A stretch of DNA of 64,000 nt, from assembly GCA_950295325.1 (NCBI GenBank), contig OX485803.1, forward strand, positions 61,457,554-61,521,553, given 5' to 3'. The position numbers and the translations under genes were made by a program. The notes under the pieces were generated by a model. The model saw only the letters and a program-made list of their open reading frames with translations. It did no database searches and was not told where the DNA came from. Source of the stretch: Polytrichum commune (taxonomy: Eukaryota > Streptophyta > Polytrichopsida > Polytrichales > Polytrichaceae). Of the stretch, positions 1 to 64,000 are shown piece after piece; positions within the stretch are counted from its first letter, which is position 1, and every line of letters begins with the position of its first letter.

Positions 1-215
1 CCGGTGGTTAGTTACAGATGAACCGGTTGAGTTTGAGAAATAACCAGTTGAAGTTGGAGACTTCAGGAGAATTACCCATAATTTTACAGGATTCTATGGA
101 AGAATATACCTCAAGTGAATGAAAGCAAAACCGGAAGATGTGAACATGTAACCGGCTGGATTTAGGATCACTAGGTTCTTGACCGACTCTATATGCCCAA
201 AAACTTCATGGGCAC
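1..215. repeat. Dispersed repeat fragment, copy 1 (related to 46480-46690)
   Basis: This stretch resembles the block near 46480-46690. Shared landmarks in the same order include a segment like 'aaccggttgag..gagaaa', 'cctcaa', 'gaagatgt' and 'tatgccca'. The 46.5-kb copy has an open frame of about 68 codons (NELVEIEKQPIEVQDI..), while this copy has stops in every frame. It therefore looks like a decayed member of a repetitive coding family that I do not recognise. Confidence 0.5.
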
Positions 216-1585
216 TGGTGTGAAGCTTTGAGCCAGGAGTAAGGGCCAAGTTCCATGTGCCAGTCCTGTGAGCCCAAAATGGTGCCCACATGTGTTATTA
301 ACCCTTTGAAACCATTAGGAGTTACATTTTGATATTTTATAATTATTTTTAAAAATATAAAAAAAGTGAGGCTTGGTGTGAAGTTATGTTTAGGCCTTAG
401 GCTTATGTGGTGTAGTTAATTAGAAGCTTAGCGGCATGAAGGAAGTTCTTTGGTTAGGTGAGTGTAGCATGTGGTGGACCAAGGGGAGCTCCTTGAATTT
501 AAATATTTGAATTGGGATCCATCTTGTTGGTTTAGGAGTTGAAGGCTTAGCGGATAGGATAAGAGCCTACGAAGTAAGAGAGGATCGAGGGGCTTATCTT
601 GAGCTTTGAGGGGTGCTCACCCCTTCCCTTCCCCTATATATTCTTTTCTCTCACCTTATTCACTCACTTGTGTTCCTTATTCACTCTCTCTTCCTTTGCG
701 CTCTTCCATCTTGCACGTGTGGGTGCACACGTGTGTGTGGGCACATGAACATGTTGTATTGAGAGGGGAGTGTGGGTAAAGGGGAGAGGTTTATACAAGG
801 CCTCCTTACCCTCTCCCTTCCCCTCTCCTCATCTCTCTCTCCCTCTTGTTGTTCCTCTCATAGAATTGAGTCTTAGAGTTAGAGTTGAGTGGGAATTAGT
901 AGAAGGTTAGTGAAATTAGTAGAATTCATAGAGACTTGTAGGGGACTTAGTAAGGTTAATTGTAGTAGTTGGTCGAATTAGTTGATAGGCAGCTGAATTA
1001 TATTTAAGCTGCAGGCTAGGCAACTGATTTGATACTTAAGCCGTGGGCTAAGGCATAATTGATAGTTGGATTAGGCTAGTGGAGTTAGGCTAATTGGGAT
1101 TAGGCTAGTTGGATTAGGCTAGTTGGGTTAGGGGTCGCATTAAGGAGTGAACTTGGAAAGGATTGTGAGGGACTTGTGGAAGAGGAGGCGATGATAAGTG
1201 ATATAAGTGTTTTTTAACACTTGTGTTAGAGACTTATGTGCCTCATGGAGCCGACAAGCCATGGCCTCAACGAGATCATGAGCACTAATGAGAAAACATT
1301 GGCCAAGACCAAGGTTTTAAGAGGAAAATCCTCAAGGACATGTGTAGCAAATGCTGCAGGGTGGACCCTTGAGAAGGCCAATGCTCTACATATTCAAGAG
1401 ACTAGCATTAATAAAGCATCATGGTTTCAAGTGAGTTGGGAGCTTGTTGAGATGGAAGTACATTCCATGTTACCACGAGCTTTGGTATGACACATGTGAT
1501 TCTCAAAACCATCACCCGGACTAGGACGCTTAAGGGTGGTGGATTTGGCCTCACAGGTCCCGGTCCGTTTTTTTCAAAATAAATG

Positions 1586-1603
1586 GGGGGGGGGGGGGGG
1601 GGC
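1586..1603. repeat. Poly-G homopolymer
   Basis: An uninterrupted run of about 18 G lies within the 242-3003 element. It is the longest G run in the window and its exact length is likely to vary or be miscalled. Confidence 0.9.
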
Positions 1604-1893
1604 GGTGAAAAAGGGTGGTGTCATGTGCTCATCCCTCTCACCCAAGGATCGGTGCCCCCCATGGATAGGTGTCCCACATTTTGTGTTGTGCAAGAACGGG
1701 TGCCAAAGGACCGGCGGTCCTAACAATCACAAGAAGAACATGTGCCGGTTAGAAAGCTCTGGTGACCGGATCGGCTGGTCACCTATGGTACACCCTTGGA
1801 TACTAAAGGCCACTTTGTTTTTCAAGTTCTTTCTTTTGAGGAGTACTCCTAGGGAACATGTATTTTAAGATGTTTTTAGAATCTAGATCTTAA

Positions 1894-1917
1894 CTATATA
1901 TATATATATATATATAT
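1894..1917. repeat. (TA)n microsatellite
   Basis: About 12 uninterrupted TA units within the 242-3003 repeat region. Confidence 0.9.
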
Positions 1918-3946
1918 AAGGAAAACCAACCAAAGGAAATGCTCATGAATATTTATTGGTATCATTTAGGTGTCATAGTTAAGTTTTATTAAAACAAACA
2001 CATGATTATTGCACTTTATGTAGTGGTTACATTGACAATTAGATTATCAATTAGAGGTATAAACTTAAAAAATCTCTATGTATCAGTACATGCAATGTTG
2101 ACAGCCACTCGCCTCACTCTAATTACCCGAACAACAATCCGGCAGTGAGTGGGTCATTTACTTACCAGAATCGGGGGCACTTGGGTATAGTCCATACTCT
2201 TGCATTTAAATTAAAAAATTCGCGTATCTTGAAATTTACAATGTAGTCAACATTAATCAAAATTGTTGACATTCTTAGATTAATTCTAATTGTAAATTAG
2301 GTTGTCCTGCTATAGCCTTTTACCCAATCTTGGCCAAAGTAATCAAATGATACATAGATTGCGTCAATAAGCTAAACCACATATTGACACTCACATGAGG
2401 AATCTTTCCTCTGTAATAATTCAATACTTCTACGAGGCAAACCCTAAACCATGTAAATGCATGTTATTTCTGCAAATCTATTAACGCAAAAATAATGAAC
2501 TATGTGCTTTTACTTTAAATTCATTCTAGACTACAGTTATCTTAATTCTAGTAAATATGTACTAATGAAGGCCCATGTTACAAGTCGGTTTTAATAAATA
2601 AAAATGTATCAAAAATCACTTATAAACAATGTACAATGACAATTTAAACTAAAATAATAATATATATAAATATTTACATATTTCTATAGATGACAGTAGT
2701 ACCAGCATACGCATATCAATAACACATAATTTGGAATTCATTCAATAAATGTATGGAAATTGATGTGCAAATCAAATATGAAAACTTAAATGATGATGAC
2801 CTCCATTGCCGGTGACCTTCATAAAGTGTCATATCTTATCACTCACCAAATTTAGTTAGAAAGTAGGAAATCGAAATAAATTGGCACCCCACATAGAAGT
2901 ACCCCTCCATAAAATGGGTGACATCACCCATTTTTTGGATGATGTCACCCGTTTCTCACCCATTTAGAAAACGGACCGGGACCGGCACATGGAACTTGGC
3001 CCTCAGAGTTTGCTAAAAAAGAAAACGATACCAAAGGTTGGAATCAAGGGCAATAAATTTTGTGTACGGAAACCATGACATGAATGTACCTTGTGTACAA
3101 AAAAAAGTAAACATGTGTACAAAAAGTACAAAAACCGTTGACTTTCTCACACTATACTTCAGTCTTATACCCCACCCACACTTACTTGTGGGTGTGGCCA
3201 GTGAACGATCAAACTCCATTCACTAGCACCAATAAATTGGGGTGTGATTATTTTCACTGTCTTTCTTTTCCTTTTTTCTTTTTTCCCCCAAAAACCCTAC
3301 ATTGATTATCCTGATTAGTGTGTCTTACTAATCGGAGTTAAGTAGTGTTATAGCTATTTAGTGAGAATGTAATATTTTACCAAGCAAAGTGATTTGTGTT
3401 TTATATTGTCCAAATAACTTACTGAACTTTTGATAGGTACTTTACTTGCACTTGAAGTCAATTTTTTACTAATGAAAGTTCAACAAGTTTTTCATTATAG
3501 AACAAAAGTCACTTTGCTTGGCAAAATATTGTAGTCTCATTAAGTACACTAAGTATGATATTTAGTGTCACCAATTCTAATTGTCGTGTTGAATACTCAT
3601 TGTAAACCACGGTATAGTGTCACCAAACTGATTGTTAACCCGACATTATTTTGTCATTCATTGTATTTTTTATTTTTTTTTGGGGGGGGGATTGTAGATT
3701 TACAGTGTTGCAATTACTATCACTTACCGAGTAATTTTCCATCCAAATTTCAATCATCCATCACAATATTTCATCACAAGTTGCTAACAAAGAGAAGGCC
3801 AGGTTTTGGCCAATGGATGAACCCATCCATCATCCATAACAATATTTGTTCGTGACAATATTTTCATCTTTCTTGCCTGGTTCGCCCGATCATGAGGTTG
3901 GGACCAATGAACGAGTATAAAATTGCTTTGTTACATTCAATCACTA

Positions 3947-4163
3947 CACTAAATATGATATTTAGTGTGACTTACTATTTGGAATTACGCAATGCTATAA
4001 CTATCTACTGTGCATCTCATTTTTTACCAACCATGGTTGAATTGGTTGTTTGGACACTATAGAACATTAACTCCTTTACTTGGTAAAAAAATACATTAAT
4101 AATAAAATGATAAAGGAAAACGTAACTCCGAATTGTAAGTCACACTAAATATCATATTTCGTG
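3947..4163. mobile_element. 217-bp MITE with about 50-bp terminal inverted repeats, TA-flanked
   Basis: The left end begins CACTAAATATGATATTTAGTG and continues with 'tgacttac..ttggaattacg'. The right end is its near-perfect inverse. The sequence is flanked on both sides by TA (3945-3946 and 4164-4165), which fits Tc1/mariner-type MITEs. The first 21 bases of each TIR are themselves palindromic. Related sequence occurs at about 3316-3350 and 3545-3575, which suggests a second, more diverged copy just upstream. There is no coding capacity. Confidence 0.7.
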
Positions 4164-4239
4164 TAGTAGAGTTAGAAAGTGCCCATAAAGTGACCCATGT
4201 TGGTGGAAGGCAATCGTTGTCCAACCTCACTAGCATGTG

Positions 4240-5080
4240 TGGGGTTGCTTTTACTTTACAAACCTCTTTGTAATATTGGAAAGGTGTAGGGTCGAGGCAT
4301 CCATAGTCGACCATGTCCATGTACTTGCTCAGTAGGGTCATGTAAGGTTGACATGAATGAGATCTATATTATTTGGGCAAATGAAGTTAAGGTCTATGTG
4401 GTGGTGGCTTGTGATTGATTAAGGTTGAGGCATCCATAACCAGTAAAATAAGAGAGGTTGCAAATGTTTAGGAGAAGTACTAAGGAATTATTTTCCTTGC
4501 GAAGAGAACAAATTTTGAAGAGGATGCAGTTTTTTTCTTTCATGAATATTGAAATTGCTACAAATTTCAAAGCGATAAAGTTAGGGTAACACAAAGTCGA
4601 TTTATAGGTTAACCCATAACATCTCACCAAATTTCTAATGCTTGGCTATGACAATTGTCAAAGCTCTTATAAGGGTAATCAATCAGATAAACCGCCAAAT
4701 AAACCTCAACTCCGTTCGCCCAAAAAATATAGATCTCATCCATGTCGGCATGACATGAGCATGGCAAGTAGTTAAATGGACCTAGTCGACTATGTATGCC
4801 TCGATCTTACCCCCCTCAAAAGAGTTTTGATAATTGTTGTAGCCAAGACTTTAGCATTGAAATGAGCGCTCATGAGTTCACCTACAGATCGATTGTATGT
4901 TACCCTAGATTTTACTGCTTCATAATTTGTAGCCATTTCCATGTTCATGGTTTCTTAAAAATCACATTACTCTTAGAATATGTTTCTCTTCGCAATTCCC
5001 TGCTATTACTCCTCCTAAACAAATACAAACTTTCTTATTTTATCGATTATAGATGCCTCGACCTTATTGTGGAGAGAGAA
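4240..5080. repeat. Interleaved inverted-repeat cluster
   Basis: Two inverted pairs are visible. About 4245-4385 matches the reverse complement of about 4715-4845, sharing 'gaggcat.catagtcga' and 'gagatctatatt'. About 4420-4640 matches the reverse complement of about 4860-5075, sharing 'ataaaataag', 'tgcgaagaga', 'gctacaaatt' and 'agggtaaca'. The order is A, B, A-inverted, B-inverted, not a simple hairpin, so it probably reflects two nested or adjacent copies of one foldback family. The small open frames here are by-products of this repeat. Confidence 0.65.
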
Positions 5081-5099
5081 AACTACCGTATATGAGCGT

Positions 5100-8000
5100 G
5101 CCTCTAGAGTAGATATCCCTATTTCCAATAATTGGGAGATGTAAACTTGAGTACAATTAGTGCCCTTTTCAAGGAACCCAAATCCGTGCCCTTTTAACCT
5201 ACTTCTTCTATCACACCAAATGTGAAAGTTGCATGTGTGATTCATCGTGACTTTTTCCATCACGTTAGAAAATGATGACTACATGTGTGAAACTTCACAA
5301 CCCTAAGGGACTCTATATGATCAGTTGGGGGGGGGGCATTGAAAATGAGTATGATTACTCTAGATTTGTTATCGATTCATCTCAAATGACCTCAACATTT
5401 GGGCCTTTAATTTGGCTAGGAATCCCAACACAAGCTATTCAATGCTCACCGAGTCATTCCTCAGTTTTGACTATGAAAAGGATGTAGTGGGAAGCGTATG
5501 CTCATTCTCTAGAGATTTAAGGACGTGTCTAATCGCTAACTTGAAAACTTAGAACCACTTGAAAAAATGGTTTTTCCAATACCAAATGTATTGATGAAGT
5601 GTGACAATTTGGAAGTGGGTGGGTTGTTGATAGTGACAATTGATATGGCACACATCATAATAAATAAATAAAAGTAACGTCGGGGTTTGTTTTACACTAA
5701 CATGAATGAACTTTTCTAAGACTTTAATTGGTTGTTCATGGATAGCTCTTCGAACGCTTGCTATGATAGTAATGAGAGGATTCACTTGCCAGCTGGTTGT
5801 TTTGGCGCACATCAAAACAAACAACATGGTTGTCAAAAAAGGCAAGCACACGAAGCGTAATGATAATGTCTTCCCCATTCAACACAATCAGAGACTATGT
5901 CAAAGCAAAGTGTGTTTTGGGCCCACAACGGTAACATTGTTGTTCCACATTGTGACTTTGGTGGCATCATGAAGAAAATCCAAATCCAGGAGGTATCTCA
6001 GGCATTACAATATATGTTGCCATTTTGGTGGATGACAATACGGGAAGCCCTTTTAATTTCATGAACATTGAATTTGTTTTTCCATGTGTTTGGATTCATC
6101 CCATTTAGTGAGGTTGGGCTAATATTGTGTGTGGGAAATGAGTGAAGGTGATAGTTAATTTCTTTGCATTATTAAATTAGTGTCATCGTAGGATCTAGGG
6201 TTTCAAGAACCCAAAGTGTTAGAGTGTTGGAAACTCTCAATACAAGCTCTCCTCAATTTCTTTGTGTTCTAGGAGATGCCTCAAGAGTGAGTGGTGCCAA
6301 CTAAAAGAAGCAGAGAAGCCTCTTCGAGCTCACCGGAGCAAATAATGTATTTTACAAACACCATAGAGCACATGTTTATTTTCTATGGTAACAAAGCATG
6401 TATTCATGAATTTAGTGTAATTGATAAAAAAAATTTAGCCCTCGGCAATTTTGAGATTTGGAAAAATAGTGCGTGTATTGAAAATTAGTACCACACGCAC
6501 TAAATGAGATCAACAATGTAGTTCAAGAGTCTGGTTAACGTCTTCAAGTGTGAATTTAGAAAGAGTTGTGATGGGGTTCTCAAATGCTATTTCATTACCA
6601 TTTTACTCATGTGGGTCATTCTACACAATGTGCTATTTGATCATAAAGAAAGGATTATGAGATTTTGAAGTGTGATGATCTCCCAATTTTGTGTTGGATC
6701 CACCTCGATGCTAAATTCCAGCAAGCTTAATAAGTAAAAATGTAAAACCATGTAAACTTCTAATTGTAAAGTTCACGTTAGTTATCCTTTCACTTGATAA
6801 CGGTTATACTTTTGTTTTGTGATATTCAAAAAGGGAGGAAATTTAAGTTTTATTCCCAAGATTGACTCACGTTAGTTTACGAGAGTAGGAAAAATTATGA
6901 CTTGATTGCACAAACGTTCGAGGTGAAGTAAAAATTATTTGGTGTCACACAAGGATAATTACAATGAAAATTGGCACAATAATTGGCTTATGCTTTTTCA
7001 TGAGCTTTTTCACGAGCTTTTTCACTTGGGGTAAATACTTGAATAAAGAAATGAATAGGCAATAAAAATGGCACTTCAAATTTGAATCAACACAATCCAA
7101 AATAAGGCAATGACAAGATGTAGGGGAGTTGTTAGTAGTTTGGCCATTAGTATCCAAATATCGATGTTGATTTAAATGGCTATATCAACATGTGTTGATA
7201 ATATAATGCAACCTACGTGGAATTCCCAAGGGGTGGACTCTTCATTGGAAACCTAAATGATACATGTGGGTCATTATGAGATTAAACCCCTATATAGAAG
7301 TAATTTAAGGAGAAAAGAAAATGTAAAACGTACTAACGGCAACCTAGAAATTGGACTCATGTATTTATACTAAGATTTTCAATTTAATGTGATAAATGTC
7401 TCCAATACATATACAAAATTAAGATTTTGAATAAAATTAGCCTTTATTACTTATATAATCCAATTTTCTAATGAGAAAGTCATTAAATTTTTTTTTCATT
7501 CATAGCATGTAACTCAACAATTGCATCAAACAAGCAAAGACATGATCACAATAACTTAAGAGAGAAAAAAATTCAAGGGAGCTTATGAGCACTCCAAGAG
7601 CCTCCAATTTGTGAAACCTAGAACCCAAATGCAAGCCCTGACAAGAATGGACAAGGTAGTCATTGAGGACTATTACCATATGCCAACAATGGATGAAAAT
7701 GTGAATTGGATGAAACTAACACATCTATTATGAGAAAAAATCTCTAAACCCTAAGGCCCTCTTTTGTACATTTACCTATACTTCACAATTCTTAATAGCC
7801 TTGGGTGCAAGGATGGTAAAGTGGACCAAAAAAATGCTCGAGTATATTAAAACCATCATTTTTTTGGTCAAAGGCCTAAAAGTAGTAGCAAAGCATTATT
7901 TAACTTGGATTTCTTGTCATGATGACCTTTGTTGTTGTGTTGAATACTCAAATGTAGAAAATCAAGTTGAGATCTTCAATATTTATCAATAAAAACGATG

Positions 8001-10180
8001 CTTAAAAGAAAATGATTGAGTTTGGTTTTGAACGTAGATTTCATGACCTTAACTATTTTGAACTTGGATTTTTTTTTCATATTCCTTGAACTCATTATCT
8101 ATTTGAGGGCATTATCACAAAAATTATGGAAAACCATCAATTTAATGTAATTTTATCATACTTTAAACAAAATTTAGACATTCACTTGTTCAATATCACG
8201 TACTTGTACACCAGTTGTATTGTCTTCCAAAATACGTAGACTTTTCTTGGAATTATTTTTGTCATCATAACTTGCTTGGCTTTGTAGATCAATATGTAAT
8301 CTAAAATGTCTATGATTCTTTTCTTCACAAGATCAAAGTTAGTGTATAGTTTTAAATCACTTTCACTAAACATTAAGCAGGGATTAGGAGCCGTCCACTT
8401 TACCATGTTTGCATCCCCTTTCTAAATGTACACACTAGGAAAAAACAATACATCTCCCTTATGTATACCATGTACATTAATACCTCAAACAATACCGCTT
8501 CTTACACTCACGTTAGTTCATACATTGTATGAAGAGTCCATCCACTAGAATGGAATTATACTACTTGAAACACAAACTATTGATATAAGCATAACCATAT
8601 TCCTTTCTAGTAGTGCAAGAAATCCAATACATGTGACAAGTTATCTTTGATGGTGAGAGGAAATTATTGTATACAAGCCTACCACAAGCGTCCCTCTCAT
8701 CCATCCAACATAACAACTTGACCTCCAATAACTTTGTTGCTAGTACATCTCAAATGAGCTCAGATAGGCTAGTTTGGGGTCTTTAAACCTAATTCCAGTG
8801 TGAAATCCACTAAAAAGATAGCCTTTGGGTTTCATACTATTTCAAGGGTTTATATTGGATGAATGAGAGATATGTTTGTACATGATAATTTTATTTCTCT
8901 ATCTTTGATGAGATTGTGCTTATTATCTAAGGTAGTTGACCCTAAAAACAACACTTTGAGAAAATTTGGCTATTTCATGCATGTTAGATAGTTTGGAAAA
9001 TTTTCCCAAAATCCCATAGATTAGCGAATCTATAGAGAGTCTACATAATTTTTTCAAAAGTAATAGATTCATATGCACCCTATACAAATTTGTAAAGTCG
9101 TTTTAAGAAATGAGTGTTTTATACTCCATGGAGGGAGTCCAATATTGATGTTGGATTGCTAGGTGAGAATCACGACAAAATCAACCTCATTGTAGGTGAG
9201 AGTCTTTTATTAAGTGAAGGTGTTGTCCCATTTTCTAGAGCACTTCTTACACCGCCTTGTTGATTGGATAAATCTTTGATTAGCCATTGTGAATGGCACC
9301 AGGTTGGTACTCTTCTTAAAGCATTCTTGCATCCTTCTTACACTGCTATTATGACATAACATTAATTAGTTGAGTGACCATGTTGGGTGGGGCCAAGAAT
9401 ATGTCATGTAAGGTGCTAGTCAATAAGTAGATCCAGGCAAAAAAATGAGTGAAATTCAGGCGTAGCATTGTCATTGCATATTATTAGGATGAAACAATTG
9501 AGAGCACGTGAATAATGTTATGGAAATGCCAAAGTGTTGTTATTTTCTCCTTCATGCTGCATACAAGTATTTTCTTCTTAACTATGACTTCCTCGATGGC
9601 ACCATTGCACTCACTTGTTGATGGCTTAAGGATAGAAATTAAAGTAGGTGTGGGCTAAAGGAAGGTGTTACTTTAAGACACTACTACCTTAAGCAGAACT
9701 TTGACAGATGAGGTGCGGCCATCGTTGCTCCTGGCTCTTCAAAGCTGTGATCTTCCATTGCAGCCGCATCACTCTTACTTACATCCACAAGGGTGATTTA
9801 CAGCATTCTCTCTTGGCACAAGTCCGTCTTGTGTGTGGGAAAAACGTAAGAATGCCCTTCAAAAGGAGGGAATTCTGTCACAGTGGGAATGATCATAGTG
9901 GGAAAACCATCCCTTTTACCCTGCAGGAATTTCCCAAATGCTCCTTGTGATCAATGGAGCATGCAGAGTCCAATTCCAGCAGCAACACACAAACCTGCAG
10001 ATGACACGCTTCAGCAAGTGATTAACCTAATCAAAAGCGGCAACCAGGTGTATAAGACAGGACAGGACAAGATCTGACACCATATATAGCATGTGGATTC
10101 GATCGTGAAAGCTGCTGATGCACTAGGGTGATTTGTGCTGTTTGTGGCGCAGCTCATTTGGATAAGGAGAAGACGCCATC
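5100..10180. other. AT-rich intergenic DNA, no supported feature
   Basis: Only short open frames without recognisable domains, codon bias or splice-consistent neighbours occur here. I see no RNA gene and no clear element termini. The block at about 9708-10080 is less AT-rich than its surroundings and could be transcribed, but I cannot assign it. Confidence 0.5.
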
Positions 10181-10440
10181 TATTGCTGGAAGAAGAATTC
10201 AATGGTAAACAGTGTAAGTATCATTGCGTTGGTATGGTTGCTTGCAGATGAGAAGCCTTAGGAAAACATGCAGACTGCATCATAGAAGATGAGAGTCGAA
10301 GAGGAGCCGCAACATATTGCTGGAAGAAGAATTCAACGTTAAACAGTGCAGGTACTATATATTGCGTTGATATGATTACTTGCAGATCAGAAACCTTAGG
10401 GGAACATGCATGCTGCATCATAGAATATGGGTCGAGGTTG
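10181..10440. repeat. Imperfect tandem duplication, period about 134 bp
   Basis: Two copies start at 10181 and 10315 with 'tattgctggaagaagaattc' and both run through 'aaacagtg', 'ttgcgttg.tatg', 'cttgcagat' and 'gctgcatcataga' or a close variant. The copies differ by scattered substitutions and small indels. No coding frame is conserved between them. Confidence 0.8.
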
Positions 10441-13400
10441 CAATTTGGCAGTCTCCTGAGGCATTGATAATCTCCACCTTGAACTCAGGAGATTTTACTT
10501 GGTAAATTCCAACGGATCAGGATTCCAGGGGGTGGCGATATTAGGCGTTCTATGCGAGTGATGTCATCGATCCATGGAGAGAGTCATCGGTTAGTGACTC
10601 AAAATCAAATGCAAATGGTTTAATATCTGGTTTAATTTCTTAATGCAATGACCTATGTTTGGGGGAAACCAACGGCTAGTTCATTATCAGCCGATGGATT
10701 TCTCCTCATGGCCGGTCCAAATTTCCAACCATCGGATGGCAATCCGACTATAATTTCAATCCTCCGGCAATTAGCCCATGGACCAGAAAATGTCCTGGAA
10801 ATGTAGCCGATTCTTCTTGCGAGGTACTGGATTTCAGCCGGAAGCATCCAGAGCGCTGTTTGTCTGGAGCATCTGATGATGCACTTGAGGAAGTACCCTA
10901 AACCTTAAACTTTTTGAATTATGCAACCTTTCCATGACCAAATCCAATTGCTTCTATGAAGAATTGGGGGACCCTTGGCCTTCAAGCGGTGAAGGCATTG
11001 CTAGGTTCAATTCCTGCCAAGGATATTAACTCTTCAAATTTAAAGTTTTGAACATGCCTTTCTTTTCACTTATTCAAGATTCTATACTAAGAAATGATTT
11101 CTAATAACTTTTCATACATTTTTTAAACAATTAGTACCAATATGAATTCCATTTAATCGGATATTGGGCAATGAAAATATGAAAATATAGGCAATTGGCC
11201 AATTGATTTTACAAAAGACCGGCTCTTGCCGATGTAAATTGGAAAAAATCCGACCCTTCGTAGCAACTACGGACAATTAGCCACTCAGGCTTCAAAAACT
11301 TCCCGAACTCTGGCGATGACAAGTATTTGTGCCAAATTGGGCCCCATTGCAAATCGCTTTATCAAGTTACATTGGATTTTTTTTTGTTTTTTCTATATTT
11401 GAAAACTGTCTCAAAATCATGAAAAAGTCTCCGATTACTGAATATAGTGATTGAGAATGGAAATAAGGTGTAGCCCACTTCCATTAGTGCGATTAAATTT
11501 AGCTCACAGAAGCCTGAAATGTCACGGTGCATCCAGGTGCAATTTGCAAAGGAATCGTCGTGTATGTGTATGTCGAGTTCCCAGTTGTTACCCAGGCGGG
11601 AGGTGAAAAGATAAGGCAAGGATTAGCTCCAACCTGCGCTGGGTGATGTCTCCTTCAGCAGAAGGGAGGTGGTTACTGGCATGGAGGTTGGGACTGGAGG
11701 AGTGATTATATTGGATCCCTGAATATTCAGGAGCAACAGGAATGTGCTTCTTGAGGAGCTTTTCTAAACGCCGTACATGTTTCGGACGGTCGTCTTGTCC
11801 GGCCACTCAAGACATCCGGGGATGCATACTTAGATGAGGATATTATTACCGCTCTCACACTGCAGTCTTGCCAAGCTGTCTATATTCACATGCTCCTGGC
11901 AAATTGAAGAAATTCAGGCTAAGAACCTAGCCGCTGTGGAGAGGTCATTAACACCGTCGCTCCAGTATCCTGCGTTGGTAAATTTTTGTTGATATATGTT
12001 TCCAAGATGAATTGGTGTTCTGTTGCTCCTGTTAGTGCTCTGCAGTTTAAATAGACTCTCAGATACACTTTTGCTTGTGTCTTTTGAATCTCGGATGAGC
12101 CGGAAGTCCGCCGGAAGTGCCGGATCAACCTAAAGAGACGATAAAAAATTAGCCGGTGTAGCCATTCAGTGCTGCGCGGGTTGACCAATGCTAGTCTGTG
12201 CAAATAGAGCAATTGTAACACTGAATACGGATTCCGCACTGCTTGCTTTGCGCAGTTGTTACCTCCATCTGGCCGCCCTAGTCGGCTTCGTACTAGATCC
12301 CTGCTAATTAGTCCTAGTGAATTTGTTTTCTAACGTATGGAATCATCGGTGGTTGTAGAGTGTCTCATAAAACAACTTCCTGGTGAACTCATTCGCAATC
12401 AGTTGGTTAAATCCTTGCAGACTCGACCTCCTGGCAGGTTCGCAGATGTAGGTGATCAAGCATGTTGCGTTAGATTTGGTGTAGTTTCACATGACGCTCT
12501 CTGGTCTCCCTCTGGTAGAGACACTTTTCGTAGAGGACCTCTGAATTCCTGTATCTGGCTTGTCGCTGGATTCCTCCACTTTTGTTACAGTTTTGGTGCA
12601 CTTGCTTTACAACCCTCCCTCTACGACCTGGTCTGTGAACTAAGTCATCGTCACACTTTCTGCATCTCGTGTCTATCCTGTGTAGAAATTTGTTAGGAGT
12701 GGGGCCAGGCGCCTTACCTACTCTTGGTCCACTAACCCGTCAGTAATTTGTTTCTCCGTGCTATGTGCGAGTAGTCTGTCCCTTCCAGCTTGATCATCTA
12801 TCACTCATCAGCTTGAGTGATACTGGTTTCTCTCCCACGCAAATCAGACTGATTATTGGCTCTGGTGAAAGCAATATTTCTCATTTTAGAGTGATTTGAG
12901 CGCTGTGATTCACTGTAATGACGTTTTTTCTACAACATAAGGTAGACATGAATCCTCCGAAAGTCATGTGGTACAGCATACTGTGAATTCTATGGCTTGC
13001 GCCAGATGCTGACTTAAAAGTTTTGTATTCCTCAATCTGGAACTCCTAGTTTGAACGTGCACATCGCTAGCTCCTGAACTCCTGTAAGATTCGTTGGAGC
13101 TCTTCCGAGGATGATGCTGGTGTGGTTGCTCTTTTGGGAATGATCTTACAACACACTGAGCTGTTCTTTGTGACTTTTTAAGCGGTTACGTAGTGTCTTA
13201 CTCAAGCAACCACTCACTCTCTCAAGGATTCTCTCTTTATTTCTTCTATAAATTAGTAACGAACTCGGTCAGTGACTTTGACACTCCTGAGGAAGATTTA
13301 GCTCGAGGGAGGACACGACAAAGAAGAGAATGCTTATAGAATGCTTGTGGTGCCGCATTCATACCGTATGTATCTTTGACCAGCTACTTCTGATTATGTC

Positions 13401-13951
13401 GTGCGAAACCTTTCGATATCATTTGTTCTAACAGAAACGCCTCTTGCAGAACCATTCAATCAAGGACCTGCAAGAAGGTAGCGTAGTAGGTCATTCCGGT
13501 GCAGAGCTGCGGCATCCAGCAGGGGGCTTCATAAAAAAATCGTTGTAAATATTCCGATGAAGACGACATTGTAAAGTTGAACCTCTTCAGATCCTTCATT
13601 TCATTGGCCATTTTGTTTCGTTCGCGTAAATCTACTGGGGTACGACATTTCCTCCGACCAAGAAGATTTCAATTGTTCGTGTGCAACTCAATTGACCGAG
13701 GTACGTACTCACTCATCTACCTTGCAATGCTTCCAATTCTTTTATGTTTCATATCAATGAGTACAATATGGCTTCATCTTTTCTGCGTCCCAGATTGCTG
13801 GTTTTTTTTTTTTTTTTTTTTGAATTAAGTTTTGAATTTTGCTTTTAAATCAATTTGGGGGGTTTCGGTGCGTGTATCTGTCCTGAGGTAATTTTATTTG
13901 GTAATCTCTACGTGGTCAGGCCAAACGCTTTTGCAAACGTGTTTACTCTTA
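10441..13951. other. Intergenic DNA with no assignable gene
   Basis: Base composition is more balanced than in flanking DNA and several 60-120 codon open frames exist on both strands, but none resembles a family I know and none chains by plausible splicing. A poly-T run of about 20 bases lies near 13801. It may include distal 5' sequence of the PHO1 gene downstream. Confidence 0.4.
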
Positions 13952-14237
13952 ATTGAATACAAGGATGCGTATTATTCACTTATAATTTATGACACTGTCA
14001 CGGCTTGACCACTACGTCCAGCAATGAACATGTGGCACCTTGCCATCAGCTATAAGAAGCACCCAACACGTACCTTGTTGATACCAGAGTTTGGTTGCTA
14101 TAACCCGTGGCAAGGAAAATTACATCCATTACCTAGTTCTAGTTCTTAATGTTGTGCTTAGCCTTCTAATTGGAACCATATTAATTAAGCTGCAAATTGT
14201 TAAGTTTTGATGATTTTTTGATCACATGATGAATCTC
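13952..14237. repeat. Upstream duplication, copy 1 (5' of PHO1)
   Basis: This is the first of two diverged direct copies; the second is at 14320-14611. Shared blocks in order are 'ttgaatac.agga', 'gacactgtcacggcttgacc' or a close variant, 'gtggcaccttgcc', 'gcccaacac', 'cattacctagtt' and 'catgatgaat'. Offset is about 370 bp. Confidence 0.8.
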
Positions 14238-14319
14238 TTTGCTGGGTCTCTCCCTTGAATAACGTGTACTTCTCAAGAATCTCATTGTTAGACCAAGTTA
14301 TTTTCCAAGTCTATTTCTA

Positions 14320-14611
14320 GTTGAATACGAGGAAACACATTATCACTTACAATTGATGACATTGCCACGGCCTGACCACTATATCCAATTAATGACCACG
14401 TGGCACCTTGCCTTTGGTTGTGATAGGAGCCCAACACCTACCTCACCAATACCACAGTTTGGTAAGCTAAGCGGCCACTACAGCCCATGGCATGATGACT
14501 TGCATTCATTACCTAGTTGATAGTGTTGCGATTCAACTTTTAAGTGGAACTCTATTGATTACGCCTCAAATTGTCCAGATTTGATGAACTTGTGTTGACA
14601 TGATGAATTCC
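14320..14611. repeat. Upstream duplication, copy 2 (5' of PHO1)
   Basis: Second direct copy of the 13952-14237 unit, separated from it by about 80 bp. The copies look clearly diverged, so the duplication is not recent. It lies about 1 kb upstream of the PHO1 start codon, within the likely promoter or 5' transcribed region. Confidence 0.8.
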
Positions 14612-14639
14612 ATGCAGCAGATGACTTTGTGTGGCTGAC

Positions 14640-15622
14640 GTAAATTTTTCTGATGTGCAGTGATCTCTCCAGCTTTTCTATCATTTCTTCAACACAGACA
14701 CCACCATCAGTTGGAGAACATAGCAGTGGTTCAGCAAATACTCAACATCCCCTGCTAATTTGAGAAGTTATTGACCTTTGGAGGTGAGCCACATGCAGTT
14801 CCTTTTCTTCATATTGGCTTGCTTTCGGCAGATGCATGGAATCCTTTCAGCTTACCTTCCAAGCTAGTAGGAACTTACAATTGTAATGCTTAAGTTGCTT
14901 TGACCAACGGAAACTTGAAAGAGCATCATTTAGCTGGATTATTCTCTGGTTTTTGCTGAAGCTCCCTTACCCCTAAATATGAGTGTGTTATTTGAACTTG
15001 GTTGAATGACTTTTGCTTGTTAGATCTACTATTTGTTTAATCAGAATCAATGCTTGTCATGTGGGTTTAAGAAATTCTCATGACCTTCCTTAGAAGTACG
15101 TCAACTACTTTGTTTGAGCCTATAACTGGATTCATGGTATTTGTCGAAACAAGATGCAATTTTGCTTTGTCCTCGAGGTCTTGAAGCATTCTCTTCATAA
15201 TAGAGAAATAACATGCCAGCTTCAAGAAATTGATCTTCTAAGGAGCTCATTGCTTTGGTTTTGTTTCCCTCTACAAATAGCTTTGTTTACTAACAATGAC
15301 CTAAATATGAAAGTTTTCTTTTTCCAGGTGAGGTACCTGAAGTGATTGAAATAGTTACGCTTGCATCAAGAGAAGGTCTGGTTTCTGACTCAACTTAATA
15401 TCAAACCTTACCATGCACTAGTAGTGCTTAGTTATAGTATTGCCAATTGCTCTTAAATTGTTGTCAGGAGACAATAAATTGTGCACGTTCAAGTGTTTTT
15501 GCCCATAAAAATCAAATTCTGGTAATCACATCAAGTTTTGAGTAACTCATGTTTCATTGGAATATCTCTGAAAAAATTGGGATTTCAAATATTAGAAAAC
15601 ATTGTTGTATTCAGGTATAATC
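14640..15622 (+). promoter_or_regulatory. Probable 5' leader of the PHO1 gene, with introns
   Basis: Splice-like signals occur before the start codon: a possible donor at about 14783 (GGAG|GTGAGC), an acceptor-like 'ctttttccag' ending near 15328 and 'ttgtattcag' ending near 15614, nine bases before the ATG at 15623. This suggests at least one intron in the 5' untranslated region. No TATA box or transcription start could be fixed from sequence alone. Confidence 0.4.
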
Positions 15623-16746
15623 ATGGTGAAATTTGGCAAGCAATTGGAGAGTCAACTGATTCCTGAATGGCAAGACGCGTATTGCAACTACGATGAGCTA
15701 AAGGAAGACTTGAAGCGCATCAAGCACCAACGAGACATGGGACCGACATTTAGCCGCACTGGTTCTTTGGGTCTTTTGCGCTCCCTTGTCTCCTTCAAGC
15801 CAACTAGTAGTGGCCCCCTCACCTATAGTGGTCAACTACGGGCAGATGGTAACATCATCTCCTTCTCCCCTCGCAACAATACAAGGGATGTCATTAAGGT
15901 AACTACTTTGCATTTCATTCCAACTTTCATATAACTTCACCGTGTAACTATATCAAGTATCAGATAACTTATCAAGTATCAGATTTGGTCTTGATTAAAG
16001 TAGTTTATTGTACCACTCGTATATCAGGTTCACAAGAAACTTTGGCAAGAGGATGGAGACATGTATCAGACAGAGTTGTTGGAGCCCTTGAATCACTCCC
16101 CTCAAGACAAAACATTTTTTGCACGATTGGATGCACAATTGAACAAAGTGAATGCCTTCTTCAAGTTAAAGGAAGGTGATAACATTGCACGAGCAGGGAT
16201 GTTGGAGAAGCAAATGGTGGCCTTGCTTAACATGCAAGAGACATTGGCACGACGAGGCCTGGACTCTCATATTTTTTCGCCTCTGCCACGTGATATTGAG
16301 GATCCAAAGCCACAAGGTGAATCTAAAACCAACCCCCACGATTCAATCAATCATTGGAGAAGTTTTCTCTTGAATTATAAAGTCTATTATTTCTTAAACC
16401 AATGCACATTTTGAGGTGTTACTTGTCATATAGACATTAGTTTCACAAGCACCTCACCATTTCCTTAAAGACCCACATGATTGATAATTATTTATATGAT
16501 AGTAATCAAAGCAATTATTGGTATGTACAACTTGACACAGATATATCCAAAAAATTGTTACTTTTAAGTGAAAGAGAGACAAATTGTTGACTGATACTAG
16601 TTTCGATACCAGGAGAACAAAACTCTTTTTAACACAACCTACTACAAAGAACAACTGAAAATACAATTAGATCTGACAATGGTGCTAAACACTATACGAT
16701 GTATTTGAATCCACGTCATTTGTACAAGCCCAAATATCCCTTTTTA

Positions 16747-16778
<32 letters not shown>

Positions 16779-19700
16779 AAAATAAGAATGCATTCAGTGA
16801 ATGGGTTCAGTTAACTTGGGGTCGCTTTTGACAACATGGACTACAATAATAAATGACCTCAAACCCATCTATACGACAATGTGAAGTCCATATTGGGCCT
16901 TTGAGACTTTTAGCGGTTAAATACTTAATATGAGATGAAATGTTTTGGATCAATAATCTGGTTAGCAGTATACATGATAGGAGAAAGAAATCTTGATTAT
17001 ATTTAGAATTGCCAATCCATTCACAACTTATTGGATTGAATTTTTCAATGGATGTTGATAGTATCCATTTGGATTTTGCAGAGAAAGTGAGTGACAAATT
17101 GCCATTGATTGAGGATGATATGAGATCTGAGGAATTCCAAATGCAATCGTTCCCGATGAAGCCTATTCATGAAGAAGACCATCAATATGAAGTTGGGGAA
17201 ATTGAGACTGTCATACAAGACTACATCGAACAAGTCGCATCGTCAAATCTAAGAGCTAGGAGGAGTTTTTCACGAGGTTTTTCATTGTCATCCCCTAGAG
17301 ATGAAGGGAGTGTGGATTTTGATGTTCCCATTCCCGACCTCGAGCAAGACGATATTGCGGATGCACAGCCCCCTGTTAGAAGTCGGAGTGTGCGCTTTAC
17401 CCCGCCGGGAACACAAACCGCGTCCACCCCAAAATTATCGCCAAGATCAGCTTTGAGGAATCCATCCCTCAAGATTGATCCAATTAGGCCCACTTTCCTT
17501 GGGGAGCAATTATCTACCAAGGCCGAAGAGATTGAAGTTACTGTTACTCAAGAAATGGAGCAAGTGGTGGAGGATAATCGAAAGTCCAACACCTTGAATC
17601 AAAAAAAGTTGCAGGAAGCAGAAAAATTGCTTCGCCTTGCATTTGTTGAGTTTTATCGAGGGTTGAGCTTGTTGAAGAGTTACAGGTTTGAGAGTCGCAT
17701 TTATTCCCTTCATCTCAATACCCAGAGAGTTATGTTTTCTATAGATTTGTGAACAAACGCTTTTTGCCTTTGCAAATATGTGTAGAGGGACATGATTCTT
17801 GTGTGAAGTTCATATGGACCTAACTCTTTGAATCAATGCCTAATGGTTTTTTATGTGGACAAAGTTCCAAAAAAAAATTTGGAAGTTTCAAGACCATTTT
17901 GGTGGTTATGCACAATTAGCTACTGTAATATTGCAACATTCTTTGTGACATTATCTTGAATCCCATCATGAAGATTCAAAATTTTGACAATATGTGTGTG
18001 TGTGTGTGTGTGTGTGTTGTAGGGCATTGAATATGCTAGCTTTCACTAAGATTTTGAAAAAGTATGATAAGATAACAAGGTGGAATGTTTCACCAATATA
18101 CATGAAGGTGGTCGAAAGTTCTTACTTTGTTGTATCTAACAAGGTGAGATAATCTGTATCTTGCAATTAATAGGTGTTATCCAAATTGAATGTCATAATC
18201 TTACCTCAATTCCGTGAGAACTATTTGCCTTGACCATGATTGCATTCTAGATCAATTTTGTAGTTTGTGTGAAATCATAAACTTATTCTGTTATGTTATC
18301 AAAGGGATACGGGATTGTGATCTAATTGTTTATTATTATTTGATGTTATAGATCCAAAAGCTAAGCACACAGTTAGAAGACTTGTATACGAAGCAATTTG
18401 CAGAGGGTGTGCGAAAGAAAGCTATTTCTCAGCTACGGCCTTCACGACTACATGCATCTCATCGAACCACGTTTTCTATAGGTACATGCCATCTTTTGAA
18501 GTTTCATATTGATTTTCAGCACTTCATAGCTGTTTCCATATTTTGATCATCAAATTGCTCATTGAGTGTTTTGATCAATTTTTTCTTACATATATTTCTT
18601 GAATGTGTTCCTCTGAATGTTGATGATAGCATCTAAATTGTTTTTTTCTCGCTTAATTTGTTTAACAACACATGATTTAGATTGCATCTAGTTATTGTCT
18701 GTATGTTTCTCCAAATCGTGTCTACCTCTAATTTATGTATCATGTATTATACAGATACATTAGCTTTTTCCTAGTTTCACATCAACAATGTGACCATAAT
18801 CATTCCTATTAACAAGATTATGTAATGACAACACGTGATAATTTTCTGTATGGGCAGGATTATTCACTGGAGGTTCCATAGCTCTTCTCATAACACTTAT
18901 TACAACCCTAGCGTTACATCCATATGTGCTACAAGTTGGTGGGGCTGCTAATTATTTAAATACTGTATTCCCTGTATTCAGGTGAGTTTTCAAAATGGTC
19001 ATTGTAGTTCGATGTCATTCATGTTGGACAAGTGCATAACTAATAACCCCATTTAAGAGGACAAATGTACTTGGAAAATGTGACAATCAAAAACAATGTG
19101 TAAGCAGTAAACGATGAAGAATGTGTAGATTTCAAACTATGTATATTGTATTCCAATCTTGTGGTAAACTGGTGCAATTGTACACTTATGATGATTGTTG
19201 GCTACCTGCAGTGCACCACTACTGGTGGTATTTCACACATACCTTTATGCTTGGAATGTGTATTCATGGCAAGTCACGAGGATCAACTATCCTTTTATCT
19301 TTGAGTTCTCCTCAGGATCAGAACTTCGATATCGTGATGTTTTGTTTGTAAGCACCGGCTTAACAACCCTGTTACTTGGAGGCATGTGCGTTCACATCAC
19401 AGTGAGCATAATTACATATCCAAACGAAATCGGGGCTGATGCTATGCCTTTAGTCACAATCCTGGTATGTTTACTTCTTCTCTATGGGATGGACGCATCT
19501 TTATATTCCAAACATTGTAATAGTTTGAAACATCAAACCTGAGAACATGATTATCGATTGGAAATTGTTGTTTTTTGTCTTTGTTGTGTTGTCCATAAGA
19601 AGAGACTACTTGTTGTATTTTCATGATTTTGTATTCGTCTATGTGCAGGTGTTTCTAATAGCTGTGTTCTTTGTATTTGGACAAATCTTCAAATCCTCAC

Positions 19701-21831
19701 GAGCATTTTTCCTACGTTGTTTTCAACACATTGTCTTTTCACCTCTTTACAAGGTAATTTGATGCATCTCAGTAAGAAAAAGAAAAAGAAAGAAAAAGAG
19801 ATTGATGGATTAAGGAAAAGTTCTTGGCTTTCATTGATAGATATTCCAAAATTTAAAATACATAGTCTATTTACTTATGATATTTTGTTATTTATTGTGT
19901 CAGGTGGTGCTCTCTGATTTTTTTTTGGGTGATCAATTGACAAGCCAAGTGTTGGTCTTTCGAAATGTGGAATACATACTATGTTATTATACAAGTGGAT
20001 TTTTTTTGATGCAAAATTATGAAGCATGTCGAGGCAATCCAACATTCAGGGGGATTACTTATCTTATGGCCTTGTTTCCCTATTGGTGGCGTTTCTTACA
20101 GGTATAAATATGTATCCAATTACCAATAATACGAATGTAGATGGTGAAGATTTTTTTCTTAAGGACATAACATTCTTGGAACTTGTATTCCTTTTTTAAC
20201 AAGATTTACTATGCCAACATTCATAGAGATATAATAAAAGCATAACCTAGATAATTTCCTTATCCTCAAGGAATGAGATGAATTGAATTAGTGTGGATCC
20301 AATAACAAATCCTTAGATTTTTTTCATGTTGAACCTATCAATGAAATATAATAACATGTTACATTGTAGCACATGATTGGGACTTGTGCTAATCATATGT
20401 ATAGCTTACATACAAGTGTATTATACTTTAGATTATTTTGTTGACGTGGAAGTATGGGCAACTTAGCAACAAAAGATATGGTCCCCCACCCCTTTCCCAA
20501 GCTAACGCCTCTCACGGTTGTCTTGTGAAAATAATCTACAGTGTTTACGAAGATATTATGATGAGAGGGATGTCCATCAACTACAAAATGCAGGCAAATA
20601 CATGTCTGCCATGATAGCTATGGTGATGAGATTGACATATTCGCAAGAATTCACAGTTGTTTGGCGAGTGCTATTTATCATCTCATCCATTATTGCAACC
20701 ATTTATGCTCTATATTGGGATCTTTGTGTTGATTGGGGCCTCCTCAATCGTCATTCGAAGAACAAATGGTTAAGGGACAAGATAATTTTGAAGCGAAAGT
20801 ATCTTTACTTTATTGCGATGGTGAGTATCATTCCACCCATTAGCACACACCAAAAATATGTCTTTGAGGTCTTCACTTCAAGATCGTTTTGATCATTTGT
20901 TGTCTTGGACTCCATGCATCAAGATGTAGTTAATTATGTACTTGAAGGAGTTGACAATTTGACAATTTTATATTTATCAATAGTGACTAGGACTTTGGAG
21001 TGTGTTGTATCGGTATAGTGAAAATTGTGCTGAAAAAAAAGCATGAAGTATGTTGCAATATTGTATATTTAATATGCACGACATTGTCAGGCATGATGTA
21101 ACGCTTATAAGCTCTACACAATGGAAATCTCATTGTATGCATTGAGTTGCAGGGATGATCAAAATCTTAATAATCGAACCTTCAAGATTAGGGTCCAAAT
21201 TAATAGTTATTGACATGTTTTGGCATGCTTGGTGGATAGGCCGTCAATACACTCTTCAGGTTAGCATGGGTATTCTCATTACAAAGAGTGTCGATCCCCA
21301 ACTTCAATCAAAATGCATTTGATGTCATTGTCGCGGCTTTGGAGGTACTCCGACGAGGGATTTGGAATTTTTTCCGGTAAATTGTACTCTCCCATCCTAT
21401 TGAGTAACCCAGATACTTTGAAAATGTGTTGAAGATGTATACTAGATTTTGACTTAATTAAGTTATATGGTAGATGTTTCCAACATTGTCACACCAAAGC
21501 ATACTCTTGTCGGGGGTGCTTATAGTCATCTTGATATTTATGTCGTACTTGGAAATCAGATATTAACTATATCAAGGGAATTTTAGAATTCTATAACTAC
21601 AAGAAACATTCATCTTAAATCAGATTTATATAACGATGAATAGACCATCATGCAACATATGGTGGCTTTCGATCTAAAAAGTAATGAGAAAACGTTGCAT
21701 GCAATCAAGTACTGATCAAAAATGAAATTGTCCGTGTGATACTATGCAGGATTGAGAATGAGCATCTGAACAATGTGGGCAAGTATAGAGCTGTGAAGGC
21801 TGTCCCATTGCCATTTCTTGATGGAATGTAA
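15623..21831 (+). CDS. PHO1: PHO1-type phosphate exporter (SPX-EXS protein), 12 coding exons
   Basis: Predicted exons: 15623-15898, 16028-16316, 17082-17685, 18023-18143, 18352-18481, 18858-18981, 19212-19464, 19649-19753, 19904-20101, 20542-20820, 21240-21376 and 21750-21831. All are bounded by GT-AG and phases agree, giving 865 codons plus stop (family about 750-850). The SPX domain begins [16 protein letters not shown] and resumes after an acidic/Ser-rich insert with the Lys cluster KILKKYDK (about residue 400), expected to contact inositol pyrophosphates. Hydrophobic segments follow (about 475-640), then an EXS domain with [26 protein letters not shown], and the C-terminal RRGIWNFFR and [15 protein letters not shown] motifs. 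PHO1 proteins export phosphate from Golgi/endosomal or plasma membranes, for example into xylem. The (TG)n run at 17993-18017 lies at the exon 4 acceptor. The protein ends a few residues past VPLPF. Confidence 0.93.
16749..16779. repeat. (TA)n(GATA)n microsatellite in PHO1 intron 2
   Basis: A short TA run is followed by about five GATA units within the second intron of the PHO1 gene. Confidence 0.85.
17993..18017. repeat. (TG)n microsatellite at a PHO1 intron acceptor
   Basis: About 12 TG units end five bases before the AG acceptor of coding exon 4. In this position the repeat replaces the usual polypyrimidine tract with alternating T and G, so its length could affect splicing. Confidence 0.85.
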
Positions 21832-21854
21832 TATATGCACATCTTATATGAAGT

Positions 21855-22200
21855 AAGGTAGACATATGTTAATCGGATACTTTCCTCTCTACATCCACTT
21901 CTCGTAGGATATAAAACACTCAATTAGTGCGAGATGATTAGCAAACCCAAATTGTCTCCGTAGTCATTTGCTTCACAAATTTTGGAGCTCATAGGAACAT
22001 TTTATCCATTATCAAATTGAAGATTCTTATGCTCATTGAGTGATCATCTAGATTCCCCCAAACTTGTTGATTATTGAGCTTAGAATGGTTAGCATACTTT
22101 GAGCACGTAATTCAATCTCTTTTAGACACATGTCCTTTTGGTGTTGATTCTAATTAAGAAGCACATAATAGGTGTTCATACTATTGTTGTGTTGGAATCA
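21855..22200. repeat. Dispersed repeat family R1, copy 1
   Basis: This matches 42601-42980 in the same orientation. Shared blocks include 'aaggtagac', 'acccacttctc' or a close variant, 'tttttggagctc', 'cattatcaaa'-like, 'gttgattattgagctta'-like and 'acacatg'. It begins only about 25 bp after the PHO1 stop codon and so overlaps the PHO1 3' untranslated region. A shorter related piece lies at about 23672-23790. Confidence 0.7.
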
Positions 22201-24492
22201 GGCATGTCTACCTTATATTCATCATGGGCAACTCAAATGGTAGCATAATATATTGCACATACTTCTCATATAATACATGACCATGCTTCTCGTTGTCCAT
22301 TTCTTCACCAATGTGAAGTGTATCATGCAGGAAAATTAGACATGACATTTGTTTGCAAAGAAAGCATGAGGATGCATTCTCTACCTTTGTAATGATTATG
22401 TGAAATCATGTAGACTTCAATGCATTATCAACATAATTATAAATTGAACACCTGCATTTCATTTTTTTCAATTCTACCTCAAGCTTGATTAGAAGTTGAC
22501 ATTTTGTGATAAAACATGTGTAGTAACATAGTGTTTGTTTCGATGAAATCACATAATCAATCGAGTGATATCAATATCAACTTCTTAATCTCAAGCTTTT
22601 CTCATATAATATACATTGTTCTATTGCTATTAAATGATGCTTGAAAGGTTCGAAAAGTAAGTGATTTGTAAGGCAAGGTAGTTGACAATGGCACAAAGAT
22701 CACATAGTACATGTGGTGATATGAATATATCATAGATATTTATGCAGTTTTTGGTTCTTTGAAGTAATAAACCCACGAAAATTTATGATATTCCAAGATA
22801 TGAGGTTTTTTTCATGACTATGTACAGATGATATGGAAAAATTGGTAGTTGGAGTGGGAAATAATGTTAAATTAAAACATTTGTGAATAGTTTTTTGTAT
22901 GTAACATATATAATGATGCTCAAGGTCTACGTATCAATTTTATATAAGTGTGATGCAATGTTCAACTCCAATGATACATAAACCATATTTACATTATAAA
23001 ATTAATTTCAGGACATTATAAGGGCAACCCAATTTTTGATCGAACAAATGCTTTTGTACACCTAAAAACATTTCCTAGTAAAAAATGACCTTTGAAAATG
23101 GTCCCTCTTTATTTCAAAGATTTTTGGATATTGTAATTAAACAATTGTCACACAACAATTCATGCGTAAATTTCAAAAGCAAATGGAGACCCTCAATAAT
23201 TAACACCCTAAACCCTCACAAACGAGCATGTTGGAGGAGAAAATATACTAGAAAATCATGTATGCATTTGAAAAATTACCCATGTCTCTTTCTTAATCTG
23301 ATTTCCAAAAACAATCAACAAACAAATTCCAAATCTTATAGCAACTAACACACTTCAATTTTTGTACATATATATTTTTTTATTTTTTATTTTTTATTTT
23401 TTATTTTTTTTTCAACTAACAAAATTCACATAGAAACCATGTATTTTGGCATAGTTGGACTTCGTAGGGCACTTAAGGGTAAAAGAACCAAGGGGTTCAA
23501 TGTATAGCTTCTTACAACACAATTCATATGAGCATGTAGTTTAATGAAAAAGGGAACCAAGTAGCTCACATACATGTAGTTTGGTATATGGTTACACAAT
23601 TTATACAAGCATATAGGTTAATTCATAAAATCCCCCCCCCCAAAAAAAAAACAATAATAAATAAATAAATGTTGGTTATTGAGCCTAGAATGGTTAATGA
23701 GTTTTGAGCATGTAGCCTATTCTCTTTGCCCATTCTAGATCCACAACTTAGCACACACCACTCAAATATAGATGTCCGTTTGAGAAGAGTAACTGAACTA
23801 GGTCTGCTTACCTTCTTACGTTAAGATTTAATTTCAAGTATCTACTATACAATTAAGAGCATGGACACTAAGGCCGTCATCATTCTAAAGTTTCAAAACA
23901 GGTGGGTGTCAAAAATAGGCCCATGTGGAGGAGTACTACAAGAATGGTTTGCAACATTGATTCCATATGTATGGGTGCAATGGGCCAAGACAGTGCATGA
24001 TGGCCCATGACATTAGTTTGTAGGTACATGTACTACATGCTGGACCCAATTTATCATCTATATTACAATTGAGTAGGGATGGATGTTGAGGTGCTCACCA
24101 TTCCAAAGTTCCAAAATGGTTGGCCATCGACGGTGACATCTATTGGGAATGACATTATTTCATGACCATGCTCACATGAGCTTGCTCATGTGGACAGACC
24201 CTCCATGTCTATTTTTATGGATTCAGGGGTCTACATATAGGCATGACTCTCCTTTTTGGGGCATTCTACAGACATAGTGGAAATGTTTTACAACATGCTC
24301 GCAAAAAAATTTAGTATTGCTTGTGGAAATTTTCTTTTGAGGTCTCCTTGTGAACATATTTCTTCCATGCACTGCCCAACCAAAAAAAGGTATTGTTGCC
24401 TAAGATTTATTTTTATTAGGTTCCAAAGCAATGTGGTTCTCCAAAAAATTCCCAATGACTTAACACATTTGTGGGACATAATATTATTTAGA
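22201..24492. other. AT-rich intergenic DNA with repeat fragments
   Basis: No gene is supported. Includes a T-rich low-complexity tract of TTTTA/TTTTTTA units at about 23372-23412 and a partial copy of repeat family R1 at about 23672-23790 ('ttattgagcctagaatggtt'). Confidence 0.5.
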
Positions 24493-24595
24493 TCCATAAC
24501 AATGTTATGTGGAACTGACAATATTCTATAGAATATTTCCCACATTCAGACTGAATGTGGGAAATATTGTGAGTCCCACATAACATTGTTATGGA
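24493..24595. repeat. 103-bp near-perfect inverted repeat (hairpin)
   Basis: The left arm starts TCCATAACAATGTTATGTGG and the right arm ends with its exact inverse. Inner arms CACAATATT..CCCACATTCAG also pair, leaving almost no loop, with one asymmetric stretch of about 11 bases on the left arm. A transcript would fold into a stem of about 45 bp. It could be a small MITE or a hairpin RNA source. I cannot tell which from this copy. Confidence 0.75.
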
Positions 24596-24742
24596 TTTGA
24601 ATACTGTTATGGAGGGCAAGCAAAACCCTCCATACTTCTTTGAGCTTTGACTGAGTTGCCCACACTGCATGGTTCAAGCAATACAATTGAAGGTTCAAAC
24701 CAAGCTAAGAAACGTTGCCCTTGATGACCCTGCTGTGTAGTG

Positions 24743-25072
24743 AGGGCCACTTCACACACAAGCCAAGGGCCCTCGACTCTCATCCAAACGTCCTACTTGT
24801 TGTTGAACCAACATAGTTTGCTAGAAATCTAGGTTTGGCCTACCTCTTGGAGGTGGGCTTGACGCAAACTCCAAGAGACCATGAACCATTATCCATAGTT
24901 TGCCATGTAAGAATCCATGTAGACTTTTCATCCACGATAATCTCTTTGGGCCGTAGGCCTTAAACTTCTAGTATGAAGTGAACTTGGATGGTCTCGGTTT
25001 TTTCGGCCAATGGGATATATATCTTAGATTGCAACATTCACGGGCCTTCAGTCTCATGTGTGAAGTGGCCCT
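24743..25072. mobile_element. 330-bp MITE, family AGGGCCACTTCACAC, copy 1
   Basis: Perfect 15-bp terminal inverted repeats: AGGGCCACTTCACAC at 24743-24757 and its inverse at 25058-25072. A second member lies at 43116-43618 with identical termini. The interiors share 'gagagtcg'/'catggtc'-type stretches but differ in length. No open frame of note. No unambiguous target duplication could be read. Confidence 0.75.
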
Positions 25073-25148
25073 AAGCTAAGGTAACAAACAAGAGTACAAT
25101 AGGATAAATAAATAAAAGGAAGGAAATGAACTTGGAGAGCCTAAGCTA

Positions 25149-25520
25149 GGGCCGGTTTACACCATGGACCATGAAGTTGAACCATATAAAATGGCATTTT
25201 TCCATGGTCCGATTTGATGGTCCAACTTCCATAGTCCGATTTCTTGAAAAAACAATTTACAAAGCCTTCGGGCCCCTCAACAGCTATAAATGTGAACCAA
25301 GAGGAATGACTATGCACCAAAAAGTGAATGTGTTGATTTTATAAATTTATGCCCAAAAAGATATTTTTTGAAAAAGAATTCAAATTTGACCATTCTCTTG
25401 AGTTTTCTTGGCTTCATTTCTCTTTGCTTTTCTTATCTTCTTGTTTTCATCTTGAATTTCAGCAAACATGGTTGCAATGGAGGAGAGGAGGAGGAGACTT
25501 ATTTTGCTCTTATAATTATA
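25149..25520. repeat. Dispersed repeat family R2, copy 1 (AGGGCCGGTTTACACC end)
   Basis: The unit starts AGGGCCGGTTTACACC, passes 'cttcgggcccctcaa' at about 25267 and continues with 'gaatgactatgcaccaaaaa' and 'ttcttggcttcattt'. The reverse complement of about 46800-47126 has the same order of blocks. The first 140 bp also match the reverse complement of 29525-29665. The open frames inside are not conserved as proteins. Confidence 0.7.
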
Positions 25521-28237
25521 CATGTTTTGTACATGCTTGTTGTAACATACCTCGTTAAACTATTCATAAACAATAAACAAACATTTATTGACAAAATGCT
25601 CACCTCCCAACTTGGAGACACACACAAAACATAACATGTGTTCTCCTTCCCCCAAGCCTTATTTATACATGATATCCATAAGATACTTTTAGAAGCCTCA
25701 AGTATTTCTATAAATAAATTGAAGTCTCCTTATCTATATGCATATATCACTTTCACTTTGCTTTACATAGATAAGAGTCCTCTCAACTTCTTGTCCCTCG
25801 ACTTCCCATTCATCCACGCTTCTTAGTCTTGGACATTCATCCCTCTGATTTATTTCCATCCTTAACGATACATTTCCCAATTAGTCCATTAGACTTGTGA
25901 AGCATGTTGTGGACATTCAAACATTCATATCAAGCATGTTTAAAATATAACAGTAGTATGTAATATAAAGGAGCCCACCATTGTATCTACAACCCCCATG
26001 TAGTGACACAAAGTGATTAAGGCGAGCAAATCTCTGATCAGGAGAGGAAGAGCTATGATGAGAAGAGAAGTGTCTTCTCGGAACGAGAGGAGTGTGCAGA
26101 TGGACGACGGAGGCGGCCAGCAAAAGAGAAGATGGAGACGAGGGCAAGAGGAGCTGCCACGTGGAAGGGGTGGTGAAAAGAAGGAAGGCGGCGAAAGAAA
26201 AAGGGTCCCCGGGAAGGGAATGCCACCGTGACCCGGGAGCGAGCTCGGGAACTCAGGGGAACTCGGCCACGACGCGGGAACAGGCACGGGAACGCGGGAA
26301 CGCGGAAGGAGCGCCAAGACCTGGACTTGGAGCGGGTCGCCATGAAGACTTCCACCAAGACTTCAAGTTCAAGACCATAGAACTAGGCTTCAAAGTAGTT
26401 AGAACAACCACCGCAACCGGCACATGTTCAGGATAAGTAGATGCTAGAAGCGGTTAGGACTGAGATCTTCATAACTACGAAAATTTACCCTAAATGCTAG
26501 CTGCAGAGACATTACAGTCCTATTTTTAGCAAATCCGCATAATTGTACTAAAATTAGATTTCAGAGACTATTTAAAGAGGGGTACTTGAAGACCCTATAG
26601 CACTTCATTTGGCCCCGAGCGATCTTACGTGAAGTGTACGTCTCAATTGTTACCTTCGGATGATGAATATACTTACCATTTAGGGTGCCTTACTTATCAT
26701 TAGAGGATTTAGCGTGGATAACTCGGACTCAAGTAATTAGGAATTATACTTAGGCCTTCCACGGAGGAAAGACAAGGATGCTCTAGGAGTATAATCAATT
26801 TAGGAACTAAGGAGCCTCTCGGGAAGCATAGCACGGAGAATCATTTCAATATAGGACTTTAAAAATTTGGAGTTTTAAGGAGCTCCGCGGCGAGAAGAGA
26901 TTTAGCCCCGGATTCCTTTGAACTTGAAGACTCTAAGGCTTTTAGAGGAATTTGAAGATCGGAAAGCTACGAGGCTGAGGGACCATGAGGCCACAAGGCG
27001 AGAAGACGAAGACTCGGAGACTTAAAGATTTTTGAAGAAACTCGAAGACCGAAAGGCTTCGAGTTTGAAGACCGAATTTGGAGCTGAGGGCCCACGATAC
27101 TGAAGGACTGCGGACTGGAGGACCGCGGAACCGGACGGCGATTTTACAAGACTGGAAGACTGATCCTTAAAGAATCTGAAGACTCGGAGACTTGAAGACT
27201 CTTTTGGTGAACCTTGAAGATTGAAGGCCCGCGGGACTGAGGGACCGCGAGACAGAAGGGGAGAAGACTGAAGATTTATGAAGTTCTTGAAGACTTTTTC
27301 GGGGAACCTAGATTTGGTTGAAGAAATTGAAGACATGAAGACTAAAGGACCATGAGACTGAGGGCCCGTGAGACCGAGAAGACAAAGGACTAAGAAGAGT
27401 TTGCAGGCCGAAGACCAAGGAGGTTCTCGAGGCCAAAGGCTAAGGAGTTTTCAAAGCCAAAGACTAAGATACTTTTTGAAGGCTAAGAGGATTTTTACAA
27501 AGACTAAGAAGATTCTCTTGAAGAGTAAAGTCCAAAGGAAGTTCTCGAGACTGGAGAATTAAACTTTCATCATTAGAGATTGAAGACATTAAGAGGGCTT
27601 CAAACCATCATCCGAGAATAGGAGAATTCGAAGACTATCAAGTAGTCCAATCTCACGATTAAGTTATTACAATCTAGATGTATCAATAAACATGATTGAT
27701 AAAACACTCAAGATTGTGAATTTTGGTTGAGGATATTGGAATTGAAATGGAATTAAAGTATATTGGTTTCCTAATATATTACTTGCAAAAGCACTCTCTA
27801 CGCTTACAACACTTAACCTCGACATTAGGATTTCGGGGAACATAAGCTTGAAAGCTAGGCTACTTTCTCCTTAGATATTCATCCAAGAGGAAACACCATT
27901 AGAAGATGGCCTCCACAAAAATTATAATCATTCAAACCATGAAAGATATTGTATACAAGAATGAAGTTCCTTAAATACATTTAACCTTGACATTAGGATT
28001 TAAAGGAACATAAACTTGCAAACCTAGGTCATCTGCTCCTTGAGAGTTCAAAAGAGCACGGAAGCAAACTATCACGAATCTAAATAATAGTATACAAGCA
28101 ACCACCTTCAAAATAAAAGAAAACCTATAAAGGTCTAATTTTGGTGGGAGTAACTTCCATGTAAACCGGTTCAGCAGCGGGTTACACCGTCTAAGGCTGA
28201 GGGTTGAAGGTGACCTCGACACCCCACCCAAAAAAAA
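25521..28237. other. Intergenic region with GC-rich patch and GAAGAC-type low-complexity tract
   Basis: A GC-rich, purine-strand-biased patch at about 26000-26340 stands out from the AT-rich surroundings. From about 26880 to 27590 the plus strand is a degenerate array of GAAGACT, CTCGGAGACT and GGACCGCGGA-like words. A TATA-like 'actatttaaagagg' at about 26568 and the downstream layout could be an old LTR with leader, but no retroelement protein is legible. A diverged direct repeat of about 70 bp sits at about 27815 and 27981 ('gacattaggattt..ggaacataa'). Confidence 0.5.
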
Positions 28238-28791
28238 TCATTAAAATTTTATTATAATAACATTTCTTTGTCATGACCCTTGCTTTTTTCTACCATATCA
28301 CCTCTTTTGCCTCTCCCACCGCAAAACATGTTGGACCATGTCAGTGGATAATGTAGACCTTAAAATATGTATTTTGAGGACCTCGACCTCCATGGTCACT
28401 TTGATTTCTTTCCTTGGTGTAAATAAAATTGGTCCCGGGACGAGTTCAACAACCAATCACATTTTTTAGAAGGCCTTGGGACGACTTCATGGTCCAAGCT
28501 ACAAATAACCCCTTAGGGCCAATTTACACCATGAACCAGGAAGTCGTTCAAGGGCGTTGTAAGAATGTTGATTGGCTGCCAAACTCATCCCGGGACCACT
28601 TCGATTTACACCAAGGAAAAAATGGCAGAGTGACCATGAAGGTCAACGTCAGCAAAATACATATTTTAAGGCCTAATTAATGCACTAACATGGTCCAACA
28701 TGTTTTGCAGTGAGAGAGGCAAGGGAGGTGGTCTAGTAGGAAAAGGCAAGGGCCCATGGCAGAGAAATGCCGTTATAATATTTTTTAATGA
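28238..28791. mobile_element. 554-bp foldback element (two arms of about 275 bp)
   Basis: The whole stretch is an inverted repeat centred near 28512. Paired blocks from the outside in are 'tcattaaaa', 'ttctttgtcatgacccttgc' or its variant, 'gcaaaacatgttggaccatg', 'ccttaaaatatgtatttt', 'catggtcact', 'ccttggtgtaaat', 'ggtcccggga' and 'gggccaatttacacc'. Arms differ by scattered substitutions. It shares the ccatggtcc/tttacacc vocabulary of repeat family R2. It has no coding capacity; if transcribed, it would make a long hairpin RNA suited to Dicer processing. Confidence 0.8.
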
Positions 28792-29524
28792 ATATTTTCT
28801 CGGGGGCTTTATATACAACTCTTTCCACTAGGTAAGGCTCACAAGGCATACTTTTCAACATCTATGTGATGTAATGAATATTGAGAAGCAAGTTTGCCCT
28901 CTATGTGCCTTGATCATATCATAACCCATGAGACACACCATTTCTTACGAAACCCTAAAAAGGGAACCCTAATATTTGAAAGCTAATCTTTGCAAATATA
29001 TCATATCTTATTCATGCGACCTTTCAAGTCATGAACACAAGGATCTTATTAACATGTGTTGGTCACAACTAGAAAACGAAAATGAGACCCATCAACCAAG
29101 GAAAAATAACATGAAATCTTGAACTAGGTGATACAGGTTTAGGGCCAAACCTCAACAATCACCATGAAACAGTGACGGTTTGAATCTTCAACAACTGATG
29201 TAGCAAATCTCTTCCCATTATGCATCAAAACCAAGGTGGGCCGCCAATATCTTCCATTCATGCTTAACTACAACCTTTGAATGCAAACCTAAGAAAGTGA
29301 GGAATAATATTGTGGAGAAATGACGTAACCATGTGCACAAGAATGGTCTTAGTATTACATTCTAAACCCCTCCTTGGTATTGGTATGTTCATAAATATCT
29401 CATGTCCATGATGCACATGTATGAGCTAGTGTATTGTCCTCTTTGATACTAGTTGGGTATGATTTGCGATACCCTACTTGATACCAATGCTTATACCAAG
29501 CCCTAACATATATACCAATCGAAC

Positions 29525-29665
29525 ACTGGTTTACACCTAGTGAAGGGCCCAAGGCTTTCCAAAACTGATTTCTTAAGAAGTCGGACCATGGAAGTTGGAC
29601 CATGAACTGGGACCATTGAAAAAGGCCCTCTTCCATGGTCCAGAGTGGAAACAGCCCCTTGGTCA
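29525..29665. repeat. Dispersed repeat family R2, short copy upstream of TGD1
   Basis: The reverse complement runs from 'aggggctgtttccactctgg' through 'ccatggtccgacttctt' to 'gcccttcactaggtgtaaa', matching the first 140 bp of the copy at 25149. It ends about 330 bp upstream of the TGD1 start codon. Confidence 0.65.
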
Positions 29666-29993
29666 GAAGAAACTGATCTCCTCTCCCCTGCACACGGAGC
29701 GCCGCTGAGGTCATCGATACAGGGCCAGCACACGCACACACCGCACAAGGGAGGAAACAGGCTCCGGCCTCCGTCGTGGAAAAAAATTGAAACAACGCAC
29801 ACTTACTGACCAGATCATGCATTCGACATCATCATCGTCGAAGTGAGTAGGCACACAGTTTACAAAATTGAGTAGACAAAATGTCACGAAACTGACCAAC
29901 ATGGACCTCCACTGCGCTACACCAGCTTGAAGCTCCTCCTAGGGTTTGGAGCCTCACTTCCAACTCTGCTTTCTGCTGGTTGACGTTGCCACA

Positions 29994-32275
29994 ATGTCGG
30001 CATGTGTGCTCGCGGCTGCCAGGCCGTGTGGTCACATATCGGGGGCGATTGAATTGCCCCCACGGCTGTCTCTGCAACTCAGCGGCAGAAGGCGTGCCTG
30101 TTTCGGACTGCAACCCTTCCTCTCGCGACGATGCCACAATGCCGCGAAGAGGAGGGGGACGGGGATGGGGACGCAAGAGCGTCGTGGAGGATTTGGAGTG
30201 GCAGCTATGGCCAGTGCTGTCACGGAGGTTGGAGTACCTAATACGGATGGCGATGGTGCATCTATTCCCACGCCTGCTCCTGAGATTTTGGAGGAATTGG
30301 ACACCAGGCCGATGCTGGCAGGGTGGATACCTCCCCGCTACTTGTGGAGAGCCATTGCCGCTTTCATAATTGCTGGACAGGTACCACAGGAGACACTTGC
30401 TTTCTTTAAACTTTTCTCTTCTACGGTTGCCATTCCAAGCCTCTCAGGGTCATGTTGGTTTCAGCAGGCCACTAATAAGAACAGGTCCTCGATTTGGCTT
30501 CGCAATGTGATTGGTAGTATTCGCCCCTTCCTAGCACTTGTTTTCCGGTGCACCTTACCACCTACGGTGGTCAATGGGTATCCGGGTGAACCGCATCTGG
30601 GAACTTAGGGGCCTGCCCTTTGGGAAGATAAGTGCAGTGGAGGTAAGTGCAGGGCGCCTTCTCGTTTCCATATGTTGACAGTGTTCACCTTTGAACACCG
30701 GGATGCACGTTTCGGAATCCCCTATAGACCAACTCGTAGATGGTGCATCAACATTATAATTCACGCCCGAGGCAGCACTGGCCCGTGAGAGCACTGGCGC
30801 CTAATCTTCAACTCTGTTCCGCAATTCCTCCTCCGGTGCAGTCTAATAAGACAAGACTATGGTTCAAATTGACCTCAAGGCTGAATTGTGGCATTTTGTG
30901 GTCCTTGCAATAGAAGTCCTTTCAAGTGGAATAACTAGAGCAAATTAAGAGCAGACACAGATTGCAAGTTTTTCCTACTAAGGAGGAGCATTCTAGTCGC
31001 TTACAAAGTGCATGTGGTTGCAATTTGCAGGTAGTGATTAGGACAATAAGGGGGAGAATTCATGTGAGGAACACATTCCAGCAATTGGAGTTGGTTGGAC
31101 CACGATCATTAGGTGTGAGCCTACTCACAGCGTCATTTGTTGGTATGGTGTTTACGATTCAGGTATGTCTATGTTTGTGTCTCTCCCTTGTAGACCATTG
31201 TCAATGTGCAAAATTCAAACCAGCGAAGTCCTCAAAAATGTTTGCAGGGTCTAATTGCCATATAACACAAATATATCAGTTAGGTTTTTCCTTAATCAGG
31301 TTATGTCATCGATCAATGGCTTTTAGCAACTGTAGAAGTAAAGGTTGGTGGTTGATGGTTGATGTCTTATTTGTGTTTGCAGTTTGTTCGGGAATTTGCA
31401 AGGCTGGGCTTGACACGGTCAGTAGGTGGTGTGTTGGCCCTAGCGCTGGCAAGAGAGTTGTCTCCTGTGGTGACAGCCATTATCATGGCAGGGAGAGTTG
31501 GAAGTGCTTTTGCTGCTGAGCTCGGCACCATGCAGGTATTTAGTGGTTCAGTTCAGGGTTACTAAAATCTTGACAGTTGACATCTCAAGCGTCAGGCACT
31601 TCCATTGAAATGGAGAAGAGCTGATGAAGCTTTGAAATTTTCGTAAGCCAGTCGTGTGTCATACACTGGAGCAGTGCCTCATGAATCCTTTCTTTATCTA
31701 TGGGGGACCCAACAATTTTTAGTACTGATGGAGGCACTTAATTCATGTCTATGTCTATATGGACTGCATGGAAAACTTCAGTCAATCATACAAGAGAACA
31801 CATCAACTCCTGTTTACACATGTATGTGTATTTGCAGGTCTCAGAACAGACAGATACACTTCGAGTATTGAGAACAGATCCAGTCGATTACCTGGTCACT
31901 CCACGCGTTATAGCCTGTTGTGTGGCTTTACCAATTCTCACCACCATGTGCTTTGCAGTAGCAATGGCTGCAAGTGTCTTACTGGCAGATTCAGTTTACA
32001 ATGTAAGTGCCAACATCATCCTTGAGTCTGCAGCAAGGGCCCTACAACCTTGGGACTTGATAAGCACAACAATCAAGTCGGTGGTATTTGGTGGTATCAT
32101 TTCCATCGTGAGCTGCACATGGGGAGTAACCACACTAGGAGGAGCTAAAGGGGTGGGAGAGTCAACAACTTCAGCAGTGGTCATCTCTCTTGTGTGCATT
32201 TTCATAGCTGATTTTATTCTTTCATGGGTCTTCTTCCAAGGTGCAGGAGATGCTCTGAAGGCAGCAATGGGGTAA
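29994..32275 (+). CDS. TGD1: TGD1-type chloroplast lipid-transfer ABC permease (MlaE family), four exons
   Basis: Predicted exons 29994-30380, 31031-31162, 31383-31535 and 31838-32275 join in phase 0 with GT-AG borders and give 369 aa (Arabidopsis TGD1 is about 350). The first about 85 residues are Ala/Arg/Ser-rich with few acids, as in a plastid transit peptide. The permease follows: GWIPPRYLWRAIAAFI, then LGVSLLTASFVGMVF and FVREFARLGL, the core ALARELSPVVTAIIMAGRVG and SAFAAELGTMQVSEQTDTLR, and C-terminal membrane segments ending FFQGAGDALKAAMG. In the family this inner-envelope subunit works with TGD2 and TGD3 to bring ER-derived lipid into plastids for galactolipid synthesis. The ATG at 29994 is the first in frame. 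A longer non-ATG open frame upstream is not needed. Confidence 0.93.
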
Positions 32276-34592
32276 TTATACCTTATCAAGCAGAGTCTGT
32301 ACACTCCCATCTATCATTCATTACTAATTTGAAACTCAAATAAGTATATTTTGGCCTTGTTGTGAATCTCAAGGAAGTACAACATAAGCTTCAGAATGAG
32401 AAGGTTATGTTGTTCTTTGAGAGCTGAGCTGGTAGAGAAAGCTCAGGCACTCTTGTACAGTGTTTTCTGTAACAATATGCGTGTTCTGTGGTATTATTGT
32501 CAAGGATTCTCACTGTACTGTGGATAAGTATTGTGCTCCTACTTCATTGGACCAATAAAATAGCCATAGAGTTGACAAATGAGGATCATTCTGTAGCTTA
32601 TTCTGTAGCTTATATGACAATGATTTTCTAGTAACCACCAGATGGTATTTCAGAATGATTGAGACATCCACTTTGCTAACAAAATTGTAAAGAAAGGAAA
32701 AGAAATATTGATAGAACGATTTGTGCCTCGTTGACTGTCTGCTGAATGGCTCCTTATTGCACATACAATGAAATCATTCAAGGAGTTGAAGGTATAGAAG
32801 CTTGAACTTAAGGTATTTCATGGTTGGCTTATTCCTTCTCTTTGCCTTGAACTTTCTCTTTGGGTAATTCCCTACCCCCTATTCAGGTCTTTTCATCTTT
32901 TTCTTTCTTGGTTTCTTTAACTAACTATCATTTGTCTATTATGAAATTCCTAATGTGAATACTTCCGTGAAAATATGGGTGAGGTGCCTCCTTTGTATGA
33001 CTTCCATCATTTTGTAACCTAGTGTAAAAATTAAAGTAAAGGTAGCGGACTCTTACGTAGCAGACCTTTAGAGGGGTTACTAGGACGGCTAATATACAGA
33101 ACTAGGTCTTCCACAGCTAATTTAGGTGTTAGAACTGCCATTCACACTGCTGTGTGTTTGTACATGCAGGCTAGAATAGTCAAGGCACCTCGCATTTACA
33201 GGCTGGAGAGTGTACCTTGGAAGACTTTCCTTGAGTGGTTATGCAAATCTGTTGATATTATATGGCAAAATGTGATCACTACAACAGGATGATTAGCTTC
33301 GTTTTGGTTGGCATAATACCAGGTATATTTACTCATCTCAACAGACACAGGTCCATGTTTATGGTGTCAAATTCCCTCCCTGGAATTTGGAAAGGTATAG
33401 ATCAGGATGACAGTCAGACTCAACGCAGTAACAGAACAGAAGGTATGTATGAAAACAGACTACATGATAGGAAATACACATAGAAACAACACTGGTGCCA
33501 AAGACACCTTGATTTAATTAGGATCTCATGTAAATACACAACCTGGATATTTCTTGTTCTGTGGATTTTTTTGTTTATATTTATTTTGGTATGGATCACA
33601 GAATGTTACTGAGCCGAGTGTTACACTACCTATAGCACATGTGTGCTCCAAATGCTGGTCCAGGAGTTTTGAGAGGTTTGTTGTCTGATTTGGTTTGCTT
33701 TGCTGGTAGAATTAACATCGAAGTAATTGAGAACATTTAGAAACCGGTTGTGAAGTTTTTCAGTGGGAAATTGGACCAGGGATTCTCCACATCCTCGATC
33801 AATCTTTGAATTGATGTATATGTACATTCAGATGCCTACTAAATCTAAGCTACATAGTTACAGAGCTCTTGACTTTGTAAGTTGACAGTGTAAACTGCAA
33901 GGGGGTGAAGGTCAGAGAACACTTCATGATTTATATGTGTATCTGCAGACACAGATTTCTGTGTTTAGGATGTAATAGCAAACTAGACTTTGGCACTTGT
34001 GCAATGTTGCGTCTGGATTAGCCCTGCAATAGTTTTTGTGTTCTATATATTTTGGCATAGTAAGATTGTGCCATTATGACTATAAGAACCTCCTCTTCAA
34101 CTAATGGTTGTGTTGGAGATACATGTTATTATGTTGGAGCTACCAAAGGCAAACACATCCATGGAGGGCAAATTTAGCAGCCTATAATTTCAAGAAAGCT
34201 GCAAGAACACATTTGATTTCACCCATCCATAATATTGTCCAAAGTATCCTTGTAGACAGCAAGCACCTCAAGATCTTGCATAGCAGTCCATTGAAACTGG
34301 TCAAATCTTGACCTCCAACTAAGTTCGCCCATAAAATGTTGAAACTGCAATGATCATAGAAACACAGTTGCAAGACTTTGGATCATTCTTTGCACAGTTT
34401 GTACCATACAATTGATTTTGTCCTTTTGAATTTTGCAAGATGATGTATATCCACTGACATGGTAAGTCAAACATCTCCAATTAAGAAAAAGCATATCTCA
34501 GATAGGTATTTAAAGTCACACACCTACCAATTTTCATATTACAAGTTATATCCTGACAAACACCAATAAATGCCGATATATGAAGTGTTCTT
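32276..34592. other. Intergenic region between convergent TGD1 and PDC
   Basis: This holds the 3' untranslated sequence of TGD1 (possible signals near 32550, 'ccaataaaatagc') and otherwise unassigned AT-rich DNA. A splice-acceptor-like 'tgtacatgcag' ends near 33170, but no exon with recognisable protein follows. No RNA gene seen. Confidence 0.5.
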
Positions 34593-37500
34593 TTATAGGT
34601 CGGGCTGAGGAGGTCTTCCATTTGCAGCTGAAACTCGAGAACCCCACTCTAAAAGCTCCTTACTTGTATCATCTTTGTGACAAACTACCTCTATGAAACA
34701 CAACACCTCAGGTTTTTCTAATGATGTCAATACTGCACGCTCCAATTCAACCTCATTTGTAACCTGCATGTAGTCACATAAATGTTACACTATGGTTTTC
34801 CTCCAAATAATTCATTGAAAGAAAGACAACTCCAGTGTTGCCCTTGATGTGGATTATGGTGTTGCTTCATTTTTGAGTTGGTCTAATTCTATATGAAGTC
34901 TAGAAACATGCATTACAAAAATTAGAAGGTCCCACGATGACTATTACTTCCTTTGGAGATGAACACCTTAAATAGGCATAGACAAGGCGGTTGGCACCTA
35001 TCTCTTCTAAGGGCATGCCCCTAGGTTCCCACATGGTTAGTTGAAAATATCTTGTTCACTTGGATACCCCCACTATGATTGGGTGGACCATAGATGTTAG
35101 GATACCAAAAATCAAGTGCTAGGACGGTCACCCTCTGAGTACTATTCCAACCTTAAGTTGGGTTAACCTCAAAATTCCCATGGGATCTGGGTTAAGGCCT
35201 TGGGTTTAAGCCACCCAAGAATTCATCAAGGCTTGTGTTGTTTGAATCTCATGTAGGAATAGGATAATTATGTAGACATGTTTTAGTCTTGTTGTCAACA
35301 TACTAACATTGTGACAAGTCTATTGTAGTGAATTGGAATCCTCGCTTTTTGAGTAAGTGTTTAGTAGAACATCCAACAAAACTAGAAGTTGATCCAATGA
35401 TTCCAAATATTTCAACAAACATACAATGAAACAAGTTCCAATATGACATTGATGGATGTAGAAAATCTTTAAAGACATTCGATGTTAAATTCAAATCTTC
35501 AATGTCACCACTACCTTGCAGGTCCAAAGGAGTCCATCACCATTTTGAAATGCTTCCGCTACTTTGCAATAGTTCCAATTCTTTATTACATTGTAAGGCC
35601 CATCATGGATCTCAACTTCTATTGTGTATCCACCATTGTTGATTAAAAATATAATACTACGTTGATTGTTACGAATCATGGTGGATAGATCTTGGGCTGT
35701 CACCTGTCCCGTTGAGTTGAATGAAAAAACAATGTTCACAAAAATCATCAAGAATCTACACGATGGTCTACAATACAAACCATGTTAAATGTCAACCGAA
35801 CTCCAATGAAAGTAATTTATAATAATGACCAAAATACAAGATATATTTCACCTGAAAACTACCATCACCAATGCAAGCAATGCAACGTTTGTCAGCGGCT
35901 TGTGCATAACCCAACAAAGCCCCCACGGCCCAACCTATTGATCCATATTGCATTTGGAATTCATATCTGCACTTGCCCATGTCCAAAGATGTTTGTGAAC
36001 CGTTAACTTGATATTTTATACAAGTTTACAACAAACATAAAACTTTGCCTCCATTAAAGTAGGGTCAGGAGAATATGGAATAAATGAATAGCCGAAGTTT
36101 GACTATATTGAAGATAAATGAAGATTGGGCTCTCCAAGCATTTTTGTAAGAGCTTCACAAAATGAACTTTTGTGGGGTAATTCTCACCCACAACCATCTG
36201 GCAACTTTAATTTTTGGCAATTGAACCACGAGCTCGGGGGGTGCACTGTACTAAACATGTACGAGTATACGTGAGTGCACAGGAGGGGTATTGATTTGGA
36301 CCTTGCCGTATTACGTATACATATGGTATACATGTTATAATTTATAGTTACGTACATATATGGAAGGCCTTTAAAAAGTATACAATAATTGTACTTGTAT
36401 GGTACTGTTACTATACTACATATCATAAGTTTTCATATTGGATGCGGAGGAAGTTTTGTAATCGTTGGGTGGAGTATAGGGATCCAATTGACTTGATGGA
36501 CCGTCCATCAAATGTGGAGATTGGTTTATGTTGGTATCAAAAAGGGGCTAACAACAAGTGGACATATGATCTTACTAATCATTTGATGGTAGACTTAGAG
36601 ACAATAATTGCATTGGCTATAATGACATATATTGGTGAATCAAATGTTTATGAGTTACATCCGGGAGATGAAAAAGTTTTCAACGACTTTGCTGGTGAAA
36701 GCTAGGATATTTTGTTATACATATTATAGGGGTTGATTATTGTTCAAAAGTATATTTGTATACTTATGTTAATGACTATATATGAATGGATGTTTTTTTG
36801 TGTATACATATTGTCACTTGTATATTTATTGTTGCAATTGTATGTGTATTACTTCATTTCACAAAAAAAAACTTGTATATAGGGGGTTTTTAGAGTATGT
36901 AGTGAACGCACGTGATTCTAGGTTTTAATGAAAGGTGCACCCCCCGAGACCACGAGTCTCCTGTCTCTGCTATCACTGCTGTATTAGTTGTTAACATTCT
37001 CTGCCACCACCCAATAGCACAGAAATCATTTGACGCAATACAATGATGAGTGATGTACTACTAAAATGCATCAAATTCTTTTTCATTTCCTATATTTTCA
37101 AACATGGTTGTGATCAAGTTTAAAATCCTACAAATGTTCAAGACCTTAACAAGGTGATTGTTGAAGAATTTTCTTCCTCTAAGTAGTACGTGCCGAATCA
37201 AATTTGAGTCATTGGTGTGCATAATTTGACTTTCACTCATGACAACATTATACATAGTCAGCCTTCCAAGAAATGTTAAGAACATTTGTTCTCATTATCA
37301 TGGTTTTGGCCATCATTCAATTAACAACCACACAAAATTTGTTACAAAAGAATCCAATTTAATACACTTCCAGGTATTGCATGTGTAAGAAAATTCATTT
37401 TCAAATATTGTAGATTCGTATTAGAAAATATAAGCATTATACTTAGATTATACTTAGAGTAACAATCATACTTGGATGTGGCCAAAAAGAGTATTCACTC

Positions 37501-39915
37501 TTAGTTCATCTCCACTATTTGATGTGGGAACTTCTCCAACTGGGACAAACAACCTTCTATAATTGTCAATAGCATTTGTATTGATTACTACTTGTTTCGT
37601 AAGAGCATCTAGAAAATCCTTCATTCTCACACATCCATACTCTGCATATGCTCCAATGTTGACCTTGTCAGGATCCAACACAATCATATTTGATTTTTTC
37701 AATAACAAAGAATAACCCACGGAGCTGTAGTCATTGAATATTGGTCCTACGAATATGTAGCAATCAGCCGATTCCACAATCTCCATACAAAAGGGAGAGC
37801 TTACTGCACCCCAATAAGTACCAATAAAGTTTGGGAGGGACTCTGGAACTTGACCCTTTGCAGAGGGCATAATAGCCACTGCAAAGCCGGAGGCCTTCGC
37901 AAATTCTACAAATGCCTTACTTGCTCTAGCTACTCTTAGCTTGGGACCTCCTATCAATACTGGTTTCACGGATTTTTTTAAGAAACTCAAGGTTTCTTCA
38001 ACCGCAACTTTCAAGGTGTTTGGATTGCTCCTCCTGCATGAATACCCGTACATAAATAAATTATGTCAAGCAACTGAAATCTTCAATTTTCAAGTCACAC
38101 TCTTTGGTAACTATATATAGGAGTATCATATTTATGCATGTTTAGACACTATAAGAGAGGCATGAAGATTTTTTTCTTAAGAATTATTTACATTACTCAA
38201 TTAATATGTTAAGATAGTGCTAGAGTTTTTTGAGATCTTGGAACTCATAAATTAAATGGCTTTGTGTTGTACACCAATATTATATGAGTGCTTCTTCATA
38301 GGAGATAAAATGAAGCATAGATTAGTGGAGAGCAAGAAAGGTACACATAAGTTAGTCATTGCAAAAGGCCATCAATTTACCTTTGAGGGAGAGCAAAAGG
38401 GATGTATTTGGTAGAAAATGAAGGGTGGGGCAGACCAGCAAGGTTACAACCAACATTGATATAAACAGGTTTGCTTTCAATCAATGCCATTGCAATAGCT
38501 CTATCCACCAATTCATGTGCATTTTCTACACATGAAATTATTGCCTGAGGTACCCCTCCAACCAACACAAGATCTATGAAAATCAATCATAATGAAGGAG
38601 AGATTCAAATATCCATAAAGCTAATCACATTAAGAATGCAAATTCCTTAAAACTTCGTCCCAACTAACATTGGCAACCCAAATCCCTAATGTAGATTACA
38701 AAACACAATTTTTCCAATTTCGTGGAACAAATGTAATTTCCACCATAAACATGCTAAAGACGTGCATTACATTTCATAATGGTTTTTATTTAATAATTAA
38801 ACAAAAAATTTAAGAGGTATTAAAAGTTCAGATTGCCTGGAAACATGTCACTTGTTCGAAGCATATAAATTCTTGGCTGAAGTCTGGAATACCAATTGTG
38901 TGATGTAAGATGCGGTTGGTGCCGAAATCATTGCTATTGGGCCCTCCTACTAGACATATGATCGGCAAGTTTTCACTATAGGCACCGGCGATAGCATTGA
39001 TTACACTAAGCCCCCCAACTGTGAAAGTGACCACACAAGCACCCACCCCACGACACCTCGCATAGCCATCGGCTGCATAGCCCGCATTAATCTCATTGCA
39101 ACATCCTATGTTGTTCAAAGACGGCTCTGCAATTAGATGGTCCAACAAGATAAGGTTGAAATCTCCCGGTACTGTAAAAATGTCCGTTACACCTATCTCC
39201 ACCAATCTTCGTGCAATGTGCCGCCCCACGCATGTTGTAGGGCCTTCCAAGCTTGCCCATTGTTCAAGATCTTGTTTATTACCATTATGTCCATTCCCCT
39301 CATATAAACTAGCTCGCTTTGTGTGCAATGTTTTTGTTGAGGTTGGATTAAGCCCTTGTGCTTCGTTGTTGTTTGGAGAGGTCGAACTTGATGATGCTTC
39401 TATGTCCAATTTACGGCTCACATTGGAGTTGGTTTGAGAGGAAGATGGTGTTCCTGTGCTCAATTTACGGGCCACATTAGGGTTGGTTGCTTTGAATGGT
39501 GTTGAAAGTGGTGGTGAAGCAAATATTGTTGATGTTGATACATAGTTTGTTGTGTTGGCCTTGACATTAGGGTTTTCTACTCCCACAAGCTCCGAATTTG
39601 TGGCACTGGATGAATTTGAAGGTTGCGCAACTCGGGCTTTGTTACTACTTCTCTTGCTTGGGGTTCTTGTTCCACTTGATGTATTGGAGGCACGAGAAGA
39701 TGTTGGTGATGGCAATGACTCCTTAGGGAACTCTAGAGGGGATGAATTTGGTAGGGTTCCTGAAGATGCTTGAGGCACATGAATAATGTCTTCCAATTTC
39801 ACGCAAATATCCTTGGCATATTTGGGGCTATGGACCGCGGCAATTTCAGTTGAGCTTCCAATACGAGCATTTGACCTCGATGTTGAAATCCTCTTAGGGG
39901 AGGCCGTTGCTTCCA
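34593..39915 (-). CDS. PDC: Pyruvate decarboxylase, seven exons, exon 4 interrupted by a transposon
   Basis: Exons on the minus strand: about 39915-38837, 38544-38381, 38033-37472, 37000-36188 (contains the insertion), 35966-35852, 35703-35515 and 34763-34593. They encode the thiamine-diphosphate enzyme that converts pyruvate to acetaldehyde in cytosolic ethanolic fermentation. Visible motifs are the N-terminal [17 protein letters not shown] and [20 protein letters not shown] (with the cofactor-activating Glu), [12 protein letters not shown], the central [13 protein letters not shown], the ThDP/Mg motif GDGSFQ to [15 protein letters not shown], and C-terminal [16 protein letters not shown]. 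Intron 1 starts with GC (CAG|GCAATC). Oddities: about 210 extra Ser/Asn/Pro-rich residues precede the domain, this exon has no ATG in frame (a stop directly precedes 39916), and a 716-bp element sits in exon 4. Excising it with one duplication copy restores frame. Confidence 0.88.
36233..36948. mobile_element. 716-bp hAT-like transposon inside PDC exon 4
   Basis: Perfect 14-bp terminal inverted repeats (CTCGGGGGGTGCAC at 36233-36246, inverse at 36935-36948) are flanked by a perfect 8-bp duplication ACCACGAG (36225-36232 and 36949-36956). An 8-bp duplication fits the hAT superfamily, although the termini are not the usual CAGGG type. The perfect duplication and termini imply a recent insertion. 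It disrupts the PDC codons for GDSW/FNCQ. Inside, a plus-strand 87-codon open frame (36442-36705, starting [20 protein letters not shown]) resembles no transposase I know and may be a captured gene fragment. Too short to be autonomous. Confidence 0.9.
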
Positions 39916-39919
39916 ATCA

Positions 39920-42600
39920 CTTCCCCAAAGGGGACTCAAAATATCTTAAAGGAACAATGATTTACTTACACCATGGAAATTGATAAACCATCCACCCACA
40001 TAATTCACCCCACTTCCATTTATTCAGACAAATTTATATAGTATTTTGTGGAGACCTAAATAACAAAATAATCATGATTTGAGATATTAAGGCCTTAAGG
40101 TTTTGGTTTGCAAATGTTTTGAATCAAGATATGTAGCATATGCCTCATGATGGCACTTCACAGCAAAAAACCAATTTCCAAAATGAAATTATTTTAGATT
40201 AGTCTTTTTGGGAGGGTCAATCCTTGATGTAGAAGCAAAATAAAATCAATGAGATACACATAACAATCATGTAACTTGTCACCAATAATGAAATGAAGGC
40301 ATCATTGACTAAAGATTCGACCAAAATCATCTTGCACCATCAATCATCTCAATCCACACAAAAACCTCCTACTTTGGAAGGATATCCCTAATTCCATATT
40401 AGCAATTTCAGCATTATGTTGTGCATTGAAAGACATGACCATTTATGTATTTGCTTATTAAGAATCAGGTGTTATATTCACTTAACCAAATTGATAGTCT
40501 CTTGACATATATTGAAATGAGCGCCTCCTAATCTTTCAAAAACACTCTTGTAAGTGCATAAACTATATTTTTATAAAGGTGAAAACAAAGAAATCTTTGT
40601 GGTTCTATTGAGTCTATCTTGTGACAATAATATCATTTCAATTTTTTTAATGCAACATAGAAAGTTTGTTTTTGAGATTTGTTCTAACTATTATATCCAT
40701 GGCAAAACAACATGACGCAGAAGATAACCAACTCCCACGTTGATTTTGAGAGACATACAAATGAACAGTAGTTCACCTTCATGCACAATACACACCTTTT
40801 CGTGTATGTAACTTCCACTTATTCAATCACAACTTAGAAATTTTGGGAAAAAGTGGTTTTAGTAGAGAAACAAAAGTGTGTCTCTTGAAGAGCTTGACAT
40901 AATTTTTTCATATAAATTTGATCCCGTCAAGTTATAATCTTGAGATTTCTCACATAATATCTAGTGAGTAGTCCCTTGTCAACAATAGACCACAATCTTC
41001 CACATGGCATAGCATTGAGTATTCAATATGGGAAGACCGAGTCTTGATCAAAGCAAGTAAGGCAAGTTGGTATGAAAGGTTCAAAGGGGTAGTTCACGAA
41101 TGTCAAATTTGCACATGAAACTAATTCTAATGGATTTGGTAAGAAATGAAAGGGAGTCATGTGGGACAAAATATTCAAATAGTTACATTTGGAAACAAAT
41201 TAAAGAAACGAGGTCAGTTAAAGAAATCTTGCATGTGAATACCAAATATAAATATAGGATATTGTTGGTAAATAGTTTTGGCAATTAAATTTCATCCAAC
41301 AATGCAATTTGCAGCCATTGCAAGTTCTATTTCAAAAAATTATGAAGAAAAAAAGAAACAGGAAAAAGAAGGAGATGAAAACCAACATAATGAGGTTTTG
41401 TTTGGTTAACTTTATAGTGTGCAATGGACACAATACCATCCTATATCCTGTATATGGATTATACTATTTGTCCGTCACAAACATACCCTATGTGGAATAT
41501 TAATTAATAGGTAGTTATAGGGTATTGATGCACGTAGATCATTCAAGTAAGTGTGAAAGGTTAGTACCTAATCTTAGTGTATAATCATGTAAGATGTGTG
41601 TGGATAGATGTGGAAGATGTGTGGCAATCATGTAAGGGATCTGGTACAAATTAACCTACTATAGGTTTATGGTATATTCATTCTACTTTAATCTCACTAA
41701 ACTAATCCAAGGTTTTTAATGTTGACTCGAAGGTCAAATAGGTGCAAATAAATAAATTTAATTGATAAGAGATTTCCAAAGTTTTCATCGTCAACTCATT
41801 ACATGGTTGCCACAAATCTCTAGCCTCGAGTATGTCTACGTTAGATGCTAAGTTAAGGTGAGCATGCCTTATTCAATTGCTTACCTTAAATGGGCACCCA
41901 TATTTAAGTGGTGCATGATCAAGAATGGATCTAAGAATGGACATAAAAAGGACTTGTATTTAAAAGACAAGTGTTCAAAATGTGTTCACCATTCATCAAC
42001 ATAATCACGGGATGGGGGTACATATGACCGAGTTATGCTCCATGGACGCCACCTTTTTTTATTTCATATCAATTCAAGGCGGCTCCAAATTTCTCTGCGA
42101 TTGAACGTAGCTTTTAGCCAAAATCTAAGTTCGCCATTTAGAGTTGTCTTTCAAGGCAAACATGAAGGAAAGTAACGTTTACGTCAACCCATCCACCTAT
42201 CTACCTTAACCCTCAAAGGACCAAGGGGCTCAATGGGCCCAATGCACGGTTATATACACAATTTCTTTGAGCCGCTACCAAGTCTTAAATTAATATATAT
42301 CATGCTTATGGGTTTGAAACTTTGTTTTCAACATAATCTTACGTCAATGAGAAAATAAAATATACTCACGTGTGACACTGATGGTTAAAATACTAAGTAC
42401 AAGCATGCATTCAAATGGATTTAGATGTAAACCCATATCTTCAACAACAGTAAGATACTCAATTGTTTTGAAAAGCACAGTAGAAGAATATTAAGTCAGT
42501 TTTAGAGATGGTTATCTTAAATTGATACAATTACCTAAAAATGGAAGTATGTAGCTCAAATGCACGATTTTGTGCATGGTATGGCCCAATAGGACTTCTT
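39920..42600. other. Region upstream of PDC, no supported gene
   Basis: Should contain the promoter and any missing 5' exon of the PDC gene, but I find no convincing initiator exon. AT-rich, with only short open frames. The A-rich frame at 41309-41503 is low complexity. Confidence 0.45.
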
Positions 42601-42980
42601 AAGGTAGACTCTTAGTAGATGTGCCTTAAAGGGACATTTTTCTCTTTGCACCCACTTCTCATAATGGTATGAAACACACAATCAGTATAAGATGGATAGC
42701 ACATCCAAATCACACCCGTAGACATTTGCCTTCATAAATTTTTGGAGCTCGTATCAATGTCTTACACATCATCAAAATGAAGATGTTTGTGTTCATTAAA
42801 TGAACATATAGGTCTCCCCAATCATGTTAACTGTTGAAAGTTGAATAATCAACATATTTGAAACATGCAACCCAATGACTTTTGAACACATGTTTTTTGG
42901 GTGTCCGTTCTTAGATCCACACCTAACCACATACCACACACATATAGGTGTCCAGATCATTGTTGTTGTGTGTGATTTAG
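42601..42980. repeat. Dispersed repeat family R1, copy 2
   Basis: Direct copy of 21855-22200, as described there. A further short, diverged relative lies near 43945-44060 ('taactactaaacttagaata'). Confidence 0.7.
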
Positions 42981-43115
42981 ACACTTAGTGGTTGTTAGGC
43001 TGTTGGCTGTCACACGAAATGCATGGAGGCAGCAGTTAGCTTTCCAGAGACCATGCAAATTATGCATGCCTTACGTATACACACATATTCTCCTACCTAG
43101 TTCCAGTATCAACAA

Positions 43116-43618
43116 AGGGCCACTTCACACTCGAGACTGAGAGCCCGTGACCATTACACTTCAAGCACTCTCATTGGTGGAAAAGGCGGAGCCGGTCCAA
43201 GTTCGCTACTTCACACTACGCTTGAGGGACCAACGGAGTATGTGAATGCAAGATGCATGTAAAGTCTACATGGATTCCTACACGGCATCAAATGGATCAT
43301 GTTTCATGGTCACTTGGATTATTTTCAAAAACCACCTCTTAGAGGTAGGCCCAACACAAAATTGGGAGACCATGGGATTCCAAATACTCACAACCATTGA
43401 TTTCTTCTATTTTATCATGTGTGAGGACCTGCGTGAATAGAAATTCATTGAAATAGCATTTGGTTGAGGGCCCGGTCACATATGGCTTCACACTACACTT
43501 GAGGATCCATGACCACACTACATGATTTTGGAGGTGTCTTGGACGGCCTTTGGATACTTTCTTTTGGGCTCTCACAATTTCATGGTCACGGCTCTTGGCT
43601 CGTGTGTGAAGTGGCCCT
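43116..43618. mobile_element. 503-bp MITE, family AGGGCCACTTCACAC, copy 2
   Basis: Perfect 15-bp terminal inverted repeats identical to those of 24743-25072. It is longer than that copy. Both contain subterminal 'gagactgagagccc..gtgacc' or 'ccttcagtctcatg' motifs. Noncoding. Confidence 0.75.
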
Positions 43619-46479
43619 AAGTGAGTCCAACAGCAAGGGCCATGAATTCATTGGATTTTTGTGGAACGCGACTTTACATTTCAATAAGTTGAGGTGGTGT
43701 TCTGCAATTATCGAGGATGAATTAAGGTATACGGACCTATAACGGACAATTCCAAGCTCACATATAACTTAAAGTTGGCTGTTGGATGGGATTTTGAAAT
43801 GTCTCGGTCAGTTACCAATTGTAAATCACGAAGATTTTCGTTTTAAGTGTCAGAATCAAGTTGAGATTCAAAAATATGTTATAAAAATCTAAAATAAAGA
43901 GTTTTTTTTTTTCTCTTGAAATGGCCGCATAAGTCCTCCCAATGTTATGTTAACTACTAAACTTAGAATAGTGTGATTATTTTTTAGCACATAGTCCAAC
44001 CTCGTCATAGCACTTTTTTTAGTGTCCCTTTTAACTATAGTCCCTGCCATGTATTACTCAAGTAGTCTATGACAAGGGTGTAGTAAAAATTAAAAAAAAA
44101 AAAAAAAAAAAAAAACATGTTGGTGTGGTGAGATTACACTATGTGCATAGAATATTTTAACCATTTTAGGTTCAATATTGAACACATTTACGGGGGCCTA
44201 GGAAATCATTTGAAGAGAAAGACAAGATCTTTAATTTGGACTCTTACAAATGGACTCTTACAAATTTTGCATCTCTAGCTTACTCGTATTCTAAGAATTC
44301 TTGAAATGAAAATCTTTGTAATTGCTAATCGGATGAGATAATTCACGAACTAACCCAACACTTGACATTGTTTATGGCATTGGAAGTGCCCACATTATGG
44401 CAACATACCTTAGGATGATCAAGCTTTATGAACATCTACACCTCAATGTTGCAGCTTTCACCATAATTCTTCTTCATTGTCTCGTGTGTTCAAAGATGAT
44501 TTTCATAGGGGGTTTTGTACTACCCGGCTAATATGATCATCGTTGATATTTGACAAAGGGTTTTCCCTTTCATAAGATGGCCAATTTTTACATCATCGGT
44601 TTTTGATGGGTTGGTCATATTTCAACATGTCTTCTAATACCTAGTTTTTCCAAATTCACAGCTTTATAAACTCTTAGTGGTTTCCAAAAAAAATTGGTCA
44701 CAACAACCACGGGGAGGTCACTTCATTGTCAAGTTGACACCACGTGCGGACAAAGTTTGCTACCCCTATATTACATGCCATATATAATTTTAAAATTTAT
44801 GATATTTTTTCTACATATAGATAACCATTGATAGTATCCTTTTTATACTTTTTTGAAATTTTTAGTCATCTTTTTTTTTTAGTAATTGTTTTAGTTCAAT
44901 TCTGTGTCATTCTAGTTAGAAATGGTATGTTTTATGAAAAAAACAAATCATCAAATTTAGTTACCACTTTTAAGTATATCATAGGTACTGTGTATATCTA
45001 CTCATGAAAAAAATTTGATAAAATTTTGACCCATTTTGGTGGTGCAACTTACCAAAAGAAGATTTTTTTTGGCCGCACGTGGTGTTCAACTTGACAATGG
45101 AGTGATCTACCCGTGACAACAACATATAGAAGTAGTAAAAATTGATACAATATGCAATTATCACTTTTATTATGTAGTTGTCAATGACTAGTAATTCAAA
45201 TTTTCAACTGATGTTTGAGGCAAGTCACACCAAAAGATGTTCAAACTATCACCAGAATGTGACAATCCCTCATGTTCCTCCACTCTAGAAGAAAGGCTTG
45301 CCAAATAATATCATCAACATTGTATCCACGTGGGATACACGCTTCAACCAACGCACCTTCCGCGCAAATCCGCCACAGAGATCCTTGCATCCTAAGTTGG
45401 AACATCCGTACGCTTCCCTACGCTTCTTCCAAGTTCCAAGCAATAAATTAGCAAGCTCCTTGAGGCAGCCAGGACTCGACAAGCGGTAATGGATTTGGAT
45501 TCTAGAAAAGATGAAAGGTGACATGTATTCTAGAATTTCATATGTTAAGTGACGGAAAATTTAGAAGTGATATGTCAAGTAACGGATTAAAAGTCTTGAC
45601 CATCTGTCTTTTGACGGGTTAAGTGAAACTAGTGACGGTGACAAGCTGTCAAATGGGTTGTGATGGGCGCAAATCTCAACCCTAAATATGATGACAGCAC
45701 GTCTAACAAATAAATATGCTTTGTTAAACATAAGCAAGGTCCAACATTGCTGAAAGATAACTCAGTTGAGAAGGTAAGTCAAGGTTCACTTTAGGTATAA
45801 ACTCATTGAAACAAATCACATCATATTTGACTCACCAATTTGTAATTCTTATGCATGGGTGCCACTACGTACTTGCCAAACTAACACAACAACCTCAACT
45901 TTTGCCCCTTTCTGCGCACTCCTCTTTTCACTCTCTTTTGACCCCCTCCATGCATGCCAAAAAACATGTGTCATGCTGAGATTGGACTATGTCCATATCC
46001 AACATTAAGGTTCGCATCCTAACCTCACGGTAGGTTTACACTAGTGCCAAGACCAAAGATATCCCAAAATTATTAAGCGTCCTATTGGTCAAGAACTATT
46101 TAGATATGAGGAGTTATGTTAACATGTGTGAGTTCAAAGTATGAGAAATAAAGTTTTGCTTCGGTGGCATCACTTTCCTGTCAAATTTTGCAAGTGTCAA
46201 CTCAAGGAAATATACCACCTAACTTTAGAACTAAAGTCTCAAGTTCGGGTCTAGTTTTGAGTGCAAACGTAAGGTCGAATTAAGGGTGTTTTGGGTCCCA
46301 AGTTCTTTGGAGCTTGACCCCAATGTATAATGGCCCTTAGGTAAGGTAATCAAACCTAATTTGGTCACTTATCTTAATCAAAAACCTATTATTGATTGGC
46401 ACGTGGTCGGAGTACACATGACTATGGTACAATGCAGAGAAAATTCAATTCACCATAATCTTAAGCAAGGAAACCCGAC
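43619..46479. other. AT-rich intergenic DNA
   Basis: Includes a poly-A run of about 24 bases at 44092-44115 and an imperfect inverted pair near 44710-44760 and 45070-45110 ('ccacgtgcgg' with 'ccgcacgtgg', plus 'cattgtcaagttgacacca' and its inverse), which probably marks another small inverted-repeat element of about 400 bp. No gene supported. Confidence 0.5.
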
Positions 46480-46700
46480 CGCTGCTTACAAATGAATTGG
46501 TTGAGATTGAGAAACAACCAATTGAGGTTCAAGACATCAGGTTCATTGCTGATCATTTTACAAGAATCTTTTCAAATATACCTCAAATCAATAAAGAAAA
46601 GCCGAAAGATGTCGAACTGGTTGCACTTGGAAACACCAAGATCTTGACATATCATGCCCAAAATTATCTAGACACACTGATTAGAACATACTCGACCACG
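46480..46700 (+). pseudogene. Dispersed repeat with residual coding frame, copy 2 of the 1-215 family
   Basis: An open frame from about 46470 reads NELVEIEKQPIEVQDIRFIA, then PKDVELVALGNTKILTYHAQ and ends at 46703. The shared, frame-disrupted copy at the window start shows that this is a repeated sequence and not a single-copy gene. I do not recognise the protein; a retroelement or captured-gene origin is possible. Confidence 0.45.
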
Positions 46701-46799
46701 TGACAGGAAGCGGGTTGCAAATAATGCTCAATGTACAACACAAGGTGCAGGTCACATGCAAATGACATTGAACATGTACAGATTAAATTGCTCATTTTG

Positions 46800-47126
46800 T
46801 TTGTAAAAGTTGTTGTGAGAAGATTTGCAAGCCACATGTTCGACACATCTAACAAGAAGTGAAGACAAATGAAGCCAAGAAAGACAAGAGAATGGTGAAA
46901 CTTGATTTTTTTTGCAAAACTGCCCTTTCCGGGCATATACCAAAAAAATCAGCACATTCACTTTTTGGTGCATGGTCATTCTTCTTGGTCCACATTTAAT
47001 TTACACCCAGTGAGGGGCCCAAAAGTTTTGTAATTTGATTGAAAAGTTTTGAGAAATTGGAGCATGAAGTCGGGCCACCTCCTTGCATGGTCCATGGGCG
47101 TAATTAAGCGGGCCCTCAGTGACGTG
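46800..47126. repeat. Dispersed repeat family R2, copy 3 (inverted)
   Basis: The reverse complement matches 25149-25500 block for block: 'agggcccgcttaatta', 'ccatggacca', 'gggcccctcac', 'ccatgcaccaaaaagtgaat', 'ttcttggcttcattt'. It lies about 140 bp from the copia LTR. Confidence 0.7.
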
Positions 47127-47269
47127 GGTGCGAACCATTCCTTAAGTTAATTATGTGCAGTGGGTGGCAGGTCAGGAATGAATGAGCCATCCGCAGTGCC
47201 AACATCATTAACATGACGCTCGCAGGACAAATCAAGTCGCCTCACTTTCTTCACCCGCCTCATCAATTT

Positions 47270-47550
47270 TGTTATATAATAAGTACAGTGGTAACCTTAG
47301 TACCTACCTGGCAGACTCCGACACCACCATCACTTTTGTTGCGACAGAGGAGAAAACGAGAGAGAGAGAGAGAAAAAATATAACAACTCTGCATCACCCC
47401 GAGGTGTGGGGCGTTTATATTGATGATGGGGTGACCCTTATAATGTTGTAACTTACAGTAAACTGAATCCCAATAGTCAGTAGACTGGAGTGGAACAGAC
47501 AATTACTTTTACTTCACTCAAGTTACTTTTACTTTAGGGTTTACTCAACA
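47270..47550 (-). repeat. 3' LTR of a Ty1/copia element
   Basis: On the minus strand this begins TGTTGAGTAAACCC directly after the purine tract GAGGAGGAG and ends TATATAACA, giving a 281-bp TG..CA LTR. A (GA)n run lies inside at about 47352-47372. The 5' LTR is not in the window because a CACTA element splits the copia element upstream. Confidence 0.6.
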
Positions 47551-47715
47551 CTCCTCCTCGAAGGAATAAGTAACTGTTAAAAAATAAAAATTTAATCTAG
47601 TGATTGTGATCTACTAATTCTCCTCCTCAATCGCTAGATACCTCATTAAAAACTACCTCTGAGTACAAAAAACCTTTCTTATAGGAAAAATCTCAGATGA
47701 TAGAAAAGAGTGTAT

Positions 47716-50139
47716 CTAATTGAAACTAATCTCATGTAAAAGTCTCATTCCAGCTGCTTGTACAAGTCGACGGTGAATATAGGCTGGTAAAGCTTTTGTG
47801 AGGAGATCAACAATATTGTGGACAGATTCGATGTTTTGTACTTGAAGTTGACCACTTGTGATTAACTCTTGTGTATAACTGAAAATCTGTGGATCGATAT
47901 GCTTCACCCAGTTGTTTTTGATAAATCCAACACCCACTTGTGCTACACATGTTGCATTATCCTCGTATATGGTGGTTGGGTTGATGGGGGTGTTGAGGCC
48001 GGTCCGAGTTATCAATAACATGTGGAGATTTCGAAGCCAAACAGCTTTTAGAGTGGCCTCGTGAAAAACAATTAGCTCTGAGTGTTTGGTGGAGGTTGTT
48101 GTCACCGTTTGTTTGACACTTTTCCAAGATATGGGTGCATTACTGTAAAGGAAAATGTACCCAGTTTGGGACTTGCCTGTGGTGACATCAGATTTGTAGT
48201 TGGCATCCACATAATCGATAATTTTTAAGGAGCTTGTCTTGACATAGTGAAGTCCCAAGTCTTCAGTGCCACGCAAATATCTGAAAACATGCTTGACAGC
48301 GCGCCAGTGCCTTATGGGAGGTTTCTGACTATGCCTTGTCAGGACACTCACAGTGAAAGAAATGTCGGGTCTTGTGAAAGTTGCAAGGTATAATAAGGCG
48401 CCTACGGCTGCAAGGTAGTGGATTATGTCCATGAACTCCTCCTCCTCTTCTTGGCATGGGTGATATAGATCATCTTTGGTGCTACTTCTACCAATCATTG
48501 GAGCTGAGAGAGGGTTGGCTTTGTCTATGTCAAATCTCCTTAACATCTTCTGAGTGTAGCCCGTTTGGTGAAGAAATATGTTTCCATCAGGATGATGAGC
48601 AATATGTAGTCCAATGCAATAAGAAGTTTTTCCTAACAACTTCATCTCGAAGCGGTTGGTTAGCAAACTAACAACCTTCTTGCATGTTGTTGGGGTACCC
48701 ACTAGATTGATGTCATCAACATAAATGGTGACAATGGCAAAACTAGAGGACTCTCTAAGGATGAAAATGCAAGGTAAGTTCTGGTCATGTTGAAAATTAT
48801 GGTGAAGCAAGAAAGAATGTAGATGAGAGTACCACATGCGTCCAACTTGCTTCTAGCCATACAAGGCATGTTGAAGTTTTAGACCCGAATAAGACTTGGA
48901 TGTGTCAGATGGGATGGGCTTAGAGAGAAAATCAAGAGGTGGCTTAATGTAAAGCTCAATGTCTAGTGGACCATACAAGTAGGATGTGACAACATCAAGT
49001 AATTGTGTTTCTAACATGTATTGGACTGTCATCCCTAGAAGGTACCTAAAGGTAGTAGAATCCATGACTGGGAAATAAGTTGATGTGTAATCTACACCCG
49101 GGCATTGAGTGAAACCTTGTGCTACTAAACGGACCTTGTAGCGAAGAACTTGCCCTTGGGCATTTCTTTTCTTTGTGAAAATTAGCTTGTGGCCAACTGG
49201 CTTGGTGGCCAAGTTGGTCACAAGTGGACCAAAGACTTCATGTTTGCGCAAGGAGGCATACTCATGCTGAAGAACCTCAAGCCAGCTGGGCCAATCAGGG
49301 CTGGCCTTTGCTGCCTCCAGCGTGAGGGGGTCAGCAGCTGCCTCCAAGCTAGACACAAAAGAAGAAATGGACATGATAGGGTCTGAATCACCCGGGGGAG
49401 CAGAGACAATGAGCTCACCATGATGACTGGACCGAGTGGACCTAGGCTTCTTGGGTTTGGGCAACAGTGACTGAGGAGCATCCCGGTTGGGAAAAACTTT
49501 GAGTTTTGTTTGACCAGCTCCCGGGAGTGGGTTTCGAGTGATTCGCGAGGAATCATTGAAACCGTCCGGAAGCTTTTCAGCCAAGGCTTGGAGAGCTAGC
49601 AGTTTTCTAACTTCAGAGTCTGCAAGAGGAGTCCTAGGGTCTGGGTCCATAGTGATGGTTTGAGGAGCAACAAAAACCAGAGGTTGAGAGGGGCCCGGTG
49701 AGGTGAAAGAAGGGAAGACTTTTTCTTTGAATTGACAATTCTGGAAACGCGCTTTATGTAAGACTCCATACTTAGGGGAAACCCAACGGATCATACTTGG
49801 AGAGTCAAATCCCACGTATATGCCATCCTAGCGATGGGTCCCTATGATCTTACGCTCGGGCTCTGGAATAGGGACCCAAACACGACATCCAAAAACTCTG
49901 AAATGTGCAACGCTAGGGGGATGACCGGTTAAGGTCTCAAGGGGAGAATGCTCATGAAGCAAAGTAGGTCTATATCTAAGCAAAGCAATGGCACGCAATA
50001 CAACATGTGACCAAAAAGAGGAAGGTAAATGAGTATGGATCAAAAGGGGCCGGTTCATGAGTTGAATTTTCTTGATGAAAGCCTCTGCCAACCCATTTTG
50101 AGCATGTTCATATGGGACACCATAAGTTAAAGAAATTCC
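47716..50139 (-). pseudogene. Ty1/copia polyprotein, 3' part (integrase C-terminus, reverse transcriptase, RNase H), decayed
   Basis: One reading frame on the minus strand carries the integrase end (YGVPYEHAQNGLAEAFIKK), a Ser/Pro-rich linker, the copia reverse transcriptase (VRLVAQGFTQCPGVDYTSTY and the YVDD active-site box) and RNase H ending in ALPAYIHRRLV. Two in-frame TAG codons interrupt it, at about 49828-49830 and 48850-48852, so this copy is dead unless suppressed. The 5' part (gag, protease, most of integrase) is absent because the CACTA element begins at 50140 within the integrase. The nested order shows that the copia insertion is older than the CACTA insertion. Confidence 0.9.
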
Positions 50140-50440
50140 CACTACAACAAAACCATGGCTTAATGTCTCGGCACAATTGACTATCCGTGTTTATTTAACT
50201 GAGGTAGCCCGACCTCATAGTCAGGGTGGTTTTTGTGACTGACCATAGTCCCAAACCACCCTTGGTTTTTTTGACTCAGCAATTCAATCGCACTTATTGA
50301 CTAAACATAGTCCACAAAATCAGAGGAGGCATACATTATTGGGAGCAAGCAAACTATGCATTGAATATGTTTTTTTGACTCAAGACCCAATCACACATTT
50401 AGACTAACTACAGTCTTAAAAACTTAAGCCGGTATGACAT

Positions 50441-53400
50441 TCATTCTTCATCTGAAGATGAAATTCCAAGGTAATCTGAATTGTCCTCTGAGTCAAATGG
50501 AAACTCATGAATATCTTGCCCCTCATCATTATCATCTGCACTATCATCATGCTCCACATCACCTGCATCTAATGTGGGATCTGCCAAGCCTGAATAGTTG
50601 CTATCATTCCCTAAGGTCAGACAAGGCACCTCTACCATTTTATCCTTGGCACATTCTACTCTTCGACTGCGAGGCTCGTTCTTCAGAACCACTTTCCATC
50701 CAGGTTCACTGCCGGGATCATTTGAGAAAAAAACCTGCTCAACGTGGATAGGAAATGCAAAAGAATCTTCAGAGATGGGTAACATATGATTGAAGTTCAC
50801 CAAAGTGAACCCATACTCATCACGTTTCATAGTAGCCCCTGCTCCTCTATGATTGGCTCTCACCCAATTGCACAACAACACTATCACACACGTGGTACCA
50901 TAGTTTAATTCCAAGATCTCCTCCACGTAGCCTACATATTCAATCTCTGCTTCAATGGGATTCCTGTCATTTACACTTGAGCGACACGTTGTCCCAAATA
51001 CAGCTGCAACTCCAGAATCCATGGTAACCAAATTGGTCTCAGCACTCTTCACACGGATGTGATTTCCATATGCATACATAGACCGGTATGCAGTAGCTTT
51101 CATGGTAGGAGGTATGCTCAATTGAATGACCTCCTCTTCTATGTTCTCTCCATCGTTGATTGCTTTGGAAATGGCTGGTAATATCCAATTTTCATAAGGC
51201 GGCAATGGCCTCAACTCATCTGGATATTGCAACCTTGCTCCCCTCCTCCTATGACTATTCTGATAGTGCAATCGAGCTATGCCTTGAGCTTCCACAGCGT
51301 CTTCGTACCTCCTGCCATCAAAAAGTTAGGTATAAAAGTCAACATACGATCTTCAATACAACATGGGCCACCTATGCCAAAATGAAAACACAAAATGAAA
51401 TCTTACTTTTTCCAAGGTTGTAATGCGGCTGCGTTTTTCAAGACAAACGAGTGTGCCCAATCCCTCAAGATAGCAGGCATAAGCCTGTCATGCCCCTCTC
51501 CTTCAGGCATTTCATCATACATCTTGGGATCTTCACGGTCATCCCATACTCGCGTCTTTGTGCTCTTGGAGTCTTTCATATACTCTGTACAAAATCCCAG
51601 CGATTCTTCAAAGGAATACCCCTCCGCCATGCTTCCTTCCGGCCTTGCCTTGTTACGTACAAAATTCTTCAATGTCTTCATGTACCTTTCTATAGGGTAC
51701 ATCCATCTGGTGTGCACAGGACCACAAAGATCCAACTCCTCCACTAGGTGATACATCAAATGTGTCATTACATTGAACAAAGAAGGCGGAAACTCTTTCT
51801 CAAGGATACACAATGTCATTGCAGCCTCTTCTCTTAGTTCTTTCATACTGCTTGGATCCAAGGTTTTGGCACAAATCCGTTGAAATACACGACTCAGGCG
51901 AATGATTGCAAGCCTTGGTCCCTTCGGCAGTATAGTGCGAATACATAAAGGTAGGACCTGTTGCATAAGAATGTGATAATCATGGGCTTTTAAGCCCTTC
52001 AATTTGCTAGTCTCAGGGTGTATTCTTTTTTTCAAAGAACTTGTGTATGAAGTGGGGGCCTTCAACTCTTGTATTATACCCACAAATGTTTGTCGTTCAT
52101 CCGCTGTCATCACATAAGGTGCAGGTGGTAGCTCTAGTTCTCCATTCCCCATAGGAATGGGCCACAAATTTGAGCGTATGTTCATAGCAACCATGTCTCT
52201 CCTTACAGCCACTGTATCTTCTTCACCAAAAAGAATGTTCATTAAGTGCTCAACGAGATTTTTCTCGCAGTGCATCACGTCCAAAGTGTGACGAATAAGA
52301 AGATCCTGTAAAAACCATAATAAATTATCAATTATGTTACATACTTAGATTGGATACAAGCCTTCTTCATACTGCTATATTGGATTATGTTGGATCAATC
52401 ATTTAAAATATTGGAATATATCTACACCATAATTAGTCTAAAAGCAAATCAATGCTATAGACTACACTAAACATTTGACTAGAATGCGTCTTAAAATAAT
52501 TTACAAGCTCATAATTGGTTTATTTGACAATCTTTAAGACTAGAGTATTTGTTGTACATAAAGAGCAGAGTTTGAGATAAACAAACCTTCCAGTAAGGGA
52601 GTTTCCATAGAGCACACATTCTTTTCATTCCATGCTTGTATACAGGGTCATTTCTGGCTCCAGGTTTCCCCCCTTTAGCAATCCATTCATCCCGTTCTGT
52701 ACCATTTTTTATAATCTCGTCTGTCAAGAGTGCTCGTGGTTTTGTCCTCTTTTCTATCTTGCCATTGAACCAACTTTTCTTTTTTCGGTAAGGATGTGGG
52801 CAAGCGAGTAGGCGTCTATGACCGGTATAGATCATTTTCCGCATAGGTTTCGAGTACCTTGCAATTGTATTTGGCCCGCAATTTGGACAAGCCTTGTAAC
52901 TCTTGGTTACACACCCTGAAACAAGACCTAGGGCTGGGAAATCATGTATGGTCCACATTAAAACAGCTCGCAACAAGAAGCGATGGTTACCATTAATTGC
53001 AGCAACATCATATGCCCACACTCCTTGCCATAGCTGGAGAAGTTCTTCAAGGACAGGTGCTAAATAAGCATCAAAGTTATGATCCTTCACCGCTTCTTTC
53101 CCAGGAATGATGAGAGCCAACATAACAAAAAATCTTTTTGTCACAAGCCATGGAGGTAGATTATAGTTTAAAAGGATCACTGGCCATGTAGAATGTTTCA
53201 AGTTGAAATCTCCAAATGGGTTCATCCCATCTGTAGCGAGTCCCAATCGGATGTTACGGGTTTCAATAGCAAAATCAGGGCACATATTGTCAATGTGCTT
53301 CCAAGCTTTGGAATCTGATACCGATCGCACCAAACTCTCATTTTCTGCACCTATTTCAGGAGATCCTTTATCATTTGGTCGATTATGTGCATGATGTTGC

Positions 53401-55518
53401 ATAAGCCCAGCTATGGATTTGCAACGGTACATTCGTTTAAGTCTTGGGATCAAAGGGAAGTGGCGAAGTACTTTTCGCGGGACTGTGGATGACCCTTCCA
53501 CATATCGGCTGCAATCGCACTTTGAGCATTTGTCAAGATCCTTGTGCTCCCCTCGATACAATATGCATCCATTTTCGCAAGCGTGTATAGAGTCATAGGT
53601 CAATCCAAGGTTTTTTAGAAATTTTTTGGCTTCATATCTTGATTTCGGCAACAAATTGCCCGGCTCCAATATATCCTCAGAAAGGAGAGTTAATAACTCA
53701 TCTACATGGCCATTCGTAGTACCATGCACTGTGCATGTATTAAGAATAAGCAACACAGCATGTAAGAGCTTCACTTTACTCCCTGGATACAAAGGAGTGT
53801 TAGCCCACTTCAGTAATTCATCCAAATTGGGGTCCACCACAGGCGATTCTGAGACCAATGTATGCCCATCCTCATCATTTTCCACCTCTTCAGGGATGTC
53901 ATCTTGGCGTGAGCTATTCCCATGGACTTCGTCATAGCGGATAAATGCTTCATTTCACATGCGATGCAACTCAGTTTCAGGATCTATGCTTCCATTGAAT
54001 GAACATGTACAAGGTGCTTGAATTCGATTGCCATGACGATCCAATGTATGGGGATCACGATTTGACAGTGAATAAGGATCACAACCCAATGGCGCCAACT
54101 CGGGATCCGGTCCCTGCCAAATTTTGAAATGAAGTAACCCTAGCCCACTTAGAAACAATAAGTTCTCAAGTTAACCAAGAGACAATACACATATCTTACA
54201 AAGTATATTTGTGATATATATCAAAGTATATATTTTACAAAGTATGCAAAATACAGATTTTGTGAACTTCTGTTCCAGTGCACTGCCAATAATGGAACGA
54301 GTGGCTACAAAAGATACAGTGGACCACACAAAAGAAGTCACCACCAAAGAGAATCACACGAGTGAAGCTCAGTAAATTCTCAATCTTAAAAAGGAGGGAA
54401 TTGAATGAAGCCAACTGTGAAACCCTCAGCAAGCATTGTCTCTTAAGTTCTCAAGTTAACCAAGACAAAAATAAAATGTTTTGAAATTTATAGTCATATA
54501 AACCCATTTGGGACCCAATCCACATAAACCCATTAAAATCAAGTCATATAAACCCATTAAAGTCAAGTTATATAAACCCATTTGGGACCCAATCCTACCT
54601 CTTGGTCCATTGCTAACCTCAAAGTCTCAAAAATTTTACTTTATAGTATGCAAATAGTTCTTCTCCTGCTTTGATAGGCCTAATTGACCTAGTCATTACA
54701 TATCCCCATTCTTGCTTGTTCCATGGTCTAGGTTCCACATCATGATATTCCCAAATGACATTCTCAATCTCCTCACGCCTATCAGTAGAGCTATTGATAT
54801 AGCCTGCAACATTCTTTTTTTCCACATCCCCATCAATGTAAAATGTTTTTTCTGCATTCAATGCATAGCGTTTCACTCTTGGAAAATAATCTCGCATCTT
54901 GTTGTATTGGTTGGTTGTGTAGTAAGGCCCCGTAAATGGAAACAATTCTTCTTCTGCTTCCAAATTTTGAAGTGTAAATAGACCCCAACCCATGTACAGA
55001 AATGTGGATATTCTAATTTCCCATTGACGGTTCCACCATGTGAAAGGGGTCATCCGTGGGATTGGTAGAGTAGGCCATTGGCCATAGTTCTTCCTCACTT
55101 CAAAATTGACCAATTGGGTTATGGCCTTAGGTACAAATGAAGTTGACATTTCTTGCTTGGAAAAGCCTTCCCTAAGGAAAGCCTTTAATGCCAAGCTCAT
55201 TGATTTTTTCACTTGTGGGCGATGTTTATCCTACACCATAAATAAATGCAAAACATCAAGTATATATACAATATAAGTATACAATATGTTGCAAAAAATG
55301 AAATTGATTCAACTATCAACATATTATGAATAAATAAAAAAACTCACCAGAATTGATTGTGTGAAGAATTCGTCACGCTTGAACTTTCGGAGATGTGCTC
55401 GTATCGTCGTTCGGTTGAGCACTTGAGAACCATGACATTTGTTGCATGGACAACGATATTCATGCAACTTAAGACGATTTGCTTGTAGTTCTTCTCTGGC
55501 ACAAAGGGTAGCCTCCAT
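50441..55518 (-). CDS. CACTA tnp2-type transposase fused to a SET-like domain (TNPD-like), five exons, one in-frame stop
   Basis: Minus-strand exons 55518-55348, 55230-54640, 54113-52587, 52305-51407 and 51311-50441 join by GT-AG in consistent phase, giving 1353 codons including stop. Order: CPCNKC..H zinc-ribbon-like segment (about residues 22-45); SET-like domain (about 130-250) with GWGLFTLQNL, FYIDGDVEKKNVAGYINSS (like the SET DG..N..R(Y)xN box), IENVIW and IRPIKAGEELFAYY; transposase core with FGDFNLKHSTWPVILLNYNLPPW, CPNCG and DVMHCEKNL; a DUF4218-like part (HDYHILMQQVLP, HTRWMYPIERYMKTLKNFVR); a DUF4216-like part; an acidic C-terminus. A TGA at 53957-53955 interrupts the third exon. 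The 5' end is uncertain: the ATG at 55518 is the first in frame, but an acceptor near 55545 suggests an earlier exon. Joining of the SET exon to the transposase exon is inference from splice signals. Confidence 0.75.
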
Positions 55519-55671
55519 GGTTTCGGGATCAAGTTCCCCTTCCACTATGTTAGGGGTAACATTTATTAGATAATACCATAATAATTATATTGATACATTA
55601 TAATAATATACATATTGTATGCCACAAAATTAATTAAACCACAATTTGCCATGTAGGATATTGCCATGTAG

Positions 55672-55753
55672 GACTTATTGACTAAGGTTAGTCAATAAGT
55701 CACAGAGCTTACGAGCATATTAGGACTTATTGACTAAGGTTAGTCAATAAGTC
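55672..55753. promoter_or_regulatory. Two identical 30-bp palindromes in the divergent promoter of the CACTA element
   Basis: Positions 55672-55701 and 55724-55753 are identical: GACTTATTGACTA, spacer AGGT, then the exact inverse. Each is followed by CACAGAG. They lie between the minus-strand transposase gene (start near 55518) and the plus-strand gene (start 55952). The core TTATTGACTA also occurs in the left subterminal region (near 50298), so they may be binding sites for the element's own DNA-binding protein. This is inferred from position and sequence only. Confidence 0.6.
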
Positions 55754-55951
55754 ACAGAGGTACTTATAAATATTGTTTAATTGACTGGATGTCACATATT
55801 ATGAGTCAAAAGGTACCTTATTAACTTCATAGGGTATTTAAAATTTGAAATTCAAAAAGTGACCTAAAGGCGCCCTTCACTTGCACGATTTTCAGGGTTC
55901 GTAGTTGTTCGTAGTTCATCCAACCTCAGGTTGTGCGTTAGATCGTTGGCT

Positions 55952-58900
55952 ATGGCAGAAGGTGAGGAGGTTGAGGCTTACGAGCATCTGAGAAGGCAAA
56001 AGATTGCAAAGAACAATGCCTTTCTTGCATCATTGAATCTTCCCAGGTTGGAGAAGTTGAGTGTCTCTCTAGTGCTTACTTCCAAGTTTTTGTACTTACT
56101 TGTAGGAGAGGGTTAGGATGAGTGTTGCGCCGATGGCCGAGGAGCGCCTTTGTTTCGCCTTTGTTGATTGTTTTGTCTTGTTGATTTCTGCTTTGTCTTG
56201 TTGACTTCCTCAAACCCTTGCCTAAAACCCTTGCCTCAACCCCTTTACTCAATCCCTTGCCTCAAACCCTTGCCACTTGTTTTAGAACCCTTGCCTACAT
56301 GCACGGATTTCTCCTCCAAGGTTCGGTAGTCGTTAGGAACTTAGAGAGTACTAGAAACATGCAGGCGGAAGCATAGAACATCATGTGGATGAGGAAGAAC
56401 GATCCTTATAGACAAGCCCATGTTCTTCAATGTGGCGTTGGAGATTTGGACGGCGAAGGACAAACTGTTTGCTTATAGGGTGGAGAAGAAAACGAAGCAA
56501 AGCTTGTCTTAAGAGATCTACCAGCTGATAGGGTTTCAAGTGTCTTATGTTTGCATTTCTTCCCTTTGTTTGTCTCAAACCCTTTCTTCCCTTTCCTCTC
56601 TTCCCTTTCTTCCCTTTGTTTGCCTCAAACCCTTTCTTCCCTTTCTTCCCTTTCCTCTCTTCCCTTTGTTTGTTTCAGAATCCTTGTCTCAAACCCTTGC
56701 CACTTATGATTTCTGCTTTGTCTTGTTTGTTGAAACCCTAGCCCACTTAGAAACTTACTTAGTGGTGAGACAAACTACTCTCATGGTATCTCACTCGACA
56801 TAGATTATCTTCACTCATCACGAGCCCAGTGTGGATAAGAGTTCGATGCTGGTAAAAAAAGGTCGGGGATGTTGTTTTGAAAGCCGCAACCATGAATCCA
56901 AGTGCTCGGAATTTGCAAGTCACAGTCGTGATGAGGATGATTGTGTCGGAAGACTCTAGTTCCCAGGTCAGGTCAAACTTCTTAGAAACTCTCAATTGTC
57001 CACAATTGAGAAACCCACAATTGTCCACCCTCACTGTTCCCACCCATTGCATTCTTGGCCTCACTTGCAATACATCACTTGCAATTAAGTAGTTGCTGGC
57101 CTTTGTTTGGTGAATACTTTCTTTTCCCGCCTCCATAGAACTCCTTTCCCGCCTTTTTTTTACAATCTTGGTTCTTAGTTAAACCTAAACCCTAATTGCC
57201 CAATGAGTTAGTAGTTAGTATGTAACTACTTACTTTGCTCCACTCTGATGTTCATGAGGTAATGAGTGAATTTGTTGCCCAATGAGAACATTCGAGTTTT
57301 TTTTAATTAATGAGCCGTCTGGTAATTAATGAGGCATTGCCCTTGCTGATGCCTTATGATGTACCTTATGATTAATATTATGTTTGAGAAGATGCAACCC
57401 AACTCTGATTCACATTGCTAAAGACTTTAGAGCTTCCTAAAGTTATTTTGATGTTCATATTTGTCTTTTTGATTCACAATGGGGCATTCAATGGATACTA
57501 ACGATCTTATCAGAAGATTGGCTAACATATCAGATATTGACCAACAGAGTGTTTTCTTGGCATTGAGCAGGTTTCCTTCTATTCATCAACCAATCCTTGA
57601 GAAAGCCACCTCAGACCTTGTGAATACCTTTGAACTACAACAAACCTTACCTCGATCAGAGGGTGCTATTGAAGGAATATGCACGCCTAGACGGAGTAGG
57701 CGCTTGAAGGGAGAAAGAAATAAGACCAGCGTGTTGATAGAATCTTCAGAAGACGACAAGAGCAAAGACAAAGATTTTGAAGGCGATCTAGAGAGTTCTA
57801 GTAGCTCTACAGAGGATACATCTCCACCTCCATCTCCTCCTCCTAAGAAAAAGGTACATTCTAACCTGCCTTACTCATTTGCGCTAAGTATGGATGTCAG
57901 AATGTACTAAGTATGGATGTATGAATGCACTAAGTATGAATGTCAGAATGCACTAAGTATGGGTTAGTATTGAGTTTCTTTAGGTTTCTCAAGAGTCAAG
58001 AGTCAAGAGTTAAGTTTAGAAGAAGAGGGTAAGGAAACAGTATTGTTGCCTGCAAGTCTTATGTTTAACTTTGCAGTTTGCTTAATTTGGTCATATACTA
58101 GGTCCTTAATTTGCTTAATTTGGTCATATAACCTGTTCATATACTAGGTCCTTGTGATGTGTTTTATGTGTTTTATGTTCTTTATGTCTCTTTGAGATTC
58201 CAGTGAATATGCAAGTCTCTGGATTGACTTGTATTTGGGACGGTGTAGTTGGGAGACTCATCTGGTGGTGTCTTGCCTTCTACTTTTCACTGTGTTCATA
58301 TCTGTTGGCAAGGATTATATTGGTACGTGATGAAACTTCGTAAATTGTCATCATGGAAGATTCTCTCATAGAACATCTTCTGTTTTCTTTCGTGGAAATA
58401 ATGGGTTTGTTGCTCTTAGGTGGTTTCACCTAGTGTGTCTGTATAGACCGATTCTGTGCAGAGTAAGTTCTCCATGTCTGGAGAACAATTCTTCATTAGT
58501 ACCCTTCAGGCTACAGAGTCCCAATCCTCTTCAACTTTCGTCCTCCAGGAGTGCTCTATCGTGGCTTATTCTGTATCAAACCTGTATTTGGTTAAAGTGG
58601 GGGCTCTCATTATCATCTGTTTTAATCACCTTCGTCAGACTTATATGAATACACGGGTGTGTTCAATTACAACTCCCTGCACCATGAACTTGAGATGGAT
58701 CCTTCGCCAGTTTATTCATAGGTCATGACTTAGAAACGAAATACCACACAATATTTTTGTTGTTTGAATACTCTCAGTTTTCATGTTGTTCCTAGTATTT
58801 CCATTTATTCTCGGCCAAGTAACATGCAGTACAAGAATTAGGTGTGTAAACTCATCCCAATTCTTCTCATATTCAATTGTCATGTTCAATGATCATCTTT

Positions 58901-61900
58901 TCAATGTGATTCAGATTCTGAAAGGTTTATCACAATGACATTAGGTTTATACAAATCTATATACTAATGTTCAGTCCATGTTTTTATTGTGTGTTTTAGG
59001 AGGAGCTTCTGCACGTTTGGAAGAAGAGGAGCAAAGTGAAGAATCCTAGAGGAAAAATGGCACCTAACAAAAGAAAATCACACGTGGATCCCCTACCTGG
59101 TGAAGATGAAGATGAATCGTGGTTGGGAGAATTCGAGCTCGATGAGGACGACAATGATGAATTTGGTGAGGCCCAACTTGCTCAACCCCTTCCACAGGTA
59201 TGTGCCTTCAGCCGGTGTTTCTTATTTCACCTTGTTATTGTAATGCTCTTCTGACTTGAGTGGATACCTGAAAGTATGATCATCTGAAATTAAGCTTGTA
59301 TGTATGAGTGTTCTTGGTGACTAATTGCTTATGTTTGAGTAGATGCAGCAAGTGCAGCCTCCCCCACAACTTATGCCCGTCCATCAACTTCAGAATCTGC
59401 AAAATCCACAATTGTCCTATCTACTTCAAGCATTGGGACAACAACCTGCACCCCAACATATAGCATACCCTAGTGTTGGCCACGCTCAAGGCAATGTCCT
59501 AGGAGCCTTCTTGGCCGGGTTATTAAATCAGGTATGTTTCTATATTCTTTTGTAGCCAATTTATAAAGCAGAGGATGAGTGCTTCTCAATTTGAAATTGA
59601 GTTCTTATTGAGTCCTTATTGAGTGCTTGATTTTTGTAGGCACCAGCTCCAGCCATACCTGCACCAACCATACCAAACATTCAATTTGGCCATGACGAGG
59701 ACTCTGATTTTAGAATTCGCATACCTGGGGAGTCATCAGCAGAACGAATTGTTAGGTTGAGAAATCGGAGGCGAAAAATTGCAGCAGATGCACGATCTGA
59801 AGCAATCCTACGGAAACAAGCAGGGCAAAAACCATATTGGGTGAAATGTGATGTTAAAGGATTCCCCACAGGTTCTAGGTTGTATTTGTGGGGATCGGCA
59901 CTTCGGGGGTATTCCCATGCATTGGATTGCAGCATCGTTGACTTGAACAAACAACCTCAGACTGCAATTGAAGCCATCAGGCGTCGACTGGATGAGGCAT
60001 GGGAGTATGTAGACTACAAGCTCCATGATCATGCATTTGAGAAGCATTTGAAGCAGATTTTGAAGAACAAGCGACATCTCCTAAAGAATCGCATTGAGGC
60101 TAATAAGGAGAGGTCGAAGACCTGCACTCCAGAGCATTGGGAGAACATGAAGCTTTTGATCAAAAATCCAGACAAAATAGCTGAGGCTGAGAGGTTGAAG
60201 ACTGTACGGTTATGCAATCAGACATCATCAGCTCATGGAGAAGAATCCATTCGAGAGCGTTTGGTATGTGAGAGGGATTATGTATTATAATTTGTTGAAT
60301 AATTTGTTGAACATTTTTATTTGGACAATACTTCTAATTTTGTGACATTGTAGGAGGAGGAGCTTGGCAGGATACCAACAAATGACGAAGTGAATGATGA
60401 AATGAAGAGGTTGAGGGCAAGCAAAAAACAGAAAACAACTGCCTCAGGGATCTCTACAATCTTGCGGGTTCAATTCTTTTCTCTTGCATCTTGTTGTATT
60501 CTTTGTCAATTGCATCTTGTTGTGGGTGTAAGTTTGGAATCAATTCAACACGCCATGTAGACCTGGCCTATATCTTTAGTTATGAAATGTAATTGATTCG
60601 CACACTGAAACGTTAGTTGTACAGTTTTCCAAGGTTGGTGATGGGAATTGCAGGCCGGGGAGGGAGGTTAGTATGTCAGGCTGGCGCATGCCAAACTTCT
60701 CTAATTTTTGCAAGTACTCTAGTACAGGATATACTTTTACAGCGGCGACTCCAAGGGGAAAGCAGACTGAATTCTGCTTGTGAAACTGTACATCTGAGAT
60801 GATTTGTGTGCGATGAAACTTTGGTAGTTGAGTTTTTTTGGTTGTTATAGGACCCGGGTGATGGGAATTGGGGCGGGGGAGGTTAGCTATGAAGTCTATA
60901 TCGGTGTGGAAAAAGAGAGGGATTTGACTGCAGGGAGGCAGTCATGGTTGCATTGGTTGGTATCGATCGTTCTTCTCTGCCTTGATGCATGATCATCCAG
61001 TTTGCTTGCATCCTTCAATATGAAGGCATTGTAGATTGTTTGACATGTAGATGATGATGCTCTCTGTCGTCACCAACTGATCCTTTTTATACATACTTTT
61101 CTTGATTCTCGGAAGCTATAGAAACTACACAATTTCTTTTATGCACTTAGTACTGCTAGTGGATGAACTCACTCACCGAACCATTCTCAGTTGTTCGTCT
61201 AAGACGTTTGATGACTTGCAGGAGGTAAATTCAGGGGTTGGTGGAGGTGAAGGAGCCTCAAATATGGTTTCGGGATATGCTCATGACCCTACAGCTCTAG
61301 CATTAGAAGGAAGGATCCCAAAAATGGAGAGTAAAATGGATGAGATGCACGCGATGTTTGCTGCCTTCATAAAGTCAGCAACCCCTAACCCACCTACTAT
61401 TGTTGTCTCACCTACTAAGACTGTGGATGCCCGGGCCATTGAAGTCCAAGATAACCAACAAGTGGACCAAGAGGCAAGAGAGAAGGTGTGTGATGCTTAT
61501 CCCTTATTTACTCCGAATAACAACACATGTTGCAGAATAACTCACATGAGAAACTTTTTCCATTATGAGTCTCAAATATCAAGTTGTCAAAGTTGGAGGG
61601 CAGATAGATAGGTCTTGGGCAGACAGTCGTCAAAAACCTAAAGTTTTATGTAAAATTGTGCTCAACCATTGATTGTCACACAGTAATTAATCACCAAAGC
61701 ACCTGCTATGGGTGGTGAGGTCTTGCAGGATGGGCTTGCATGCATAACTTATTTGATAGAATAATTCCCTCCCACAAATCAAGTTGCCAGAATTAAGGAA
61801 CAACGTTTAAAACATGTTGTTGTGTATCCAAAGTGCGCATGGATGGACTTACCCATGCCTAGAGTGTCTTGTTTCTGAATTGAACCTGTGAATTGTAGCG

Positions 61901-63999
61901 GTTGTGGATCTAAAGTACTGAGGGAATTTTGTATCCGAGTGTGTTGATGATGGTTCTGTTTTGTTGGGGGTTTGAATTACATGTTGGAGTGTCCTTTAAT
62001 GATTTGATAGACAGAGAGGGGGTGCCTTGTTCTGAAGCTGTGGAATGTAAGATGTAGGCTTAGTTTCTTTCTGTCAAAATGAGTAGTGTTTGTGAATCTA
62101 AGAATCGCGAGTTGCCAAAATTGGTGCATTTCAATGAATTTTTCTATCGAAGTGTGCTGATGGTTCTGCTTTGTTGGGGGTGTGTTTCATTCAGACTTTA
62201 TCTCGGCATCTGTTTACTTTGGTTGCAACTTTAAGCACATCTGAGTTAATATGTTAATATGAGGCAAAACTTCTTTAATATGACAATGATCTTCCCATAA
62301 ATCAAGTTGTTAAAGTTGGAAGGACGGACAGTTGGGTACCGTAGTCTTATAGTTATGTTGTTGAGAAGGTGTTGTTATTCAATTAGGAGTAATTAATCTT
62401 TGCAAGTTCTGAAGTTCTCATTACTTGATCTAAGCATCTGGTTGGTTGCACATTTGGTTCAGGTCGTGGTTTGATATATTTTCTATTGTTGATTACTTGA
62501 GGTGGTTGAGCCAAAATTAATCTCAATATTGCTCTGCAGATTCCCACCTAGTCTATGTAATCATCTGAGTAGCACCATTGTATACACATCAATTTGCTAC
62601 CCCAAGCAATTTGCATAGAAATTTCAGCAACTATAATCAGTAATCATTTGTAATTGTTGTCATTATAAGTAGCAGCTATTGGTCCTGTCAGTGAACCCTT
62701 TCCAGGCAAATTATCCAGGTTTAAATGTCGTCTTGTTTCATTTGATTGCTTCTCTTTGTTGCATGTTGTTTTGCAAAAATCTGTATTTGGTTAAAGTGGG
62801 GGCTGGCTCTGTATGTATTTAAAATCACATGTGACCCTAAGTAACACCTTCTACCTTCCATGTCTGTGACAGTAGCAGTTGTAGAACTAGAGTGTTTTGA
62901 TGTTTTGAACTAGAGTGGTATCAGATGTTTTGAGCTAGTAACCTTTATGAACATGCAAATTTCAACCTAAGTTATTATTACGGTGTGTGTTTCATTCAGA
63001 CTTTATCCCGGCATCTGTTTACTTTGGTTGCAACTTTAAGCACATCTGAGTTACAGCAAGAGAGTTACAATAGCAACTTTTAGCAAGAGAGTTACATTAG
63101 CAAGAGAGTTACAGTAGCAAGAGAGTTACAGTAGCAATACAAAGTTACAGTAGTGATACAGGGGCTGCAGCTGCTCTGCTAGGACCCTCTAGCTAAGATA
63201 TGTTTGCTAAGATACTTTTGTGTTGGAATAAGTGTGCAGGAAGCTTCAGAGGCTATGGCTGTGTTGGGCCTTGCTGTAGCAGCAAAAAACAATGCGCCAC
63301 AAGTTGTGAGCAACAATGTTAGCCCTACACAAAGCGGGAACGGACAATCTTCAAAGAGAGCCACACGAGGCAAAGCAGGTTCTAGTAAAGTAGGAGGTAG
63401 TCGGAGCCCACCCAAAAAAAAAAACTACACAACCTCCTCCAAAGCCTGCAATTGTGAAGGAGGTGAGAGAAGATGATTCCTCCCATCACCCTATGATTCG
63501 AACAAGGTCCGCTTCTTCCAAAAAATTCTTGGTGATTTTTGAGCTGGAACATGTTCTTTGTAGGATTTTGGGTGATGAACGAAGGGATTTGGGAAGCCTG
63601 TGTGAGAATTATGAGAAGGTTCAAGGTAGTGTCGTGGCTTTGCGGTGGTCAAGCAGTCAACTCATCAAAGACTGTATGTCCAAGTTTTTGGTTGTTTTTT
63701 ACTCGTCCCTTCCATGTGATATGGTGGCTGGGATTGTGGATATTTTATTGCGGGGCATATCTGAGAGACCAATTTTCACTTGGAGTAGGGTAAACTGTGT
63801 ACAAACTAAAGTTTCCCACCCTAGAACCCGGAGACCATGTTGGTTATGAAGGATTTGGAAAATGTGTACAAACGGGTCAAAGGACCTATAGCATTTACTA
63901 GGAAGAACACTATACTTGTAGACTCCAATGTTCTTGAGACAGTGTGTATTCCTTCCGGTAATGTAGTGCATCCTAAGAGGTGGGGGGACTCAGAGTTTG
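55952..63999 (+). CDS. CACTA second gene: Ptta/En/Spm-type DNA-binding protein with FCP1/NLI-like tail, multi-exon, frame broken
   Basis: The likely first exon is 55952-56046 (MAEGEEVEAYEHLRRQKIAK). The join to the next exon, ending at 57853, is unresolved. After that, exons 59000-59197, 59343-59531, 59640-60263, 60354-60467, 61222-61485 and 63240 onward all chain in phase 0. They encode a basic/Ser-rich part (TPRRSRRLKGERN), an acidic part, a Gln/Pro-rich part, a Ptta/En/Spm transposase-like domain (KPYWVKCDVKGFPTG, EHWENMKLL), a possible coiled coil (ALEGRIPKMESKMDEMHAMF) and an FCP1/NLI-like domain (KKFLVIFELEHVL, MSKFLVVFYSSL, NTILVDSNVLETV). A run of 11 A at 63414-63424 appears to shift the frame, and at least one further shift is needed near 63795-63835. 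The phosphatase signature DxDx reads FELE here, so the catalytic Asp residues seem to be missing. The gene runs off the window. Confidence 0.6.
56555..56700. repeat. Pyrimidine-rich minisatellite (CCCTTTCTTCC units)
   Basis: Irregular repeats of 'tttgtttgcctcaaaccc' and 'tttcttccctttcctctctt' within an intron of the CACTA plus-strand gene. The apparent Phe/Leu/Pro-rich open frames here come from the repeat. Confidence 0.8.
57884..57965. repeat. Tandem repeat, unit about 23-24 bp
   Basis: About four units of 'actaagtatggatgtcagaa', with small variations, follow the donor site at 57853 in the CACTA plus-strand gene. Confidence 0.8.
62181..62248. repeat. 68-bp direct repeat, copy 1
   Basis: Nearly identical to 62986-63053 (one difference seen, tct versus tcc). 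It starts 'tgtgtttcattcagacttta' and ends 'cacatctgagtta'. It lies in the large intron of the CACTA plus-strand gene. Confidence 0.85.
62986..63053. repeat. 68-bp direct repeat, copy 2
   Basis: Second copy of 62181-62248. It runs directly into the 63054-63150 minisatellite, so the duplication boundary coincides with that array. Confidence 0.85.
63054..63150. repeat. Minisatellite, 17-18 bp unit (AGCAAGAGAGTTACAGT)
   Basis: About five units of 'agcaagagagttacagt' with variants such as 'agcaatacaaagttacagt', in the intron just upstream of the exon at 63240. Confidence 0.85.
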
Positions 64000-64000
64000 A

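Follow-up and report, generated by a model that had tools for sequence, protein, structure and literature searches.

A putative alternative SET-domain exon in the transposase gene of a CACTA transposon family from a plant-type genome

Introduction

Transposons are usually the targets of histone methylation, and SETMAR is a single host gene in which SET is fused to a mariner transposase. According to passages in PMC12730594, SET genes are carried by HarbingerS and MuDR transposons of Phytophthora (Kojima and Jurka 2014, cited therein), fungal DNA transposons, including those of EnSpm type, carry TET/JBP, and anti-silencing has been described for VANDAL/VANC (Hosaka 2017, cited therein). For the CACTA elements, the passages of PMC8978399 that deal with domain types name Peptidase_C48 and Transposase_24, with SANT and further types found in databases; SET is absent from them. 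The tnpA and tnpD transcripts of En/Spm are alternatively spliced, the tnpD open reading frame being derived from intron 1 (described in parts of PMC2613891).

The present analysis concerns a CACTA element that reaches into a stretch of 64,000 nucleotides (the window; G000:C1:61457554-61521553 of a 408-Mb genome in 64 contigs). A first-pass annotation of this DNA had proposed that the transposase is fused in frame to a SET-like domain; the domain, its position in other copies and its splice junctions were compared across the genome.

Results

Structure and insertion site of the element

The tnp2/DUF4218/DUF4216 layout that had been claimed for the gene (Table 1) was recovered, all three Pfam families being matched on the same strand; this combination, CACTA-type terminal inverted repeats (TIR) at both element ends and a 3-bp target-site duplication with TCC on either flank place the element in the CACTA/EnSpm superfamily. 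The gene exons are located where they had been annotated; the element itself runs past those coordinates and past the window. Its total length is 15,365 bp, and the other TIR, ending TTGATTTGTTGTAGTG, was found at L058:1489-1504 in the piece adjoining the window end (5' end at L058:1504, i.e. G000:C1:61523057). The same 3' TIR occurs with different flanks in the copies L009, L010, L015 and L027, and the homology to two close copies (two blocks, approximately 98% identity) extends to the window end. When the flanks were joined minus one TCC, an open Copia integrase-type frame was obtained, YCQATGISLTYGVPYEHAQNGLAE: The CACTA has inserted into a Copia element. The interrupted Copia retrotransposon (47716-50139, minus strand) shows RVT_2 and SH3_retrovirus matches, and its remainder starts after L058:1504.

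Table 1. Features of the CACTA element in the window (positions in the window; minus, minus strand)
Feature	Position	Strand	Remarks
Target-site duplication	50137..50139		TCC, 3 bp; partner L058:1505-1507
CACTA element	50140..64000	minus	part within the window; 5' end 1,504 bases past base 64000; TIRs at both ends
3' TIR (gene-strand sense)	50140..50154		CACTACAACAAAACC on the plus strand at 50140
DUF4216 exon and transposase stop	50441..51311	minus	Pfam match 1.3e-8
DUF4218 exon	51407..52305	minus	Pfam match 3.2e-39
tnp2 (Transposase_21) exon	52587..54113	minus	phase-0 acceptor TTGGCAG; Transposase_21/tnp2 (PF02992) match 4.3e-71
SET exon with own stop	54619..55230	minus	acceptor GTGTAG directly upstream; 203 codons and stop
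GTAAAA, annotated as donor	54634..54639	minus	read here as two SET-tail codons, Val-Lys
Exon 1	55348..55518	minus	ATG and Transpos_assoc-like (TA) segment YRCPCNKCHG...TTIRAHLRK, 57 codons; phase-0 donor GTGAGT

In the 5' half of the element (window 57400-64000, plus strand), conserved blocks are located at approximately 57400-57864, 58961-59210, 59328-60518, 61199-61466 and 63199-64000; they carry plus-strand frames and are found elsewhere at 67-97% identity. The plus-strand frames tested from this half matched no Pfam family, a phosphatase-like look of the upstream plus-strand gene (judged by eye) was not supported, and Rfam at gathering thresholds gave zero matches across the window. Upstream of exon 1 of L029 (approximately positions 1070-1300), an array of a ATATGACT-type motif is present, likely the subterminal repeats of that lineage.

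The TA segment of exon 1 shows a CxCxxC...H pattern; its match to Transpos_assoc (PF13963; E 7.3e-5, 23.3 bits) stays below the cut-off of 27.7, and in the TA exon of L029 a U-box match scores slightly above Transpos_assoc. The tnp2 exon of the window copy contains an in-frame TGA at 53957-53955 (codon 307 of the joined frame), a site that is occupied by a sense codon in all 19 close loci compared. In consequence, the window copy cannot encode a full transposase, whether exon 1 is spliced to tnp2 directly or by way of the SET exon; unlike its tnp2 frame, the SET frame of this copy is open. The joined frame of the annotation thus stands as regards its length (4,059 bases over the five exons, a multiple of three) but is not open.

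The SET-domain exon

The SET-like boxes, originally called by eye, were confirmed by a full-length match of the frame 55230-54622 (minus strand) to the whole Pfam SET profile (PF00856; E 8.5e-10, 39.4 bits, cut-off 22.4). A SET fold was predicted in a structure model of the 163-aa SET core (alignment of 34 sequences), whereas a model of the full 203-aa frame (13 sequences) reached a pLDDT of 33 and was discarded. The profile search against the PDB found MLL1 at 9e-6, phmmer with the single SET frame gave weak PDB matches only (best ASH1L, E 0.15), and NCBIfam contributed one distant sub-cut-off match (T4SS_AnkI, E 0.0014, 17.5 of 550 bits). By a 1-base difference, the stop of the window SET exon lies a few codons further downstream than in the close copies.

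The residues G81, G83 and Y196, invariant in the SET alignment, align to GRG and the DY in MLL1; the GxG motif and this tyrosine have a catalytic role in SET methyltransferases. In contrast to these positions, the canonical NHxC motif was not recovered: It is replaced by GNVAG(F/Y)INSS in most members, in which the Asn is kept and the His and Cys are changed. Since the motif reads NSS, a methyltransferase activity of the domain is uncertain. PRDM9, too, is not known to have an NHxC motif; it is an active methyltransferase according to abstracts. Divergent SET proteins of the same GNVAGY-(I/M)-N-S type (P0032, P0043, P0046 and P0047, 30-39% identical) are present in a public protein collection. 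In L032, a divergent lineage, the SET core is preceded by a long proline-rich stretch, and an AATAAA-like motif coincides with the stop of the SET frame (L032:1032-2012).

Recurrence across the genome

The order TA-SET-tnp2, including the start of the tnp2 exon, is kept in 19 of the 20 close copies retrieved; the 20th, L028, comprises TA and part of SET within the 10 kb examined. Searched by tblastn against its own genome, the SET frame gave at least 151 matches (150 of 198 candidates scored). Among the matches listed, 72 of 108 SET places are followed on their own strand by tnp2 at no more than 12 kb, mostly at a SET-to-tnp2 distance of 280-1000 bp (one partner is 11 kb off); the 108 places were drawn from the set of at least 151 matches, weak ones being omitted, and some copies appear as two places. 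Such a SET precedes 70 of the 94 tnp2 matches listed and is missing from the other 24. At the level of the Pfam family, 90 of the 119 PF00856 matches in the genome are of the transposon-borne type; these are matches, not genes, and split host SET genes can be missed because the search proceeded exon by exon. As the SET exon is found at the same place in many copies of the element, the objection raised beforehand, namely that it arrived by independent nested insertion, fails.

Within 10 kb each, DUF4218 was detected in seven and DUF4216 in six of the 20 close copies. Both are missing in L011, L012, L014, L016-L018, L020, L025 and L026, all of which have TA-SET-tnp2; where a 3' end was recognised in such copies, it lies a short distance beyond the tnp2 exon. 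These copies are internally deleted and possibly mobilised in trans.

Splice junctions of the SET exon

Exon 1 ends in phase 0, and the SET exon and the tnp2 exon both start in phase 0; the junction phases therefore permit two transcripts that share exon 1. According to the annotation, a single TA-SET-transposase would arise by splicing of the SET exon to tnp2 via GTAAAA/GTAAAT. The GTAAAA donor, which in the window comes after Tyr-Tyr-Lys towards the end of the SET frame, and the TTGGCAG acceptor do exist, with both joints in phase 0 and the exon total divisible by three, and 18 of the 19 close loci carry a GT at this point of the tail (L020 has GC). The tail of the close loci reads ...YY-x-V-N-F-stop, the stop being placed three codons after the GT (four in L009). 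Outside this group, a phase-0 GT was found in the L036 fragment and throughout the L031 type (five copies, YYS-GTG-AAT-TAA).

A donor conserved across the lineages was, however, not found. Beyond the close loci, a SET tail was available from 25 loci representing 24 distinct copies (L030 and L057 are the same place and were counted once). In 18 of these copies, no GT in phase 0 occurs from the last SET motif to the stop: The terminal residues are HYSLNPHTxL in the L029 type (13 copies), YYPLN in L052/L053/L056 and HYLFAK in L032/L054, each directly followed by the stop. Three of the five lineages sampled, including the most numerous one retrieved (L029 type), thus possess their own stop and no phase-0 donor. 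The protein level agrees: The residue at the donor position in 33 protein tails (window included) is Val in 15 and Ile, Leu, Phe or Gly, which GTN cannot encode, in 18; only these residue counts are used, and not the ending at a stop, because the predictions are intron-blind. One of the non-Val tails, P0002 (79% identical), belongs to the wider lineage of the window. Since the protein pattern (hydrophobic, usually with Asn) is kept and the GT is not, the claimed donor is read here as coding sequence.

Further evidence comes from relatives without the SET exon. Of the 24 listed tnp2 places of this kind, five were retrieved (L033-L037): L033-L035 and L037 gave no SET match, and L036 retains the last 25 SET residues only. 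The L033-L035 lineage, the tnp2 of which is 54-55% identical to that of the window, has a phase-0 donor at TA and a phase-0 acceptor at tnp2; SET-like matches in these loci are located ahead of TA and are all weak (E of 0.019 at best). Because these loci fit in phase, the splice from TA to tnp2 can work alone; it is this intron in which the SET exon lies. In view of this direct joint, the missing GT, the tail residues kept as protein and the interrupted joined frame of the window copy, an in-frame fusion of SET and transposase appears very improbable, although the lineage of the window itself, the L031 type and the L036 fragment could, judging from their sequences, form a fusion isoform. In a small midpoint-rooted tnp2 tree of 10 rows and 150 columns, the SET-less rows group with L029 and L031 inside the SET-carrying ones, and the divergent SET-carrying L032 is placed outside; two forks lack resolution, and the root lies on a long branch. 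The topology fits a loss of SET in the L033-L035 lineage; a repeated gain would be compatible with it as well.

From the junctions and by analogy with the two spliced transcripts of En/Spm, we consider it likely that SET is an alternative terminal exon in intron 1 and that the element makes two products, TA-SET and TA-transposase. The SET exon would then probably encode part of a separate small protein that shares the front end of the transposase, rather than of a fused enzyme. Among the 19 close loci, the AG of the SET acceptor is lost in L011 and that of the tnp2 acceptor in L015, L022 and L027, as expected of decaying copies, but these losses do not support the proposed splicing. Alternatively, intron 1 might contain a promoter from which SET is expressed as a gene in its own right, with translation from an internal ATG, since the intron-blind predictions P0001-P0003, P0005 and P0013-P0017 begin at an internal Met. 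However, the copies share no Met close to the beginning of the exon (L052 lacks any ahead of the MGWGL core, and L053 has a single one immediately ahead of it), and the in-frame AG acceptor as well as the TA donor are retained in divergent lineages, which makes this arrangement unlikely.

Selection on the SET exon

Simple pairwise dN/dS estimates were calculated from 30 rows (29 distinct), 15 loci with stops or frameshifts being excluded. The SET ratios amount to 0.23-0.29 for seven rows of the window lineage versus L021 (dS 0.4-0.5), 0.26 for L052-L053 and 0.17 for window-L031, the latter at a dS of approximately 3 and thus near saturation; for the tnp2 exon, window-L021 gave 0.13. Within types, the mean SET dN/dS is 0.40 in the L029 type (13 copies) and 0.60 in the L031 type (5 copies), and recent close copies range from 0.4 to 3.8 (window-L009: 1.5 on 14 differences). 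The estimates indicate that SET is under purifying selection between lineages. The values near 1 in recent copies would suit a passive captured fragment without function, and capture of gene fragments by CACTA elements is reported in passages of PMC8978399; but this explanation is hard to reconcile with the low between-lineage ratios and with SET frames that are open, and core motifs that are invariant, in lineages at 32-47% identity, and we regard it as highly improbable.

Discussion

According to the preferred model, two alternative splices of the pre-mRNA would share the TA exon: TA to SET as the terminal exon would yield a TA-SET protein of approximately 260 residues, and TA to tnp2 the transposase. 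The TA segment putatively binds the element ends, its PF13963 score being below the cut-off. If so, TA-SET would carry a lysine methyltransferase to the copies of the element, as the N-terminal module is common to both products, and the mark laid there would be expected to change the chromatin or silencing of these copies. Its most likely purpose would be to help the element stay expressed or to regulate itself, the choice between anti-silencing and self-restraint being a guess. That an element-targeted SET methyltransferase, alternatively spliced from the first exon of the transposase, writes histone marks on the element copies and thereby evades or adjusts silencing by the host is put forward tentatively, as an idea somewhat more doubtful than plausible.

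If true, a plant-type DNA transposon with SET behind the N-terminal module of its transposase would represent a self-targeted chromatin writer, and this element-targeted SET would have been amplified until 90 of 119 genomic SET Pfam matches were transposon-borne. The genome contains SET-carrying as well as SET-less relatives of the element, which offers a natural comparison. Caution is advised in such genomes, in which transposons can dominate SET domain counts.

The statement of the first-pass annotation that no CACTA family with this layout is described agrees with the literature searched (a scope that leaves aside Repbase Reports and most subscription papers), in which no SET exon was named in any CACTA element and SET was known from Harbinger/MuDR transposons. 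Within this scope, a SET exon is new for CACTA elements; DNA transposons with SET genes were already known.

Compared with the systems described so far, the second product of maize En/Spm (tnpA/tnpD), Tam1 and soybean Tgmt* is a TNPA-type DNA-binding protein, whereas the alternative exon here is a SET domain in intron 1 of the tnp2 gene. The HarbingerS and MuDR elements of Phytophthora resemble the present family as DNA transposons with a SET histone methyltransferase gene; they differ in that they combine SET with Harbinger or MuDR transposases in oomycetes, whereas here the transposase is of the tnp2/PF02992 and not the Harbinger type, the element is a CACTA in a plant-type genome, and SET forms an exon behind the first exon of the transposase. 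The fungal TET/JBP transposons likewise carry an enzyme acting on epigenetic marks, a DNA dioxygenase in place of the SET domain found here. To VANDAL/VANC, the proposed role is alike, namely an element-specific control of silencing; VANC is not known to be a SET enzyme. SETMAR of primates unites SET and transposase parts in one gene, as does the present locus, which unlike SETMAR belongs to a mobile multicopy family and is probably not a fusion.
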